Source of the DNA: Roseateles sp.
GTDB lineage: Bacteria > Pseudomonadota > Gammaproteobacteria > Burkholderiales > Burkholderiaceae_C
Direction: 5' to 3'
Assembly: GCA_019234295.1 (NCBI GenBank)
Contig: JAFALK010000062.1
Span: 62,001 to 126,000, forward strand
Length of the DNA stretch: 64,000 bases
Shown here: positions 1 to 64,000 of the stretch, in pieces
Layout of the letters: every line of letters starts with the position of its first letter
How positions within the stretch are numbered: position 1 is the first letter of the stretch
Notes under the pieces: model-generated
What the model saw: only the letters and a program-made list of their open reading frames with translations
What the model was told of the DNA's origin: nothing
The model's database searches: none
Translations under genes and position numbers: made by a program

Positions 1-145
1 CCGCAATGATCGCTTTGAGGCCCGTGGCTTCGTCAGAAGCCAGGAGCACTCGCTCGTGCGGGGCCTGGTCGGGCAGGCCGAACAGGGAGGAAGGAATGCT
101 GCTCTCGTGGGTCAGCGCGCGGGCGAGGTCGGTCATGGCGTTCAT
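1..145 (-). CDS. Glu/Leu/Phe/Val-type amino-acid dehydrogenase, N-terminal fragment cut by window edge
   Basis: Only the first 48 codons are in the window; the gene continues beyond position 1. The start ATG lies at 145-143 and a second in-frame Met follows three codons later. The stretch HERVLLASDEATGLKAIIA is the characteristic N-terminal segment of leucine/glutamate/valine dehydrogenases of the short hexameric class, which oxidatively deaminate branched-chain or other amino acids with NAD(P)+. It follows the 2OG dioxygenase gene on the same strand after a 126-base gap, so the two could be co-transcribed. Substrate cannot be told from this fragment. The gap 146-271 shows no other gene. Confidence 0.72.
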   Translation of the reverse strand, partial: MNAMTDLARALTHESSIPSSLFGLPDQAPHERVLLASDEATGLKAIIA

Positions 146-271
146 GCGGTGTGCACTTGTGATGCGGAGTTGCGAGTGAGGGCACTCATCGCTTTTGGCG
201 ACGGGCACGGCAGTGTAGAAAGGATGGTCGGCATGGGGTCATGCCGTTCACGCATTGCGGGATTTGGTGCG

Positions 272-1000
272 TCAAGGGCCCTGGAAGCCGCCGGCGCGCA
301 GGGTGAGGACCAGGGTGTCTCGGTGGCCGGGCACGGCACCTTCCGGCTGGATCGGGGTCGTTTCGTGGATGACGCGCTCGTCGTCCAGCAGCAGCAGCGA
401 CCAGGGCTCGCTCATTGTGAAGCGCAGGCCGTTCGGTCCCTGAGCTTCGAATACGCGAGATTCGCCGCCCTTGATTCCGTGGCGGTCCACCATGAACACC
501 GCCACCAGATCCACGCCGTCGCGGTGTGCGCCCTCGGGGGTGGGGCGGCCGATGCCGCTGGCGGTGTCGATGCGAAAGGCGTGAGCCTCGATGAACCAGG
601 GCTGCGCGCCCTTGAGCGCGGAGGCCACGCCGGCTAGGCCCAGCAGCAGGCCGCGCCAGGCGGGCAGGGCGGTCATGGCGGGTGCCAGCGGTTCGAACAT
701 GCGCTCGATGCCGCCGTGCAGAGCGTTGTAGTCAAGCGGCTGCCAGTGAGCGCGGTGGGGCGCCTGCGTCAGCTCATCGCCATCGGCGACGAAGCAGCTG
801 TGGCGGCGGAAACGATAGCGGCCGCCATCCTTGAGGTAGGTATCGGCCGGCAGGTCGTTCCAGTAGCTTGGCAGGGAGCCGAGCTCCACAGCGGCAACGC
901 CGAAGGCCCGCTGCACGGTCGAGGGCGAGACGACCGCATGCCCCAGCGCTGCAAGCTGGCCTTCGAAACGATCAGCGGCAACGTAGGGCGGCGCGAGCAT
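272..1000 (-). CDS. 2OG-Fe(II) dioxygenase family protein (amino-acid hydroxylase-like)
   Basis: The 242-residue protein has the Fe(II) facial triad of 2-oxoglutarate dioxygenases: H159 and D161 in HRDGVDLV, the distal H212 in VIHETTP, and R227 in GHRDTL, well placed to bind the 2OG carboxylate. Length and motif spacing fit the family formerly called DUF2257, which contains free L-isoleucine/L-leucine/L-methionine hydroxylases. That family membership is from recognition; the actual substrate is inferred. It is cytoplasmic, with no signal peptide. Its ATG shares one base (position 1000) with the TGA of the upstream reductase gene, so translation is probably coupled, and an amino-acid dehydrogenase gene follows downstream. 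Confidence 0.82.
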   Translation of the reverse strand: MLAPPYVAADRFEGQLAALGHAVVSPSTVQRAFGVAAVELGSLPSYWNDLPADTYLKDGGRYRFRRHSCFVADGDELTQAPHRAHWQPLDYNALHGGIERMFEPLAPAMTALPAWRGLLLGLAGVASALKGAQPWFIEAHAFRIDTASGIGRPTPEGAHRDGVDLVAVFMVDRHGIKGGESRVFEAQGPNGLRFTMSEPWSLLLLDDERVIHETTPIQPEGAVPGHRDTLVLTLRAGGFQGP

Positions 1001-2025
1001 CAGTGCTTGTCTTGTTCAGAGGTGAAGGCGTCCGCGTAAAACTCTTCATCTGGGAGCTTGCATTGGGCGACGAAATCGCGGTGCGCCGACTCGACGACGA
1101 CGGGCGCCCCGCAGGCATAGACCTGATGGCCGGACATATCAGGCAGGTCGGCCATCACGGCCTGGTGGACGAAGCCCGTGCGACCGGTCCAGCCGGCGTC
1201 GGGCTCGGACAGCACCGGAATGAACGTCAGGTTCGGCATCGCTGCCGCGGCCTCCTCTGCCCAGGACTTGAGGTAGAGGTCCGCTTCCTTGCGCACCCCC
1301 CAGTACAGCACGGCCGGTCGTGTAAGGCCCAGGTGCTGCATGCGTTCAATGATGGCCTTGATCGGCGCGAAGCCCGTGCCGCTGGCCAGCAGCACCATGG
1401 GCTTGTCGCTGTCCTCGCGCAGGAAGAAGCTGCCGAAGGGGCCTTCCATGCGCAGAATGTCTTTTTCCTTCAGCGCGCCGAAGACATGGTCTGTGAACTT
1501 GCCGCCCGGCATGTGGCGGATGTGCAGTTCCACGGCCGGCGGCGTGCCCAGCAGATGGGGCGCGTTGGCCATGCTGTAGGAGCGGCGGGCGCCGTCGCGC
1601 AGGATGAATTCCACGTACTGACCGGCGTGGAACTGGAAGTTTTGCTGGGCGGCGAGCTGCAGGCGCAGCACGGCCACGTCCGACGCGGGCTTCTCGATCG
1701 AGATCACGCGGCAGGGCAGCTTGAGCACCGGGAACTCGCCAGCGCCGGGCACGGTGCGCGCTTCAAGCGTGCAATCGGTCTGTGGGCGGGCGCAGCAGGT
1801 CAGCACGAACCCGTTCGCCTCTTCATCGGGCGTCAGGGTCTTGGGCTGATGCGTGCCGTGAACAACCTTGCCTTCGAGCAGCTTGCTCTTGCAGGAACCG
1901 CAAGCGCCGTCCTTGCAACCATAGGGCAGACCAATCCCTTGGCGGATGGCGGCCTGAAGCAGGGTCTCGTCGCCCTCGGTGGTGTACTCGCGACCGGCGG
2001 GCTGGACCTGGATCTTGAAATTCAT
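1000..2025 (-). CDS. Ferredoxin-flavin NAD(P)H reductase (CDP-6-deoxy-glucoseen reductase-like)
   Basis: The 341-residue iron-sulfur flavoprotein has an N-terminal plant-type [2Fe-2S] domain with ligands C37, C42, C45 and C77 (CKDGACGSC then CC), followed by an FAD domain with RRSYSMAN near residue 150 and a C-terminal NAD(P)H domain with LASGTGFAPIKA. This order matches phenol hydroxylase/AscD-type reductases, which pass electrons from NAD(P)H through FAD and the cluster to a partner enzyme. Orthologues in Burkholderiales are usually named CDP-6-deoxy-delta-3,4-glucoseen reductase, but no deoxysugar pathway genes are visible here. The overlapping 2OG-Fe gene downstream needs ascorbate-like reductant rather than a reductase, so a direct partnership is not implied. 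Confidence 0.85.
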   Translation of the reverse strand: MNFKIQVQPAGREYTTEGDETLLQAAIRQGIGLPYGCKDGACGSCKSKLLEGKVVHGTHQPKTLTPDEEANGFVLTCCARPQTDCTLEARTVPGAGEFPVLKLPCRVISIEKPASDVAVLRLQLAAQQNFQFHAGQYVEFILRDGARRSYSMANAPHLLGTPPAVELHIRHMPGGKFTDHVFGALKEKDILRMEGPFGSFFLREDSDKPMVLLASGTGFAPIKAIIERMQHLGLTRPAVLYWGVRKEADLYLKSWAEEAAAAMPNLTFIPVLSEPDAGWTGRTGFVHQAVMADLPDMSGHQVYACGAPVVVESAHRDFVAQCKLPDEEFYADAFTSEQDKH

Positions 2026-2046
2026 GGACTCTTTCGACGTAAAGAT

Positions 2047-2063
2047 GGCCCGACGAGCGGGCC
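2047..2063 (-). terminator. GC-rich hairpin between two minus-strand genes
   Basis: GGCCCG and CGGGCC arms enclose a five-base loop in the 75-base gap between the glycosyltransferase/methyltransferase gene and the reductase gene. On the minus strand the stem is followed by ATCTTT, so the U-run is poor. It could be a weak intrinsic terminator or a leader hairpin for the reductase mRNA. Confidence 0.35.
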
Positions 2064-2100
2064 TTGCATATGCCGAATTTTAAGCGAGCGCCGAATTCGC

Positions 2101-3570
2101 TCAGACGAGGTCGTCGTCGGGTAGGCGCAGTTCGGCCTGCATGGTGCGCGCCGTGGTGCGTTCGCGCGGGGTGGTCACGATCTTGCGCAGAGTGACACGC
2201 ATGAAGGCGGCCTCGGACTGATTGCAAGCCTGGAGTTGCGAGTCGAGCCAGACCAGCTGGACGAGATCGAAGCGATGCTCGAACCAGCCCAGGTACCAGA
2301 ACCAGGCGGTGTAGTAGATCCAGGAGTTCTCGTTCATGGCCCGCACATGGGTCGGGTCTTGCCAGGCCGAGAGTGCGCGCTCGTAGGGCACTTCGATCTG
2401 GAACTCGCCGCCGACCCGCAGCAGTCGCAGGCAGTTGCCCATCAGGCTGGCGAGATCGGGCACGTGCTCGAGCACATTGTTGGCATAGATGAGGGCCACG
2501 CTGTCTTCGGCCAGCTCCACGGGGCCGGCGCGGGCCGAATCGATCCGCAGGGGCATTTGCAATGGGGCGGAGAGATCGAGCACGACATCGGGCATGGCGC
2601 GGTCGAGAATGTCGATGTTGAGCCAGCCGGTCTTGTAGTCGCGGCCTGAGCCGAGGTTCACCCGCTCGGGCCGCCAGGGCTCGGTCGGACGGTGCTGGTG
2701 GTGCACCCGGGCGTAGCCGGCGACGAAAGCCAGGGCATCGGCATAGGCCTCGATGGGGTCTGCCGCCTCGAAGCGCTGCAGGGCCGCACGGGCATATTCA
2801 TAGAAGGCTGGGGTGGCGAAGTCCTCACGGAAGAAGCGCTCGAGCTGGTGGTCCTGCAGCCACAGCACGCAGTCCTCGAAGGCCGCGTGCGGGCGGGTCT
2901 GTTCCGTGCGTTCGGAGATCACCGGCGTGCCCAGCGACAGGCATTGCGCCACGCGCGCCTGCTCGAAGCGGGCGCTTTCGTAGAAGTGACAGTTCACGAC
3001 CGCCTTGGCCTGGCGGATGAAGTCATCGCGCTCTTCGGCATAGAGCGCTGCATCGAAGACCGCCACGCTGCGTCCGCAGGCCTCGACGCGATCCAGCCAG
3101 GCGCGGCGCCGGTCGTTCATGCTGCCGATGAACAGCAGATCGATCGGCCGCTCCTCGAGCGGAATCACCGGCTCCAGCTTCAGGTAGGGCGCATGCTGGA
3201 AGGCAACGAGGGGCACGTCCTGTGGAGTGCCCGAGTAGGCGGGGACGTTGTCCGCGTCGTAGTCGATCACGGCCGCCTGCTGCAGCAGCTTTAGGTAGTC
3301 GGGCCGCAGATTTGCGCCGCCCCTGCCGATCTGCTCCAGCTGGACGAAGACACAGGCATGGCGCTGCGTCTGGGTGACGTCGAAGCCCAAGTGGGCCCCG
3401 AAGATGAGGTTCACCGCATCGTGGCGCAGCCGGTTCTTGGCGATGCTCACGCGTGCGCCGAGACGCCGGAACTGGTAGCGGAAATAGCGGGCCTGGTCGA
3501 TGAAGCCGAGCGAGTGCACATAACTCGACGGTTGGACGATGCACAGATGCACTTCAGGCAGGGTGTTCAT
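2101..3570 (-). CDS. Glycosyltransferase-like / SAM-methyltransferase fusion protein
   Basis: This 489-residue protein has two parts. Residues 1 to about 300 look like a GT4-like glycosyltransferase: PIDLLFIGSMNDRR near residue 145 and the late segment ARVAQCLSLGTPVISER. From about residue 305 a class I methyltransferase begins, with VNLGSGRDYKTGWLNID (SAM-binding start), DVVLDLS and the post-motif ANNVLEHVPD. Cell-surface sugar transfer coupled to methylation is plausible, but neither donor nor acceptor can be read. It is divergently transcribed from the SDR gene across only 22 bases. A -10-like TAGGCT lies six bases upstream of its ATG, suggesting a leaderless or nearly leaderless mRNA. Confidence 0.72.
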   Translation of the reverse strand: MNTLPEVHLCIVQPSSYVHSLGFIDQARYFRYQFRRLGARVSIAKNRLRHDAVNLIFGAHLGFDVTQTQRHACVFVQLEQIGRGGANLRPDYLKLLQQAAVIDYDADNVPAYSGTPQDVPLVAFQHAPYLKLEPVIPLEERPIDLLFIGSMNDRRRAWLDRVEACGRSVAVFDAALYAEERDDFIRQAKAVVNCHFYESARFEQARVAQCLSLGTPVISERTEQTRPHAAFEDCVLWLQDHQLERFFREDFATPAFYEYARAALQRFEAADPIEAYADALAFVAGYARVHHQHRPTEPWRPERVNLGSGRDYKTGWLNIDILDRAMPDVVLDLSAPLQMPLRIDSARAGPVELAEDSVALIYANNVLEHVPDLASLMGNCLRLLRVGGEFQIEVPYERALSAWQDPTHVRAMNENSWIYYTAWFWYLGWFEHRFDLVQLVWLDSQLQACNQSEAAFMRVTLRKIVTTPRERTTARTMQAELRLPDDDLV

Positions 3571-3592
3571 CCGGGGAGCCTACACTGAATCG
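3571..3592. promoter_or_regulatory. 22-base divergent promoter gap with overlapping -10 elements
   Basis: The gap between two divergent start codons holds TAGGCT reading left (bases 3577-3582) and TACACT reading right (3581-3586), which overlap by two bases. Each sits six bases from its ATG. The -35 regions would have to lie inside the opposite coding sequences. This is prediction from motif and spacing only. Confidence 0.45.
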
Positions 3593-4474
3593 ATGCATCC
3601 ACGACTCCTTATCATCGGCTGCGGCGACGTGGGCCTGCGTGTGCTAAAGCTGCTTGAGGCGCGCTGGCGGATCTACGCCCTGACTTCCAATCCAGCACGC
3701 GTGGTGGAGCTGCGATCGGCCGGGGCTGTGCCGCTGCTTGGCAATCTCGACGATCCTGCCAGCCTGGGCCGCCTGGGCGGAGGCTTCGATGGCGTGCTGC
3801 ACCTGGCGCCTCCGCCGTCCTCCGGTACGAAGGACTCGCGCACTCGCCACCTGCTGCAGGCCCTGGCGCGCCGCGGTGCGCCCAAGACCCTGGTGTACGC
3901 GAGCACCACGGGCGTCTACGGAGACTGCGGCGGTGCGTACGTGGACGAAACCCGCGCCGTCAACCCGCAGACCGATCGCGCCCGCCGCCGCGTCGACGCG
4001 GAAGGCCTGGTGCGTGCCTTCGGGCGCCGCTTCGGAACGAGAGTCAGCATCCTGCGCATCCCAGGAATCTACGCCGCCGACCGCGAAGGCGGCCACCCGC
4101 GCGAGCGGCTGCAGCGCGGTACGCCCGTGCTGGTGCGCGAGGACGACGTCTTCACCAACCACATCCACGCCGACGACCTCGCCCGCGCATGCGCCTTGGC
4201 CCTGTGGCAGGGCCTACCGCAGCGCGTGATCAACGCCTGCGACTCGACCGAGATGCTCATGGGTGACTACTTCGACCTGGCCGCCGACCTTGAAGGCATG
4301 CCGCGCCCGCCGCGCGTGAACCGGGCCGAGGCGGCCCGTCAGCTGAGCGCGGTCTCCATGAGTTTCCTGAGCGAGTCGCGCCGGCTGGCGAACGGGCGGC
4401 TTCTTCGTGAGATCGGCCTTGTTCTTCGTTACCCCACCGTACAGGAAGGATTGCGTTTGGCTACAATTGGTTAG
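3593..4474 (+). CDS. NAD-dependent epimerase/dehydratase-type SDR protein
   Basis: The 293-residue protein is a Rossmann-fold protein of the extended SDR class. The N-terminal RLLIIGCGDVGLRVLKLL is the dinucleotide-binding loop, LVYASTTGVYGD holds the catalytic Ser/Thr region, and FTNHIHADDLARAC is the usual downstream family segment. The canonical YxxxK is degraded (the position after the PQTDRAR segment has RRRVDAEGLV), so catalytic competence is uncertain, as in many YeeZ-like members. I start it at the internal ATG, because a longer reading frame would run across the divergent gene. The last codons overlap the operator of the following marR gene. Confidence 0.8.
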   Translation: MHPRLLIIGCGDVGLRVLKLLEARWRIYALTSNPARVVELRSAGAVPLLGNLDDPASLGRLGGGFDGVLHLAPPPSSGTKDSRTRHLLQALARRGAPKTLVYASTTGVYGDCGGAYVDETRAVNPQTDRARRRVDAEGLVRAFGRRFGTRVSILRIPGIYAADREGGHPRERLQRGTPVLVREDDVFTNHIHADDLARACALALWQGLPQRVINACDSTEMLMGDYFDLAADLEGMPRPPRVNRAEAARQLSAVSMSFLSESRRLANGRLLREIGLVLRYPTVQEGLRLATIG

Positions 4475-4482
4475 ATATCTAA
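4471..4482. promoter_or_regulatory. Palindromic operator, probable MarR autoregulatory site
   Basis: TTAGATATCTAA is a perfect 12-base palindrome. It overlaps the TAG stop of the SDR gene and lies 17 bases before the marR ATG. MarR dimers typically bind AT-rich palindromes of this size at their own promoters, so repression of the marR-efflux operon is the natural reading. TTGCGT at 4451 and TTGGCT at 4457 are possible -35 elements. Confidence 0.65.
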
Positions 4483-4499
4483 TCATTAGTGGTCTTGCA

Positions 4500-4934
4500 A
4501 TGACTTCGATCGAGGAACAGTTCTCCGCCGCGCTGCATGGGGCGGCCCGCCAATGGCGGCTGCTGATCGACCGTCGGCTCAAGGGCCTAGGCGTCAGCCA
4601 GGCCGGCTGGATGACCATCACCATGGCCGCAAAGGCCCGGGAGCCGCTTTCGCAATCCGAGCTGGCGGCGGCCGTGGGCGTCGAGGGAGCGACCATGGTT
4701 GCGATGCTGGATCGCCTGTCCAAGGCCGGCCTGATCGAACGCATGCCCAGCGAGACGGACCGCCGCGTCAAGCGTGTGACGGTCACCGCGGCTGGCATGG
4801 ATCTCTATCAGCAGGTCCGCAAGGAGGCCAGCGCCGTCCGCAAGGAACTGCTCGCAGGCGTAGACCCGGCCCTGCTTCAGGCCGCCACTGATTTGCTCGT
4901 GACCCTGGGCACGCGCATTGAGGAGGCGGAGTGA
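4500..4934 (+). CDS. MarR family transcriptional regulator
   Basis: The 144-residue winged-helix regulator shows the MarR recognition helix region LSQSELAAAVGVEGATMVAMLDRL, followed by the wing segment GLIERMPSETDRRVKRVTVT, whose Asp-Arg-Arg turn is diagnostic. The ATG at 4500 gives the usual MarR N-terminus; an upstream Met at 4407 lies inside the SDR gene and is rejected. Its 3' end overlaps the GTG start of the efflux pump gene (GTGA), a coupling typical of MarR-pump pairs such as EmrR-EmrB. It probably senses a small hydrophobic or phenolic ligand; the ligand is unknown. Confidence 0.9.
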   Translation: MTSIEEQFSAALHGAARQWRLLIDRRLKGLGVSQAGWMTITMAAKAREPLSQSELAAAVGVEGATMVAMLDRLSKAGLIERMPSETDRRVKRVTVTAAGMDLYQQVRKEASAVRKELLAGVDPALLQAATDLLVTLGTRIEEAE

Positions 4935-6457
4935 CCCGTCCGCTGAACCGGCCCATGATCACCCTCTCGGTGATGCTGGCCACCATCATCCAGGCGCTGG
5001 ACACCACCATCGCGAACGTGGCCCTGCCGCATATGCAGGGCAGCCTGTCGGCCTCCCAGGACCAGATCACTTGGGTGCTCACCTCCTACATCGTGGCGGC
5101 CGCGATCGCCACGCCCCTGACCGGTTGGCTGTGCGACCGCTTCTCGCAAAAGCGCGTCTTCCTCGTCTCCATCGTCGGCTTCACGGTGGCTTCGATGCTG
5201 TGTGGCCTCTCGCTGAGCCTGGGCGAGATCGTGGCGATGCGCCTGCTGCAAGGACTCTTTGGCGCTGCCCTGGTGCCGCTATCGCAGGCCGTGATGCTCG
5301 AGATCAACCCGGCCGAGAAGCGCGGCTCGGCCATGGCGGCCTGGGGCATGGGCGTGATGCTGGGGCCCATCCTCGGCCCATCGCTGGGCGGCTGGCTGAC
5401 CGACAACTACGATTGGCGCTGGGTCTTCTTCATCAACCTGCCCATCGGCGTGCTGGCCTACCTGGGCGCGCTGCGCTATCTGCCCGGCGGAACACCGCGC
5501 CGCGCGATGCGCTTCGACGTGTTCGGCTTCGCCACCCTGAGCCTGGCCATCGGCGCACTGCAGATGATGCTGGACCGCGGGCAGGACAACGACTGGTTCA
5601 ACAGCGCCGAGACCTGGGTCGAGGCGGTCGTGTTCCTGGTCGGCTTGGCGTATTTCCTCGTCCACACGGCCTTCACCAAGCCCGCCGGGGCCTTCCTGGA
5701 TCTGCGCGTGTTCAGGAATGCCAGCTTCTCTAGCGGTGTGATCATCATCTTCGTCGTAGGCATGGTGCTCTACGCCGTGCGCGCGCTAACGCCGCCCATG
5801 CTCTCCAGCCTGATGGACATGCCCATCCTTGCCGTGGGCCTGCTGACCGCGCCCACGGGCCTAGGCACCATGGTCGCGATGCAGGTGGTGGGCAAGCTGG
5901 TCGGGCGTGTCGACGCGCGGGCGCTGCTGCTGACCGGCTTCCTGATCACGGCCTTCTCGCTGTGGCAGATGAGCAGCTACACGCTGACGATCTCGCGCAT
6001 GGACATCGTCCTGCCCGGCATCATCCAGGGTTTCGGGCTGGGGCTGGTGTTCGTGCCGCTGTCCACCATGACCTTCGCCACGCTGACACCCGCAATGTAC
6101 CCGCAGGCGACGGCGCTCTACAGCCTGGCGCGCAACATCGGCAGCAGCATCGGCATCTCCATGGTGCAGACCGTTCTCGTGCGCAACACGCAGGCCATCC
6201 ACGCGGCGATGGCCGAGCGCGTAAGTCCGATGAACTTGGCCTTGCGTCTGGGCGATACGGGAGCGCTCGACCTTTCCACGCCTCAGGGGCTGGCGATCGT
6301 CAACGGCGAGGTGACACGCCAGGCGGCAATGCTGGCTTATGTCGATGACTTCCGCCTGATGCTGATGCTGACGCTGGCCGTGCTGCCACTGCTCTGGCTG
6401 CTCAAGCCGGTGCAGCGCGGTGAGGCCGCTGGCGGCGCGCATGCCGTTGCTGATTGA
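4931..6457 (+). CDS. DHA2 family (EmrB/QacA-type) MFS multidrug exporter
   Basis: The 508-residue inner-membrane protein has about 14 predicted hydrophobic segments, the DHA2 arrangement. LDTTIANVALPHM in the first segment is the DHA2 motif D1, GWLCDRFSQKRVF is loop 2-3 motif A, and GPILGPSLGGWLTD is antiporter motif C. It should export hydrophobic compounds by proton antiport. The GTG start has a strong Shine-Dalgarno (AGGAGG, 4921-4926) within marR. An EmrA-like adaptor is absent next to it, unlike the E. coli emrAB operon, so it either works alone or recruits an adaptor elsewhere. Confidence 0.9.
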   Translation: MTRPLNRPMITLSVMLATIIQALDTTIANVALPHMQGSLSASQDQITWVLTSYIVAAAIATPLTGWLCDRFSQKRVFLVSIVGFTVASMLCGLSLSLGEIVAMRLLQGLFGAALVPLSQAVMLEINPAEKRGSAMAAWGMGVMLGPILGPSLGGWLTDNYDWRWVFFINLPIGVLAYLGALRYLPGGTPRRAMRFDVFGFATLSLAIGALQMMLDRGQDNDWFNSAETWVEAVVFLVGLAYFLVHTAFTKPAGAFLDLRVFRNASFSSGVIIIFVVGMVLYAVRALTPPMLSSLMDMPILAVGLLTAPTGLGTMVAMQVVGKLVGRVDARALLLTGFLITAFSLWQMSSYTLTISRMDIVLPGIIQGFGLGLVFVPLSTMTFATLTPAMYPQATALYSLARNIGSSIGISMVQTVLVRNTQAIHAAMAERVSPMNLALRLGDTGALDLSTPQGLAIVNGEVTRQAAMLAYVDDFRLMLMLTLAVLPLLWLLKPVQRGEAAGGAHAVAD

Positions 6458-6502
6458 GCGGGCCTGAGGATTTCCCGGGCGTTGGCCACAGGTCGGCGCG
6501 CG

Positions 6503-6508
6503 TATGCT
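6503..6508 (+). promoter_or_regulatory. Candidate -10 (TATGCT) of a leaderless amidase mRNA
   Basis: TATGCT is followed by seven bases and then ATG at 6516, the distance expected if transcription starts at the A of the start codon. TTGGCC at 6482 is a possible -35, though the 15-base spacer is short. Confidence 0.4.
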
Positions 6509-6515
6509 GCCCGCC

Positions 6516-8066
6516 ATGCAACGCCGAACTCTGCTGATGTCCAGCGCCGCCGCCCTGGCCCCGCTGTCAACCGTCGCCGCGAGCCGTCCGCTGACGGAGC
6601 GCTCCGCCACCGAGCTGGCCGCCGATCTTGCCTCGGGCCGCGTCTCCGCGCAGGCGCTGCTGGCCGCCTGCATGCAGCGCATCGAGGCGGTGGACCGCAA
6701 AGGCCCGCGGATCAACAGCATCATCGAGCTCAACCCGGACGCCCGGGCCCAGGCCAAGGCGCTCGACGCCGAGCGGCTCGCCGGCAAGCTGCGCGGCCCG
6801 CTGCATGGTCTGCCGGTGCTGCTCAAGGACAACATCGCCACCGGCGACCGCATGCAGACGACGGCCGGCTCACTGGCCCTGTCGGGTCTGCACGCGCCAC
6901 GCGATGCCCATCTCGTGCAGCGGCTGCGCGCGGCCGGTGCTCTCATCCTCGGCAAGACCAACCTCAGTGAGTGGGCCAACATGCGCTCCACGCGCTCGAC
7001 CAGCGGCTGGAGCGGGCGGGGCGGGCTCACGCGCAATCCCTATGCGCTCGACCGCAACTGCAGCGGATCCAGCTCGGGCTCCGGTGCCGCGATCGCCGCT
7101 GAGCTCGCGCCACTGGCGGTGGGCAGCGAGACTGACGGCTCGATCGTATCTCCGTCCTCGATCTGCGGCATTGTGGGCTTGAAGCCCACGCTCGGCCGCG
7201 TGAGCCGCGACGGCATCATCCCCATCTCCCACAGCCAGGACACGGCCGGGCCCATGGCGCGCAGCGTGGCCGATTGCGCGCTGCTGTACGCGGCGATGTG
7301 CGGTCGAGATGCCAACGATCCCATCACGGCGGATGCGCCGGCGCAGCCGGACTGGACACCGCAGCCTCTCAAGGGCAGGCGGCTCGGTGTGGCGCGCAAC
7401 TACTTCACCGGTTACGACGAGGCCGATGACGTCATCGAGAACGCGATCCGGCGCCTGCGCGAACTCGGTGCCGAGATCGTCGATCCGATTGACCTGGCCC
7501 CGGTGTCATACGGCGATGCCGAGTCGCAGGTGCTGCTCTACGAGTTCAAGGTCGATCTCGCCCAATGGCTCAAGACCTTCGCGCCGGGCCACTCCGCCCA
7601 GAACCTGGCTGACCTGATCGCTTTCAACAAGGCGCACGCCGGCGAGGAAATGCCCTGGTTCGCTCAGGAGCTGTTCGAGAAGGCGCAGGCGCTCGGCGGA
7701 CTCGACACTCCGGCCTACCTGGACGCGCTGAAGCAGTCAAAGGACGGCGCACGAGCCAACGGCCTGGACAGGGCCTTCGACGCACACCAGCTCGACGCCA
7801 TCATTGCGCCCACCGGCAGCCCGGCTTGGCTCACTGACCCGATCGCAAGCGACCATTACGGCGCGAGCTTCTCCACGCCGGCCGCCGTGGCCGGCTACCC
7901 GCACCTCACCGTGCCGGCCGGGCTCGTGCGCGGTCTGCCGATGGGCCTGTCCTTTGTCGGGCGCGCGTGGAGCGAGAACCTGCTGCTGTCGCTGGGCCAT
8001 GCTTTTGAACGGGGCACGATGGCGCGCCAGCGCCCGCGCTTCACGGCGAATACGCGGCTGCTCTGA
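6516..8066 (+). CDS. Secreted amidase (amidase signature family)
   Basis: The 516-residue protein carries the Ser-cisSer-Lys triad of amidase-signature enzymes: K104 in LLKDNIA, S185 in GSSSGSG and S209 in ETDGSIVSPSS. It hydrolyses an amide bond; the substrate is not deducible. The N-terminus MQRRTLLMSSAAALAPLS resembles a twin-arginine signal peptide, so export to the periplasm is likely. An in-frame ATG at 6504 would add four residues; I prefer 6516 because a -10-like hexamer overlaps the earlier codon. It stands alone between the efflux operon and the convergent NTF2-like gene. Confidence 0.88.
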   Translation: MQRRTLLMSSAAALAPLSTVAASRPLTERSATELAADLASGRVSAQALLAACMQRIEAVDRKGPRINSIIELNPDARAQAKALDAERLAGKLRGPLHGLPVLLKDNIATGDRMQTTAGSLALSGLHAPRDAHLVQRLRAAGALILGKTNLSEWANMRSTRSTSGWSGRGGLTRNPYALDRNCSGSSSGSGAAIAAELAPLAVGSETDGSIVSPSSICGIVGLKPTLGRVSRDGIIPISHSQDTAGPMARSVADCALLYAAMCGRDANDPITADAPAQPDWTPQPLKGRRLGVARNYFTGYDEADDVIENAIRRLRELGAEIVDPIDLAPVSYGDAESQVLLYEFKVDLAQWLKTFAPGHSAQNLADLIAFNKAHAGEEMPWFAQELFEKAQALGGLDTPAYLDALKQSKDGARANGLDRAFDAHQLDAIIAPTGSPAWLTDPIASDHYGASFSTPAAVAGYPHLTVPAGLVRGLPMGLSFVGRAWSENLLLSLGHAFERGTMARQRPRFTANTRLL

Positions 8067-8072
8067 GCAGCG

Positions 8073-8576
8073 CTACTTCTTCTGCGCCGGCGCAGGCTCC
8101 GGCGCGGCCGGGCTGTCCGAGTTCCAGGCGTCGCGAACATAGAGCCACTTGCCGCCCTTCTTCATGGAGACGGACAGGTACTTGCCGGTGTCGATGACCT
8201 TCCCGGCCTTGTCCTTCACGACGAAGCTGCCCGACTGCCAACCCATGTCGCCGGACACGCCACCCGCGGACTTGCCCACCAGGACCAAGCTGATGCCGGC
8301 CTTGGCCGATCCGGCCGCGTCCTTGGCCAGGTAGGCCCGGATCGCCGCCCGACCGCTCACGCCTGCTGCGCCGGGCGGCAGCAGCACCGCATTTTCATCG
8401 TAGAGGCTGGCCAGCGTCTCGGCGTCGGAGGCCTTGTAGGCCTTCTCCCATTTCTGGTCGACCGCCGCAAGCGCCGCGAGCTCGTCGCTTGAATCTGCAG
8501 CCAGCGCGCAAGGGCTCAACAGTGCGGACGCCATCAAAGCGCCGCAAAGCCTGCCCAGAGTAGTCGCAATGCTCAT
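8073..8576 (-). CDS. Secreted DUF4440/NTF2-like protein
   Basis: The 167-residue protein has a signal peptide of about 26 residues ending ALAAD, followed by one NTF2-like domain of the SgcJ/EcaC-DUF4440 type. WEKAYKASDAETLASLYDE is the typical first helix and the C-terminal GGKWLYVRDAWNSD the typical last strand. Such proteins form small cone-shaped dimers with a pocket; functions range from ketosteroid-isomerase-like to unknown. The ATG at 8576 is chosen because a good ribosome site (GGAGGAG) lies seven bases upstream. It converges on the amidase gene with a six-base gap. Confidence 0.8.
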   Translation of the reverse strand: MSIATTLGRLCGALMASALLSPCALAADSSDELAALAAVDQKWEKAYKASDAETLASLYDENAVLLPPGAAGVSGRAAIRAYLAKDAAGSAKAGISLVLVGKSAGGVSGDMGWQSGSFVVKDKAGKVIDTGKYLSVSMKKGGKWLYVRDAWNSDSPAAPEPAPAQKK

Positions 8577-8671
8577 CTGTTCGCTCCTCCGGTGGATTGA
8601 ACCGAACTTCAACGAGGTCCTGCGCTCGCGATCCTAATGCAGAGTCCCGGCCAATACAGCCACGCCGGCAC

Positions 8672-9178
8672 TCAGATCAGGCCGGTCTGCATCCCATGCG
8701 TGGGCAGGTCCACGCGCGGCGCCGGCTTCCAACCCTTCTTGCGATGCTCGGTCACCACGTTCGTGTAGATGCCGCCTCGTACGTACCACTTGGCCGTGAT
8801 GCGGATGAAGCGCGGGTTGGTGACCTTGACGATGTCTTCCATGATGGTGTTGGTCACCTTCTCATGGAATGCGCCTTCGTCGCGGTAGCTCCAAAAGTAC
8901 ATCTTCAAGCTCTTGAGCTCCACGCAGTACTGATCCGCGATCATGTCGATCGTGAAGTGGGCGAAGTCGGGCTGGCCGGTCAGCGGGCAGTGGCAGGTGA
9001 ACTCGGGCACCTGGAACTGGATCACGTAGTCGCGCTCGGGGGCCGGGTTAGGGAAGACGTGCAATTCCTTGCTCGGGCGCGAGGGCGGATTGGGCGGCAT
9101 CTCGCGCTGCTTGGGCGCGGTCTTCATCGTTGTCTTGGGGAGCTTTTGGGAGGCAGCTTTCGCAGGAGTCTTGGCCAT
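8672..9178 (-). CDS. queF: NADPH-dependent 7-cyano-7-deazaguanine reductase (preQ1 synthase)
   Basis: The 168-residue enzyme reduces preQ0 to preQ1 in queuosine biosynthesis. The catalytic Cys64 lies in [14 protein letters not shown], the general acid Asp71 follows, and Glu87 in [10 protein letters not shown] binds substrate; these mark the short unimodular (type I) QueF. A Lys/Pro/Ala-rich extension of about 35 residues precedes the conserved core and is longer than in many homologues. The start at 9178 gives MAKTPAK. No other queuosine gene is near. It is divergent from smc, with a 97-base shared control region. No preQ1 riboswitch is evident upstream. Confidence 0.92.
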
Positions 9179-9229
9179 GATGCTGGACGTTATTTCAGAG
9201 TGGGCGAATGGTATCATCCGGCCACCTTC

Positions 9230-9253
9230 AAGGCCCCTGGAAAGGGGCTTTTT
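9230..9253 (+). terminator. Intrinsic-terminator-like hairpin in the smc leader
   Basis: GCCCC (9233-9237), a six-base loop and GGGGC (9244-9248) form a stem extended by flanking A-U pairs and followed by five T's. It reads toward smc, whose ATG is 22 bases further on. As the upstream gene queF points the other way, this is not the terminator of a preceding gene. It may act as an attenuator for smc-zipA. Confidence 0.6.
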
Positions 9254-9275
9254 CGCAGATAAATCAACGGCTTAG

Positions 9276-12200
9276 ATGCGACTGAATTCGATCAAGCTGG
9301 CCGGCTTCAAGTCCTTTGCCGAGCCGACTCACTTCCAGCTCCCGGGTCAGCTCGTGGGCGTGGTCGGCCCTAACGGTTGCGGCAAGTCCAACATCATGGA
9401 CGCCGTGCGCTGGGTGCTGGGCGAGAGCAAGGCCAGCGAGCTGCGCGGCGAGTCCATGCAGGACGTGATCTTCAACGGCAGCGGCAACCGCAAGCCCGCG
9501 AACCGCTCCAGCGTGGAGCTGATCTTCTCCAACGAAGACGCACGTGCCGGCGGCCAGTGGAATCAGTTCACCGAAATCGCCGTCAAGCGCGTGCTCACGC
9601 GCGATGGCTCCAGCAGCTACTTCATCAACAACCAGCCCGTGCGACGTCGCGACGTGCAAGACGTGTTCCTTGGCACGGGTCTGGGGCCGCGCGCCTACGC
9701 CATCATCGGCCAGGGCACGATCAGTCGCATCATCGAGAGCAAGCCCGAAGAGCTGCGCATGTTCCTCGAGGAAGCGGCCGGCGTCTCCAAGTACAAGGAG
9801 CGCCGGCGCGAGACCGAGAACCGCCTCAAGGACACGCGCGAGAACCTGACCCGCGTGGACGACATCTTGCGTGAGCTCACGAGCAATCTCGACAAGCTCG
9901 AGAAGCAGGCCGAGGTGGCGCAGAGCTATCGCAGCTTGCAGGACGCGGGCACGACGAAGCTGCACCAGCTGTGGTTCCTCAAGCATCGCGATGCCGCGGG
10001 TGAAGAGGCGCGCGTCAAGACCGCCCATCTCGAGGCAACCAACGCGCTCGAATCGCGCCTGGCCGAGCTGCGCCAGGTCGAGGCCGAGCTTGAGGAGATT
10101 CGTCAGGCCCACTACAAAGCCGGCGACGACCTGCACGCTGAGCAAGGCCGCTTTGCCGAGGCACAGCTCGAGGTCAGCCGCCTTGAGGAGCGCATCCGCT
10201 ACGTGGTCGAAGGCCGCAACCGAGCGCTGGCGCGGCTGGCCGAGCTGCAAGCGCAGAACAACCAGTGGGAAGAGCGCTCCGGCCAGGCCGCGGCCGAGCA
10301 GGAAACCATCGCGGAGCAGATCGCCGCCGCCGAGGAGCAGAGCGAGCTGCTTGCTGCCCAGGCCGAAGAGCAGCAGATGAACTTGCCCAACGTGGAAGAC
10401 GCGCTGCGCGCCGCCCAGGCCAAGGCCAACGAGCAGCGCGGCGCCGTCGTGCAGGTCCAGCAGCAGATCCAGGTGCTGGCCGCGGAAAGCCGCAATCTCG
10501 ATGAACAGTCGCGCCAACTGCGCACGCGCCGCGAGAAGCTCGCGATGGAACGCCAGGGCCTGGCCCTGCCCGATGCCGCCAAACTCGAAGAGTTGAAGAC
10601 GCAAAGCGCCGCCGCCGACGAGACCCGCGATTTGCTGGACGCGCGCCTGCACGAGGTGCAGGAGCGCGTGCCGCAGCTGCAAGACCAGCGCCGCGCCGCG
10701 CAGGACGATGCCAATGCGCAGGCGGCGCGCCAGAGCGATCTCTCGGCCCGGCTCGAAGCGCTCAAGGCCCTGCAGGAGAAGGTGCAGACCGAAGGCAAGC
10801 TCAAGCCCTGGCTGGCCAAGCACGGGCTCGACGGCCTGCAAGGCTTGTGGACCCGGCTGCACATCCAGCAGGGTTGGGAGAACGCGCTGGAGTCGGCGCT
10901 GCGTGAGCGTATGGGCGCGCTCTCGGTCGGCCGGCTGGAGATGGTCCGCTCGTTCGCGGCCGATGCGCCACCGGCGCGCCTGGCCTTTTACTCGGCCCCG
11001 CCCGCCGGCATCGTCAATACGCACGAGACCCTCCCGCGCCTCTCTGAGCTGCTGCGCCTGGAAGACGCCGGTCTCAAGGCCTTGCTCAACGACTGGCTCG
11101 AAGGGGTGTACACGGCCGCCTCGCTCGACGAAGCACTGGCCGCGCGCGACAAGCTCACCCACGGCGAGCTCATCATGACCCGGGACGGCCACGCCGTGGG
11201 CCAGTTCTCAGTGACCTTCTACGCCCCCGACTCCGAGTCCGCTGGCCTGCTGGCCCGTGCCCAGGAGATTGAGCATCTCACGGTCGAGTTGCGTGCGCAG
11301 GCGGTGATCACCGACGGCGCCCGTAGCCAGCTCGTGCGGGCGGACGCCGCGCTGACCGAGGCCAGTCAGCGACTGATCGCTGAGCGCCGCGAAGCCACCG
11401 AGGCCCAGACCCGTGCCCACCAGCTCCACGTGGAATTGCTGCGCCTCACCAGCCAGGCAGAGGCCGCAACGAGCCGCCGCAGTCAGCTCGACGAGGAACT
11501 GGCCGAGATCGATGCGCAAGCGGAGGAACTGCAGGAGCGCCGCATGACCGGCGAGGCCCGCTTCGAAGAGCTGGACATGCAACTGGCTAACACGCAGGAG
11601 CGCCACGCGGAGCTGGAAGAAGGCGTGATCAATGGCGAGCGCCGCCTGGCCGAGGCCCGCGAACAGCTGCGTGCTCTGGAGCGCCGTGCTCAGGAAGCGC
11701 AGTTCAGCGCACGCAGCCTGGCCCTGCGTCGGCAGGAATTGCAGCGTGCCATCGAAACCGCCGCCCAGCAGATGCAGGCCAACCGCGCCTCGGCCGAATC
11801 GCTGCAGACCGAGCTCGAGGGCTTCAACGACGCCGCCGCCCAGGCCGGCCTGCAGGAGGCCCTGGCCCTGAAGATGGAGCGCGAACAGGCGCTGTCGGCA
11901 GTGCGTTCCAGCTACGACGACTTGACCCAGCGCCTGCGCAAAATGGACGAGCAGCGCCTTGAATTCGAGCGCAGCCTCGACCCGCTGCGCGAGCGGCTGA
12001 CCAAGCTCCAGCTCGAGGAGCAAGCGGCCCAACTTGGCGGCGCGCAGTACATGGAGCAGTTGACGGCCGCGGCGGTGGATCTCGAAGTGCTGGCTCGCGG
12101 CATCGAGGAGGGTAATGTCAAGCTCTACGGCCTTCAAGGCGAGATCGACCGCATCAACCGCGAGATCGCCGCCCTGGGTGCCGTGAACCTTGCCGCGCTG

Positions 12201-12791
12201 GACGAGCTGACCGCGGCCCGGGAGCGCAAGACCTTCCTCGACGCCCAGAATTCCGACTTGCTGTCCGCCATGAAAACGCTGGAGGACGCGATCCACAAGA
12301 TCGACCTCGAGACCCGCGACCTCTTGGGATCGACCTTCAACCAAGTCAATGAGCACTTCGGCCGCATGTTCCCCAGCCTCTTCGGTGGTGGCCAGGCCAA
12401 GCTCGTGATGACGGGCGACGAGATCCTCGACGCCGGCGTGCAGGTCATGGCCCAGCCGCCGGGCAAGAAGAACAGCACCATCCACTTGCTCTCGGGTGGC
12501 GAGAAGGCGCTGACGGCGATTGCGCTCGTGTTCGCCATTTTTCAGCTCAACCCTGCGCCGTTCTGCCTGCTCGATGAGGTGGATGCGCCGCTTGATGATG
12601 CCAATACCGAACGTTACGCCAAGCTCGTCTCCGAGATGAGCGCGGTCACGCAGTTCCTCTTCATCTCGCACAACAAGATCGCAATGGAAATGGCAGAACA
12701 GCTGATCGGCGTGACCATGCAGGAGCAGGGTGTGTCGCGCATCGTGGCGGTGGACATGGACAAGGCCTTGTCGATGGCGGAGGCGGCATGA
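9276..12791 (+). CDS. smc: Chromosome segregation protein SMC
   Basis: The 1171-residue SMC ATPase organises and segregates the nucleoid with ScpA/ScpB. Walker A GPNGCGKSN lies at residues 31-39, a long coiled coil rich in Glu/Gln/Arg/Ala follows, a hinge lies at about 500-640, a second coiled coil follows, then the ABC signature LLSGGEKALTA near residue 1072 and Walker B FCLLDEVDAPLDDAN near 1095. Length is normal for bacterial SMC. Its TGA overlaps the ATG of the zipA-like gene, as expected in Burkholderiales. A terminator-like hairpin sits in its leader. Confidence 0.97.
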   Translation: MRLNSIKLAGFKSFAEPTHFQLPGQLVGVVGPNGCGKSNIMDAVRWVLGESKASELRGESMQDVIFNGSGNRKPANRSSVELIFSNEDARAGGQWNQFTEIAVKRVLTRDGSSSYFINNQPVRRRDVQDVFLGTGLGPRAYAIIGQGTISRIIESKPEELRMFLEEAAGVSKYKERRRETENRLKDTRENLTRVDDILRELTSNLDKLEKQAEVAQSYRSLQDAGTTKLHQLWFLKHRDAAGEEARVKTAHLEATNALESRLAELRQVEAELEEIRQAHYKAGDDLHAEQGRFAEAQLEVSRLEERIRYVVEGRNRALARLAELQAQNNQWEERSGQAAAEQETIAEQIAAAEEQSELLAAQAEEQQMNLPNVEDALRAAQAKANEQRGAVVQVQQQIQVLAAESRNLDEQSRQLRTRREKLAMERQGLALPDAAKLEELKTQSAAADETRDLLDARLHEVQERVPQLQDQRRAAQDDANAQAARQSDLSARLEALKALQEKVQTEGKLKPWLAKHGLDGLQGLWTRLHIQQGWENALESALRERMGALSVGRLEMVRSFAADAPPARLAFYSAPPAGIVNTHETLPRLSELLRLEDAGLKALLNDWLEGVYTAASLDEALAARDKLTHGELIMTRDGHAVGQFSVTFYAPDSESAGLLARAQEIEHLTVELRAQAVITDGARSQLVRADAALTEASQRLIAERREATEAQTRAHQLHVELLRLTSQAEAATSRRSQLDEELAEIDAQAEELQERRMTGEARFEELDMQLANTQERHAELEEGVINGERRLAEAREQLRALERRAQEAQFSARSLALRRQELQRAIETAAQQMQANRASAESLQTELEGFNDAAAQAGLQEALALKMEREQALSAVRSSYDDLTQRLRKMDEQRLEFERSLDPLRERLTKLQLEEQAAQLGGAQYMEQLTAAAVDLEVLARGIEEGNVKLYGLQGEIDRINREIAALGAVNLAALDELTAARERKTFLDAQNSDLLSAMKTLEDAIHKIDLETRDLLGSTFNQVNEHFGRMFPSLFGGGQAKLVMTGDEILDAGVQVMAQPPGKKNSTIHLLSGGEKALTAIALVFAIFQLNPAPFCLLDEVDAPLDDANTERYAKLVSEMSAVTQFLFISHNKIAMEMAEQLIGVTMQEQGVSRIVAVDMDKALSMAEAA

Positions 12792-13813
12792 CATTGACCG
12801 CGATGCTGGCCATCGTCGGCGGATTGATCCTGGCCTTCGTGATCGGGCAGGGCGCCTGGGCGGCCCGCAAGGCCGGCCCGCGCAAGGCCTTGCCCGTGCA
12901 GAACGGCGTGGAGCCGCAGTTCGACGCGCCGTTGGAACCCAAGATTGGCGAGACGCCCACGATCGCCGAGATCGTCCGCGCCCGTCGCCAGTCCACGCGC
13001 ATCGACGCGCTGATCGACGCCATCGCCACCATCAACGTCGACGCCCCCGTCAGCGGCGAGATGGCCATCGCGCATCTGCCCGGCAGCCGCCGCGCCGGCA
13101 CCAAGCCCTTCCACATCGAAGGCCTCAACACCGAGACCGGCGACTGGGAGCAGCCCACGCCGGGCCAGCGCTACAGTGAGTTCCAGGCCGGCCTGCAGAT
13201 GGCCAACCGGGGCGGCCCTCTCAACGAGATCGAGTACAGCGAGTTCGTGCAAAAGCTGCAGGGCTTCGTGGACGGCATTGGCGGCTTCGCGCAGTTTCCC
13301 GACATGCTGGACGTGGTCTCGCGGGCCCGCGAGCTCGACCAGTTCGCGGCCGAGAACGATGCGCAACTGGCCGTGATGCTGCGTGCCAAGGGCGCCAGCT
13401 GGACCCTGGGCTTCGTGCAGCAGGCCGCGCTGCGCCACGGCTTCGTGCCCGGCGCCGTGCCGGGCCGCCTCGTGTTGCCCGCCATCGACGAAGGCCTGCC
13501 GCCCGTCCTGGTGTTGGCCTATGAGCCGCAGGCCGCACTGGCCGAGACGCCCGAGGGCGTGTCCCTGCGCGAGCTGACGCTCTCGCTCGACGTGCCGCAG
13601 ACCCCTGCCGTGGCCGAACCCTTCGCAGCCTGGCAGGAGTCGGCCCGTGGGCTCGCCCGCGACCTGGAGGCCGACATCTGCGACGACGCAGGCCACGTTC
13701 TGAATCTGCATGCGTTTGCGTCCATCGATGCCGAACTGGGCGAGCGCTACAAGGCCCTGGCCGCGCGCGACCTGGCTTCGGGTTCGCTGGCAGCGCGACG
13801 CCTCTTCAGCTGA
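12788..13813 (+). CDS. zipA: Cell division protein ZipA-like (FtsZ-binding C-terminal domain)
   Basis: The 341-residue protein has one N-terminal membrane segment (LTAMLAIVGGLILAFVIG), a variable Pro/Ala/Glu linker, and a C-terminal domain of about 130 residues with the ZipA fold: LDVPQTPAVAEPFAAW and DICDDAGHVLN are typical of the FtsZ tail-binding region. It would tether the Z-ring to the inner membrane. ATGA overlap with smc indicates translational coupling. In many relatives ligA follows immediately; here six kilobases of unrelated genes intervene. Divergence from E. coli ZipA is high, so the name rests on domain pattern and synteny. Confidence 0.83.
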   Translation: MTLTAMLAIVGGLILAFVIGQGAWAARKAGPRKALPVQNGVEPQFDAPLEPKIGETPTIAEIVRARRQSTRIDALIDAIATINVDAPVSGEMAIAHLPGSRRAGTKPFHIEGLNTETGDWEQPTPGQRYSEFQAGLQMANRGGPLNEIEYSEFVQKLQGFVDGIGGFAQFPDMLDVVSRARELDQFAAENDAQLAVMLRAKGASWTLGFVQQAALRHGFVPGAVPGRLVLPAIDEGLPPVLVLAYEPQAALAETPEGVSLRELTLSLDVPQTPAVAEPFAAWQESARGLARDLEADICDDAGHVLNLHAFASIDAELGERYKALAARDLASGSLAARRLFS

Positions 13814-13876
13814 GCCGCCCTAGAGTCTCGATTTCGAAATGGCTGTGCAAACCGGCCTTTTCATTCTTTTGCCGCC

Positions 13877-13936
13877 TTGACATCGCGGGAACACTCGATG
13901 GCATCGATTCGCACATCAATGCCATAGGAGGACCCC
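13877..13936 (+). promoter_or_regulatory. Candidate promoter and inverted repeat ahead of the TenA-like gene
   Basis: A perfect -35 hexamer TTGACA lies at 13877-13882; no good -10 is visible at 17 bases. ATGGCAT (13898-13904) and ATGCCAT (13919-13925) form a 7-base inverted repeat with a 14-base spacer. The right arm abuts the strong ribosome site AGGAGG at 13927, so it could be an operator or an mRNA stem limiting initiation. Confidence 0.4.
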
Positions 13937-14746
13937 ATGTTCGTGCCATTCAAACGTAGCGGAGAACTCAAAGACCTGAGCAGCTACCCCATCTGGCTGC
14001 AGGAGGTGGTGACTGAGACCAACGTGGACAAGGCCCGCGTGGTTGGCCACCGACTGTTCAGCCTGATGCGCGACGCACGCCTGCCCCTGTCGGTCATGCG
14101 CCGCTTCCTGATCGGCACCTGGCCCACCATCGAGCAGTTCCCGCGCTTCATGGCCAAGAACCTCGAGAAGATCAGCTTCGGCGAGAGCGAGGGCCATGAC
14201 ATGGCGCGCCGCTACCTGATGCACAACATCCGCGTCGAGCAAAAGCATGCCGACCACTGGGTCGAATGGGCCAAGTCGGCCAACCTGAGCGTCGACGACT
14301 TGCGCAACGCCGAAGGCCATGACGCCATGACCTCGCTGGCGCACTGGTGCTGGCAGATCAGCGACCGCGCCACCCTGGCCGTGGGCATGGCTGCCACCAA
14401 CTTCGCCGTCGAGGGCGCCACGGGCGAGTGGTCCTGCGTGGTCTGCTCCAAGAAGGACTACGCCGAATCGCTGCCCGAGGACATCCGCGGCCCGGCCACG
14501 CGCTGGCTGCGAGTGCACGCCGAGTACGACGACACGCATCCGTGGGAAGCGCTGGAGATCATCGCCACGCTGCTGGGGCATGTACCGGATCCGGTGGAGG
14601 TGGCCGCGATCCGCCGCGCCATCCGCTCGAGCTATGCCTATATGGAAATCGCTGCGGACTGGGCCATGTCGGCCAGCGAGCAGGCCGGCTTCGTCCAGAC
14701 CTCCTGGAACGATTCCGTCCTCGACGACATCCACGAAGCGGCCTGA
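13937..14746 (+). CDS. TenA/PqqC-like iron-containing redox enzyme family protein
   Basis: The 269-residue, all-helical protein resembles the iron-containing redox enzyme family of the heme-oxygenase-like fold. Conserved acidic and histidine residues are seen in NIRVEQKHADHWVEW (ExxxHxxH-like), TNFAVEGATGEWS and HAEYDDTHPWEALEI, consistent with a di-iron or TenA-type site. The exact reaction is unknown; family members include oxidases and decarboxylating N-oxygenases. It is monocistronic, with its own RBS and a hairpin just after the stop, and lies inside the segment that separates zipA from ligA. Confidence 0.72.
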   Translation: MFVPFKRSGELKDLSSYPIWLQEVVTETNVDKARVVGHRLFSLMRDARLPLSVMRRFLIGTWPTIEQFPRFMAKNLEKISFGESEGHDMARRYLMHNIRVEQKHADHWVEWAKSANLSVDDLRNAEGHDAMTSLAHWCWQISDRATLAVGMAATNFAVEGATGEWSCVVCSKKDYAESLPEDIRGPATRWLRVHAEYDDTHPWEALEIIATLLGHVPDPVEVAAIRRAIRSSYAYMEIAADWAMSASEQAGFVQTSWNDSVLDDIHEAA

Positions 14747-14779
14747 GTCCTCGGTTCAGCGCGACTCGAACGCATCACG

Positions 14780-14801
14780 AAGGCGGCCTGCGGGCCGCCT
14801 T
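14780..14801 (+). terminator. Strong GC hairpin after the TenA-like gene
   Basis: AGGCGGCC and GGCCGCCT arms with a four-base loop form a nine-pair stem 33 bases after the stop codon. The following TCGTTCGTTG has only scattered T's. It probably ends the TenA-like transcript and insulates the TRAP operon. Confidence 0.65.
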
Positions 14802-14917
14802 CGTTCGTTGTGGAGACTACTGACGCGGGCAAGCGAGGCTTGCGCAAAGCCGGCCCGCGCGTGGATCATCGGCGCGCCGGCGCAAAGCACGTCGCCCCAC
14901 CGAATCAGGAGACAAGC

Positions 14918-15937
14918 ATGAACCCGAATCGACGCACGCTAGTGCAGGGCCTTTCAGCGGCCGCGCTGGCCCCACTGTCCTGCGGCGCCTTCGCCCAGGC
15001 CGGCGGCCTGAAGATCTCCCACCAGTTCCCCGGCGGCACACTGACCGAAGGCGATTTCCGCGACCGCCTGTGCCGCAAGTTCGCCGCCGAATGCGACAAG
15101 CGCAGTAATGGCGCGCTCAAGGCCTCGGTGTTTCCGGGCTCCTCGCTGATGAAGACCAACGCCCAGTTCTCGGCCCTGCGCAAGGGCGCGCTGGACATGA
15201 GTCTCGTGCCGCTGTCGTATGCCGGCGGCGAGGTGCCGGAAACCAATATCGGCCTGATGCCGGCCCTGGTGCCCAGCTATGAAATCGGCGCGCGCTGGAA
15301 GACGGCCGAGGTGGGCAAGCAGTTGAGCGCGGTGCTCGACAAGAAGGGCGTGATGATCGTCAGCTGGATCTGGCAGGCCGGCGGCGTGGCCAGCCGCTCG
15401 CGCAAGCTCGTCACGCCGGCCGACGCCAAGGGCCTGAAGGTGCGCGGTGGCAGCCGTGAGATGGACATGATGCTCAAGGAGGCCGGCGCAGCTGTGATCT
15501 CCCTGCCGTCCAACGAGATCTACGCCGCCATGCAGACCGGCGCCATGGACGCGGCCATGACCTCGTCCACGAGCTTCATCTCATTCAAGCTCGAGGAGCT
15601 GGCCAAGTATCTGACCTCGGGGCGCCAGCGCACTTACTGGTTCATGCTGGAGCCGTTGATGATCTCAAAGGACGTGTTCGTGGCCCTGCCCAGGGCCCAA
15701 CAGGACCTGATCATGGCCGTGGGCGCCGAGCTGGAGCCCTTCGGCCTGGAGGCCGCGCGTGCCGACGACCGAACCGCCGCCGAGGTTTATGCCAAGGCTG
15801 GCGCCCAGGTCTACGACATGGACGAGGCCACGCTCAAGTCCTGGCAGGCCATCGCCAAGGCCACCGCCTGGAAGGATTATGAGGAAAAGAACGAGACCTG
15901 CGCCGCGCTGATCAAGGCAGCCCAGAAGCTGCTATGA
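14918..15937 (+). CDS. dctP: TRAP transporter substrate-binding protein DctP
   Basis: The 339-residue periplasmic solute receptor has an N-terminal MNPNRRTLVQGLSAAALAPL that looks like a twin-arginine signal, with cleavage near AFAQA. LKISHQFPGG, VFPGSSLM and the ligand-arginine region KGLKVRGGS followed by LPSNEIYAAMQTGAMDAAMTS are typical of DctP/TAXI-like family proteins. It should bind an organic acid or similar anion and deliver it to the DctQM permease. The ATG at 14918 has an upstream CAGGAG; a longer frame from 14810 lacks a signal peptide at its front. Downstream genes overlap by ATGA. Confidence 0.9.
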   Translation: MNPNRRTLVQGLSAAALAPLSCGAFAQAGGLKISHQFPGGTLTEGDFRDRLCRKFAAECDKRSNGALKASVFPGSSLMKTNAQFSALRKGALDMSLVPLSYAGGEVPETNIGLMPALVPSYEIGARWKTAEVGKQLSAVLDKKGVMIVSWIWQAGGVASRSRKLVTPADAKGLKVRGGSREMDMMLKEAGAAVISLPSNEIYAAMQTGAMDAAMTSSTSFISFKLEELAKYLTSGRQRTYWFMLEPLMISKDVFVALPRAQQDLIMAVGAELEPFGLEAARADDRTAAEVYAKAGAQVYDMDEATLKSWQAIAKATAWKDYEEKNETCAALIKAAQKLL

Positions 15938-16479
15938 GTGCCGAGGTCAGTGCAGGGCCGGCCGAGCTGCCCGGCTGGCTGCAGCCGCTTGGGCGCTTGC
16001 TGGGGTGGGTCAACAGGGCCATGGTTTTGCTCGGCATGCTGGCCCTGCTGGCGGCCTCCGGCATCCTGACGTCCAGCGTGGTCACACGCTACTTCCTGCA
16101 TACGTCCACAGACTGGCAGGACGAGGCATCGGTGTTCTGCCTGGTCGGGGCTACTTTTCTGTGCGGCGGCTTCGTGCAGCAATTGCGCGGGCATGTCGGC
16201 ATCGAGGCCATCTCGGGCCTGCTGCCGGCCTGGGCCCAGGCGCTGCGCCTCGCGCTTGTGGATTTGATGTGTCTGCTCTTCTGCAGCTTTTTCGCCTGGA
16301 AGTCCTGGACGTTGTGGCATGAAGCCTGGACCGAAGGCCAGACCACGTCGTCGAGCTGGGGCCCGCCCTTGTGGATCCCGTACGGCCTCATGGCCGTGGG
16401 CACGACGCTGTTGAGCCTGCAATTGCTCGTGCAGGCCCTGGCCAGCCTCGACGCGCTCCTGCGCAGGGAGGCCCGATGA
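15934..16479 (+). CDS. dctQ: TRAP transporter small permease DctQ
   Basis: The 181-residue inner-membrane protein has four predicted hydrophobic segments: MVLLGMLALLAASGILTSSV, the region around CLVGATFLCGGF, LVDLMCLLFCSFFAW and LMAVGTTLLSLQLLVQAL. Segment 2-3 contains the conserved WQDEASVF region. It is the small integral subunit that joins the DctP receptor to DctM. It overlaps both neighbours by ATGA, so the three subunits are translationally linked. Confidence 0.9.
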   Translation: MSAEVSAGPAELPGWLQPLGRLLGWVNRAMVLLGMLALLAASGILTSSVVTRYFLHTSTDWQDEASVFCLVGATFLCGGFVQQLRGHVGIEAISGLLPAWAQALRLALVDLMCLLFCSFFAWKSWTLWHEAWTEGQTTSSSWGPPLWIPYGLMAVGTTLLSLQLLVQALASLDALLRREAR

Positions 16480-17831
16480 TTGCCGGCCTGGACATGTGGC
16501 AACTCGGCCTGCTCTTCACCGCCGCCACGCTGCTCTTCCTGTTTTCGGGCGCGCCCATCGCGTTCGCCCTCGGCAGCGTGGCCCTGGTCTTCATGGCGCT
16601 GTTCATGCCGCGCTCGGCGCTGGACACCGTCACGCAGAACGTCTACGAGGAGATGGCGAGCATCACGCTGCTGTCGATTCCGCTCTTCATCCTCAAGGGG
16701 GCTGCGATCGGTCGATCCCGGGCCGGCCAGGATCTCTACGCGGCTCTGCATGCCTGGATGGGCCGCGTGCCCGGCGGCCTGGGCATCGCCAACGTGCTGG
16801 CCTGCGCGCTGTTCGCGGCCATGGCGGGATCGAGCCCAGCCACCTGCTCGGCCATCGGCAGTGCCGGCATCCCGGAGATGCGCAAGCGCGGCTACTCGCC
16901 CGGATTCGCCGCGGGCATCATCGCCGCCGGCGGCACGCTGGGCATCCTGCTGCCGCCCTCGATCACGATGATCCTCTACGCGGTGGCCTCCGAGCAGAGC
17001 CTAGGCCGGCTCTTCCTCGCCGGCATCGGTCCCGGGCTGCTGCTCGTGGCCTTGTTCGCAGCCTATGCGGGCTGGCGCTGGCGCCGCGAACATCACCTCG
17101 CGAAGCTCGAGTTCAAGAGCACGGGCGCCTATTCGGCGCTGCTGGACGAGGAGCGCTTCACGCTGCGCCAGAAGGTCGAGATGCTGCCGCGCGTCGCGCC
17201 CTTCGTGCTGCTGCTCACAGGCGTGATGGTGGCCCTGTACGGCGGTTTCGCCACACCCAGCGAGACAGCGGGCCTCGGCGCCGTGCTGGCCCTGCTGCTG
17301 ATCGCCGTGATCTACGGTGTCTGGCGGCCGCGCGACGTCGCGCCCATCCTGAGCGCCTCGCTCAAGGAATCGACGATGCTGATGTTCATCATCGGCATGT
17401 CCCTGCTGTTCTCATACGTCATGAGCTACCTGCATATCAGCCAGGCGGCGGCGCAGTGGATCGTGGCCATGCAGTTCTCCAAGTGGGTTCTGCTCGCCTG
17501 TGTGCTGCTGCTGGTCGTAGCGCTGGGCTTCTTCCTGCCACCGGTGTCCATCATCCTCATGACCGCGCCCATCATCCTGCCGCCGCTGAAGGCCGCTGGC
17601 TTTGATCTGGTCTGGTTCGGCATCTTGATGACGATCGTGATGGAGACGGGGCTGATCCATCCGCCCGTGGGGCTCAACATCTTCGTCATCAAGAACATCG
17701 CTCCGGACGTCTCGCTGTCACAGATCATCTGGGGCGTGCTGCCCTTCGTGCTGCTGATGTTCGGAGCCGTCCTGGCAATCTGCGTGCTGCCGGGTATCGC
17801 TACAGCGCTTCCCGGCTGGGTGATGGGCTGA
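16476..17831 (+). CDS. dctM: TRAP transporter large permease DctM
   Basis: The 451-residue inner-membrane protein has about 12 hydrophobic segments and is the ion-coupled transport subunit. Characteristic stretches are PLFILKGAAIGRS, the glycine-rich AAMAGSSPATCSAIGSAGIPEM and LLPPSITMILYAV (first half), and MTAPIILPPLKAAGFD with HPPVGLNIFVIKN (second half). The start at 16476 is set by ATGA overlap and AGGGAGG upstream. The last 32 bases overlap the 3' end of the convergent chemoreceptor gene, so the C-terminal codons of both genes constrain each other. Confidence 0.92.
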   Translation: MIAGLDMWQLGLLFTAATLLFLFSGAPIAFALGSVALVFMALFMPRSALDTVTQNVYEEMASITLLSIPLFILKGAAIGRSRAGQDLYAALHAWMGRVPGGLGIANVLACALFAAMAGSSPATCSAIGSAGIPEMRKRGYSPGFAAGIIAAGGTLGILLPPSITMILYAVASEQSLGRLFLAGIGPGLLLVALFAAYAGWRWRREHHLAKLEFKSTGAYSALLDEERFTLRQKVEMLPRVAPFVLLLTGVMVALYGGFATPSETAGLGAVLALLLIAVIYGVWRPRDVAPILSASLKESTMLMFIIGMSLLFSYVMSYLHISQAAAQWIVAMQFSKWVLLACVLLLVVALGFFLPPVSIILMTAPIILPPLKAAGFDLVWFGILMTIVMETGLIHPPVGLNIFVIKNIAPDVSLSQIIWGVLPFVLLMFGAVLAICVLPGIATALPGWVMG

Positions 17832-19371
17832 GGCGGAACCGGGCGACGACCTCTGCCAGTTGCGCAGCCTGCATCTTGAGCGACTCTGAGGCCGCTGCCG
17901 ATTCCTCGACCAGCGCCGCGTTCTGCTGGGTCATGTCGTCGAGCTGGCCGATGGCGGTATTGACCTCGGAGAGACTCTGCGTCTGCGACTGGATAGCGTC
18001 GGCGATGCCGGCGATGAGCTCGTTGACTCGTTCGATGGAGGCCACGACCTCCTTCATCGTCGTGCCTGCATCGCCCACGAGCCGCGCTCCGCCCTCGATC
18101 TGCGCGACCGAGCCGCCGATCAAGGCCTTGATCTCGCGCGCCGCTTCGGCACTGCGGCCGGCCAGAGTGCGCACTTCGCCCGCCACGACGGCGAAGCCTC
18201 GGCCCTGCTCGCCGGCTCGCGCGGATTCGACGGCCGCGTTGAGCGCGAGGATATTGGTCTGGAAGGCGATGCTGTCGATCACGCCGGTGATGTCGGCGAT
18301 CTTGCGCGAGGTGGCCTGGATGCCTTCCATGGTCGACACAACCTGGGCCACGACGCTGCCGCCTCGAACGGCCACCTGCGAGGCCGCCAGCGAGAGCTGG
18401 TGCGCCTGACGGGCCGAATCCGCGCTCTCACGCACCGTGTCGGTCACCTGCTGCATGGCGGCCGACGTCTGCTCGAGGTTGGAAGCGGCCTGTTCGGTGC
18501 GCATGGAAAGGTCCTGGCCGCCGCTGGAGATCTCTTCGCTGGCTGTGGCGATGCTGTCGGCACTGCGCTTGACCGTGCCCACCGAGGCGTTGAGCGCTTC
18601 TTGCATGCGGGCGAGGGCGCGCAGCAGGTCGCCCATCTCGTCGCCGCGCGGCGAGTGCGTCACTGCCGAGAGATCGCCGTCGGCAATGCGGTCTGCCGTG
18701 GCCGAAGCCAGGCCCAGCGGCACAGTGAGCGAACGCGAAATCGCCCAGGCGATCGCACTGCCCAGGCCCAGCGCGAGCGCCACGAGGGTCCAGATGCCCC
18801 AAATCACAGCACGGTAGCTGGAAGTCGCGGCCTGCCCGGCATCGTCCACCCCGTGAACGAGCAGATCCTTGAGGCGGGCAATGGACTCGGTCGTCGCACG
18901 GAAAGCCGTGCGCGAATCGCCGCGCACCAGAGCCAGGGCCTCCTCGCTGCGGCCTTGTGCCACGAGATCGAGAAGCTTGGGCTGCGTAGCCTTGTACGCT
19001 TCGACGGCCTTCTGCAACACCTCGAGCTCACGCCGCTCCTCCTTGCCTTGCGCGCCCGCGGCGTACTCCGAGAGCATGCGCGGCACGATCTCCCATTGCG
19101 CCGCGATGCGCGCGCTTTCGTCCTTGAGCGATCCCGTTCCGCCCCCGAGCATCAACTGCAACTCGGCGCGGCGCATCTGGTTCAGCGCCTCGTTGATGGC
19201 GGCCGTGCGCTGCGTGTTGGGCAGCCAGGTGCCAGAAAGAGAGAGCACGCTCTCCTGCACCCGGTCCACGCGGTTGACCGCGAACAGGCCCATGGTCAAA
19301 ACCAGCAGCAGGAGCAGTCCGAAGCCCAGAGCCAGCCGCAGGCCCACGCGAAGATCCGAAAGCAGTGTCAT
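17800..19371 (-). CDS. Methyl-accepting chemotaxis protein
   Basis: The 523-residue receptor has a first membrane helix (LALGFGLLLLLVLTMGLFAV), a periplasmic four-helix-bundle-like sensor (about residues 32-185), a second helix (WGIWTLVALALGLGSAIAW), HAMP, and a cytoplasmic signalling domain with the hairpin tip region IDSIAFQTNILALNAAVESA. Methylation-type helices flank it. The C-terminus RLSPSPSREAL lacks an obvious NWETF pentapeptide. It lies tail-to-tail with the TRAP operon (32-base coding overlap), so a role in taxis to the TRAP substrate is possible but only inferred from adjacency. Confidence 0.93.
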   Translation of the reverse strand: MTLLSDLRVGLRLALGFGLLLLLVLTMGLFAVNRVDRVQESVLSLSGTWLPNTQRTAAINEALNQMRRAELQLMLGGGTGSLKDESARIAAQWEIVPRMLSEYAAGAQGKEERRELEVLQKAVEAYKATQPKLLDLVAQGRSEEALALVRGDSRTAFRATTESIARLKDLLVHGVDDAGQAATSSYRAVIWGIWTLVALALGLGSAIAWAISRSLTVPLGLASATADRIADGDLSAVTHSPRGDEMGDLLRALARMQEALNASVGTVKRSADSIATASEEISSGGQDLSMRTEQAASNLEQTSAAMQQVTDTVRESADSARQAHQLSLAASQVAVRGGSVVAQVVSTMEGIQATSRKIADITGVIDSIAFQTNILALNAAVESARAGEQGRGFAVVAGEVRTLAGRSAEAAREIKALIGGSVAQIEGGARLVGDAGTTMKEVVASIERVNELIAGIADAIQSQTQSLSEVNTAIGQLDDMTQQNAALVEESAAASESLKMQAAQLAEVVARFRLSPSPSREAL

Positions 19372-19455
19372 GCCGAGCGCCTCGATTGCCCCGCGCCGAT
19401 GCGGGCCTAACGAGAAAGTAGCACGGCATGTCAGCGTCCAACAAGCTCAATCTGA

Positions 19456-19896
19456 CTACTGGCTGGCCAGGTGAATCTCGTTGACGACAAAGCGCTGAGC
19501 GCCGTCCTCTTCGGGTGCGAGGAAGACGATCTTGAAGGCATAGGCCTGGGCGCCGCGCGCGTCGGCCTGGCAGCTCAGCTCCCGCACTGCGCGACGAACG
19601 GCCTGGCGCGTCTGGTCGTACTGGATCGGGAAGCCGCGCGTCCTGACTTCGCTGACATTGCTGCCGTCGAGCTGGAAGCGCACTGTCATCTCGCCAACGG
19701 GTTGCTCCCTGAACCAGGAGCCGCTGAGCTTGTCGCTCAGCGAGGTGTCAATGTTGGGGCAGGCATGTCGGACGTCATTGCGTTCCAGCCGCTGGTATTG
19801 GCCGCTGACTTCGACGCGATTCAGATCGTCCGAGGGGGCCGCGCCGGCTGTGGTGGCAAAGAGGGCCAGGGGAATCAGGGCAAGACGGGTGTTCAT
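19456..19896 (-). CDS. Small secreted protein of unknown function
   Basis: The 146-residue protein has a clear signal peptide (MNTRLALIPLALFATTAGAA). The mature part has two cysteines (HACPNI and LSCQA) that could form a disulfide, and no domain I recognise. A good ribosome site (AAGGAG) precedes the ATG. It is 84 bases upstream of the chemoreceptor gene on the same strand and may share its transcript. The strong codon bias and signal peptide support it as real. Confidence 0.7.
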   Translation of the reverse strand: MNTRLALIPLALFATTAGAAPSDDLNRVEVSGQYQRLERNDVRHACPNIDTSLSDKLSGSWFREQPVGEMTVRFQLDGSNVSEVRTRGFPIQYDQTRQAVRRAVRELSCQADARGAQAYAFKIVFLAPEEDGAQRFVVNEIHLASQ

Positions 19897-19984
19897 GGTT
19901 CGCTCCTTGGGTTGGCTGGCTTCGAGTGACTGTTGTCAGCTCGGAGTCAAAGTTAGGCGCGCCGGACTTCGATCGAAAGCGTGC

Positions 19985-20090
19985 AGCGACGAGCCGCGGG
20001 GCCGGTGCGACGAACCGTGGTCGAAGTGGAGCGAAGTGCGGATTGCGCGACGAAACCGGAATCGCGCGACGAATTGCCCCCTCGCGCGGC
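19985..20090. repeat. Degenerate ~20-base-phased GCGACGA(A/G) repeats upstream of ligA
   Basis: The octamer GCGACGAA or a one-base variant begins at 19986, 20007, 20047 and 20066, with a weaker copy (GCGAAG) near 20030, so copies fall at roughly 20-base steps. The gap 19897-20169 is otherwise without a gene. The role is unknown; two-turn phasing would suit protein binding on one DNA face. Confidence 0.45.
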
Positions 20091-20109
20091 ACCGAATTGC
20101 AATCGATGA

Positions 20110-22212
<2,103 letters not shown>

Positions 22213-22220
22213 GTATCGAG

Positions 22221-22466
22221 ATGACAGACACCCAACGCCCTGAGCTCCCCGACCACCTGAGCGTCGATCCCCGCAGCCCCCATCATGTCGCCGCCGTGTT
22301 CGAGCACGAGATCGGCATCCGCTTCAACGGCAAGGAACGCCACGATGTGGAGGAGTACTGCGTCAGCGAAGGCTGGATCAAGGTGCCGGCCGGCAAGACC
22401 CTGGATCGCAAGGGCCGCCCGCTGTGCATCAAGCTCAAGGGCGCCGTCGAGGCCTTCTACAAATAA
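22221..22466 (+). CDS. DUF3297 family protein
   Basis: The 81-residue protein matches the small conserved DUF3297 family of proteobacteria: the core HHVAAVFEHEIGIRFNGKER and GWIKVPAGKTLDRKGRPL are characteristic. Its function is unknown; it is sometimes misnamed glutathione peroxidase. It is cytoplasmic, with no signal or metal motif apparent. It lies eight bases after ligA and is very likely in the same transcript. Confidence 0.88.
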   Translation: MTDTQRPELPDHLSVDPRSPHHVAAVFEHEIGIRFNGKERHDVEEYCVSEGWIKVPAGKTLDRKGRPLCIKLKGAVEAFYK

Positions 22467-22476
22467 TTCGAGGAAC

Positions 22477-23208
22477 CTATCTCGGCGCGCCGCGCCGGCA
22501 CGTAAAAAAGGCATTGAGTGTGAGGCGGCCGAGGCGCGGATCTCTGCTGAGCTGCGCAGGTGACTCGACATCGGCCGAGTGGAAGAGGCCGCCGTCGTAG
22601 ATGATCATGCGGTTCCAGGCGGCCGGGATGCTCGCAACGCGCTCGAAGAAGGCATTGGAGCCGTCCATATAGCCAGGCCGAACCTGCGGCCGACGCTGAC
22701 TGAACGTCTGCGCGTCCAGCGTCTGGCTGTCGATCAGCAGTCGGTCGAGTTCGCGTCCGGCCAGAAGCGGCCGGTAAAAGCTCGTGCCGCCGAGGGCCGG
22801 ATTGCGGAAGAGGTAGAGCACCGAGGCTGCGAACAGGACCTGCGCATCGGTGCTGACGCGGTCGCGATGGCACAGCCACTGCACGGGCGTGAGCTCCTCC
22901 GGCGGTGTGCTGATGAGCGAGAAACGGACGCTGGCATCCAGGGTGCGCCGCGCACCGAGCAGGGCGCGAGCGCGCTGGGCAAAGCAGTCGAGCACGGCGT
23001 GCTTCAGCGCAGACGGAGCCTCCAGCACGAGGCCCGGATAGGGGTAGCTGCGCGGCGCGGTGAATGGCTCATTGGCCGCCCATTCGGCCCAGACCTCGGG
23101 CTCGTGCAGCACGTCGTCGATGACGACGCAGACGCCGCCATCGGGCAGTTCCACGGTCTGCAGCCGGGGAGTGGGGTTGAACCAGGGAGCGGCCGGCAGC
23201 ATGTTCAT
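22477..23208 (-). CDS. DUF6445-like putative 2OG-type oxygenase
   Basis: The 243-residue protein shows PLQWLCHRD-like and DGGLFHSAD segments (actual text VQWLCHRDR and IIYDGGLFHSAD) at the spacing of an oxygenase-like double-stranded beta-helix, together with ALGGTSFYRPL between them; this is the pattern of DUF6445 proteins. If iron-binding, candidates are the His/Asp of CHRD and the His of LFHS. Substrate is unknown. The start at 23208 overlaps the TGA of waaA (ATGA). A longer frame from 23325 would overlap waaA extensively and is rejected. Translational coupling to waaA hints at an envelope-related role, which is only inference. Confidence 0.68.
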   Translation of the reverse strand: MNMLPAAPWFNPTPRLQTVELPDGGVCVVIDDVLHEPEVWAEWAANEPFTAPRSYPYPGLVLEAPSALKHAVLDCFAQRARALLGARRTLDASVRFSLISTPPEELTPVQWLCHRDRVSTDAQVLFAASVLYLFRNPALGGTSFYRPLLAGRELDRLLIDSQTLDAQTFSQRRPQVRPGYMDGSNAFFERVASIPAAWNRMIIYDGGLFHSADVESPAQLSRDPRLGRLTLNAFFTCRRGAPR

Positions 23209-24476
23209 GGCTGTGGCAGAAAGACCGCAACGGCTTGCGCCATGCGCGCCGCGGCGCCGCGATGGGCTGCGGCAAAGGCTTGCGCCGCAGCCGCCTTCTT
23301 GGCTTGACGCACGGGGGTCTGACACAGTTCGAGCCCGGCGCTCAGTCCTTCATCCATGTCCGTCACGCGCTGGGCGGCGCCGGCTTCCTCGGCCAGTCTG
23401 GAGGCTTCTGCAAAGTTGAAGGTGTGCGGGCCCATCACCAGCGGACAGCCGCAGGCAGCGGCCTGGATGAGGTTCTGGCCACCCAGGGGCGCGAAGCTGC
23501 CGCCGAGCAGGGCCACATCCGACATGCCGTAGTACAGCGGCATCTCGCGCATGGAGTCACCGAGCCAGGCGTCGGCCATCAAGGACTCGGGGTTCGGCTC
23601 GGTGCCCCAGCTGCTGCGCCGTGCGAGCTTGAGGCCCGCTGCGTGCACCAACTCCGCAACTTCGTCGAAGCGCTGCGGATGGCGCGGCACGATGAGCAGC
23701 AAGGGCTTGCCACGGGTCGCTACCTTGGCCCACGCTTGCAGCAACATCGTCTCCTCGCCTTCACGCGAGACGGCCAAGAGCAGCACGGGCCGGCCCAAGC
23801 GCTGGCGCCATGCACGGCCGCGAGCGAGCACGGCCTCGTCGACCGCCAGCTCGTACTTAAGATTGCCCATCACGCGCACATCGGGTGCGCCGGTGGCCCG
23901 CATGCGCTGCGCATCGGCTTCGGTCTGTGCCAGCGCCAAGCGGATGCGCCGCGCCGCCGGATAGAGCAGGGCGGCGAAGCGCCGGCCTCGGCGCGCGCTC
24001 CTCTCGGAGAGGCGCGCATTGGCCAGCACCATGGGGCAGGGCGCGAAGTGCAGGAGGTTGGGCCAGATCTCGGTCTCCATCAACACGCCGACGGCCGGCT
24101 GCCAATGGCGGAAGAAGCGCTGAACCGCGCCGGGCGTATCGAACGGCAACCAGCATTGCACGTCGCGCTCGCGCAGCAGGTCGCGGCCGGCTTCGCGGCC
24201 GGTGGCGGTGCTGCAGGTCAGCAGCAGGCGCAGGCCCGGCTGACGGGTCCGCAATTCATCGACCAGCGCAGCGGCGGCAAGCGTCTCGCCGAGCGAGACG
24301 GCATGCACCCACACCCAGCCTTGGCCGGGGGCGTTCCGATAGAAACCCAGTCGCTCGCCGAGGGACTGGCGGTACGCCGGCTCCTTCGCCCCGCGCCGCC
24401 ACAGCCGCAGCAGGTACAGCGGCGTAACCAGGCGCAGCAGGGCGCTGTAGAACACTCGGGCGAGAGCTTCCTTCAA
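23205..24476 (-). CDS. waaA: 3-deoxy-D-manno-octulosonic acid (KDO) transferase
   Basis: The 423-residue inner-membrane-associated GT30 glycosyltransferase adds KDO from CMP-KDO to lipid IV-A in LPS core synthesis. Diagnostic stretches are the N-terminal hydrophobic anchor, WVHAVSLGETLAAAALVDEL, VLMETEIWPNLLHFAP, and the donor-binding GGSFAPLGGQNLIQAAACG followed by GPHTFNFAEAS. Length is typical. Both ends overlap neighbours (phosphomannomutase upstream, DUF6445 downstream) by four bases, forming a tight three-gene envelope-sugar operon. Confidence 0.95.
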   Translation of the reverse strand: MKEALARVFYSALLRLVTPLYLLRLWRRGAKEPAYRQSLGERLGFYRNAPGQGWVWVHAVSLGETLAAAALVDELRTRQPGLRLLLTCSTATGREAGRDLLRERDVQCWLPFDTPGAVQRFFRHWQPAVGVLMETEIWPNLLHFAPCPMVLANARLSERSARRGRRFAALLYPAARRIRLALAQTEADAQRMRATGAPDVRVMGNLKYELAVDEAVLARGRAWRQRLGRPVLLLAVSREGEETMLLQAWAKVATRGKPLLLIVPRHPQRFDEVAELVHAAGLKLARRSSWGTEPNPESLMADAWLGDSMREMPLYYGMSDVALLGGSFAPLGGQNLIQAAACGCPLVMGPHTFNFAEASRLAEEAGAAQRVTDMDEGLSAGLELCQTPVRQAKKAAAAQAFAAAHRGAAARMAQAVAVFLPQP

Positions 24477-25858
24477 TGGCCGGCGCTGAAGTGCAGTTCG
24501 GGCTTGACGCGCTTGAGCTGCGCCAACACGTCGTGCTGGATGCGGTCCAGCGCCGCCTGCGTGTGTCCCTCGAAGCGCAGCACGAGCACGGGCGTGGTGT
24601 TGGACGGGCGCACGAGGCCGAAACCGTCGGGATAGTCCACGCGCAGGCCGTCGATGGTCGTGATCTCGCCGCCCGGGAATTCGGCGATCGCCTTGAGCTG
24701 CTTCACCACCTCATGGTGCTCGCCCTCGGCGCAGGCTACGTTGAGCTCGGGCGTGTTGAAACTGTTGGGCAGACCGTTGAGCACGGCGCTCGGGTCCTGG
24801 CTGCGCGAGAGGATCTCCAGCATGCGGCCCGCCGTGTACATCGCATCGTCGAAGCCGTACCAGCGCTCGTTGAAGAAGATATGACCCGAGAGCTCGCCGG
24901 CCATGGGCGCGCCGGTTTCCTTGAGCTTGGCCTTGGCCAGCGAGTGGCCCGTCATCCACATCAGCGGCTTGCCACCATGCTCGCGGATCCACGGCGCGAG
25001 GCGCTGGCTGCATTTGACGTCGTAGATGATCTCGGCGCCCTTGTTCCGCTTCAGGATGTCGGCAGCGAGCAGCATGATCTGCCGGTCCGGCATGATCATC
25101 GTGCCATCCTTGGTGACGATGCCCAGGCGGTCACCGTCGCCGTCGAAGGCTAGGCCCAGCTCGGCGTCGCAGGCATGGACGATGCGCTTGAGATCTTCGA
25201 GGTTCTCGGGGCGCGAGGGGTCGGGATGATGGTTGGGGAAGTCGCCGTCCACCTTGCTGAAGATGTCGATGACCTCACAGCCCAGAGCGCGCAGAATGGC
25301 GGGGGCGCTGGCGCCTGGGATGCCATTGCCGCTGTCCACGACTATCTTCATCGGGCGCGCGAGCTTGCAGTCGTTCACGATGCGGTGGGTGTACTCGGCC
25401 AGCACATTCATGGTGCCGACGCGGCCCTTGCCGTTGGCGTAGTCCTGCGCCTCAATGCGGCGTTTCAAGCCCTGGATCTGCTCGCCGTAGACGGCGGCGC
25501 CCTTCAGAACCATCTTGAAGCCGTTGTAGTCCTTGGGGTTGTGGCTGCCCGTGACCATGATGCCGCTGTTGCAGCCGTACTTGCTGCGGGTCGCGGCCAC
25601 GTAATAGAGCATGGGCGTGGTCACGGCGCCGCAGTCGACCACATCCAGGCCCGTGGCCCGCAGGCCGCGGATCAGCGCGGCCACGAGGCTCGGACCCGAA
25701 ATCCGGCCATCGCGGCCGACGGCCACGGCCCGTTCGCCCAGCGCGAGAGCTTCGGTGCCGAAGGCCCGGCCCAGGTGCTCGGCAAAGGTTTCGTCGATGG
25801 TGCTACCTACGACACCGCGAATGTCGTAGGCCTTGAAGATCGAAGCGGCGACTTGCAT
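24473..25858 (-). CDS. Phosphomannomutase/phosphoglucomutase (AlgC/ManB type)
   Basis: The 461-residue alpha-D-phosphohexomutase interconverts hexose-6-phosphate and hexose-1-phosphate for surface sugar-nucleotides. The phosphoserine loop TGSHNPKDYNG carries S105, the Mg2+ site is D239GDGDR, and the sugar-binding GELSGH and the C-terminal phosphate loop RPSNTTPVLVLRFE are intact. The start MQVAASIFKAYDIRG is the conserved N-terminus. The reading frame stays open upstream for another 1.2 kb, but that part is antisense to ada-alkA and is not coding. TACAAT about 33 bases before the ATG is a likely -10. Confidence 0.94.
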   Translation of the reverse strand: MQVAASIFKAYDIRGVVGSTIDETFAEHLGRAFGTEALALGERAVAVGRDGRISGPSLVAALIRGLRATGLDVVDCGAVTTPMLYYVAATRSKYGCNSGIMVTGSHNPKDYNGFKMVLKGAAVYGEQIQGLKRRIEAQDYANGKGRVGTMNVLAEYTHRIVNDCKLARPMKIVVDSGNGIPGASAPAILRALGCEVIDIFSKVDGDFPNHHPDPSRPENLEDLKRIVHACDAELGLAFDGDGDRLGIVTKDGTMIMPDRQIMLLAADILKRNKGAEIIYDVKCSQRLAPWIREHGGKPLMWMTGHSLAKAKLKETGAPMAGELSGHIFFNERWYGFDDAMYTAGRMLEILSRSQDPSAVLNGLPNSFNTPELNVACAEGEHHEVVKQLKAIAEFPGGEITTIDGLRVDYPDGFGLVRPSNTTPVLVLRFEGHTQAALDRIQHDVLAQLKRVKPELHFSAGH

Positions 25859-25947
25859 GGAATGCTCTTGATAAGGATAGGTCGGCCGGCATTGTAGGCA
25901 TCGAGGCAGATGTCCGAAAACGGCCAGTCGGTGGCGGCTTGGCAACC

Positions 25948-25953
25948 TAAGAT
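25948..25953 (+). promoter_or_regulatory. Candidate -10 (TAAGAT) for leaderless ada-alkA
   Basis: TAAGAT is followed by seven bases and ATG at 25961. There is no Shine-Dalgarno sequence. The spacing suggests transcription begins at the start codon. No clear Ada box was recognised. Confidence 0.4.
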
Positions 25954-25960
25954 GACGGCC

Positions 25961-27364
25961 ATGGACCCCTTGGAACCCAACGCCTGCTATCCCGCCCTCG
26001 TCGCCCGCGACGCGCGCTTTGACGGGCGGTTCTTCGTCGGCGTGACTTCCACGGGCGTCTACTGCAGGCCCATCTGCCGCGTGCGCACACCCAAGCTCGC
26101 CAACTGCCGCTTCTTCGGCACAGCGGCCCAGGCGGAGGCGGCGCGCTTCAGGCCCTGTCTCAAGTGCCGGCCGGAGCTGGCGCCGCGCTCGGCGTTCACG
26201 GCCATGGATGCGGCGGGCCAACTGGCCCGCGAGGCGGCGCGGTTGATCGAGGCGGGCGAGGACTCCATGTTCGCGGTGGCCGAGCGCCTGGGCGTGACCG
26301 ACCGCCACCTGCGTCGCATCTTCGCAGCCGAGCATGGCGTGACGCCGCTTCAGTACCTGCAAACGCGCCGCCTGCTGCTCGCCAAGCAGCTGCTGACCGA
26401 CAGCGCCTTGCCGGTGGCCCAGGTCGCCCATGCGTCCGGTTTCGCCAGCCTGCGGCGCTTCAACGCGGCCTTCCTGGCGCATTACCGCCTCCAACCCACG
26501 GCCTTGCGCCGCGAGGGCGGGCAGGCAAGCGTGCCCGCCTTGCGTCTGGCCTATCGCGAGCCCTACGACGTGGACGGCTTGCTGCGCTTCCTCGAGGCTC
26601 GGGCCATCCGAGGGGTGGAGCAGGTCGACGTGCCTAACGCCGTGGTCGAGCGCAGCGTGGTGCTCGTCCACCAAGAGCAATGCCTGCGGGGCGGGGTTCG
26701 CGTGAGCTTTACGCGGCCCGGTCGGGTCGAGGTGCAACTGGCGCCTGTGCTCTGGCCTGCCGTGGCCAGCCTGCTGCCCCTGTTGCGGCGCTGGCTCGAT
26801 CTGGACGCCGATCCGGCCGCCATTGCCGCGGCCTTGCCGGCCGGCGCGCCCCAGGGTCTGCGTTTGCCAGGTGCGCTCGATCGCTTCGAGCTCGCCGTGC
26901 GGGCCGTGCTGGGCCAGCAAGTCACGGTGGCCGCGGCGCGGACCGTCGCCGGCCGTTTCGTTGAGCGCTTCGGCACGCCGCTGGAGGGGGGGCTCATCGG
27001 GTTTCCGCAGCCGCAGGCCATTGCCGGCGCACCCATCGAGCACATTGCCGAACTGGGCATCATCCGACAGCGCGCCGCGGCATTACAGGCTATCGCGGCG
27101 GCATGGCCGGGCCTGCTGTTCGCTCAGGGCGCGCTGCCGTCTGACGAACAGCTGAGGCGGGCCCAGGCCGAGCTCGAAGCCCTGCCAGGCATCGGCCCCT
27201 GGACGGCTCGCTACATGTTGATGCGCGGCTGGAGCTGGCCCGATGCCTGGCTGCCGGGCGACGTGGCGCTGAAGAAGGCTCGCAGCGGACAGATCGGCAC
27301 CGGCGATGAATTTCGTCCCTACCGCAGCTATGCCGTGCTGCATTTCTGGAGGACCCTGACATGA
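25961..27364 (+). CDS. Ada N-terminal/AraC/AlkA fusion: DNA-3-methyladenine glycosylase and methylation sensor
   Basis: The 467-residue, three-part protein begins with an Ada zinc domain whose C35, C39, C66 and C69 are all present; C35 is the methyl-phosphotriester acceptor position. An AraC-type HTH follows (about 85-185: FAVAERLGVTDRHLRRIF and VAQVAHASGFASLRRFNAAF), then an AlkA N-domain and an HhH-GPD glycosylase with LPGIGPWTARYM and the catalytic Asp in LPGDVALKK. It should sense backbone methylation, activate transcription and excise alkylated bases. Upstream in-frame starts at 25910 and 25952 exist. The ogt gene overlaps its stop by ATGA. Confidence 0.92.
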   Translation: MDPLEPNACYPALVARDARFDGRFFVGVTSTGVYCRPICRVRTPKLANCRFFGTAAQAEAARFRPCLKCRPELAPRSAFTAMDAAGQLAREAARLIEAGEDSMFAVAERLGVTDRHLRRIFAAEHGVTPLQYLQTRRLLLAKQLLTDSALPVAQVAHASGFASLRRFNAAFLAHYRLQPTALRREGGQASVPALRLAYREPYDVDGLLRFLEARAIRGVEQVDVPNAVVERSVVLVHQEQCLRGGVRVSFTRPGRVEVQLAPVLWPAVASLLPLLRRWLDLDADPAAIAAALPAGAPQGLRLPGALDRFELAVRAVLGQQVTVAAARTVAGRFVERFGTPLEGGLIGFPQPQAIAGAPIEHIAELGIIRQRAAALQAIAAAWPGLLFAQGALPSDEQLRRAQAELEALPGIGPWTARYMLMRGWSWPDAWLPGDVALKKARSGQIGTGDEFRPYRSYAVLHFWRTLT

Positions 27365-27840
27365 AGAAGCACTATGTACGGCAATGCCGAGTGGAGACGC
27401 CGCTGGGCCCCATGCTTGCCGTGCGAACCGCGCAGGGCCTCTCGGGGCTGTGGTTCGACGGACAGAGACACCATCCGGGCGAGATCGATGCGCCAACCGG
27501 TGACGATCCGCTCTTCGAGCAGTTGCGCCAGGCGCTGGCCGCCTACTTCGAAGGCCGCCCAGTGCCCACGCTGCCGCTGGACCCGCAAGGCACCGAGTTC
27601 CAGCGCGAGGTCTGGAGGGCCCTACTGAAGATCGCGCCGGGAGAGGTGGACAGCTATGGCTGCATCGCGGCGCGGCTGGGTCGGCCGAACGCGGCGCGGG
27701 CCCTGGGGGCTGCGGTTGGGCGCAATCCGATCTCCATTCTCATCCCTTGTCACCGCGTGCTCGGCAGCACCGGTGAAATGACGGGTTATGCCGGCGGCAT
27801 CGAACGCAAGAAGGCGCTGCTCGATCTTGAAGCCCACTGA
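27361..27840 (+). CDS. ogt: Methylated-DNA--[protein]-cysteine S-methyltransferase
   Basis: The 159-residue suicide repair protein removes O6-alkyl groups from guanine. The acceptor cysteine lies in ILIPCHRVLGSTGEMTGYAGG, and the DNA-binding HTH includes FQREVWRALLKIAPGEV and GRPNAARALGAAVGRNP. The gene starts within the preceding ada-alkA stop codon (ATGA). Together the two genes carry the activities that E. coli splits differently between Ada (sensor plus Ogt) and AlkA, giving a complete adaptive-response operon. Confidence 0.96.
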   Translation: MKKHYVRQCRVETPLGPMLAVRTAQGLSGLWFDGQRHHPGEIDAPTGDDPLFEQLRQALAAYFEGRPVPTLPLDPQGTEFQREVWRALLKIAPGEVDSYGCIAARLGRPNAARALGAAVGRNPISILIPCHRVLGSTGEMTGYAGGIERKKALLDLEAH

Positions 27841-28711
27841 CTTCCTCCAGCTCATCCTCCTAGCTGCCATCTGGGGCGGCTCCTTTTTATTTATGCGCAT
27901 CGGCGCACACGACTTCGGGCCCGTGCCAATGACCTGCATCCGGGTCGGCCTGGCCAGCCTGGTCTTACTGCCCCTGCTGGCCTGGCGAGGCGGCTGGGCC
28001 GAGGTGCGTGCGAGCTGGCGCCAGATGCTGGTGCTGGGGCTGGTGAACACGGCCCTGCCATTCGCCCTTTTCGTCTACGCGGCGCTGTCCATCACCGCAG
28101 GCATGTCCAGCATCCTCAATGCCACCTCGCCCTTGTTCGGCGCGCTGGTGGCGGCCCTGTGGCTGGGCGAGAAGATCACGGCCGCGCGGGCCGTGGGCTT
28201 CCTGATCGCTTTCGGTGGCGTAGCGTATCTGGCCTGGGACCACGCCGAGTTCAAGCCCGGTGGCAGCGGCTGGGCCGTGGTGGCGTGCCTGGTGGCGGCG
28301 CTGTGCTACGGCGTGGCGGCCAGCTATACGCGCCGCTACGTCAAGGGCGTGCGACCGCTTGCGATTGCCAGCGGCAGCCTGGGGGCGGCCACCTTGTGGC
28401 TGCTTGTGCCGGCCGTGCGGCTGTGGCCGGCGGCTGCGCCGGCCCCGCAGTCCTGGCTGGCCGTGAGCTTGCTGGCGGTGCTGTGCACGGCGCTGGCCTA
28501 TCTCATCTACTTCCGCCTGATGCTGCGGGTGGGGCCCACGAACGCCATCGCGGTGACCTTCCTCAACCCGGTGTTCGCCGTGTTGTGGGGTAATGTCTTC
28601 TTGGGCGAGGCCTTGGAGCCGCGCATGCTCATGGGCTGCGCGGTCGTCCTGTTTGGAACGGCCTTGGGCCTGGGCGTGATCCGGTTCAGCCGCCTGGCGC
28701 TCCGATCTTGA
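27827..28711 (+). CDS. EamA/DMT-superfamily exporter
   Basis: The 294-residue inner-membrane protein has two EamA repeats and about 10 hydrophobic segments. AAIWGGSFLFMRIGAHDFGP is the classic first helix, and LNPVFAVLWGNVFLGEAL the repeat-2 signature. Substrate is unknown; family members export amino acids and metabolites. The TTG at 27827, inside ogt, gives the family-typical N-terminus LKPTDFLQL; an ATG at 27788 would add 13 residues. The overlap with ogt makes co-expression likely though no DNA-repair role is implied. Its last 26 bases overlap the convergent regulator gene. Confidence 0.86.
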   Translation: MKPTDFLQLILLAAIWGGSFLFMRIGAHDFGPVPMTCIRVGLASLVLLPLLAWRGGWAEVRASWRQMLVLGLVNTALPFALFVYAALSITAGMSSILNATSPLFGALVAALWLGEKITAARAVGFLIAFGGVAYLAWDHAEFKPGGSGWAVVACLVAALCYGVAASYTRRYVKGVRPLAIASGSLGAATLWLLVPAVRLWPAAAPAPQSWLAVSLLAVLCTALAYLIYFRLMLRVGPTNAIAVTFLNPVFAVLWGNVFLGEALEPRMLMGCAVVLFGTALGLGVIRFSRLALRS

Positions 28712-29837
28712 TCTTGCGATAGAGCGTGCTGCGGCCGATGCCGAGCTGGCGTGCAGCCATGGACAGATTGCCGGCGCAGGACTGCACGGCGGCTTCGATG
28801 GCATGGCGTTCAGCTTCGCGCAGCGTCGTCATGCGATCCTGACTTTGCCGCGGTGTCAGGGTCGCTGCGAGCGTGTAGGCGGCACGGGCACCCTCGGTTT
28901 CCTCGGGGAGCGTGATGGCCGTTGCCTCCGTACCGCCCGGCACGTAGCGCAGATGCCATTGCTCAGTGCCGCCGTTGCCCGGTCGGGGCACGACCACGGG
29001 GATCACCGTGTCTCGGGCCAGGTCGAGCAGGGCGGGGACTTGCGGACCCAGCAGGCCGCTCAGGCCATCTCTGCGCAGCCGCGTCATGCTGTCGCCGAGC
29101 AGTTCCATGGCGCGGCGGTCGGCGCCGAGCCAGCGTCCCTGCTCGTCGACGGCCAGGCGGCCTTCGGCTGGCGTGCCCAGCGCCCCGGCCATGGCGTGGA
29201 AATGCAGGCAGCCGTGGCGCGCGAAGCGATCGGTGAAGGCAGCCTGCTCGATCATGCGTGCGGCCATGCCGACCAGGGCCAGGCTGTGGTTGTGATAGCC
29301 ACGCCGCTCGGTCGCGATGCCGATGACACCGGTCAGGGCGCCCTTGTGATCGAGCAGGGGGGCTGCAACGCAGGAGAGGAAGTGCAGGGCGCGAAGGAAG
29401 TGCTCGGGGCCGTGAATGAGCGTGGGGCGCTCGTTCATCAGACAGGTGCCAATGGCATTCGTGCCGCGGCTGGCCTCGGACCAGTTGCCCCCGGGCATCA
29501 AGCCGACAGAGCGCACGCGCTCGATGAAACTGTTGTCGCCTGCCAGGTGCAGGACTACGCCGCTGGCATCGGCCAGCAGCACCAGCTGGCGCGCCGCACC
29601 GAGCTGCTCGACGAGCATGTCCATCAGCGGCGCGGCCTGGGCCAGCAGCCGCGCGTGACGTTCACGATGGGCTTGCAGCGGGCCCGCGGCCAGGGCGTCG
29701 GGCCCGATCGTCGATTGAGGGCACAGGCCGAAGGCGGCACTGCGTGCGTGAGAGGTGGCGATCGCCTGCACCTGTGCACCGTCGCCATGCAGGCGTTGCG
29801 CAGCCGCTGTGGCGGCCACGCCCTGCGATTGAACCAT
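28686..29837 (-). CDS. AcoR-like GAF/Fis regulator lacking the sigma-54 AAA+ domain
   Basis: The 383-residue protein begins like AcoR/acetoin-catabolism activators: a GAF region with LMPGGNWSEASRGTNAIGTCL and FLRALHFLSCVAAPLLDHKG (about 112-180), then a PAS-like segment (RLAVDEQGRWLGADRRAMELL), and ends with a Fis-type HTH (NLSMAARQLGIGRSTLYRKIK). The central AAA+ module is absent: I find no Walker A and no GAFTGA. It therefore probably acts with sigma-70, as a repressor or non-sigma-54 activator. The 200-base gap 29838-30037 upstream holds its promoter region; I see no gene there. Confidence 0.85.
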   Translation of the reverse strand: MVQSQGVAATAAAQRLHGDGAQVQAIATSHARSAAFGLCPQSTIGPDALAAGPLQAHRERHARLLAQAAPLMDMLVEQLGAARQLVLLADASGVVLHLAGDNSFIERVRSVGLMPGGNWSEASRGTNAIGTCLMNERPTLIHGPEHFLRALHFLSCVAAPLLDHKGALTGVIGIATERRGYHNHSLALVGMAARMIEQAAFTDRFARHGCLHFHAMAGALGTPAEGRLAVDEQGRWLGADRRAMELLGDSMTRLRRDGLSGLLGPQVPALLDLARDTVIPVVVPRPGNGGTEQWHLRYVPGGTEATAITLPEETEGARAAYTLAATLTPRQSQDRMTTLREAERHAIEAAVQSCAGNLSMAARQLGIGRSTLYRKIKIGAPGG

Positions 29838-30037
29838 CGCTGTCTCCCTTCATGTTCACGGGAACTCTTGCGGCGGCCCGCTGGAGGCCGTCTTCGTACT
29901 GCAAGCGCCGGAAAGTGCAGACCGGCGGGGACCCGGCGACTATCGCAAAGCCAGGCGCTCAGGACAATCGAGGGCAGACCCGGGTATCGCTCACATTGGC
30001 AGGGAGGCGGGGCGCCATTCGCACGCGCCGGGCGAGC

Positions 30038-32584
30038 TCAGCTATTGCTGGTGGCCCGGACTTCCTCAATGGTCGTGACGCCCGAAAGCACCTTCTCGAT
30101 GCCGTCTTGGCGCAGCGTGCGCATGCCTTGGCGCAAGGCGAATTGGGCGAGCTCCTCCGAACGCGCGCCGGTCTGGATCATGCGGCGAAGATCCTTGGAG
30201 ACGGTCAGCAATTCGTGGAGGGCGGCGCGACCCTTGAAGCCGCTCTTCTCGCATTTGGCGCAACCCTTGCAGTGGTAGCGCTGCAAGCGGCCGTCCTTGC
30301 CATGCGTCTGGGTCCATTGCGCGATCAGGGTCGCTCGATCGGGCTTGTCGTCGCCGTGGAAGACGTGGAGGTAGTCGTCGGCAAGCTCTTGGAGCGTGGC
30401 GTCGGGCAGCTCATCGGCTTCGCGGCAGTGCGTGCACATGCGCCGCACGAGGCGCTGCGCGATCACGGCCAGCAGCGAATCGGCGAAGTTGAACGGATCC
30501 ATGCCCATGTCCAGCAGCCGCGTGATGGTCTCGGCGGCGTTGTTCGTGTGCAGGGTCGAGAGCACGAGGTGACCGGTCAGCGAGGCTTCCACGGAAATCT
30601 CGGCGGTCTCTTCGTCGCGGATTTCGCCAACCATGATCACGTCCGGATCGGCGCGCAGGAAGGATCGCAGGGCCTTGGCGAAGGTCCAGTCGATCCTGGG
30701 ATTAACCTGGACCTGGCGCAGACCGGGCTGGGTGATTTCGATCGGATCCTCGGCCGTCCAGATCTTGCGCTCGGGCGTGTTGATGAAGCTGAGCGCCGAG
30801 TGCAGCGTGGTCGTCTTGCCCGAGCCCGTGGGGCCCACGCACAGCACCAGGCCGTAGGGGCGCGAGATGGCGTTCTTGAGCTCCGCAAGGTTGCGCGACG
30901 TGAGGCCTATCTGGTCCAGTGGTAGCGGCTTGCTCGAGGCGAGCAAACGCATCACGACGTCTTCCAAGCCGTTGTTGGTCGGGATGGTGGCCACGCGCAG
31001 TTCGAGGCGGTGCTGCGACGAGAACTTGGCGAAGTTGATCTTGCCGTCCTGGGGCTTGCGGCGCTCGGAGATGTCCAGGTCGCACATGATCTTGATGCGG
31101 GCGACCATGGCGTTGCGGTAGGTGTACGGCAGCTCGAGATAAGGCTGCATGACGCCGTCCTTGCGGAAGCGGATGCGCACCTTCTCCTTGCCGGGCTGGG
31201 TTTCGATGTGGATGTCGGAGGCGCCGATGCCGTGCGCCTCGCTGATCATGGTGTTGATCAGGCGCACGAGCGAGTTGTCGCTCTGCTCGATGGCCTGGTC
31301 GTCGTCGCGCTCGTCGTGCTCGACCTCGCGCTCCAGCGTCTCCATCAACTTGCCTGAGGTGTCGCTGTGGAAGTCGAGGCTGAAAGCGGGGAGATTCACG
31401 TCCCCGAACGCGACGGGTTCAGCGCCGAAGCGCTCGTAAGCCGTGGGGATCGCGAACTGCACCGAGCCGATCTTGGACAGCGTGGGCGTGACTTTGAGCT
31501 GGGAGATGAACTCGATTTCGTCGAGCGCGTCGCGTCGCGTCGGGTCCTCCATCGCGACGATCAGGCGTCCGTCGCGAAGCACCAGCGGCAGCACTTCCAG
31601 CCGCTTGGCCACGGCATAGGGCAGCTTGTTGACCGCGTCGGGCTCGACGGCGAAGTTGTCGACGTCGACGAGCGGGTAACCCATCTTGCGGGCCAGCGCC
31701 GACTGCAGGGCCTGGCGGCTGACCACGCCCTTGCGCACGAGCAACTCACCGAGCGGCACCGTGCGATCCAGGCGTTGCTGGGCGAGGGCATCGTCAAGCT
31801 GTTCCTGGTTGATGAGCTCCATGGCCAGCAGGGCCTCGCCGATGCGCACCATCGGCATGCGAGCCTGCTGCTCGATCGCCTGCATCAGCTGCTCGCCCGT
31901 GACCACTTGCTTGGCGACGAGGATGTCGCCCACGCGCCGCGAACGCAGGTTGGCCTGCTCGTTGGCGGCAGCCTCGACCTGCTCGGCCGTGGCCGCATGC
32001 TCCTTGACCAGCACGTCGCCGATGCGCTCGCCGATCTCGAATTGATCGAGCACCTCGGCCGGCACGAAGACGCGAAGCACCGAGTCGTCCGTTTTGGAGA
32101 CAGGCGGGAAAAGGAACAGGCCTAGACTGTCTTGCAGATGGCCGATGGTCACGCCGCGCAGTTCACCGCCGCCGACGAAGTTGAGCTTGAACTCGCTGCG
32201 AGGGCGATCGTCAATGCTCAGGGAATCCCCCGGCACTGCTTCCGCACGCGGCGCAGCCGGCACCGGGCGCAGTAGCTTGAGGGCTCGAAACTGAGTGAAT
32301 TTGAGCGGCACGGCGCTGCGCGCCGGGGGGACGTTGACGTGGGCCAGGCGCTCGTTGGGCGCGATCAGGATGACGTGGCCGCCGCTGCGGCTGTTGTTCA
32401 GGCCGAGGATCTCGCAGGGCTCCGGCGCCATCTGCAGGGTGGGTTGCGCATAAGCCGCATAGGGCGGAGTCGGCCAGCGGAAATCGGCCGCGGGCTCCTG
32501 CGTCACTGTCGCCGCCCTGGGTTTGGCGGCCGGACGGTCTTCAGGCGCATCCAGCGTCCAGTTCAAAGGGGACAGGTCGGGCAT
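30038..32584 (-). CDS. GspE/PilB-family ATPase with four MshE-like repeats
   Basis: The 848-residue secretion/pilus-type ATPase has N-terminal residues 1-185 that are unusual. Four motifs RIGDVLV, RVGDILV, RIGEALL and PLGELLV begin at residues 187, 217, 247 and 277, exactly 30 apart, each continuing into a helix with a Q/K-rich end; they resemble the c-di-GMP-binding MshEN motif. The ATPase core follows: Walker A GPTGSGKT 584-591, Asp box AEDPIE 611-616, Walker B near 646-657, and zinc cysteines C717/C720 and C772/C775/C778. The start at 32584 has GGAG upstream. No other pilus or type II secretion gene is adjacent. Confidence 0.9.
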   Translation of the reverse strand: MPDLSPLNWTLDAPEDRPAAKPRAATVTQEPAADFRWPTPPYAAYAQPTLQMAPEPCEILGLNNSRSGGHVILIAPNERLAHVNVPPARSAVPLKFTQFRALKLLRPVPAAPRAEAVPGDSLSIDDRPRSEFKLNFVGGGELRGVTIGHLQDSLGLFLFPPVSKTDDSVLRVFVPAEVLDQFEIGERIGDVLVKEHAATAEQVEAAANEQANLRSRRVGDILVAKQVVTGEQLMQAIEQQARMPMVRIGEALLAMELINQEQLDDALAQQRLDRTVPLGELLVRKGVVSRQALQSALARKMGYPLVDVDNFAVEPDAVNKLPYAVAKRLEVLPLVLRDGRLIVAMEDPTRRDALDEIEFISQLKVTPTLSKIGSVQFAIPTAYERFGAEPVAFGDVNLPAFSLDFHSDTSGKLMETLEREVEHDERDDDQAIEQSDNSLVRLINTMISEAHGIGASDIHIETQPGKEKVRIRFRKDGVMQPYLELPYTYRNAMVARIKIMCDLDISERRKPQDGKINFAKFSSQHRLELRVATIPTNNGLEDVVMRLLASSKPLPLDQIGLTSRNLAELKNAISRPYGLVLCVGPTGSGKTTTLHSALSFINTPERKIWTAEDPIEITQPGLRQVQVNPRIDWTFAKALRSFLRADPDVIMVGEIRDEETAEISVEASLTGHLVLSTLHTNNAAETITRLLDMGMDPFNFADSLLAVIAQRLVRRMCTHCREADELPDATLQELADDYLHVFHGDDKPDRATLIAQWTQTHGKDGRLQRYHCKGCAKCEKSGFKGRAALHELLTVSKDLRRMIQTGARSEELAQFALRQGMRTLRQDGIEKVLSGVTTIEEVRATSNS

Positions 32585-32779
32585 CAAGTTCTCCGGCGGC
32601 CCTTTTTGCCGCAGCAATGAGACTGTAATTGGAAACCACTCATATAACGGCCTGTTTACCCCAGGGCGGTGCATGAACAACGGCACGTCCTGGCGTCAAT
32701 TCGGCTGATTCGTGGCGCGATGTGCACAGCTGAATCGACCCGCAAGAGGCGCCTGCTGTCGGCACGCTTGCACGCTCGC

Positions 32780-32971
32780 TCACTCCTCGCAGTAGCGCCG
32801 CCACCTCTCGCCGGCCTTTTCCATCAGCTTGAGCTGGCGGGTGAAGGCCACGCAGTACTTGCAGATCCACAGGTGCAGGCGCACGGCCACCCGGTCCGAC
32901 AGGGGCAGCGGCTGCTCCAGCGCTTGCAGCGCCAGATGAGTGACTTCGCGGCAGGTACGCTTGAGCTTCAT
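32780..32971 (-). CDS. Zinc-finger (ZAS/zf-HC2) anti-sigma factor
   Basis: The 63-residue protein has the zinc-binding anti-sigma signature: H33-x3-C37-x2-C40 in HLWICKYC, with an upstream CREVTHLALQALEQ helix. It has no membrane segment, so it is a soluble, possibly redox- or metal-sensing anti-sigma. It overlaps the sigma gene stop by ATGA, the usual operon arrangement. The gap to the GspE gene (32585-32779, 195 bases) shows nothing else coding. Confidence 0.85.
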   Translation of the reverse strand: MKLKRTCREVTHLALQALEQPLPLSDRVAVRLHLWICKYCVAFTRQLKLMEKAGERWRRYCEE

Positions 32972-33516
32972 GGGGCAGAGAACCAGTTGAGCTGCAGGCA
33001 TTCGCGCAGACGCAGACGCGCGCGGTGCAGCATGACCCACAGATTGGTCGGGCTGATGGACAAAAGCTTACAGACCTCATCGGTATCGAGCTCTAGCCAC
33101 TCACGCATCATGAATAGGCGCCCTTGTTGGCCAGGCAACTGGTCCACACAGGCCTCGAGCACGCGCATGAAATCGACCTGGGCCAGGGTCTGTTCGGGGT
33201 TACCCCAATCTTGCGGCGGCTCGCGCCAGTGGCCGTCCGGCCGGAAGAGCGACTCGTCCAGATCCTCGCCGTCCTCAGCCGTCATCGACATTTCGCGGCT
33301 GTTGCGGCGAACCTGATCCACGAGCTTGTGCTTGAGGATGCCGATCAGCCAGGACTTGAGCTGGGAGCGGCCGGCAAAGCTCTGCGGCTTCTCGAGCGCG
33401 GCCAGAAGGGTCTCGGACACTGCATCCTCGGCCCAGGCGCTGTTGCGCAGCTGGAGCTGGGCGTACTTCATCAGTTGGGGGCGTAGCGATTCGAGCTCGG
33501 CGGCGAATGAATTCAT
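32968..33516 (-). CDS. ECF-type RNA polymerase sigma factor
   Basis: The 182-residue group IV sigma factor shows region 2 as QLRNSAWAEDAVSETLLAAL and SFAGRSQLKSWLIGILKHKL, and region 4 as CKLLSISPTNLWVMLHRARL. It ends with a typical LRECL. The linker is longer than usual and acidic (TAEDGEDLDESL). It is divergent from the DUF2282-DUF692-DUF2063-DoxX operon and paired with a zinc-finger anti-sigma, an arrangement seen for ECF factors controlling DUF692-type operons. It is likely to drive that operon and perhaps itself. Confidence 0.93.
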   Translation of the reverse strand: MNSFAAELESLRPQLMKYAQLQLRNSAWAEDAVSETLLAALEKPQSFAGRSQLKSWLIGILKHKLVDQVRRNSREMSMTAEDGEDLDESLFRPDGHWREPPQDWGNPEQTLAQVDFMRVLEACVDQLPGQQGRLFMMREWLELDTDEVCKLLSISPTNLWVMLHRARLRLRECLQLNWFSAP

Positions 33517-33528
33517 TTGGCCGCGAGT

Positions 33529-33556
33529 GTAAGGATCCCACAGGCTCTTGCGACTT
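33529..33556 (+). promoter_or_regulatory. Candidate ECF promoter of the bufferin-type operon
   Basis: GTAAGG (33529-33534) and CGACTT (33551-33556) are separated by exactly 16 bases. As I recall, SigF-type ECF factors that control related operons in Caulobacter use a GTAAC-like -35 and CGA-like -10 with 16-base spacing, so this is the best candidate in the divergent gap. The leader would be about 75 bases. TTCATCCC is tandemly duplicated at 33611-33626 just before the RBS. Confidence 0.5.
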
Positions 33557-33639
33557 CAGCGGCGTCGGCAGATCATGCCGCACTTCTTCAACCCTTGATT
33601 GCTTCCTACCTTCATCCCTTCATCCCACAGGAGATTCCT

Positions 33640-33924
33640 ATGCAACACAAGCAAATCCTCGCCTCCGGTCTTGCCGCCGCTCTCGCCCTTGGTTTCGTCG
33701 CCCAAGCCCAGGCCGATGACAAGGCCCCCAAGGAAAAGTGCTACGGGATCGCCAAGGCGGGCCAGAACGACTGCTCCAACATCAGCGGCAGCCACTCCTG
33801 CGCCGGCCAGGCCAAGGCCGACAACGCCGCCGACGACTGGAAGTTCGTCGCCAAGGGCAGTTGCAAGTCCGCAGGCGGCCTCTCGGCCGACGAAGCCAAG
33901 GCCAAGCTGAAGACCAAGAAGTAA
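33640..33924 (+). CDS. DUF2282 secreted cysteine peptide (bufferin-like RiPP precursor, BufA1 type)
   Basis: The 94-residue precursor has a signal peptide to about residue 25 (ending AQAQA) and a mature part with four cysteines: C34 in [14 protein letters not shown]45, C54 in SHSCAGQAK and C75 in GSCKSAGG. These are the conserved DUF2282 positions. In characterised bufferins, DUF692 enzymes modify such cysteines to give copper-chelating groups and the peptide is exported to the periplasm; that this holds here is inference. RBS AGGAGA lies seven bases before the ATG. The TAA shares one base with the ATG of the DUF692 gene. Confidence 0.9.
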
Positions 33925-34727
33925 TGGCCGGCATCGGCTGGCGCCAGCCGCATTACGAACCGCTGCTGCGCGACCGGCCGGCGCTGGACTTCATCGAGGT
34001 CCACTCGGAGAACTTCTTCGCCGAGGGCGGTGCGGCTTTAGCCGTACTCATGCAGGGGCGCGAGCTGTACCCCGTCAGCTTGCACGGCGTGGGTTTGTCG
34101 CTGGGCTCGGCTGCCGGTCTGGATGCACGGCACCTGGAGCGGCTGGCCCGGCTGGTCGAGCGGGTGGAGCCGATGCAGGTTTCGGACCACGCGAGCTTTG
34201 CACGCATCGGTTCGGGCCTGCATGCGGCCGATCTACTGCCCATCGCCTACGATGACGACAGTCTGGCCCTGATGGTGCGCCATGTGGGCCAGGTGCAGGA
34301 GCGTCTGCGGCGGCCCATTTTGGTGGAGAACATCAGCGCCTACCTGGGCTGGCAGAGCGACTCGATGGCGGAGCCGGAGTTCTTCAACGCCCTGTGCAAG
34401 CGAAGCGGTTGCGGCCTGCTGCTCGATGTGAACAACCTCGTTGTGAATGCGCGCAATCTGGGCTTGCAAGCACAAGCCGCGACGGCGGCTGCCTGCGCCT
34501 GGGTTGATCAACTGGTGGACGGCATCGTTGGCGAGATTCATCTCGCGGGCCATGCCGAACTACCCGGCGTCGTGATCGACGACCATGGCAGCCGTGTGTC
34601 GGAAGCCGTGTGGCAGGTTTATCGTCACGCACGGCAGAGATTCGCGGCGGCGCCGGCCCTGGTCGAATGGGATACCGACGTCCCGGCGCTCGAGGTCTTG
34701 CTGGACGAGGCGGGGAGGGCCGCATGA
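33924..34727 (+). CDS. DUF692 multinuclear non-heme iron oxidase (BufB/MNIO type)
   Basis: The 267-residue TIM-barrel-like enzyme has the conserved metal-ligand candidates of DUF692: EVHSENF (E25, E29), H54 in [10 protein letters not shown]88-H89 in SDHASF, E135-N136 in VENISAY, D168 in [10 protein letters not shown]206/H210 in EIHLAGH, H221 in DDHGS, and E248. The family installs oxidative modifications on peptide cysteines using a mixed-valent iron centre. Start overlaps the DUF2282 stop and the stop overlaps the DUF2063 start, so precursor, enzyme and partner are translationally coupled. Confidence 0.93.
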
Positions 34728-35383
34728 ACCGCCAGGCGCAGCAGGGCTTGCTCGTCGAGGCCATTCTCGGCCGCGCCGAACCCTCGGGACTGCGCTGCCT
34801 GCCCGGCATCGAAGGCGGCGAGGCGCGCGCCCTGCAGGCCTACCGGGGCAATGCCAAGGCCTTGGCTGCGCGTGCCTTGGGCAGTGCCTATCCGCGCTTG
34901 CTCGAGGAATTGGGCGAGGCGCAGTTCGGTGCCATGGCCTGGGCCTTCTGGCGTGCGCATCCGCCCGTCAGCGGTGACATGGCCGACTGGGGCGACGCAC
35001 TGGCCGGTTTTTTGCAGGCTCAACCGGGCATGGAAGAGCGGCTCGTCGACGAAGCCCGGCTCGACTGGGCCCTGCACGAGGCGGCTCGCGCGGCAGACGC
35101 GGTCTTCGACGGCGATTCGCTGGCCTTGCTGGGAAGTGGCGATCCGGCTCGCCTGCGGCTCAGGCTGCGGCCTGGCACCGCAGTGCTCGGACGGCGCATC
35201 GTGTGGCGCAGCGGCTGGCGAGCCTTGCACGAGGAACTGGACGACTCGGCGGCGCGCTTCATGCAGGCACAGCTCGACGGGGCGAGTCTGGTCGATTCAA
35301 TGGAAGAGGGCTTCGATTTCGGGGCCTGGCTGCAGCAGGCGCTGCGCCAAGGCTGGCTGATCGGAGCGGAGGAAATTCAATGA
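34724..35383 (+). CDS. DUF2063 partner protein (BufC type)
   Basis: The 219-residue protein has an N-terminal helical domain with [23 protein letters not shown], which is the DUF2063 signature (YRxN...AL...YP), and a C-terminal region with [11 protein letters not shown] and [15 protein letters not shown]2063 proteins act as the recognition partner of DUF692 oxidases in RiPP maturation. The ATG at 34724 lies in an ATGA overlap with the DUF692 gene; longer frames run inside that gene. It overlaps the DoxX gene by four bases as well. Confidence 0.88.
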
Positions 35384-35883
35384 CGCTGAAATCCATTCTT
35401 GCCGGCGCCTGGCGCGGCTTCACCGATCCGGGTCTGGGCAGCGGGCGCATGCCGGCCTGTGTGGCCGGGCCTCTGGCGCACCTGCAATCGCTGGCCCTGC
35501 TGGGCGCGCGACTCTACGTGGCCCAGGTGTTCTGGCTCTCGGGCCTGACCAAAATCCGCGACTGGAGCACGACCCTGGCCCTGTTTGAGAGCGAATACCA
35601 CGTGCCTGTGCTGCCGCCCGAACTCGCGGCCTACATGGGCACGGCCGGCGAGCTCGGCCTGCCAGTGCTGCTCGTTCTGGGCCTGGGCGGGCGTTTCGCG
35701 GCGCTGGGGCTCTCGGTCGTCAACGTGATGGCCGCGCTGAGCCTGGAAGACATCGCCCCGGCCGCGCTGATGGGACACGAGCTCTGGGGCGTGCTGCTGA
35801 TGACGGTGGCGCTGTGGGGGGCAGGAAGGTGGTCCGTGGACCACCTGGTCCTCAGTCGCGTGGGCGGAAGCTCAGCACCATGA
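35380..35883 (+). CDS. DoxX family membrane protein
   Basis: The 167-residue inner-membrane protein has about four hydrophobic segments and the DoxX opening LGARLYVAQVFWLSGLTKI, where helix 1 ends in the typical Ser-Gly-xx-Lys. LPPELAAYMGTAGELGLPVLL follows. DoxX proteins are common last members of DUF692 operons and may supply or accept electrons at the membrane; function here is inferred from position. The start overlaps the DUF2063 stop by ATGA. Its last 32 bases overlap the 3' end of the convergent tolA gene. Confidence 0.88.
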   Translation: MTLKSILAGAWRGFTDPGLGSGRMPACVAGPLAHLQSLALLGARLYVAQVFWLSGLTKIRDWSTTLALFESEYHVPVLPPELAAYMGTAGELGLPVLLVLGLGGRFAALGLSVVNVMAALSLEDIAPAALMGHELWGVLLMTVALWGAGRWSVDHLVLSRVGGSSAP

Positions 35884-36705
35884 GGGGCTGAACGCTGCCG
35901 TCGGTATCGCGCGGCAGGATTTCGGTCTTGTCGATCGCGCGAAGCACGGCGTTGTCCCAGTCCGGGTCGCCGCTGGGCTTGACGAGTTTGCGGCCGATGA
36001 TGGTGCCGTCCGGCGCCACGCGAACCTCTACTTCGGCGGCTGGATTGCCCGCCGGGTCACCGCTGTAGATGATGTTGGGCTTCACGCGGGCCACGATGCG
36101 GCCCCGATAGCTCGACGAAGGGCCGGAGCTGCGCAGCGCCGTGCCGGTGGCCGTGGGAGCGCCGGTGGCGCCGGCCATGCCCTGCATGCGCTTGATGTAA
36201 TCCTGGCGCAGGGCCTCGCGCTTGGCGTCGGCATCCTTGATCGCCTTCTCGGCCTTGAGCTTGTCCAGTTTTTCCTGCTTCTGCTGGTCGAGCTTCTTCT
36301 TGTCCTCAGCGGCCTTCCTGTCTTCCTCGCGCTTCTTCTCGAGCAGCTTCTGCTGTTCCGCCAGCTCCTTGCGTTTCTTTTCCTCCTTGGCCTTGGCGAT
36401 GGCGATCTCGGCATCGGCGTGCGCCTGCAACTCCTCGGCCGTGGGTTGCGGCGGATTCGGTTCGCGCTTGACCTCGGGTTCGGGCTCGGGCGGGGGCTCC
36501 ACGGCCTTGGGTGCGGCGGCCTGCGGCACGGCCGACCACAACTCGGCCTCGAAGGCCTGCGGCGTGCTCGTGTGCCAGGCCACGCCGAGGCTCAAGGCCA
36601 GCACGAGCAGGCCATGGGCGATGAGCGCGAAAGCCAGGCCGCGGCCCATACCAGGCGCCTCGGGCGGGCGCAGTGGATCGTGGAAGCGCGAAAGGGCGAA
36701 GCCGG

Positions 36706-36709
<4 letters not shown>
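35852..36709 (-). CDS. tolA: Cell envelope integrity protein TolA
   Basis: The 285-residue protein has an N-terminal membrane anchor (LAFALIAHGLLVLALSLGVAW), a Pro/Glu stretch, a long charged alpha-helical region of repeated K/E/A words (about 85-170) and a C-terminal TonB/TolA domain (EVEVRVAPDGTIIGRKLV, then DWDNAVLRAIDKTE). It links TolQR energy to the outer membrane during division. It overlaps tolR by ATGA. Unlike most proteobacteria, tolB and pal do not follow; the convergent DoxX gene comes next. Confidence 0.93.
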
Positions 36710-37140
<431 letters not shown>

Positions 37141-37141
37141 G

Positions 37142-37828
37142 TCAGTGTCCTTGCACGGGCGCGCCGGCGTTGCGCTGCAGGATGTTGGAGAACTCCTCGA
37201 TGAAGGTCTCCAGCGTGATGGCACTGCGGTCGATCTGGCGCGCGAAGCGGTTGAAGGCCAGCACGGCGGGAATCGCGGCGAACAGGCCGATGGCCGTGGC
37301 CACAAGCGCTTCAGCAATGCCCGGCGCAACCGTGGCCAGCGTGACCTGGGTCAGATTGGAGAGGCCGACGAAGGCGTGCATGATCCCCCAGATCGTGCCG
37401 AACAGGCCGATGTAGGGCGAGACCGAGCCGACCGAGGCGAGGAAGGAGAGGTTGCTCTCCATCGCATCGAGCTCGCGCTGAAAGCTGGCGCGCATGGCGC
37501 GGCGCGAGGCGTCGAGCATGGCCGTGGCATCGGAGATGCGCTTCTCGCGCAGCTTGAGGAACTCGCGCATGCCCGAGGCGAAGATGCGTTCCAGCGGGGC
37601 ACCGTCCTTGCGATTGCCGACCGTGTTGAACAGCTCGTTCAGGTTCTTGCCCGACCAGAACTCCTGCTCAAAAGCTTCGTTGCCATCCTTGACCCGCCTG
37701 AGCGAGATGAGCTTGCCGAAGATGACGGTCCAGCTGGCCACAGAGACCAGCAGCAGGGCAGCGATCACGAGCTGCACGACGAAGCTGGCGTGCAGGATCA
37801 AGGAGACGATGGAGAGGTCGTTGTTCAT
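37142..37828 (-). CDS. tolQ: Tol-Pal system protein TolQ
   Basis: The 228-residue inner-membrane protein has three hydrophobic segments; the second and third (SVGSVSPYIGLFGTIWGIM and GIAEALVATAIGLFAAIPAV) are the conserved MotA/TolQ/ExbB proton-channel helices. It forms a pentamer around the TolR dimer. The start overlaps the ybgC stop by ATGA. Confidence 0.96.
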   Translation of the reverse strand: MNNDLSIVSLILHASFVVQLVIAALLLVSVASWTVIFGKLISLRRVKDGNEAFEQEFWSGKNLNELFNTVGNRKDGAPLERIFASGMREFLKLREKRISDATAMLDASRRAMRASFQRELDAMESNLSFLASVGSVSPYIGLFGTIWGIMHAFVGLSNLTQVTLATVAPGIAEALVATAIGLFAAIPAVLAFNRFARQIDRSAITLETFIEEFSNILQRNAGAPVQGH

Positions 37829-38229
37829 TGGGGGATGGCACTCAGGATGGCCTGGGGGATTCTGCTGGATTTCAAGGTCTGCGACTCAACGCAGCCGATG
37901 CGGATTTCGCCTTCCGTCAGCAGGGTTTCGCCTCGAAACGCCTGCTGGAAGATGTTCATGCTCGCGCGACCGGTCTCGCGCGGCTCCACGGTGACGCGAA
38001 GCTCGTCGTCCAGCCGGGCGCTCTGCAGATAGCGCACGCTGGTCGATGCCACCACGAAGATCAGGCCGGTGTCCTCACGCATCGCTTGCTGGCCGAAGCC
38101 GATAGAGCGCAGCCACTCGGTGCGGGCCCGCTCGAAGAATTTCAAGTAATTGGCGTAGAAGACGATGCCGCCGGCATCCGTATCTTCCCAGTACACCCGC
38201 ACCCGGTGCTCGAACGGTTTCACAGGCAT
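37825..38229 (-). CDS. ybgC: Tol-Pal-associated acyl-CoA thioesterase YbgC
   Basis: The 134-residue hot-dog thioesterase has VYWEDTDAGGIVFYANYLKFFERARTEWL-like text, of which EDTDAGGIVFYANYLKF is the catalytic signature with Asp in the first part. It hydrolyses short or medium acyl-CoA/ACP and conventionally starts tol-pal operons. It overlaps the aminotransferase gene by ten bases at its start and tolQ by four at its end. Confidence 0.95.
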   Translation of the reverse strand: MPVKPFEHRVRVYWEDTDAGGIVFYANYLKFFERARTEWLRSIGFGQQAMREDTGLIFVVASTSVRYLQSARLDDELRVTVEPRETGRASMNIFQQAFRGETLLTEGEIRIGCVESQTLKSSRIPQAILSAIPQ

Positions 38230-39398
38230 TGCTTCCAGCGCGAAACAGCTTCGCGCATGTCGCTCATCGAGCCGGAGAAGGACAGGCGTAGCCAGCGGCC
38301 CGGTTCGGCATGGCCGAAATCGCGGCCCGGTGTGAGGGCGATCTGGGCTCGCTGCATCAGCTCGAAGGCGTAGTCCCAGCTGTTGTCGCTGAACTTGGAG
38401 ACGTCGATCCAGGCGTAGAAGGCGCCGTCGGGCATGACGGGCACCGGCAGGCCCAGCTCGCGCAGTGCCTGCACGATGTAGTTGCGGCGCTCTTTCAGTG
38501 CGGCGCGGCGGCGCTCGTACTCGGCGAGGCTCTCAGGCTCGAAGCAGGCCAGGGCCGCGTGCTGCGCGAGGGTCGAAGGGCAGATGAAGAGATTCTGCGC
38601 GAGCTTCTCCACCGGAGCCACGAGCCCGGGAGGCAGGACCAGCCAACCCAGCCGCCAGCCCGTCATGCCGAAATACTTGGAGAAGCTGTTGACGGAGATG
38701 ATGTCCTCGCCGAGCGCCAAAGCGCTGCCACCGTATCGTTCGTCGTAGCTCAGGCCCAGATAAATCTCGTCGACGATGGTGACGCCCTTGCGCTCGCGCA
38801 CGGCTTGCGCAATCGCGCGAAGCTCTTCCGCGGCAATCGAGGTACCGGTCGGGTTGCTCGGCGATGCCAGCAGCACGCCGGCTGTCCCTGCGTCCCAGGC
38901 CTGGGTCAGCTGCGCGGCGGTCGGTTGGAAGCGCTGCTCGGGCCCGCAGGGCAGCAGCACCGGCTCCGCATCGGCCGCTGCGACAAAGTGGCGGTTGCAG
39001 GGGTAGCTCGGATCGGGCATCAGCACGCGGTCGCCGCGCTCGAAGAGCGCCAAACACATAAGCTGCAAGGCCGCCGAGGCGCCTGCGGTGACGACGATGC
39101 GATCGGGCGCGATGGCCAACCCGAAGTGCTGGACATACCAGCGTGAGATCGCCTCACGCAGGGCGGGTAGGCCGGCGGCGTGGGTGTAGCGCGTCTGCGC
39201 ATTCGCGATGCAGTTGCGCGCCGCCTGCTCCACGAGAGGCGCCGCGCCCCACTCGGGCTCGCCGATGTTCAGGTAGATCATGGGCCGGCCGCCGCGGGCT
39301 GGGTCGCACAAGGGGCTGCGCGCGATTTCATCGGCGGCCTTGGCAACTTCCATGACGTAGAAGGGCTCGATACCGTCGAGCCGGCGGGCGAGCTTCAT
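38220..39398 (-). CDS. PLP-dependent class I/II aminotransferase
   Basis: The 392-residue fold-type I enzyme has YLNIGEPEW near the start, [15 protein letters not shown] (cofactor phosphate binding), [11 protein letters not shown], the Asp of [11 protein letters not shown] and the Schiff-base Lys in [18 protein letters not shown], with the terminal Arg in [10 protein letters not shown]. Substrate class is not clear; it groups with AspC/AlaA-like enzymes. The start at 39398 overlaps the nusB stop (ATGA). The open frame extends upstream into nusB but that part is not coding. Confidence 0.9.
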
Positions 39399-39889
39399 TT
39401 GGCGTTGAGATGCGCCGCTACTTCCTGCGGCCTCAGGTCCGTGGCCGCGCGGTCCAGCACGCCGTTGACGTATTTGTGGCCGTCGGTGCCGCCGAAGGAC
39501 TTGGCCAGCTCGACGGCCTCGTTGATGGCGACACGGTAGGGAATGTCCACGCAGTGCTTGAGCTCGTAGGCGCCGATCATCAGCACGCTGTGCTCGATGG
39601 GCGAGAGCTCGTTCGTCTGGCGGTCCACATGTCGGGCGAGCACGGCGTCGAGGTCGGCGGCTTCGTGCATGCAGCCGTTCAGGAGCGCCTCGTAGTGCGC
39701 CTTGTCGACCTTGCCGAAGCCTTCTTGCTCGCGCGTGTGGGCGTCGATCGCGGCGAGGTCTTCGCCGGTGATCAACCACTGGTAGAGGCCTTGCAGCGCG
39801 AACTCGCGCGAGCGGCGGCGGGCTGACTTCGGCGCTGCCTTCTTGGCAGGCGCGCTCTTCTTGGCCGGGGCGGCTGGCTGGGTGCTCAC
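39395..39889 (-). CDS. nusB: Transcription antitermination factor NusB
   Basis: The 164-residue all-helical RNA-binding protein works with NusE (S10) at boxA in rRNA antitermination. [20 protein letters not shown] is the arginine-rich RNA-binding start, and [20 protein letters not shown] the conserved C-terminal core. An N-terminal Lys/Ala/Pro tail of about 20 residues precedes it. The start is GTG, overlapping the ribH stop as GTGA. Confidence 0.95.
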
Positions 39890-40350
39890 GACAATGCTTT
39901 CATCAAATGGGCCATCTCGACGGCCACACGGCCTGCGTCGCGGCCTTTTTCTTCGGTACGGGCCCAGGCCTGCGCTTCGTTCTCGACGGTGAGGATGGCG
40001 TTCGAGATGGGCAGTTGGTGGTCCAGCGAGACGCGGGTGACGGCACTGCCGCTCTCGTTGGCGACGAGCTCGAAATGGTAGGTCTCGCCGCGAATGATGC
40101 AGCCGAGCGCGACGAGCGCATCGAATCGCTTGCTCGCGGCCATGGCCGCCAGTGCCACGGGCACTTCGAGCGCGCCGGGCACGGTCACGTGCTCGACGGC
40201 ATTGGCCGCCACGCCCAGGGCGTGCAGCTCACTGATGCAGGCCTTGGCGAGGGCGCCGGTGATGGCGTGGTTGAAGCGTGCCTGGACCACGCCGATGCGC
40301 AGACCCTGGCCGCTGACGTTGGTGACGGGACCTTGATCGGAACCTTGCAT
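39886..40350 (-). CDS. ribH: 6,7-dimethyl-8-ribityllumazine synthase
   Basis: The 154-residue enzyme condenses DHBP with the ribityl-aminouracil in riboflavin synthesis. It shows [16 protein letters not shown] (N-terminal phosphate and phenyl binding), [32 protein letters not shown] with the catalytic His, and [18 protein letters not shown]. It sits between ribBX and nusB, the standard proteobacterial order. Confidence 0.97.
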
Positions 40351-40361
40351 GGCCCGGCTCC

Positions 40362-41453
40362 TTATTTTCTTGGGGCGATGAAGCCCGTGACTTCGAGACC
40401 GTAGCCGGTCATGCTGGGCATGCGGCGCGGGCTGCCGAGCAGCTTCATGCGGTGGACGCCCAGCTCGCGCAGAATTTGGGCGCCGACGCCATAGGTGCGC
40501 AGGTCCATGACCGGCGCCAGGTTGGCTTCACTTCCCTGCATGCGGGTGACGATGCCGCCGGGTTCCTCGGCGCCGCAGTTGAGCAGTACGGCCACACCGT
40601 GGCCAGCGCGCTGCAGCTCGGCCAGCGCGCTCGGCAGGGGCCAGGAGTGGCTGCAATGTCCGGCGTCGAGCAGGTCCAGCACCGAGAGCGGCTCGTGCAC
40701 GCGCACGGGGACTTCGTCGCTCGCCGACCACTGGCCGACCGACAAGGCCATGTGCACTCCACCGGCGCGGTCGCGGAAAACGTGGCACTCAAATGGGCCC
40801 TGGGCGGTTTGCAGCGGGCGCTGGGCGACGCGCTCGATGAGGGTTTCGTTGCGGCTGCGGTGCTCGATCAGGGCGGCGATGGTGCCGATCTTGATGCCGT
40901 GCTCCTGGGCGAATACTTCCAGGTCCGGCAGCCGGGCCATGGTGCCGTCGTCCTTCATGATCTCGCAGATGACCGCGGCCGGCTCCAGACCGGCCATGCG
41001 GGCCAGGTCGCAGCCGGCCTCGGTATGGCCGGCTCGCATCAGCACACCACCATCCTGGGCTTGCAGCGGGAAGATGTGTCCGGGCTGGACGAGATCGCGA
41101 TGTGTGGCGTTGCGGGCCACTGCGGCCTGCACGGTGCGGGCGCGGTCGGCCGCCGAGATGCCGGTGGACACGCCCGTGGCCGCCTCGATGGAGACGGTGA
41201 AGGCGGTGCCGTGGCGCGTACCGTTGCGGGTGGCCATGGGCGGCAATTGCAGGCGCTCGCAACGTTCGCGGGTCAGGGTCAGGCAGATCAGGCCACGGCC
41301 GAATTTGGCCATGAAATTGATCGCCTCGGGGGTGACGTGGTCAGCGGCCAGAACCAGATCGCCTTCGTTCTCGCGATCTTCTTCGTCGACCAGAATGACC
41401 ATACGACCAGCTGCCAGTTCGGCAACCAGCTCGGGGACGGGGGATATAGGCAT
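40362..41453 (-). CDS. ribB: 3,4-dihydroxy-2-butanone-4-phosphate synthase with degenerate GTP cyclohydrolase II domain (RibBX)
   Basis: The 363-residue protein has an intact DHBP synthase in residues 1 to about 205: [32 protein letters not shown], and [22 protein letters not shown]. The second half keeps the cyclohydrolase II length and fold cues but lacks its catalytic zinc motif: where SEC...CDCG is expected there is [18 protein letters not shown], and the QEGRGIGL loop is replaced by [11 protein letters not shown]. It should make DHBP but not the pyrimidine precursor, as described for RibBX proteins. Another ribA gene is needed elsewhere. Confidence 0.93.
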
Positions 41454-41464
41454 AGACCCGGATT

Positions 41465-42538
41465 CTAAAGGGGCCGGGCTCGGAGTCTAAGGTCCGGGCC
41501 TACGGGCGTCATGTCGAGCCATTGCCAGCGGCTGGCCTGATCCAGGCCCGGCAGGGGCGGCAGGGCGGCCAGCTCGCGGCCCGGGCCGATCAGCATGGGG
41601 GCCATGTAGATGAGGAGTTCGTCTACGAGGCCCTCGCGCAGCAGAGAGCCGTTGAGCCTATGACCGGCCTCGACGTGGAGCTCGTTGATGCCGCGGCGGC
41701 CCAGGTCGGCCAGGGCCGCGCCCAGATCAACCTTGGCACCGGGACCTGGCAAGGCGACGACCTCAATGCCTGCGCGCAGCGGGCCGGCGCTATAGACAAG
41801 CACGTCGCCTGGCGGCTGCAGGATGCGCGCCGAGGGAGAAATCTCCAGGCGCGAATCGATGATGACCCGCAGCGGCTGGCGTGGTGTCTCGACAAGCCGG
41901 ACGTCCAGGCGCGGATCGTCCTCGCGGACTGTGCCGATGCCAGTCAGGATGGCGCCGGCGCGCTTGCGAAAGAGATGCCCATCGCGGCGCGCCGCCTCCT
42001 GCGTGATCCACTGGCTGCGGCCGTCGCTCAACGCTGTGCGACCGTCCAGCGAGGCCGCGATCTTCATGCGCACGAAGGGCCGGCCGCGCTGCATGCGGGA
42101 GAAGAAGCCGATGTTGAGCTCGCGAGACTCCTCGGCAAGCAGGCCGCAACTGACCTCGATGCCGGCGCAGGCCAGGCGGGAGAGTCCCTGGCCGGCGACT
42201 TGGGGGTTCGGGTCCTGTACGGCAGCCGCCACGCGCTTCAAGCCGGCCGCGATCAGGGCGTCGCAGCAGGGCGGCGTGCGTCCGTGGTGCGAGCAGGGCT
42301 CCAGCGTCACGTAGGCCGTGGCCCCGCGAACGTCGGCGCCCCGGGCGGCGGCGTCGCGCAGGGCCATGACCTCGGCATGTGGGCCGCCGGCCTGCTGCGT
42401 ATGGCCGCTGCCGATGACCTCGCCTTGGTCGTTGACGATCACACAGCCGACGCGCGGATTCGGCTCGGTCAGGCCGATTGCTGATTCGGCGAGGGCCAGG
42501 GCCCGGCGCATGAAGACGGTGTCGACGGGGGGGTGCAT
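41465..42538 (-). CDS. ribD: Bifunctional riboflavin deaminase/reductase RibD
   Basis: The 357-residue enzyme has an N-terminal zinc deaminase domain (GGPHAEVMAL and LEPCSHHGRTPPC) and a C-terminal NADPH reductase domain from about residue 150 (RPFVRMKIAASLDGRTAL, TGIGTVREDDPRLDVR). It converts DARPP to ARPP. The ribB gene follows after only 11 bases; the ribE (riboflavin synthase alpha) gene usually found between them is missing. A second in-frame Met ten codons in is an alternative start. The gap to nrdR (42539-42737) shows nothing I can support. Confidence 0.96.
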   Translation of the reverse strand: MHPPVDTVFMRRALALAESAIGLTEPNPRVGCVIVNDQGEVIGSGHTQQAGGPHAEVMALRDAAARGADVRGATAYVTLEPCSHHGRTPPCCDALIAAGLKRVAAAVQDPNPQVAGQGLSRLACAGIEVSCGLLAEESRELNIGFFSRMQRGRPFVRMKIAASLDGRTALSDGRSQWITQEAARRDGHLFRKRAGAILTGIGTVREDDPRLDVRLVETPRQPLRVIIDSRLEISPSARILQPPGDVLVYSAGPLRAGIEVVALPGPGAKVDLGAALADLGRRGINELHVEAGHRLNGSLLREGLVDELLIYMAPMLIGPGRELAALPPLPGLDQASRWQWLDMTPVGPDLRLRARPL

Positions 42539-42737
42539 GGGCGGCAGTCTACTCAGAGTGCGTGCCGGGGCGTGGCGGCATCCTGGTGGAGCACGGTCAT
42601 GGTTGCTGGCGAAGTGCCCAATGCCTGGATCGATGGCGTGGCCGGAAAGGGCAGGCCTGCCGTGCGCGGCCGTACGCGTCGAAGGCGGAGGACAAGGCCC
42701 TGGCTTGGGCCCGAATCCACGGGGGAAAAACTGAAGC

Positions 42738-43181
42738 TCAGATTTCCCGAATCAGCTGCCGGAACTCGTCGACGTCTTCGAAGCTGCGGTAGACCGAGGC
42801 GAAGCGCACATAGGCGACCTTGTCGATCTTCTTGAGCTCGCGCATCACATACTCACCGAGCTTGGTCGAGGGCATTTCGCGCGCGCCGCTGGCGAGCAGC
42901 TTTTCCTCGATGCGGGCCAGCGCGGCGTCGATCTGCTCGACGCTCACGGGGCGCTTGCGCAGCGCCAATGTCATGGAAGCGCGCAGCTTGTTCGGGTCGA
43001 AGTCGGCGCGCGTGCCATCCTTCTTCACCACCAGGGGCAGTGCGATCTCGGGTCGCTCGTAGGTGGTGAAGCGCTTGTCGCAGTGCAGGCAGCGGCGGCG
43101 GCGGCGGATCACGTCGCCCTCATCCGATTCCCGAGTCTCGGCGACCTGGGTTTCGGTATGAGAGCAGAACGGACAGCGCAT
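42738..43181 (-). CDS. nrdR: Transcriptional repressor NrdR
   Basis: The 147-residue regulator has an N-terminal zinc ribbon (C3, C6, C31, C34) followed by an ATP-cone domain ([19 protein letters not shown]). It represses ribonucleotide reductase genes in response to dATP/ATP at NrdR boxes. It lies 16 bases after glyA, the usual proteobacterial arrangement. Confidence 0.97.
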
Positions 43182-43197
43182 CGCTCAGCCGAGTGAC

Positions 43198-44445
43198 TCA
43201 GCGATAGACGGGGAAGTCGCGCGTCAGCGCCGCAACCTTCTCGCGCACCGCGGCCAGGTTGGCCTCGTCGTGCGGGTTGTCCAGGACGTCCGCGATCAGG
43301 TTCGCCGTGATCCGGACCTGCTCTTCCTTGAAGCCGCGCGTCGTCATCGCGGGCGTACCCAGGCGGATGCCGCTTGTGACCATGGGCTTTTGCGGATCGT
43401 TCGGGATGCCGTTCTTGTTGCAGGTCATGTGGGCCTTGCCCAGCACGGCCTCGGCTTCCTTGCCCGTCATGTTCTTGGGACGCAGGTCGACGAGCATCAC
43501 GTGGCTGTCGGTGCCGCCCGAGACGATGCGCAGGCCGCGCTCGGTCAGCACCTGGGCCAGCACCTTGGCGTTCTTGACGACTTGTTCCTGGTAGGCCTTG
43601 AACTCGGGCGACAGGGCCTCCTTGAAGGCCACGGCCTTGCCGGCGATGACGTGCATCAGCGGGCCGCCCTGGATGCCGGGGAAGATGGCCGAGTTGATCT
43701 GCTTGGCCACATGATCCTTCATCAGGATGAAGCCGCCGCGCGGGCCGCGCAGGCTCTTGTGCGTCGTGGAGGTCACCACGTCGGCATGTGGCACCGGGTT
43801 CGGGTAAACGCCCGCGGCGACCAGACCGGCATAGTGGGCCATGTCCACCATGAAATAGGCACCGATCTCCTTGGCGATCTTGGCGAAGCGCTCGAAGTCG
43901 ATGCGCAACGAATAGGCCGACGCGCCAGCGATGATCAGCTTGGGCTTTTGCTCGCGGGCCAGACGCTCCATAGCGTCGTAGTCGATTTCTTCCTTCTCGG
44001 TCAGGCCGTAGGACACAACCTTGAACCACTTACCGCTCATGTTCAGCGGCATGCCGTGCGTCAGGTGGCCCCCTTCGGCCAGACTCATGCCCATGATGGT
44101 GTCGCCCGGCTGGAGGAGCGCGAAGAACACGCCCTGGTTGGCCTGGGAGCCCGAGTTGGGTTGCACATTGGCGTGCTCGGCGCCGAAGAGCTCCTTCAGG
44201 CGGTCGATGGCCAGCTGTTCCACCACGTCCACGTACTCGCAGCCGCCGTAGTAGCGCTTGCCGGGATAGCCCTCGGCGTACTTGTTGGTCAGCTGGCTAC
44301 CCTGAGCCTGCATCACGGCCGGCGAGGTGTAGTTCTCCGAGGCGATCAGCTCGATGTGATCTTCCTGGCGACGGTTCTCGTTCTGGATGGCGGCCCAGAG
44401 GTCTGGATCGACCTGGGCGATGGTGGAGGTGTTGCGATCAAACAT
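43198..44445 (-). CDS. glyA: Serine hydroxymethyltransferase
   Basis: The 415-residue PLP enzyme interconverts serine and glycine with tetrahydrofolate. It shows [43 protein letters not shown] and the PLP lysine in [17 protein letters not shown]. It is the first gene of the long minus-strand run through tolA. Its leader (44446-44626) contains hairpins including GGCCCGG/CCGGGCC arms at 44564-44570 and 44580-44586, but I could not match it to a known riboswitch. Confidence 0.98.
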
Positions 44446-44626
44446 TGTGTTGGGGCTTGAATGATGACGCCCTGACGTCGGAACGCAGGGCTGCCCAGGC
44501 GAACGGCTGAAAGACGATGCAAGGATCGTTCGCGCTCCCCGGTGTTCATCACCTCAGGCCGCAGGCCCGGCATGCTGCACCGGGCCGCGACCTTGATCGC
44601 CAGTCGCGCGAGTAGGGGAGTGTAGA

Positions 44627-45454
44627 TCAGTGCTGCAGCAGCGCGACCCGTTCGTCCGCGGCGCCGCTCGCGGGCTTGGCTTGCTGAGCCACCGGCGTGC
44701 GGCCGGCAAGGGCGGCATTGAGCTGCTCCTGTTCAGCGAGCACACGGGCGGTATAGCCCGAGTCGTCGCCAAGATTTGCAGCGCCGACGTACAGGCGCAG
44801 ACCCTCCTCGATACTGCCGCCGCGGCGCACCGCGTCCCTGAGCACCTGCACGCCCACGCGCAGATTCGTGACCGGATCGAAGGCGGCGTGGTTGCCGCCA
44901 AAGGCTTCGTACTTGTCGTCGTGGACCCGCGTCATGACCTGCATCAGGCCTTGGGCACCGACAGAACTCTGGGCAAAGGGGTTGAAACCCGACTCCACGG
45001 CCATCACGGCCAGGATCAGGGTCGGCTCCAGGTGTGCGCGCGGGCCTGCCGACCAGGCCTCCTTGACGAGGCGGGCAATCGGTTCGGGCGCGACGTGGTA
45101 GCGGCGGGTCAGATACTGGGCCACGGCCGCCTGCTGGCGGTTGAGCTCGCGGGGGTCCGCCGCCGTGGCGCGGGCGACGGCATCCGGTTCGGCGGTGGCG
45201 ATCAGGGTGTCGCCATCAGCCTCGGCGCGGGCCTCCTGGCGAGCGCTGAGCCAGTCCAGCACCTTGGCTTCGATTTGGCTACGCAGCTCGGCCTGGCTTC
45301 CGAAGGTCAGGGCAAGGGAAACCACGGCCAGACCGACGAGGGCCAGCGTGTTGTGGCTCACGACCAGCAGGCCTTGACCGATGTCCTTGACGAACACGGT
45401 GGCGGCGGCGCCGGCGCGGCGGGCGAGGGAGGAAACTTCAAAGCGCGCTGTCAT
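44627..45454 (-). CDS. Membrane-anchored lytic transglycosylase (SLT family)
   Basis: The 275-residue protein has one hydrophobic segment (LALVGLAVVSLALTFG, about 37-52), so it is probably tethered with its C-terminal domain in the periplasm. The SLT domain shows the catalytic Glu in ILAVMAVESGFNPFAQSSVGA, then GLMQVMT and NLRVGVQVLRDAV with the typical late GAAN-like VGAANLG. It cleaves peptidoglycan glycan strands. The start at 45454 has a strong AAAGGAG. The mRNA leader appears long and structured. Confidence 0.9.
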   Translation of the reverse strand: MTARFEVSSLARRAGAAATVFVKDIGQGLLVVSHNTLALVGLAVVSLALTFGSQAELRSQIEAKVLDWLSARQEARAEADGDTLIATAEPDAVARATAADPRELNRQQAAVAQYLTRRYHVAPEPIARLVKEAWSAGPRAHLEPTLILAVMAVESGFNPFAQSSVGAQGLMQVMTRVHDDKYEAFGGNHAAFDPVTNLRVGVQVLRDAVRRGGSIEEGLRLYVGAANLGDDSGYTARVLAEQEQLNAALAGRTPVAQQAKPASGAADERVALLQH

Positions 45455-45640
45455 GCGACTCCTTTCTTCTCTACCGCTCCTCCACCCGCAACCCTGTGAA
45501 GGGCCAAAGGCGTACTGGCGGCAGTGATAATGGGCCGGCACTAAGGGCCATACACCGCTATTTCAGCGGCTTGGCGGACCGGCGTCCATCGGCAGCGTGG
45601 TGCCCCAACCATCCCAAAGGTCGGAGCACGGGTTAACCCT
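45455..45640 (-). promoter_or_regulatory. Long structured leader of the transglycosylase gene
   Basis: The gap 45455-45721 serves two divergent genes. On the transglycosylase side it has a perfect hairpin CCGCT/AGCGG (45555-45569, five-base loop), GGCC/GGCC arms near 45533-45550, and a ten-base palindrome GGGTTAACCC at 45630-45639. The density of stems suggests a structured 5'UTR, possibly a riboswitch, but I recognise no known class. Confidence 0.3.
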
Positions 45641-45721
45641 GGGGATCCAAGGCAGCGCGGATTCTATGGATCGAAAATAACCCGTCAAGCATATGGATTT
45701 AAATCTAAATTCCAATTAGTT
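45641..45721 (+). promoter_or_regulatory. AT-rich promoter region of ubiD
   Basis: In contrast to its GC-rich surroundings, 45660-45721 is AT-rich and includes the ten-base palindrome GATTTAAATC (45696-45705) and TAAATT ten bases before the ubiD ATG. It is probably the promoter and may hold a regulator site. No Shine-Dalgarno is evident. Confidence 0.45.
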
Positions 45722-47278
45722 ATGAAGTACCGCGATCTTCGCGACTTTCTGCACGGGCTGGAGGGCCTGGGAGAGCTCCGGCGCGTGACGGAGCCGATCT
45801 CCCCTCATCTGGAGGTGACCGCGCTGTCCGACCGGGTGCTGCGCGCCGAAGGCCCGGCCCTGCTGTTTGAAAACCCAGTGGGCCACAAGATGCCCTTGCT
45901 GACGAATCTGTTCGGCACGCCGCGGCGGGTGGCGCTGGGCATGGGGGCCCAGAGCCTGGCCGAGTTGCGCGAAGTGGGCCAAGTGCTGGCCAGCCTCAAG
46001 GAGCCCGAGCCGCCTCGCGGCCTCAAGGACGTAGGCAAGCTCGTGGAAATGGCCAAGGCGCTCTGGGACATGAAGCCTGCACAGGTCCGCAAGGCGGCCT
46101 GCCAGCAGGAGGTCTTCGAGGGTCCCGACGTCGATCTGGGGCGCCTGCCCATCCAGACCTGCTGGCCCGGCGACGTGGCGCCGCTCATCACCTGGGGCCT
46201 CGTCATCACGCGGGGGCCGCAGGGTGTGGCCAAGCCGCGCGGCCGGCAGAACCTGGGCATCTATCGTCAGCAACTGATTGCCCGCAACCAGCTCATCATG
46301 CGCTGGCTGGCCCATCGCGGCGGCGCCCTGGACTTCCGGGACTTCGCGCTGACCAACCCGGGCAAGCCCTTTCCCATCGCGGTGGCCCTGGGCGCCGATC
46401 CAGCCACCATCCTGGGCGCGGTCACGCCCGTGCCCGACAGTCTGTCGGAGTATCAGTTCGCAGGGCTGCTGCGCGGCTCGCGCACCGAACTGGTCGAAAC
46501 CTCGGTGGGTGAAGGCGAGCGCAAGCTGCAGGCGCCGGCCAGCGCCGAGATCGTGCTCGAAGGTCACATCCCCGCGGCGGCGCCTGGCTACGAGGGCTTC
46601 AGCGAGCGCGGGATCCCGCTGAAGGAGAGGGGCGGCTATTTGCACGCGCTCGAGGGCCCTTATGGAGACCACACGGGTTATTACAACGAGCAGGACTGGT
46701 TTCCGGTCTTCGAGATCAGCCGCATCACCCAGCGCCGGGAGCCCATCTACCACTCGACCTACACCGGAAAGCCCCCCGACGAGCCTGCGATCTTGGGCGT
46801 GGCGCTCAACGAGGTCTTCGTGCCCATCCTGCAGAAGCAGTTCCCGGAAATTGTCGACTTCTACCTCCCGCCCGAGGGCTGCAGCTACCGCATGGCGGTG
46901 ATTTCCATGCGCAAGGCCTATGCTGGCCATGCCAAACGGCTGATGTTCGGCCTGTGGAGCTTTCTGCGCCAGTTCATGTACACGAAGTTCATCGTTGTCG
47001 TGGACGAGGACGTGGACATCCGGGACTGGAAGGAGGTCGTCTGGGCCATCACCACCCGCATGGACCCGGTGCGCGACACAACGCTTGTGGACAGCACACC
47101 CATCGACTACCTAGATTTCGCCTCGCCCGTCAGCGGCCTGGGTGGCAAGATGGGGCTGGATGCAACCAACAAGTGGCCCGGTGAAACCAGCCGTGAATGG
47201 GGACGCACGATCACGATGACGCCCGAGGCAGACCGCCGCGCCGATGAATTGTTTCAAGCGCTGTTTACCCGGTCTTGA
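45722..47278 (+). CDS. ubiD: UbiD family prenylated-FMN decarboxylase
   Basis: The 518-residue protein is of UbiD length and pattern, the 4-hydroxy-3-polyprenylbenzoate decarboxylase of ubiquinone synthesis. [21 protein letters not shown] is the standard start, [18 protein letters not shown] and [10 protein letters not shown] are cofactor-region signatures, and EFAGLLRG-like QFAGLLRGS with EIVLEGHIP holds the catalytic E-R-E network. It needs prenylated FMN from UbiX, whose gene is not in the window. It stands alone, followed by a structured RNA and terminator. Confidence 0.95.
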
Positions 47279-47309
47279 ACGGCCGGGCGGCTTCATCTAA
47301 ATTAGTGAT

Positions 47310-47436
47310 GCCTACTTCAGGCAACCCCTCTGGCGCAATCGTTGCGCGCCAGGAGCCCTAAGGCAAGACGCCTCGGAGCCCCAAGGTGGCAATGCCACCC
47401 ACCCCTTCCGGTTAAATGCCGGGAGGGGTTTCTGTT
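47310..47436 (+). ncRNA. Candidate structured small RNA with tandem hairpin modules
   Basis: Between ubiD and the convergent ydcF gene lie five stems in 120 bases: GCCT/AGGC (47310-47322), CTGGCGC/GCGCCAG (47330-47352), AGGC/GCCT (47361-47373), GGTGGC/GCCACC (47385-47399) and a terminator stem (47402-47428). GGAGCCCYAAGG occurs twice (47352-47363 and 47375-47386). AACCCCTC (47323-47330) is exactly complementary to GAGGGGTT (47423-47430), an alternative closing helix that competes with the terminator. It may be an independent sRNA or a processed ubiD 3'UTR. No known family assigned. Confidence 0.45.
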
Positions 47437-47437
47437 T
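47402..47437 (+). terminator. Intrinsic terminator after ubiD / sRNA
   Basis: CCCCTTCCGG pairs with CCGGGAGGGG (ten pairs, one U-G) around a seven-base loop, followed by TTTCTGTTTT. It stops rightward transcription one base short of the convergent ydcF stop codon. Confidence 0.85.
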
Positions 47438-48232
47438 TCAGTGACTCACTTGCAGGGCGAGCCACTCACGCACGGCGTAGCGCGAGCGCTCCAACCCGCC
47501 GACACTCGGCAGCCAGTCGCCCACCTCCGACATCGCATCCGCCCGCAAGCCGATCGGCGCAGTCACGAATTCGAGGCGCCCCTGCGCCACCCTCTCGAAA
47601 TTTTGCAGCGTGCGCGGCATATGAAAGCCGTGCGTGACCAGCACGACCGTGCGGATGTGATCGTCCAGCAGCAGCGGCACGCTGTAGTTGGCGTTGCCGC
47701 GCGTGTCACGGGCCTGGTTCTCGACCCAGCGCAACTTGAAGCCGTACTCCTGCACCGTGCGCAGGGCCAGTTCGGCCTCCGTCATGTCGGGCGTCGTCCG
47801 GTTCCAGCCTGGGCCACCGGTGAAGCCCAGGGGGGCGCCGATGCGCTTGGCGAGCCAGACGCCGTAACGCAGTCGTTCCATGGACAGTTGCTTGAGTTCG
47901 GCCCGGTCGTACTCCGGCGCCATCTCGGCCGCGCCGCCACCGAGCACGAGCACCGCCACGTCATGGGACTCGGCGTTCTGGCGGCGCAATGCCTGCGCTT
48001 GTGCCTCGCTCAGCGCAGGTGGTACCCGCAGCACATGCAGGCTCAGCCATTGGGCCATGCCTTCCGTACTGAAGAGCCATAGGCTCAGCACGCCCAAGCA
48101 CAGCATTCCTCGGCTCCAGCCTGGCCTGCGGCGCACGAGCAGGGTGCCGAGCACGATCACGATCAGCATGGGTATCGGCGGCAAGCTCAGGAATGTCAGC
48201 AGGGCGCGGAGGTCGGGCGTTAGTTCGGGCAT
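47438..48232 (-). CDS. YdcF/ElyC-type DUF218 membrane protein
   Basis: The 264-residue protein starts with two hydrophobic segments (LTFLSLPPIPMLIVIVLGTLL and MLCLGVLSLWLFS) followed by a periplasmic or cytoplasmic DUF218 domain: VAVLVLGGGAAEMAPEYD, GFTGGPGW and VVLVTHGFHMPRTLQNFER, with ENQARDTRGNA between. DUF218 proteins (ElyC, SanA, YdcF) influence envelope polysaccharide balance or vancomycin tolerance; the molecular reaction is unknown. The start at 48232 gives MPELTPDLRALL. A longer upstream frame overlaps the divergent DUF748 gene and is rejected. Confidence 0.85.
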   Translation of the reverse strand: MPELTPDLRALLTFLSLPPIPMLIVIVLGTLLVRRRPGWSRGMLCLGVLSLWLFSTEGMAQWLSLHVLRVPPALSEAQAQALRRQNAESHDVAVLVLGGGAAEMAPEYDRAELKQLSMERLRYGVWLAKRIGAPLGFTGGPGWNRTTPDMTEAELALRTVQEYGFKLRWVENQARDTRGNANYSVPLLLDDHIRTVVLVTHGFHMPRTLQNFERVAQGRLEFVTAPIGLRADAMSEVGDWLPSVGGLERSRYAVREWLALQVSH

Positions 48233-48293
48233 GCCAATGTCCGATAAAACCAGGGGCCGCAAGGATAATGCCCCGAAGCATGGTGACCGACGT

Positions 48294-51200
48294 ATGAGAC
48301 CTCTCTGGCTGAACCGACTGTTTCGCGCCTTCCTGGTGCTGCTGGGACTCGTCGTCCTCCTGCTGGCGCTTGCCTGGCTGCTCTTGCCGGGATGGGTCCG
48401 GGACAGCGGGGCGCGCCTGGCGAGCCAGGCCCTGGGTCGCCAGGTCACGATCGAGCAGGTGCACTTCCAGCCCTGGCGCCTGGGCCTCGTCGTACAAGGC
48501 ATCCATGTGGCCGGGACACCCGGCCAGCAGCAACCGCTACTGAGCGTGGGCAGCGTCAACGCAGCGCTTTCTCTGCGCTCGCTGCTGCACCTGAGTCCGG
48601 TGCTGGGCTCGCTGAGCGTGGAGCGGCCCGTGCTGAACCTGGCACGTACGGGCGAGGGACATTTCGACGTGGACGACTTGATCGAGCGCTTCTCCAAGCC
48701 TTCGGCCGGTCCGAAGAGCGAGACAGCGGACTTTGCGCTCTACAACATCCGCCTGAGCGGCGGCGAGATCCATTTCAACGACCAACCGGCGCAGCGCCAG
48801 CACACGATCTCCGACCTTCACTTCGAACTGCCCTTCATCTCGAGCTTCGATGCCGACGAGAAGGTGGAGGTGGATCCGGCCTGGGGCGGCAAGCTCAACG
48901 GCGTGGCCTTCGGCGGTCAGGGCGAGGCCTTGCCCTTCGCGACACCGCCCGAGGCTACGCTGGACCTCCATCTCGACGCGCTGGAGCTCGGTGCCTATGC
49001 CGGTTACCTTCCGCGCAGCTTGCCGATACGCCTCGAGAAAGGCCTGTTGACGGCGCGCCTCAAGCTGCACTTTGCCAAGGGCGCGCTGGCCTTGTCCGGG
49101 GAAGTCGGCATGGATGGCGCCGTGCTCCAGACGCCCCAGGGCAGTCCGCTGGCAGCCTGGGACACGCTGCAGGTCGGCTTGCGGGACGTGCAGCCCCTGA
49201 GGCGCCAAGTGCTGCTGGGACAGATCCGGTGGCGTGGCTTGGCGGTTTCGCTGACGCCGTCTTCCTTGCCGGTGGCCGAGCCGCCGAGGGCTGTAGCGGC
49301 CCGTGTGTCCCATGTTGCCCATGTTGCTCCTGTAGCCCCTGTAGCCCCCGTAGCCCCCGTAGCCCCGGCCGCGCCCTGGCTCCTGGGGCTCGAAGGCTTC
49401 GAGCTCGAAGGAGGGCGGCTGACCCTGGCCCCGATGGCCAAACGGCCGGAGATCGTGGCCGAAGCGTTGTCGCTCAAGCTGGGAGCGCTGCGGTGGCCTC
49501 TGGCCGGCCGCACACCCATCAGCTACTCGCTGAAGCTCCAGGGCGCGGCACTTTCGGGCGAAGGTGCCTTGGCCGAGCCCATGGCGGAACTGGGCCTGCG
49601 CTGGAAGGGCCTTGACCTGGCGGCCTTCTCGCCCCTGCTGCAGGCCGCGCTTCCGCTCAAACTGCAGGGCACTTTCGACGGATCGGCCCTGCTCAGCGTG
49701 GCAGATCCGCTCAAGCCGCAAGCCCAGGCCCGGACCGTGTTGGCGCTCAAGGACCTGGGCTTGCGCGAGCTGCAGCTGGCCAACGGCCGTGGCCAGCCGC
49801 TCGTGAATGCCCAGGAGATCGTGCTCGATGCAGCCCGCGCCGAACTCGGGTCGCGCCATCTCGCGCTCGGCACGTTGCGGCTCTCCAAGCCGGTGGTGCA
49901 AGTCGCGCGCGACCATGACGGTCACTGGCACCACGAGCTGCCAGCCGGGGAGGGCGGCGGCGATGCCTCGCCGCCCTGGTCCCTGGAGTTGGCGGGGCTC
50001 GGTCTCGAGCATGGCGCCCTGCGTGTGCGCGATGCCAGTTTCGGCGACGGTTCGCCCGAAGACACGCTCGCCGTCGACGTCGACGCGATCGAGGCCCAGA
50101 TCGGCAAGCTCGCCTGGCCGTCCGGCGGCCAGGCAATTCCTGCCAGCCTCAGCTTCACGCTCGGCGCGCCGCAAGCCAGAGCGACCCAGCGCGGCACCCT
50201 GCAATGGAAAGGGCAACTCGGCCTGGCGCCGCTGGCGGCATCGGGCCAGCTGCGTCTCGCCGCGCTGCCCTTGCAATGGCTGGACGAAGCCCTCGACCCC
50301 ACGTGGGGCCTGAGGCTCAAACGCGCCGAATTGGGCTGGCTCGGCAGCGTGGCCATGCGGCAGCAGTCTGGCGGCTGGCAGGCGAAGGTGGAGGGGGATC
50401 TGCAGGTGGCCGAGTTGCGCCTGGCGCAGCTGGCGCGCGTCGACGGCAAGCGCAGTGCGGGCCCCAATCTGCTGAGCTGGCAGACCCTGCACCTCGACGG
50501 CCTGAAGTTCGCGATGGCGCCCTCGGGGTCGCCCCAGCTCGCCGTACGTCTTGCACGGCTCGACGATTTCTACGCCAGCCTCCTCGTGGACGAGCAGGGC
50601 AAGCTCAACCTGCAGCAGCTCGGCGGCCCTCCGGCAGGACCGGCCAAGGCCGCGTCGCAACCCGAGCAGGCTGCAAAGCCTGCGCTGCGCCTGTCGGTGC
50701 AGGCCACCGAGCTGAACCAGGGCAAGGTGGATTTCAACGACCATTTCGTCAGGCCCAACTACAGCGCGCAGCTGACCGAACTCGTGGGCCGCCTGGGCGC
50801 CTTCTCGCCCGACAAGGCGGACAGCGCCGCCGTCAATCTGAGTGGCAAGGTGGCCGGGACCGGGCTGCTGGAGATCGGTGGCCAGATCAATCCCGCGGTG
50901 TCGCCGCCAGTGCTGGACATCACCGCCAAGGCCACGGACATCGAGCTGGCCCCGCTTTCGCCCTATTCGGGCAAGTACGCCGGCTACGAGATCGAACGCG
51001 GCAAGCTGTCCACCAAGCTGCATTACAAGGTCGAGGCTGGTGGCGCCCTGCAGGCCGAGAACCAGCTCGTGCTCAATCAGCTGACCTTCGGCAAGGCCGT
51101 GGAGAGTGCGGACGCCACGAAGCTGCCAGTGCGCCTGGCCGTGGCCCTGCTCAAGGACCGCGATGGCGTCATCGACATCAACCTGCCCATCAGCGGTTCC

Positions 51201-51875
51201 ATCAACGACCCAGAGTTCAGTGTGGGCGGCCTGGTGTTCAAAGCCATCATGAACCTGATCGGCAAGGCGCTGACCTCACCCTTCTCGCTGTTCTCCGGAC
51301 CGGGCGGCAAGGACATGAGCCAGGTGGACTTCGCACCCGGCAGTGGCGAGCCGACCGACCCGGGCCATCTCGATCACGTCGCCAAGCTGATGAACGAGAG
51401 GCCCGGCGTGACACTGACCATCACGGGCTGGGCCGACCTCGAGCATGAGCGCGCGGCGCTGCAGCAGCGCTCGCTCGAAGACGCCATGAATGCCGAGCGA
51501 CGCCGTGAATTGCGGCGCCAGCAGGCCACTTCGGAGAACTCGGCGCCGCCAGCCACACTCTCGCAGGCAGATCAAGACCGGCTGCTCAAGCAGGTCTACA
51601 GCAGCACCAAGCTGCCGAACAAGCCGCGCAACCTGCTGGGCCTCGAGAAGGACATTCCCGTGGCGGACATGCGTGCGCTGTTGCTGCCCAGCTTTGTGGT
51701 GACTCCGCAGCGCATCCACGACCTCGCGCTCGCCCGTAGCGTCACGCTTCGCGACGCCCTGATCGCCAAGGGCGTGCCCAATGCGCGCATCTTCCTCGCC
51801 GCGCCGCGCGAGGGCGGGGCGGATCTCGCGGCAGACTGGCAGCCACGGGCAGAGTTGACGCTTGGCGCCGATTAG
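48294..51875 (+). CDS. AsmA-like DUF748 giant envelope protein
   Basis: The 1193-residue protein has one N-terminal membrane helix ([19 protein letters not shown]) and a long periplasmic part rich in beta-strand repeats. DUF748 signatures include [19 protein letters not shown] near the start, [39 protein letters not shown] and, near the end, [25 protein letters not shown]. Such AsmA-like proteins form lipid-conducting bridges to the outer membrane in related families; the role here is inferred. A run of VAP-type tripeptides interrupts residues 341-358. The start at 48294 follows GATAAT (48264-48269), a likely -10. Confidence 0.9.
49314..49367 (+). repeat. Six in-frame 9-base tandem repeats (Val-Ala-His/Pro) in the DUF748 gene
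   Basis: Units GTTGCCCAT, GTTGCTCCT, GTAGCCCCT, two copies of GTAGCCCCC, and GTAGCCCCG run in frame, encoding VAH then five VAP tripeptides (residues 341-358), followed by AAP. Near-identical neighbouring units suggest recent slippage expansion; copy number may vary between strains. Confidence 0.9.
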
Positions 51876-52507
51876 GGCGCGAGGCGCTCCCGGATCCAGG
51901 CACCGCCCTCGAGCCGGTAGCGCAGCCTGTCGTGCAGGCGCGACTTGCGGCCTTGCCAGAACTCCCATTGGTCAGGCACAAGGCGGAAACCTCCCCAATG
52001 TGGAGGACGAGCCGGGCTCAGGCCGTGCCGGACCGCTGCCTTGGCGGCATTGGCCACGAGCTCGGCCCGCGAGCTGATGACTTGGCTCTGCGGTGACGCC
52101 CAGGCGCCCAGGCGTGAGTCCAGCGGGCGCGACTCGAAGTAACGGTCCGACTCCTCGGCATCGACCCGTTCGACCTTGCCTTCGACGCGGACCACTCGTT
52201 CGAGCTCCACCCAATGAAATTGCAGCGCCGCGTAAGGATTCGCGGCGAGCTCTCGGCCCTTGCGACTGTTGTAATTGGTGAACCAGACCAGGCCGCGCGC
52301 ATCGCAGCCTTTGATCAGCACGACTCGCGTCGAGGGCCGACCGTCCTCGCCGACGGTGGCCAGGGTCATGGCATTGGGCTCAGGGAGCCCGCTCTCGAGC
52401 GCGTGGTTCATCCACTGCTGGAACTGCTGCAGGGGCTCGGAGGCGCTCAGGGCCTCGTCGAGCTCACCGAGCTCATAGCTCTTGCGAAGGTCGGAAAGCG
52501 GTTTCAT
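51872..52507 (-). CDS. pdxH: Pyridoxamine 5'-phosphate oxidase
   Basis: The 211-residue FMN enzyme makes pyridoxal 5'-phosphate. [41 protein letters not shown] (FMN contacts), [20 protein letters not shown] and the C-terminal [19 protein letters not shown] are family signatures. The start at 52507 gives [16 protein letters not shown]. Its stop overlaps the convergent DUF748 stop by three bases. The gap to the next gene (52508-52627) is a divergent control region with no gene seen. Confidence 0.97.
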
Positions 52508-52627
52508 GTGACCAGTATGCCGCCAACCCTTAGGTATAGGCCCCACTGTTGAGGGTCTTGGGCTGTGGGCATGCTGTGTGCAAGGGGTTGTGCCTGCCGC
52601 ACGGCCTCGCAAAAGGAAGCGCATGCA

Positions 52628-53233
52628 ATGATGAACAGACGACCGGCAGTCGTCGTGCTTTCCGCGGGGGAAGGCGCGCGGTTCACGGGATCCGGGCACA
52701 AGCTCGAGCAGAAGCTTGGGCCGGATGGCGAGACCCTGCTGGCGCGCACCCTGAGGCATGCGATTGAGACCGGCATGCGCGTCGTCGTGGTCTGCTCGGA
52801 AGCGCTCGCGCCCCTGGCCTTGAATCAGGTCGCCGCACGTGATTGCGTCGTGCTGCCGAAGGAACTTCCGCGCTCCGGCATGGGCTACTCGATTGCGGCT
52901 GGCGTGGGGGCCGCCGGGGACGCCAACGGCTGGTTGATCGTGCCGGGTGACATGCCGTTGATGCAGCCCTCCAGCATTCTTGCCGTCGCCGAGGCTATCA
53001 AGACCTATCCGGTCGCCTACGCACAGCATCGCGGGCGGCGCGGTCATCCGGTGGGATTTTCGGCCGAGCTCTACTCCGAACTGCTGGGCCTGCACGGCGA
53101 CGAAGGCGCACGGCGCATCGTGGCACGCTACCCGGCGCAAGGCGTCGATGTCGACGACATTGGCGTGCTGCTCGACGTGGACACTCGCGAAGATCTGCAG
53201 CAGCTGGCTTCAAAGCGGCATAGCATGGTCTGA
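52628..53233 (+). CDS. MobA-like NTP transferase family protein
   Basis: The 201-residue protein resembles molybdenum-cofactor cytidylyltransferase MocA/MobA-like enzymes: [23 protein letters not shown] is the nucleotide-binding loop, a modified form of LAAGxxxRxxxxK, [17 protein letters not shown] holds the metal-binding Asp, and RRGHPVGFS the substrate region. LSAGEGARF in place of LAAGxSSRM is unusual. It may act on Mo cofactor or another nucleotide-linked small molecule. No xanthine dehydrogenase or moco genes are adjacent. Tandem ATG codons at 52628 and 52631 are both possible starts. Confidence 0.78.
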
Positions 53234-53282
53234 GCCGGCGCCGCTCGCTGTACCGCGGAAGTAACCAGGGCCGGCCTCGGCT

Positions 53283-53301
53283 CATGTAATATGGTTACAT
53301 G
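53283..53301. promoter_or_regulatory. HexR-like operator in front of edd-eda
   Basis: CATGTAA and TTACATG arms with a five-base centre form an inverted repeat 24 bases before the edd ATG. The 15-base core TGTAATATGGTTACA is close to the HexR consensus (TGTAAT...ATTACA) known for Entner-Doudoroff genes in proteobacteria. A further half-site GGTTACA follows at 53315-53321. HexR binding is inferred from motif and target. Confidence 0.65.
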
Positions 53302-53324
53302 AAATCAATCAAGCGGGTTACAGC

Positions 53325-55141
<1,817 letters not shown>

Positions 55142-55142
<1 letters not shown>

Positions 55143-55774
55143 TGGAACCCATGAGCGATACCCTGAGCCTGGCCAGCCACGGCCCCGTCATTCCCGTCAT
55201 CGTCATCCAACGCCTGCAGGATGCCGTGCCGCTGGCCGAGGCCCTGGTGGCCGGCGGCGTGCGCGTGCTCGAAGTGACCCTGCGCACGCCCGTGGCCCTG
55301 CAGGCCATGGAAGCGATTGCCAAGGCCGTGCCGCAGGCCATCGTCGGCGCGGGCACCCTGCGCAGCGCCGCCGATGCCAAGGCCGCGCGCGACGCCGGCT
55401 GCGTCTTCGGGGTGAGTCCGGGCTTTACCAGCAGCCTCTCGGATGCCTGCAAGGCCGTGAAGCTGCCCCTGCTGCCCGGCGTCTCCACCGCCAGCGAAGT
55501 CATGCAAGCGGCCGACGAGGGCTATCGCTTCCTCAAGCTCTTCCCGGCCACGGCGGTGGGCGGCGTGAACCTGCTGAAGGCCCTCTCGGGTCCCTTCCCG
55601 GACGTCGCCTTCTGTCCCACGGGCGGCATCACACCCGAGACGGCGCCGCAGTTCCTGTCCCTGCCCAATGTGAAGGTCTGCGGTGGCTCGTGGCTGTCGC
55701 CGCAGAGTGCCATCGATGCGGGCGATTGGGCCTCGATCACGCGCCTCGCGGCGGCTGCGCAGGCCCTGCGCTGA
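55142..55774 (+). CDS. eda: 2-dehydro-3-deoxy-phosphogluconate aldolase
   Basis: The 210-residue class I aldolase splits KDPG to pyruvate and glyceraldehyde-3-phosphate. VIPVIVIQRLQDAVPLAEAL, the catalytic Glu in VLEVTLRTP, GAGTLRSAADAKAARDAGC and the Schiff-base Lys in RFLKLFPATAVGG are present. The ATG at 55142 overlaps the edd stop; an internal ATG at 55151 (MSDTLS) with GGAA upstream is an equally plausible start. Confidence 0.97.
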
Positions 55775-55781
55775 AGGACGA

Positions 55782-56108
55782 TCAACAGCCGTCGATCTGA
55801 TGACCCTGCACGCGCTGCGTCTTGTCGTCCACGAAATAGCGCACCGTGCAGCGGAAACTGCCGGAGCTCTTGGTGAAGGCGTAGACGGTGCGGCCGGCGC
55901 CGCTGCCGTGCGAGACGGAACTCGGCTTGCCCAGGCGGCTCTTCAACTCGGCCAGCGGCGCCCCCGTCCAGCTGTCCAAAGATTTATCGAACTCGCTGCG
56001 ACGCTGGGCATCCGCGTCCACGATGGGGGGGGTCGCTGGAGGTAGCTGCGGCGTCGTGGCACAGCCGGCGACGAGCAGGAGCAAGGCGCAGCCCAGAATG
56101 GTTTTCAT
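55782..56108 (-). CDS. Small lipoprotein of unknown function
   Basis: The 108-residue protein has a lipobox LVAGC with the lipidated Cys16 after a hydrophobic leader (MKTILGCALLL). The mature part has a Pro-rich linker and a compact domain ending GSFRCTVRYFVDD and IDGC, with two cysteines probably paired. The segment LAELKSRLGKPSSVSHGSG resembles small SmpA/BamE-like outer-membrane lipoproteins, but I would not name it BamE. The ATG at 56108 is preferred over 56141 because it gives a proper signal. It converges on eda with a seven-base gap. Confidence 0.75.
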   Translation of the reverse strand: MKTILGCALLLLVAGCATTPQLPPATPPIVDADAQRRSEFDKSLDSWTGAPLAELKSRLGKPSSVSHGSGAGRTVYAFTKSSGSFRCTVRYFVDDKTQRVQGHQIDGC

Positions 56109-56198
56109 GATTGGATTCGAGCCTAGCGCCGGGTCGGTCACATGTCGGTAGCGAGTTGTAAGCAGGCTCCAGTGAGAGCCACACAGGAGACACCCGTG

Positions 56199-57971
56199 AT
56201 GACGATTGCCAAGGCATGGCTACTCGCGCTGGGAATCGCGCTGGGAACCGCGCTGGCGGCGCAAGCGCAGGCGCAGGATTTCGGCCCTAACGTGCACGTG
56301 CTGCGGCCCGATACGCCCGGCCTGCAGCAGCAGATCCTGGACATCTACGAAGCCCAGCAGCCCAACCACTTCGGGCCGCGGCGCGACGCCATCCTCCTGA
56401 TGCCTGGCACTTATGAAGGCCTGCGCATTCCTGTCGGCTTCTACACCCAGGTGCTCGGCCTGGGCGCACACCCGGACGACGTCCACGTGATCGGCGATCT
56501 GCGCTCCACGGCATTGCTGGCAAAAGACAACGCCACCCAGAACTTCTGGCGGGGCGCCGAGAACTTCTCGATCACGCCGACCCTGGGCATCGGCGACAAC
56601 ACGATGCAATGGGCCGTGTCCCAGGCCATTCCGTTTCGCCGCATGCATGTGCGCGGCAACATCCGGCTCGCGCAGAACCAGGGCTGGTCCAGCGGCGGGT
56701 GGTTCTCCGACGTGCTCATTGACGGCCACGTCGACTCGGCCACGCAGCAGCAATGGATCTCCCGCAACACAGAGTGGGCGAACTGGACGGGCTCCAACTG
56801 GAACATGGTCTTCGTCGGAGTCCCGCGGCCACCGGCCGGCACCTTCCCGATCCCGGGCCAGCGCTACACGACCGTGGAGCGCACGCCGCTCGTGCGCGAG
56901 AAGCCTTACCTCTTCATTGACGCCCATGGTGAGTACGCCGTGCGGGTACCGGCCCTGCGACGCGACAGCCAGGGCATCAGCTGGGCCGGCAGGGCCTTGC
57001 CGCCGGGCCGGACCCTGCCGCTGGCGTCGTTCTTTGTCGCCAAGGCGGGCGACTCGGCGGCGACGCTGAATGCGCACCTCTCGGCGGGCCAGCATCTGCT
57101 GCTGACACCGGGCGAATACCTGCTCGACGACACGCTGCGCGTGACCCGGCCCGGCACCGTGGTGCTCGGCATCGGATTCCCCACGCTGCGCTCCGAGAAC
57201 GGCAAGCCGCTGATGAGCACGGCCGACGTCGACGGCCTGACGCTCTCAGGCCTGTTCTTCGATGCGGGACGGGACGATTCGGGCGTGCTGCTGGAGGTGG
57301 GGCCGCAAGGGGCGGCCAAGCGCCATCGCGCCGACCCGAGCGTGTTGCACGACGTGTTCTTCCGCATCGGTGGTGCTGCAGCGGGCCGGGTGCACACCGC
57401 CCTGCGCATCAACGCCCACGACACGATCGTCGATCACACTTGGATCTGGCGCGCCGATCATGGCGAGGGCGTGGGTTGGACGAGCAATCCGGCCGCCCAC
57501 GGCCTCGTGGTGAACGGCGAGGACGTGACCGTCTACGGCCTCTTCGTCGAGCATTTCCAAGCCGAGCAGGTACTCTGGCGCGGCAATGGCGGCCGAGTCT
57601 ATTTCTTCCAGTCCGAACTTCCCTACGACCCACCGGACCAGACGGCCTGGACCCGGCCCAAGGACCCCAAGGGCCCTAGTGGCCCTAGTGGCCCTAGTGG
57701 CTCCAATGGCCGCGGGTTCCCAGCCTACAGCGTGGCCGATTCGGTCACGCGCCACGAGGCCTGGGGCCTTGGCGCCTACAGCGTCTTTCGGCACACGGAC
57801 GTCGCGCTCGATCGCGCCATCGAGGCGCCGGCCCGCCCGGGCGTGCGGCTACATCACATGATCACGGTTTGCCTCGTCGACAAGGGCAGCATCGAGCATG
57901 TAGTCAACGAGCAGGGTCCACCGGCCCGCTGCAAGGGCGACAACACGGCGACGCTGAACGAGTTCCCCTGA
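56199..57971 (+). CDS. Secreted parallel beta-helix-like protein with collagen-like GPS insert
   Basis: The 590-residue exported protein has a signal peptide MTIAKAWLLALGIALGTALA ending QAQA. The sequence recalls secreted proteins of Streptomyces and Xanthomonas annotated as 'adenylyl cyclase' or 'coagulation factor 5/8 type' without evidence: FLKPGTY-like LLMPGTYEGLRIPVGFYTQV, NATQNFWRGAENFSITP, WTGSNWNMVFVG, VREKPYLFID, LHDVFFRIGGAA and IVDHTWIWRADHGEGVGW. Repeated hydrophobic strands suggest a right-handed beta-helix, as in GH55 or pectate-lyase folds. Residues 492-503 are Gly-Pro-Ser repeats. A GTG one codon earlier than the ATG also fits the RBS. Confidence 0.75.
   Translation: MTIAKAWLLALGIALGTALAAQAQAQDFGPNVHVLRPDTPGLQQQILDIYEAQQPNHFGPRRDAILLMPGTYEGLRIPVGFYTQVLGLGAHPDDVHVIGDLRSTALLAKDNATQNFWRGAENFSITPTLGIGDNTMQWAVSQAIPFRRMHVRGNIRLAQNQGWSSGGWFSDVLIDGHVDSATQQQWISRNTEWANWTGSNWNMVFVGVPRPPAGTFPIPGQRYTTVERTPLVREKPYLFIDAHGEYAVRVPALRRDSQGISWAGRALPPGRTLPLASFFVAKAGDSAATLNAHLSAGQHLLLTPGEYLLDDTLRVTRPGTVVLGIGFPTLRSENGKPLMSTADVDGLTLSGLFFDAGRDDSGVLLEVGPQGAAKRHRADPSVLHDVFFRIGGAAAGRVHTALRINAHDTIVDHTWIWRADHGEGVGWTSNPAAHGLVVNGEDVTVYGLFVEHFQAEQVLWRGNGGRVYFFQSELPYDPPDQTAWTRPKDPKGPSGPSGPSGSNGRGFPAYSVADSVTRHEAWGLGAYSVFRHTDVALDRAIEAPARPGVRLHHMITVCLVDKGSIEHVVNEQGPPARCKGDNTATLNEFP
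57672..57698 (+). repeat. Three 9-base tandem repeats encoding Gly-Pro-Ser
   Basis: GGCCCTAGT occurs three times in frame, followed by GGCTCCAAT, in a loop between TRPKDPK and GRGFPAY of the secreted beta-helix protein. The identical units imply recent slippage. Gly-X-Y periodicity is collagen-like but too short for a triple helix. Confidence 0.9.
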
Positions 57972-57975
57972 TCGC

Positions 57976-58257
57976 TCAGATCAGCTTGTCTACGTTCAAC
58001 AGCGTCAAGAGGCTCAACACGGCCAAGATACCGGCCGCGATGCCGTGCACGAGCTTCACCGACACCTTCTTTGCATTTGTCTCGCCGACGAAGACCGCGG
58101 GTACGTCGGCCAGCATCATGCCCGGCGTGGTGCCAGCAACGACTTGCAGCAGGTCGTGATAGCGGGCCGCGTGTGCCACCGTGGCGATCTGAGTCTTGTC
58201 GCCCAGTTTCCCGAGGGCCACGACGCCGGTGGATACGGGGAATGCTTCCAAGAACAT
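57976..58257 (-). pseudogene. Half-length TMEM165/GDT1 (UPF0016) Mn2+ exporter, probable internal deletion
   Basis: The 93-residue product starts like the first repeat of GDT1 proteins (FLEAFPVSTGVVAL) but continues after GDKTQ as the second repeat (ATVAHAARYHDLLQVVAGTT and GMMLADVPAVFVGE), skipping the roughly 95 residues normally between the two ExGDK(T/S)Q motifs. The single remaining motif reads GKLGDKTQ, with K17 where the metal-binding Glu should be. A natural half-size family member is the alternative, but the missing Glu argues for decay. A manganese riboswitch precedes it. Confidence 0.75.
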
Positions 58258-58299
58258 CTCTAAAGGGCCGGTGCGGATACCAGTGACCACGCAGCATCA

Positions 58300-58450
58300 C
58301 CTGCCCATCCGGAGGCTGCGAGGTCAAAGGTCTTGCCAGGTTGGATGATGTCCTCGCTGCGCGGGCCACGGTACGCTGAAGAAAACGGAGCCAAGTGTGT
58401 TGATGCGGGCCTCTGCAAGCTTGCAGGGCGGCTACTCCCCAATGACGAGG
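58300..58450 (-). ncRNA. yybP-ykoY manganese riboswitch
   Basis: Reading the minus strand, the conserved aptamer blocks appear in the right order and spacing: GGGGAGTAGC (58440-58431), GCATCAACACACTTGG (58406-58391) and AAGACCTTTGACC (58334-58322). These are the Mn2+-binding loops and junction strands of the yybP-ykoY class, which turns on Mn exporters (MntP, GDT1 family). It lies directly upstream of the GDT1-like gene, with about 60 bases for an expression platform. Boundaries are approximate. Confidence 0.8.
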
Positions 58451-58475
58451 CGCGAACGGTAAGCGTGCCGCGCGC

Positions 58476-59012
58476 TTATCGACGTGGGAACACGAGGCAG
58501 GTCGTGCTCGAGTGTGCGTACAGCTTGCCGTCGTGACCGATCAACTGCGCCTCGGCGGTGGCCACCTGCTTGCCCACATGCACGGTCCTGGCCACGGCGC
58601 GCACGGCCGGTACTTGTGTGCTCAGGCCGCGCACGAGGTTGATCTTCAGTTCGAGTGTTGTGTAGCTCTGGCCGGCGGGCAGTGCGCTCATGACGGCACA
58701 GCCGAGCGCCGAGTCGAGCAGGGTGGCGAACCAGCCGCCGTGCACGCCGCCCAGCGGGTTGTAGTGCCTGAGCTTGGGCGTACCCTGGAAGGTGGCCTGT
58801 CCTTTGGATGCCTGGACCAACATGAAGTCAAGCGTGTCGGTGATGGGCGGCGGGGGCAGCTTGCCGGCGATCATCGCCTGCAGGATCTGCAGGCCCGAGA
58901 GCTCGGCGATCTCCTCGGGTCGGGCCAGGCCCACGCCTTGCTGGCGCGCACGCACGGCGGCGTCTTCTTCCAGCCACTGCGCCAGCACCAGCTCGTGATT
59001 CGTCGAGTCCAT
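58476..59012 (-). CDS. PaaI family hot-dog thioesterase
   Basis: The 178-residue protein has the PaaI/hot-dog pattern: NPLGGVHGGWFATLLDSALGCAV (HGG motif with catalytic Asp) and YTTLELKINLVRGLS. It has an N-terminal extension of about 60 residues common in DUF4442/PaaI-like members. It should hydrolyse an acyl-CoA. The start at 59012 is 15 bases from the first of two tandem operators of the divergent marR gene, so it is likely co-regulated by that MarR. Confidence 0.88.
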   Translation of the reverse strand: MDSTNHELVLAQWLEEDAAVRARQQGVGLARPEEIAELSGLQILQAMIAGKLPPPPITDTLDFMLVQASKGQATFQGTPKLRHYNPLGGVHGGWFATLLDSALGCAVMSALPAGQSYTTLELKINLVRGLSTQVPAVRAVARTVHVGKQVATAEAQLIGHDGKLYAHSSTTCLVFPRR

Positions 59013-59026
59013 GTCATGCCTCGGTG

Positions 59027-59056
59027 GTTGTAGATACAACGATTGTAGATACAATC
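59027..59056. promoter_or_regulatory. Two tandem 12-base palindromic operators for MarR
   Basis: TTGTAGATACAA occurs at 59028-59039 and again at 59043-59054, each an inverted repeat (TTGTA/TACAA around GA) with matching flanks (GTTG...CAAC and GATTG...CAATC). Centres are 15 bases apart. They fill the 49-base gap between the divergent thioesterase and marR genes, so one protein probably represses both promoters. Confidence 0.8.
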
Positions 59057-59061
59057 GTCTA

Positions 59062-59514
59062 ATGGGCACTGTCACCAAGGCGACGACCCGGGCCACCACG
59101 GCCCCGCAGGGTTGCACCAATTTCAAGCTGCGCCAGCTGAGCCGGCTGGTCTCGCTGCATTGCGAGCCGCATTTCGCCGATACCGGCCTCAAGACCACGC
59201 AGTATTCGCTGCTGGCGCACGTCGACGCGCTCGGCCCGATCAGCCCTGGCGAGCTCGCGCGGCGCATGGATCTCGACGCCTCCACGCTGACGCGCAATCT
59301 GCAGCTGCTGCTGGCGGACGGCTGGGTGGAGATGCTGCCGGGCGAAGATGCCCGCAGCCGCCTCGTGCAGGTGACCGCTGAGGGCCATGCCAAGCGCTCG
59401 GCGATGAAGGCTGATTGGAAGCGGGCCCAGCTCTCGCTGAACGAGAAGCTCGGCCAAGCGCGCGTGCAGCGCCTGCACGAATTGCTTGACGAGTGCTTGG
59501 AACTATTGCGTTAG
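59062..59514 (+). CDS. MarR family transcriptional regulator
   Basis: The 150-residue winged-helix protein shows YSLLAHVDALGPISPGELA and MDLDASTLTRNLQLLLADGW as the HTH, and EMLPGEDARSRLVQVTAEG as the wing (Asp-Ala-Arg turn). The start at 59062 lies six bases after the second operator; an earlier Met at 59011 would place the operators inside the gene and is rejected. The presumed targets are its own gene and the divergent thioesterase. It ends six bases from the convergent efflux outer-membrane gene, which it might also influence, though no evidence is visible. Confidence 0.9.
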   Translation: MGTVTKATTRATTAPQGCTNFKLRQLSRLVSLHCEPHFADTGLKTTQYSLLAHVDALGPISPGELARRMDLDASTLTRNLQLLLADGWVEMLPGEDARSRLVQVTAEGHAKRSAMKADWKRAQLSLNEKLGQARVQRLHELLDECLELLR

Positions 59515-59520
59515 AGCAGT

Positions 59521-60912
59521 TCAGCTCACAGGCACAGCGAGGGCGCGAAGCAGTGCAAGCCGGTTGAGCATCGCATCGAGCTGCGCCTGGATCAGTGCTT
59601 GTTCGGTGTCCAGCGCCGCGATGCGCGCCTGCAGCTCGTCGGCGCGCGCGATCCGGCCCACCTCGAGCTGGACGCCGGCGATGCGTGCCGCCTCGCGAGC
59701 CTGCGCCTGCTGCTGCTCGGCCGCCAGGCGGGATTCAGTGATGCGGCGCTGGTCGATCAGCAGCCCTTGCACCTCCGTCAGGGCCGAGAAGACCTGATCG
59801 CGCAGGTGCAAGGCGGACTGCTCCAGCGCATTGCGCGACTGGGCGTCCTGCAGGTCCAGCCGGCGCCAGTCGATCAGCGGAATGCTGAGGCCAGAGGCCA
59901 GCGAGAGCAGAGGTTGCGAGAACCAGTGGGACAGCGTGGAGCCGCCGGTACCCACGTCAGCGCTGAAAGTCAGCTGCGGATAGCGCGAGGCCCGGGTGGC
60001 GCGCGCAGCGGCCAGCGCAGCGTCGACCTCCAGCCGCGCCCGGTGCACATCGGGCCGGCGCTCCAGCACGCGAGCCGGCTCGTCCGGCGCCCACTGCGGC
60101 ACGCTGCTGGGCAGGGCTGCTGCGGGCACGGCCGGGCCGGGCGGCGGCTGGTCGAGCAGTTGCGCCAGCGCGAGGCGGGCCTTGGCAGCTGACGCCTGGT
60201 TCGAGCTCAGCTGCTGCTGCGCGGTCTGCACCGCGGCGGCGGCCTTGGGGATCTCGAGTGGTACCAGCTTGCCTTCGCGCACGCGCGCCGTGACCAGCGG
60301 CAGAGCCTCCTCGGCCAGCCTGAGCTTCTCGGAGGCCAGCTGCACCAAGCGCTCGTTGGCGGCCAGCGTCCAGTAGCTCTCCGCCACGCGGCCGGCGATC
60401 GACTGGCGCGCGGCGGCGATGTCGCTGCGCGCGGCTTCACTCAGCGCCAGTTGCTGGAGGTCGAGCTGGGCCAGCCGGTTCCACAGATCGAGCTCGAAGC
60501 CGGCGCCGACGGAGGCACTGTAGCCGTGGCTCCAGCCCGAATCCTGGCTTACCGGAACCAGCACGCCGTTCACGTTGACGGTGGCTCGCTGCGATTCCAG
60601 GGGCCGGTTGGCGCTGTAGCTGAAGTTAGCCGAGGGCTGCAGGCGCAGGCCTTGCTGGCGGGCCTGCAGCTGTGCGGACTGGAAGGCCAGGGCCGCGCGG
60701 CGAATGTCGGTATTGGCTTCCTGAGCTTTGTCGAGCAAACCGCGCAGGGTCGGGTCCAGTACGGGCGCCCAGGCGGCCGACTCGGCTGCGGATTCGCCGG
60801 CACCGGCTGCCAGATCCCAGGTCGCCGGAGTCGCAGGTGTCGCCGGAGGCTCAATCGGCGCCAGGGCACAGGCCCCGAGCAGCAGGGGCGCTAACAGCAA
60901 GGTTTGTCGCAT
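59521..60912 (-). CDS. NodT/OprM-type outer-membrane efflux lipoprotein
   Basis: The 463-residue outer-membrane factor has lipobox LLGAC (Cys15) and two OEP repeats with long helices: LRGLLDKAQEANTDIRRAALAF, GFELDLWNRLAQLDL and, in the second half, RRPDVHRARLEVDAALAAARA and YPQLTFSADVG. It forms the TolC-like exit duct for the MacAB pump encoded upstream. I start at 60912, which has GAGGA seven bases upstream; an ATG at 60924 overlapping the macB stop (ATGA) would add four residues. Confidence 0.92.
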   Translation of the reverse strand: MRQTLLLAPLLLGACALAPIEPPATPATPATWDLAAGAGESAAESAAWAPVLDPTLRGLLDKAQEANTDIRRAALAFQSAQLQARQQGLRLQPSANFSYSANRPLESQRATVNVNGVLVPVSQDSGWSHGYSASVGAGFELDLWNRLAQLDLQQLALSEAARSDIAAARQSIAGRVAESYWTLAANERLVQLASEKLRLAEEALPLVTARVREGKLVPLEIPKAAAAVQTAQQQLSSNQASAAKARLALAQLLDQPPPGPAVPAAALPSSVPQWAPDEPARVLERRPDVHRARLEVDAALAAARATRASRYPQLTFSADVGTGGSTLSHWFSQPLLSLASGLSIPLIDWRRLDLQDAQSRNALEQSALHLRDQVFSALTEVQGLLIDQRRITESRLAAEQQQAQAREAARIAGVQLEVGRIARADELQARIAALDTEQALIQAQLDAMLNRLALLRALAVPVS

Positions 60913-60920
60913 AGAAATCC

Positions 60921-62927
60921 TCATTCGCGTGCCAGAGCGTCGACCGGGCTCATGGCCGCCGCGCGCTTGGCCGGCAGGGTGCCGAAGATCAATCCCACCG
61001 CGCTGGAGACGGCAAAGGCGACCAGCAGCGCCTGCCAGCTGACCGAGACGTGCAGCTGCTGCTGTGCGGAGTTGAAGCCCAGGGCTGCAAGCCAGCTCAG
61101 GCCCACGCCAACCAGGCCGCCCAGGCAGCACAGCACGACAGCCTCGACCAGGAACTGCAGCAGCACGTCGCTGCGCCGAGCCCCGACGGCCATGCGGATG
61201 CCAATCTCGCGGGTGCGCTCGGAGACGGAAACCAGCATGATGTTCATGACCCCCACGCCGCCAACCAGCAGCGCGATGGCGGCCACGCCGGCGAAGATGG
61301 CGGCCAGGCTGGCGAGAATGTTGCTGAAGGTGCGGAACTCCTCCTCGCCATTCCAGGTGCCGAAGTCCTCGACGCCATGCAAGGCGCGCAGGCGATGGAC
61401 GATCTGGGCCCGGATCTGCTGGGGCGAGGTGTGCGGCTCCAGCAGCAGCTCGAAGTAGTCGTAGTCGATGCGCGCGTCGATCTTGCGCGCGAAGGTGCTC
61501 TGCGGCACGAAGATCTGACCTTGGAAGTTGCCGCCCGAGAGGAGGGCGGCGTCGCTGTCGACCACGCCGATGATGGTCAGGGGCAGGGCGCCCCAGGCCG
61601 GAGGCGGAGCGTACGGATTGGCAGCGCTCGGATCGCCGGCGACGCCACCCACCATCAGCATCACGGTGCGACCCAGCGGCGATTCGCCGGCCTTGAACAG
61701 CGCCTCGCGGGCCTTCTTGGTGATGACGGCCAGTTGGGCGCTGTCGCGCTGGTCGAGCTCGCTGAAATAGCGGCCTTCGGCAATCTTGAGCTTGCGTGCC
61801 TTGAGGGTCGCAGCATCGGCGCCGATGGCCTCGACCTGCGCGCTGAGCGAGCCCGCGCGTGCCGTGAGCTGGGACTTGCGCTCCAGGTTGACGCCGGTCA
61901 CGCCGTCCAGCGCGCGCAGACTGTCAATCTCGGCAGGCTGGAAGGCCTTGGCCTGCGCGCCGGGTGGCAACGCCGGATTGCCGCGCCACACGCCGATCTT
62001 GCCCGAGATGAAGCTGGCTACGTCCGATTCGATCGACTGCCGCGCCGCACTCGTCAGGGCCACGATGGTTACCACCGAGGCGATGCCGATGCTGATGCCC
62101 AGCATGGAAAGTGCCGTGCGCAGCCGGCTACCCTTGAGCGCCGACCATGCGGTCTGCACTGCCTCCCGCCATTGCACGGCCACGCGCTGAAACCGGTTGC
62201 CGCCCTCTGTCTCGGCATGCTGTGGCGGCACCGGCTGATGGCCTTCGGGCGTGCCCGCATCGCTGACGATGAGGCCGTCGCGCATGCTGATGACTCGGCG
62301 GGCCTGGGCGGCCACGTTGGCGTCGTGCGTGACGATGATGACCGTGTGGCCGCGCGCATTGAGCTCACCCAGCAGGCGCAGCATCTCCGCACCGCTGGCG
62401 GAGTCGAGCGCGCCTGTTGGCTCGTCAGCGAGGATGACCTGGCCACCGTTCATCAGCGCCCGCGCGATCGACACGCGCTGCTGCTGGCCGCCGGAGAGTT
62501 CGTTGGGCTTGTGATCCAGCCGCTCGGCCAGGCCCAGCCGCTCCAGCAGCGCGCGCGCGCGGCCCAGACGGCGGCCACTGCTGGCACCGGTGTAGACGGC
62601 CGGCAGGGCCGCGTTGGCGCGCGCGTCCAGGTGGCCCAACAGGTGGTAGCGCTGGAAGATGAAGCCGAAATGCTCGCGCCGCAGGGCGGCGAGTTCGTCC
62701 GGATCCAGCTCGGAGGTGTCGCGGCCGGCAATGCGGTAGTGGCCGCTTGAGGGCTTGTCCAGGCAGCCAAGCACGTTCATGAGCGTGCTCTTGCCCGAAC
62801 CCGACTGGCCGATGATCGCCACATACTCGCCCGCCTCGATGCTGAGGCTCACGCCGGCCAGGGCGGCCACGTCGTTGTCGCCGAGCTTGTAGTGGCGCTC
62901 GACCCCTCGCAGTTCGATCAGGGGCAT
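60921..62927 (-). CDS. macB: MacB-type ABC transporter, ATP-binding/permease protein
   Basis: The 668-residue protein has an N-terminal ATPase (Walker A IIGQSGSGKSTLMN, signature LSGGQQQRVSIARAL, Walker B VILADEPTGALDS), then the first membrane helix near residue 275 (LSMLGISIGIASVVTIVAL), a large periplasmic domain, and three C-terminal membrane helices with the FtsX core (VSERTREIGIRMAVGARR). It drives macrolide-, peptide- or siderophore-type export from the periplasm. It lies two bases after macA and overlaps or abuts the outer-membrane factor gene. Confidence 0.95.
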   Translation of the reverse strand: MPLIELRGVERHYKLGDNDVAALAGVSLSIEAGEYVAIIGQSGSGKSTLMNVLGCLDKPSSGHYRIAGRDTSELDPDELAALRREHFGFIFQRYHLLGHLDARANAALPAVYTGASSGRRLGRARALLERLGLAERLDHKPNELSGGQQQRVSIARALMNGGQVILADEPTGALDSASGAEMLRLLGELNARGHTVIIVTHDANVAAQARRVISMRDGLIVSDAGTPEGHQPVPPQHAETEGGNRFQRVAVQWREAVQTAWSALKGSRLRTALSMLGISIGIASVVTIVALTSAARQSIESDVASFISGKIGVWRGNPALPPGAQAKAFQPAEIDSLRALDGVTGVNLERKSQLTARAGSLSAQVEAIGADAATLKARKLKIAEGRYFSELDQRDSAQLAVITKKAREALFKAGESPLGRTVMLMVGGVAGDPSAANPYAPPPAWGALPLTIIGVVDSDAALLSGGNFQGQIFVPQSTFARKIDARIDYDYFELLLEPHTSPQQIRAQIVHRLRALHGVEDFGTWNGEEEFRTFSNILASLAAIFAGVAAIALLVGGVGVMNIMLVSVSERTREIGIRMAVGARRSDVLLQFLVEAVVLCCLGGLVGVGLSWLAALGFNSAQQQLHVSVSWQALLVAFAVSSAVGLIFGTLPAKRAAAMSPVDALARE

Positions 62928-62929
62928 GA

Positions 62930-64000
62930 TCAGCTGACCGTGACGGTTGCACCATCCGGTGCGGAGGCCGCAGACGGCGCCAGGAGGACCTTCTCGCCGG
63001 CCTTCACGCCCGAGAGCACCTGCACCTTGCCAGCGTCGTGCAGGCCGGTGCGCACCTGGCGCGACTCATTCTTGCCGTCCTTGCCGACCACGGTCACGGC
63101 GTAGGCGCCGTCCTTGCTGCGTTCTCCGAGCGCCACGATGGGCATCGTCAGGGTCTTCTTCGCCTCGCCGGTCTCCACGTCCACCTGCACCGTCATGTCG
63201 TTGAACAACTTGCGGTCGCGGTTGTCCACCTCGAACAGGGCGTTGTAGAACACTGCGTTGCCGGCCCGCTCGGGGATGGGCTGAATGACGCGCAGCTTGC
63301 CTTCGTAGCGGCGGCCGTCGCCCGAGAGCGTGGCGAAGCTGGCCTTCTGGCCCACGGCCAGCGACTGCACGTCGGCCTCGGGCACCTTGGTGCGCACGGT
63401 GATGGTGTCCAAGTCGGCCAGGGTCACCATGACGGGCGTGGTCTGCACGGCGATCACGGTCTGGCCCACCTGCACATTGATGTTGACCACCACGCCGTCC
63501 ATGGGCGCAGTGATGCGGGTGTAGCCGAGGTTGAGTTTGCTGGTGTCGAGCTGAGCCTGCAACTGCGCGAGGTTGGCGGCCTGGCCGCGCACGTCTGCCT
63601 CGAGCCGGGCGTAGTCGTCGACGGCCTTCTCGGCGTCGTTGGCGGCGGTGGCCTCGCCCTTGAGGAGGCGGCGCTGGCGCTCCATCTCGCGACGTGCCGC
63701 GTCCAGGTCTACGCGCCGGGCGTCCAGCGAGGCCCGCTGCTGGGCCACCGAGGCCTCGGCCCGCAGCACGTCGCTTTGCGCGAGCTCAGGGTCGAGCAGC
63801 ACGAGAAGATCGCCCTTCTTGACCGCCTGGCCCAGCACGACCGGGATCTCCTTGATCTGGCCGCTGGCCCGTGCACCGACGTCGACCTTGGTCTTGGCCT
63901 GCAGCGTGCCTGCCGCCTGCACGGTCTGCACGATGTCGCCCTGCTTGACGTCGCCCGTGGGCGGCACCGGTGGCGGTGGCGCCGTCACGTGCGCATAGAC
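62930..64000 (-). CDS. macA: MacA-type periplasmic adaptor subunit, 5' end cut by window edge
   Basis: The window holds 356 codons plus the stop; the N-terminus lies beyond 64000. After the Pro-rich linker comes DIVQTVQAAGTLQAKTKVDVG (lipoyl/barrel-sandwich half), a helical hairpin with QRASLDARRVDLDAARREM, the returning lipoyl half with LNLGYTRITAPMDGVV, a beta-barrel and the membrane-proximal domain. The order macA-macB-outer membrane factor forms a full tripartite efflux operon on the minus strand. Confidence 0.93.
   Translation of the reverse strand, partial: VYAHVTAPPPPVPPTGDVKQGDIVQTVQAAGTLQAKTKVDVGARASGQIKEIPVVLGQAVKKGDLLVLLDPELAQSDVLRAEASVAQQRASLDARRVDLDAARREMERQRRLLKGEATAANDAEKAVDDYARLEADVRGQAANLAQLQAQLDTSKLNLGYTRITAPMDGVVVNINVQVGQTVIAVQTTPVMVTLADLDTITVRTKVPEADVQSLAVGQKASFATLSGDGRRYEGKLRVIQPIPERAGNAVFYNALFEVDNRDRKLFNDMTVQVDVETGEAKKTLTMPIVALGERSKDGAYAVTVVGKDGKNESRQVRTGLHDAGKVQVLSGVKAGEKVLLAPSAASAPDGATVTVS

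Follow-up and report, generated by a model that had tools for sequence, protein, structure and literature searches.

A candidate envelope stress regulon of two bufferin operons and msrP under an ECF sigma factor with a soluble zinc-type anti-sigma factor

What does an ECF sigma factor respond to, and what does it switch on, when it adjoins a bufferin operon and is paired with a soluble anti-sigma factor? The locus that raises this question lies at positions 32780-35883 of the window (the whole 64,000-nt stretch of DNA that was analysed), where a bufferin-1 operon and an ECF sigma gene diverge, and the sigma gene overlaps that of a small soluble anti-sigma factor. A sequence-only reading had placed a bufferin-type RiPP operon beside a sigma/anti-sigma pair here; its coordinates and gene overlaps were reproduced, and Pfam and NCBIfam profiles bore out the assignment.

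The bufferin-1 operon and its divergent regulators

The operon on the forward strand comprises the DUF2282 precursor gene bufA1 (33640..33924, 94 aa), the MNIO (DUF692) enzyme gene bufB (33924..34727), the DUF2063 partner gene bufC (34724..35383) and bufD, which encodes a DoxX membrane protein (35380..35883), with successive overlaps of 1, 4 and 4 nt. All four proteins scored over the curated Pfam cut-offs for the families that had been proposed from the sequence, DUF2282 (6.5e-23), DUF692 (MbnB_TglH_ChrH, PF05114, 7.9e-90), DUF2063 (PF09836, 7.9e-14) and DoxX (PF07681, 1.8e-17). Among NCBIfam models, BufB marginally passed MNIO_BufB (NF050167, 310.5 against a cut-off of 310), BufD stayed below HvfX (57.5 against 80), and no model matched BufA1 or BufC at E 0.01. 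By eye, the N-terminus of the precursor is of the Sec type, and the protein contains exactly four Cys, in line with the secreted four-Cys peptide claimed earlier, and the His, Glu and Asp motifs of BufB, putative ligands, match those of the DUF692 structure 3BWW in an alignment. The locus thus combines what defines a bufferin-1 operon, namely a DUF2282 precursor that bears a signal peptide and four Cys, an MNIO, a DUF2063 protein and a DoxX protein. In the bufferin-1 class the central Cys are converted to 5-thiooxazole and the peptide, which is exported, chelates copper. Chance open reading frames were ruled out, as all six genes pass curated profiles (the anti-sigma gene via NCBIfam only), and a TGA flagged inside the MNIO gene was found to be its terminal stop.

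On the reverse strand, the sigma gene (32968..33516, 182 aa, TIGR02943/PRK12520 type) overlaps the anti-sigma gene (32780..32971, 63 aa) by 4 nt. The sigma factor exceeded the cut-offs of Sigma70_r2 (1.9e-12) and r4_2 (3.2e-11) in Pfam and of NF009173 (1e-89) and TIGR02943 (3.5e-70) in NCBIfam, and it is the only protein of its genome above the TIGR02943 cut-off. The sigma-bufferin layout is not chance, because a divergent DUF2282 gene recurs within 320 nt of the sigma gene in 38 of 64 sigma genes (63 family loci plus the window, at least 53% identity) and beside it in 58 of 80 named loci. The two locus sets overlap in species; among sigma matches of at least 51% identity, 69 of 89 others were retrieved, together with 10 weaker ones.

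The anti-sigma factor has no evident membrane segment and carries the motif C7-x25-H33-x3-C37-x2-C40, which agrees with the earlier description of a soluble HxxxCxxC protein; its C7-H33-C37-C40 spacing equals C4-H30-C34-C37 of meningococcal MseR. It fell short of zf-HC2 in Pfam (18.2 against a cut-off of 22.2 bits) but exceeded the cut-off of the NCBIfam 'anti-sigma factor family' NF052368 (61.9 against 50 bits). By sequence it qualifies as a zinc anti-sigma (ZAS) protein, being small and soluble, encoded beside an ECF sigma gene and bearing HxxxCxxC with an upstream Cys. Its AlphaFold model consists of three helices (pLDDT 89.8); of ten Foldseek rows, none at E <= 0.001, three were anti-sigma factors (RsiW 5wuq and, twice, RslA 3hug) with TM 0.58-0.59 and weak E-values of 4.1-9.5. 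Invariance of the zinc ligands in an alignment of the window protein with 45 of 71 distinct named ones was discarded as evidence, the rows having been selected by that motif. The test is the 80 named loci, in all of which (80/80) a HxxxCxxC frame follows the sigma gene, with a Cys at H-26 in 78.

One promoter motif at three places in the genome

An ECF-type promoter, GTAAGGATC...CGAC with a 17-nt spacer, lies ahead of the operon at 33529..33554 on the forward strand. Of 58 named divergent intergenic regions, 57 have the motif GTAAG-N16/17-CGAC ahead of the bufferin operon, as do 33 of the 38 family loci with a divergent DUF2282 gene; neither the opposite strand of the 58 regions nor 50 rounds of dinucleotide shuffles gave a match. 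Sigma autoactivation was considered in this connection, and in these 58 regions the sigma strand carries no motif.

The strict motif has three matches in the window's own genome, upstream of bufA1, of a second bufferin operon (bufA2) and of msrP. In relatives it was found upstream of bufA2 in 21 of 25 cases. We then sought msrP in 80 chosen genomes out of 200 searched, 40 with and 40 without a close sigma. It was present in 39 of the former and 34 of the latter, from which 40 and 34 upstream stretches were taken; G181 carries two copies, and the match in G180 is in two pieces. The motif stood upstream in 37 of the 40 copies from genomes with a close sigma, as against 3 of the 34 from genomes without; on the opposite strand and for the reversed sequence it was absent from all 74 stretches. 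In the own genome the msrP site lies partly within the end of an ORF that precedes it on the same strand, and msrP may therefore also be transcribed from further upstream. Motif abundance was discarded as evidence, the reversed control being commoner than the motif (5 against 3 strict matches and 99 against 20 relaxed ones, 19 of the 20 placed, with L258 left out), and its meaning, read from the sequence, rests on position, not number. The bufA1 operon, the bufferin-2 operon and msrP seem to be controlled by one sigma factor, and the regulon likely extends beyond the window locus to the second bufferin operon and msrP. Such a reach would implicate oxidant damage no less than metal.

Known systems and the sensing side

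In Caulobacter, a SigF regulon (CC3254-3257, CC2907-2905 and CC2748 YedY) is run by the membrane anti-sigma NrsF. Its outputs are those of the window genome, a bufferin-1 operon, a second DUF2282/DUF692/DUF2063 operon and YedY (MsrP), and there too the ECF sigma gene adjoins the bufferin-1 operon; the promoter, GTAACC-N16-CGAA, is likewise comparable. NrsF has periplasmic cysteines whereas the window anti-sigma is soluble, and sigF is itself served by a SigF-type promoter, to which sigma genes of the window type show no counterpart (none in the 58 intergenic regions). Moreover, no Caulobacter sigma exceeds the TIGR02943 cut-off, and NrsF (DUF1109) had no match in the own genome (G000) although the Caulobacter control was found; this absence is not final because the metagenome-assembled genome is 87% complete. 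On the input side the window system does not appear to be a SigF/NrsF member. From the sequences, the outputs look conserved and the sensor exchanged relative to Caulobacter.

In Cupriavidus metallidurans, gigPABT and rpoQ-rsqA share the gene order and divergon of the window, and rpoQ-rsqA beside the gig operon is RpoD-dependent. RpoQ is 28% identical to the window sigma. The gig operon follows periplasmic Cu(I) and bufferin peptides act outside the cytoplasm as copper chelators, so the true inducer here could instead be a periplasmic metal, as with SigF/NrsF and gig, that reaches the soluble anti-sigma only secondarily. We consider this somewhat unlikely: the window protein has 63 aa and no evident membrane segment, RsqA belongs to the NrsF type (245.4 bits), and the gig divergon carries a different motif, GTAACC, in both directions.

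A cytoplasmic sensor has precedents. Meningococcal sigma-E/MseR (NMB2140-2145) resembles the window pair in its zinc-motif anti-sigma, a DoxX-type operon, a methionine sulphoxide reductase in the regulon and a -35 (GTMAGBWTT) with which the window -35 agrees at 8 of 9 positions. It differs in that sigma and anti-sigma lie with their targets inside one autoregulated operon, in that the reductase is MsrA/MsrB, not MsrP, and in its EGKCG-type precursor (gonophorin) in place of DUF2282. Meningococcal sigma-E gave no response to H2O2, diamide or singlet oxygen, a point against the circuit proposed below. Haemophilus influenzae RpoE2 likewise has a small cytoplasmic anti-sigma (HrsE, 67 aa), and its regulon combines a DoxX/DUF2063/UPF0276 operon with MsrAB rather than MsrP; rpoE2 expression rises with HOCl and H2O2. 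Small cytoplasmic anti-sigma factors over such operons are therefore known, the neisserial one with a zinc motif, and a first soluble anti-sigma for an MNIO operon is ruled out as a claim. The sequence-only reading had called the signalling half less explored, which holds only in part, given MseR and HrsE. What the present analysis would add is the promoter at three outputs, the outputs of SigF where NrsF was not found, and the two elements described below. Among the open-licence papers listed, none reports such a combination in Burkholderiales, and only the Caulobacter one joins DUF2282, a sigma factor and methionine sulfoxide reductase; plasmid protein searches found relatives and no closer context.

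Two candidate feedback elements and the proposed circuit

A candidate embedded promoter, GTAAG-N16-CGAC, lies on the reverse strand inside the region-4 codons of the sigma gene (33047..33071), about 76 nt before the anti-sigma start. It is kept in 53 of 64 orthologues, compared with a mean of 7.6 and a maximum of 16 in 2000 synonymous-codon simulations, and is present in 95 of 119 distinct sigma genes. On a tree of the 119, codon 156 alternates among P, S, A and T with 30 changes at bases 1 and 2 and 3 at the third base, the fewest of 104 columns with at least 8 base-1/2 changes; the next fewest (4) are leucine columns. The motif thus appears conserved beyond codon expectation, as a candidate promoter for the anti-sigma gene. 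It might instead reflect region-4 coding constraint, with no transcript of its own and the anti-sigma always co-transcribed with sigma, and for this speak its lack in 24 of 119 genes, four leucine or alanine columns elsewhere in the gene that likewise depart from pooled codon usage (z 5.8-9.1), and the modest third-base constraint at Cys codon 149 (11 changes against 17 at two other Cys columns). We regard coding constraint as unlikely, since the third base of codon 156 is nearly fixed while its residue varies, Cys149 is TGT in 56 of 64 against a pooled preference for TGC, and the motif and its spacing match those at the three targets. Corynebacterium glutamicum SigH/RshA offers a possible parallel, in which sigma and anti-sigma are transcribed together from housekeeping promoters, and a SigH-dependent promoter inside sigH drives only rshA; that system is actinobacterial, with another promoter sequence and another regulon. 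In the open-licence literature, a search that joined ECF and anti-sigma factors to internal promoters and negative feedback gave nothing related.

The other element is a candidate housekeeping-type -10, TACACT (33526..33531, reverse strand), which overlaps the -35 of the operon promoter. Where buf genes adjoin, the 160 nt ahead of sigma contain its complement AGTGTA in 34 of 38 family loci and in all 58 named ones; where they do not, the counts are 7 of 26 and 14 of 22, and 6 and 11 of the latter lack the ECF motif. AGT precedes GTAAG in 0 of 37 MsrP matches and 1 of 22 BufA2-locus matches. Two points speak against such a promoter: the hexamer recurs in no more than 21 of the 48 loci that have no buf genes beside sigma, and only 9 nt separate TACACT from the sigma start in the window, so that the sigma mRNA would be almost leaderless.

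The sequences thus contain the gene families, the promoter at three places, the zinc-site residues, the embedded motif and an overlapping -10-like hexamer. Quite probably they describe a regulon for copper and oxidant stress of the envelope, governed by an ECF sigma together with a cytoplasmic anti-sigma of the zinc type, in the following circuit. At rest, the TACACT promoter would make sigma and anti-sigma, and the zinc-bound anti-sigma would hold sigma. A thiol-reactive signal entering the cytoplasm, be it reactive chlorine, disulphide stress or a soft metal, for example Cu(I), would disrupt the Cys/His zinc site and free sigma, which would transcribe bufA1BCD, the unlinked bufferin-2 operon and msrP from GTAAG-N16/17-CGAC. 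The BufA1 peptide, modified by BufB-BufC and exported, would bind copper in the periplasm, where MsrP would repair oxidised methionines. Active sigma would in turn yield extra anti-sigma from the embedded promoter, and RNA polymerase on the buf promoter would cover the -10 of the sigma gene. The wider proposal we hold to be evenly balanced: that in Burkholderiales an envelope stress regulon of bufferin 1, bufferin 2 and MsrP moved from membrane NrsF to a cytoplasmic zinc-thiol sensor, its sigma gene bearing an autoinhibitory promoter in the codons of the DNA-binding region and its sigma promoter open to silencing by the overlapping promoter of the operon.

Such a regulon would make the purpose of bufferins more directly testable, with one output set under two kinds of sensor, each directed at its own compartment. 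Should oxidants prove to trigger the soluble form and periplasmic metal the membrane form, the role of bufferins would go beyond copper. The regulon would also provide a concrete candidate regulon and promoter, the latter at msrP in 26 genera, and a compact candidate example of a regulator gene whose own codons contain regulatory DNA.

That a different ECF factor with similar specificity accounts for most transcription from the bufA2 and msrP sites is very unlikely: a second ECF clade (33-39% identical), divergent from response-regulator genes and with the same motif beside it, does occur in two of the three msrP exceptions without a close sigma (G005 and G090) and in G047, where the motif precedes bufA2 and not msrP, but the motif at msrP goes with presence of the close sigma (37/40 against 3/34) and the runner-up to TIGR02943 in the own genome scores 47 bits against 235 for the window sigma. 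By tblastn, bufferin genes stood beside the second clade in none of 14 loci, and response-regulator genes in 8 of 9 loci examined. This clade and the motif also occur in some genomes with the close sigma.

Genes of the bufferin locus and their conservation

Profile searches bore out the sequence-only reading, which had described a bufferin-type operon divergent from a sigma/soluble anti-sigma pair: the coordinates and strands of all six genes are as it described, and their family assignments were confirmed, marginally for the anti-sigma and MNIO_BufB. On the reverse strand, the anti-sigma gene (63 aa, 32780-32971) overlaps the ECF sigma gene (182 aa, 32968-33516), and on the forward strand lie the precursor (94 aa, 33640-33924), the MNIO enzyme (33924-34727), the DUF2063 partner (34724-35383) and DoxX (35380-35883); the sigma factor and the four operon products all matched profiles. 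The anti-sigma scored under the Pfam zf-HC2 cut-off and above that of NCBIfam NF052368, and the MNIO_BufB cut-off was exceeded by half a bit only. The translated precursor has a Sec signal followed by a 17-residue stretch and KGSC, with four cysteines in total; the chemistry reported for bufferin peptides is a 5-thiooxazole at the central Cys (PMC12452194, PMC13097082). The His, Glu and Asp motifs of the MNIO enzyme align with those of the solved DUF692 structure 3BWW. A Tol-Pal cluster adjoins the operon (35852-38229): a TolA/TonB-like gene is convergent with DoxX, overlapping its end by 32 nt, and the genes after it are, by their translations, presumably TolR, TolQ and YbgC.

The window's own genome is a MAG of 4.47 Mb in 97 contigs (86.7% complete). 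A sigma search of 200 family genomes listed 90 matches at ≥ 51% identity, the window's own among them; we fetched 69 of the 89 others and 10 weaker ones with ~4.5 kb on each side, as well as the region around the second MNIO of the own genome. Close named relatives of the sigma factor (best 80 of 517) came from Roseateles, Paucibacter, Pelomonas, Inhella, Methylibium, Leptothrix, Sphaerotilus, Ideonella and others, which makes Burkholderiales the most likely origin of the window's MAG. A divergent DUF2282 gene lies within 320 nt of 38 of the 64 family sigma genes (≥ 53% identity by tblastn, window included) and in 58 of the 80 named loci, two sets that share species and in which some loci without DUF2282 sit on short contigs. 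At one locus (L068) the gene order is changed, with DoxX between the precursor and MNIO genes, and several others (L053, L061, L066, L072 and L080 among them) have the sigma/anti-sigma pair with no bufferin gene in the fetched stretch.

A candidate promoter before bufA1, bufA2 and msrP

The intergenic region before bufA1 contains GTAAGGATC-N13-CGAC, whose −35 matches eight of the nine positions of the neisserial GTMAGBWTT (reported with a 12-13 nt spacer and the −10 CGTCTAAH). The relaxed form GTAAG-N16/17-CGAC occurs in 57 of the 58 named divergent regions and before 33 of 38 buf operons in the family set; it was found neither on the opposite strand of the 58 named regions nor in 50 rounds of their dinucleotide shuffling. 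The strict form GTAAGGA-N14/15-CGAC is not enriched in number in the own genome (three matches vs five for the reversed control), and its weight therefore rests on the positions of the matches. In addition to the bufA1 site, one lies on contig C85, 66 nt upstream of a BufA2 precursor (NF050166, 89.9 bits), after which come the second MNIO and a DUF2063 protein, and one on contig C74, 24 nt upstream of msrP (NF003767, 475 bits), where the TAA of the motif doubles as the stop of an upstream ORF on the same strand. A strict match was also seen within the DUF2063 gene, 5′ of DoxX, in two related genomes (G153, locus L044 at ~6960; G028, locus L045 at ~2534-2558), possibly an internal DoxX promoter or a coding coincidence.

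Among relatives, 37 of 40 msrP genes in genomes that have the close sigma are preceded by the relaxed motif, vs 3 of 34 in genomes that lack it (Fisher p = 4e-14, kinship ignored), and the motif was found upstream of none of the 74 on the opposite strand or in reversed sequence. Two of the three exceptions (genomes G005 and G090) carry another ECF clade; the third is G017. This other clade (L343-L348, L351, L356), present also in some genomes having the close sigma, is 33-39% identical to the window sigma, and its divergent neighbour is a response-regulator gene (of OmpR type by eye), as seen at 8 of the 9 loci inspected. The relaxed motif stands beside it, before the regulator gene, in 10 of 14 loci, and the clade may share its promoter specificity with the window sigma. 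Before BufA2 genes the relaxed motif was found in 21 of 25 cases, in L163 just inside an over-long start call. Of the four genes that lack it, L154 comes from a genome with no close sigma, L156 and L171 share one genome, and the fourth is L170; L169 has it though its genome (G047) lacks the close sigma. L170 forms with L155 a tandem BufA2 pair (genome G006, contig C10, 86045-86792) ~4 kb from the same genome's sigma locus (near L082), with a motif within 400 nt upstream of one only.

Candidate feedback elements at the sigma gene

The relaxed search also found a candidate promoter embedded in the sigma gene (33047-33071), ~76 nt upstream of the anti-sigma start and spanning the region 4 codons VCKLLSISPTN. 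The motif is at the same place in 53 of 64 orthologues and nowhere else in these 64 genes; when codons were redrawn from pooled usage, a mean of 7.6 genes carried it (maximum 16 in 2000 runs). In 56 of 64 genes its Cys is encoded by TGT, opposite to pooled usage (144 TGC vs 83 TGT), and the residue preceding Thr varies (P/S/A/T), yet 63 of the 64 codons for it end in CG. Since shared ancestry could produce the same pattern, two controls were performed. In a ranking of 164 columns by third-base bias, codon 156 comes first and codon 149 third, and four leucine/alanine columns are also strongly biased (z 5.8-9.1). When changes were counted on a tree built from 119 distinct genes, codon 156 showed 30 at bases 1/2 and three at base 3, the latter the fewest among 104 columns with ≥ 8 base-1/2 changes (leucine columns came next, with four), and codon 149 by itself was less striking (11 changes, compared with 17 at two other Cys columns). 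Of the 119 genes, 95 carry the motif (16 parsimony changes), and an adjacent bufferin gene is missing from 11 of the 16 named loci without it vs 11 of the 64 with it. This architecture has a worked example in C. glutamicum, where a SigH-dependent promoter within sigH is reported to drive the anti-sigma gene rshA only and housekeeping promoters to serve both genes (PMC3489674).

Directly ahead of the −35, AGT stands in all 57 Buf1-region matches vs 0 of 37 msrP and 1 of 22 BufA2-locus matches. On the opposite strand, AGTGTA reads TACACT, a candidate housekeeping-type −10 for the sigma gene. Of 96 loci with an adjacent bufferin, 92 (34/38 and 58/58) have TACACT in the 160 nt upstream of sigma, against only 21 of 48 (7/26 and 14/22) without one; the ECF motif is absent from 17 of these 21, so the hexamer may persist after the ECF promoter is lost. 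Transcription of the sigma/anti-sigma pair from a housekeeping promoter would fit rpoQ-rsqA, for which an RpoD-dependent start is reported. In the window, the gap between TACACT and the annotated sigma start is 9 nt, one of the shortest (median of the loci ~30), and the sigma mRNA would be nearly leaderless unless translation begins further in.

The zinc motif, a proposed mechanism and known systems

An HxxxCxxC open frame follows sigma in all 80 named loci, with a Cys 26 residues ahead of the His in 78, a spacing identical to that of N. meningitidis MseR (C4, H30, C34, C37), in which the three Cys are reported to be required and the His not. When 46 anti-sigma proteins, chosen by the zinc motif itself, were aligned, F43, Q46 and A53 too proved invariant. 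The DNA itself shows the gene families, the promoter and its sites in the regulon, the zinc-site residues, the motif embedded in sigma and the overlapping −10-like hexamer; from these we propose that the window sigma would read the bufA1, bufA2 and msrP sites, that the zinc site would be the sensor, and that the embedded promoter and the −10 overlapping the operon promoter would provide two feedbacks. Candidate inducers are HOCl, to which msrP in the regulon and H. influenzae RpoE2 point, and, by analogy with the gig operon of C. metallidurans, copper and gold. Meningococcal sigma-E reportedly does not respond to H2O2, diamide or singlet oxygen.

The regulon of Caulobacter SigF has the same three outputs as the motif sites of the own genome: microarrays reportedly identified CC3254-3257, CC2907-2905 and CC2748 (YedY), the last depending on SigF only in part, and the system has GTAACC-N16-CGAA promoters and NrsF as its membrane anti-sigma (PMC3511200). 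The gig operon is the same divergon as the window's, with a sigma 28% identical to the window sigma and GTAACC motifs in both directions; its anti-sigma, unlike the window's, was found here to be NrsF (245 bits). Thus, within a single bacterial order, two kinds of input module serve operons of one kind. A profile search for NrsF had no match in the own genome (assembly 86.7% complete), in which the window's sigma is the one TIGR02943 protein above cut-off; no Caulobacter sigma exceeded that cut-off. The DoxX-type operons of Neisseria and Haemophilus, along with MsrAB, are reported to be controlled by small cytoplasmic anti-sigmas. A large survey of MNIO enzymes lists sigma and NrsF genes among the members of Buf1 clusters, and the terms zinc finger, zf-HC2, MsrP and YedY are absent from its main text (PMC12452194). 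MNIO relatives were found in 349 plasmid records and sigma relatives in 432; most rows listed are plasmids of Burkholderia glumae, which have MNIO at two places plus a sigma relative.
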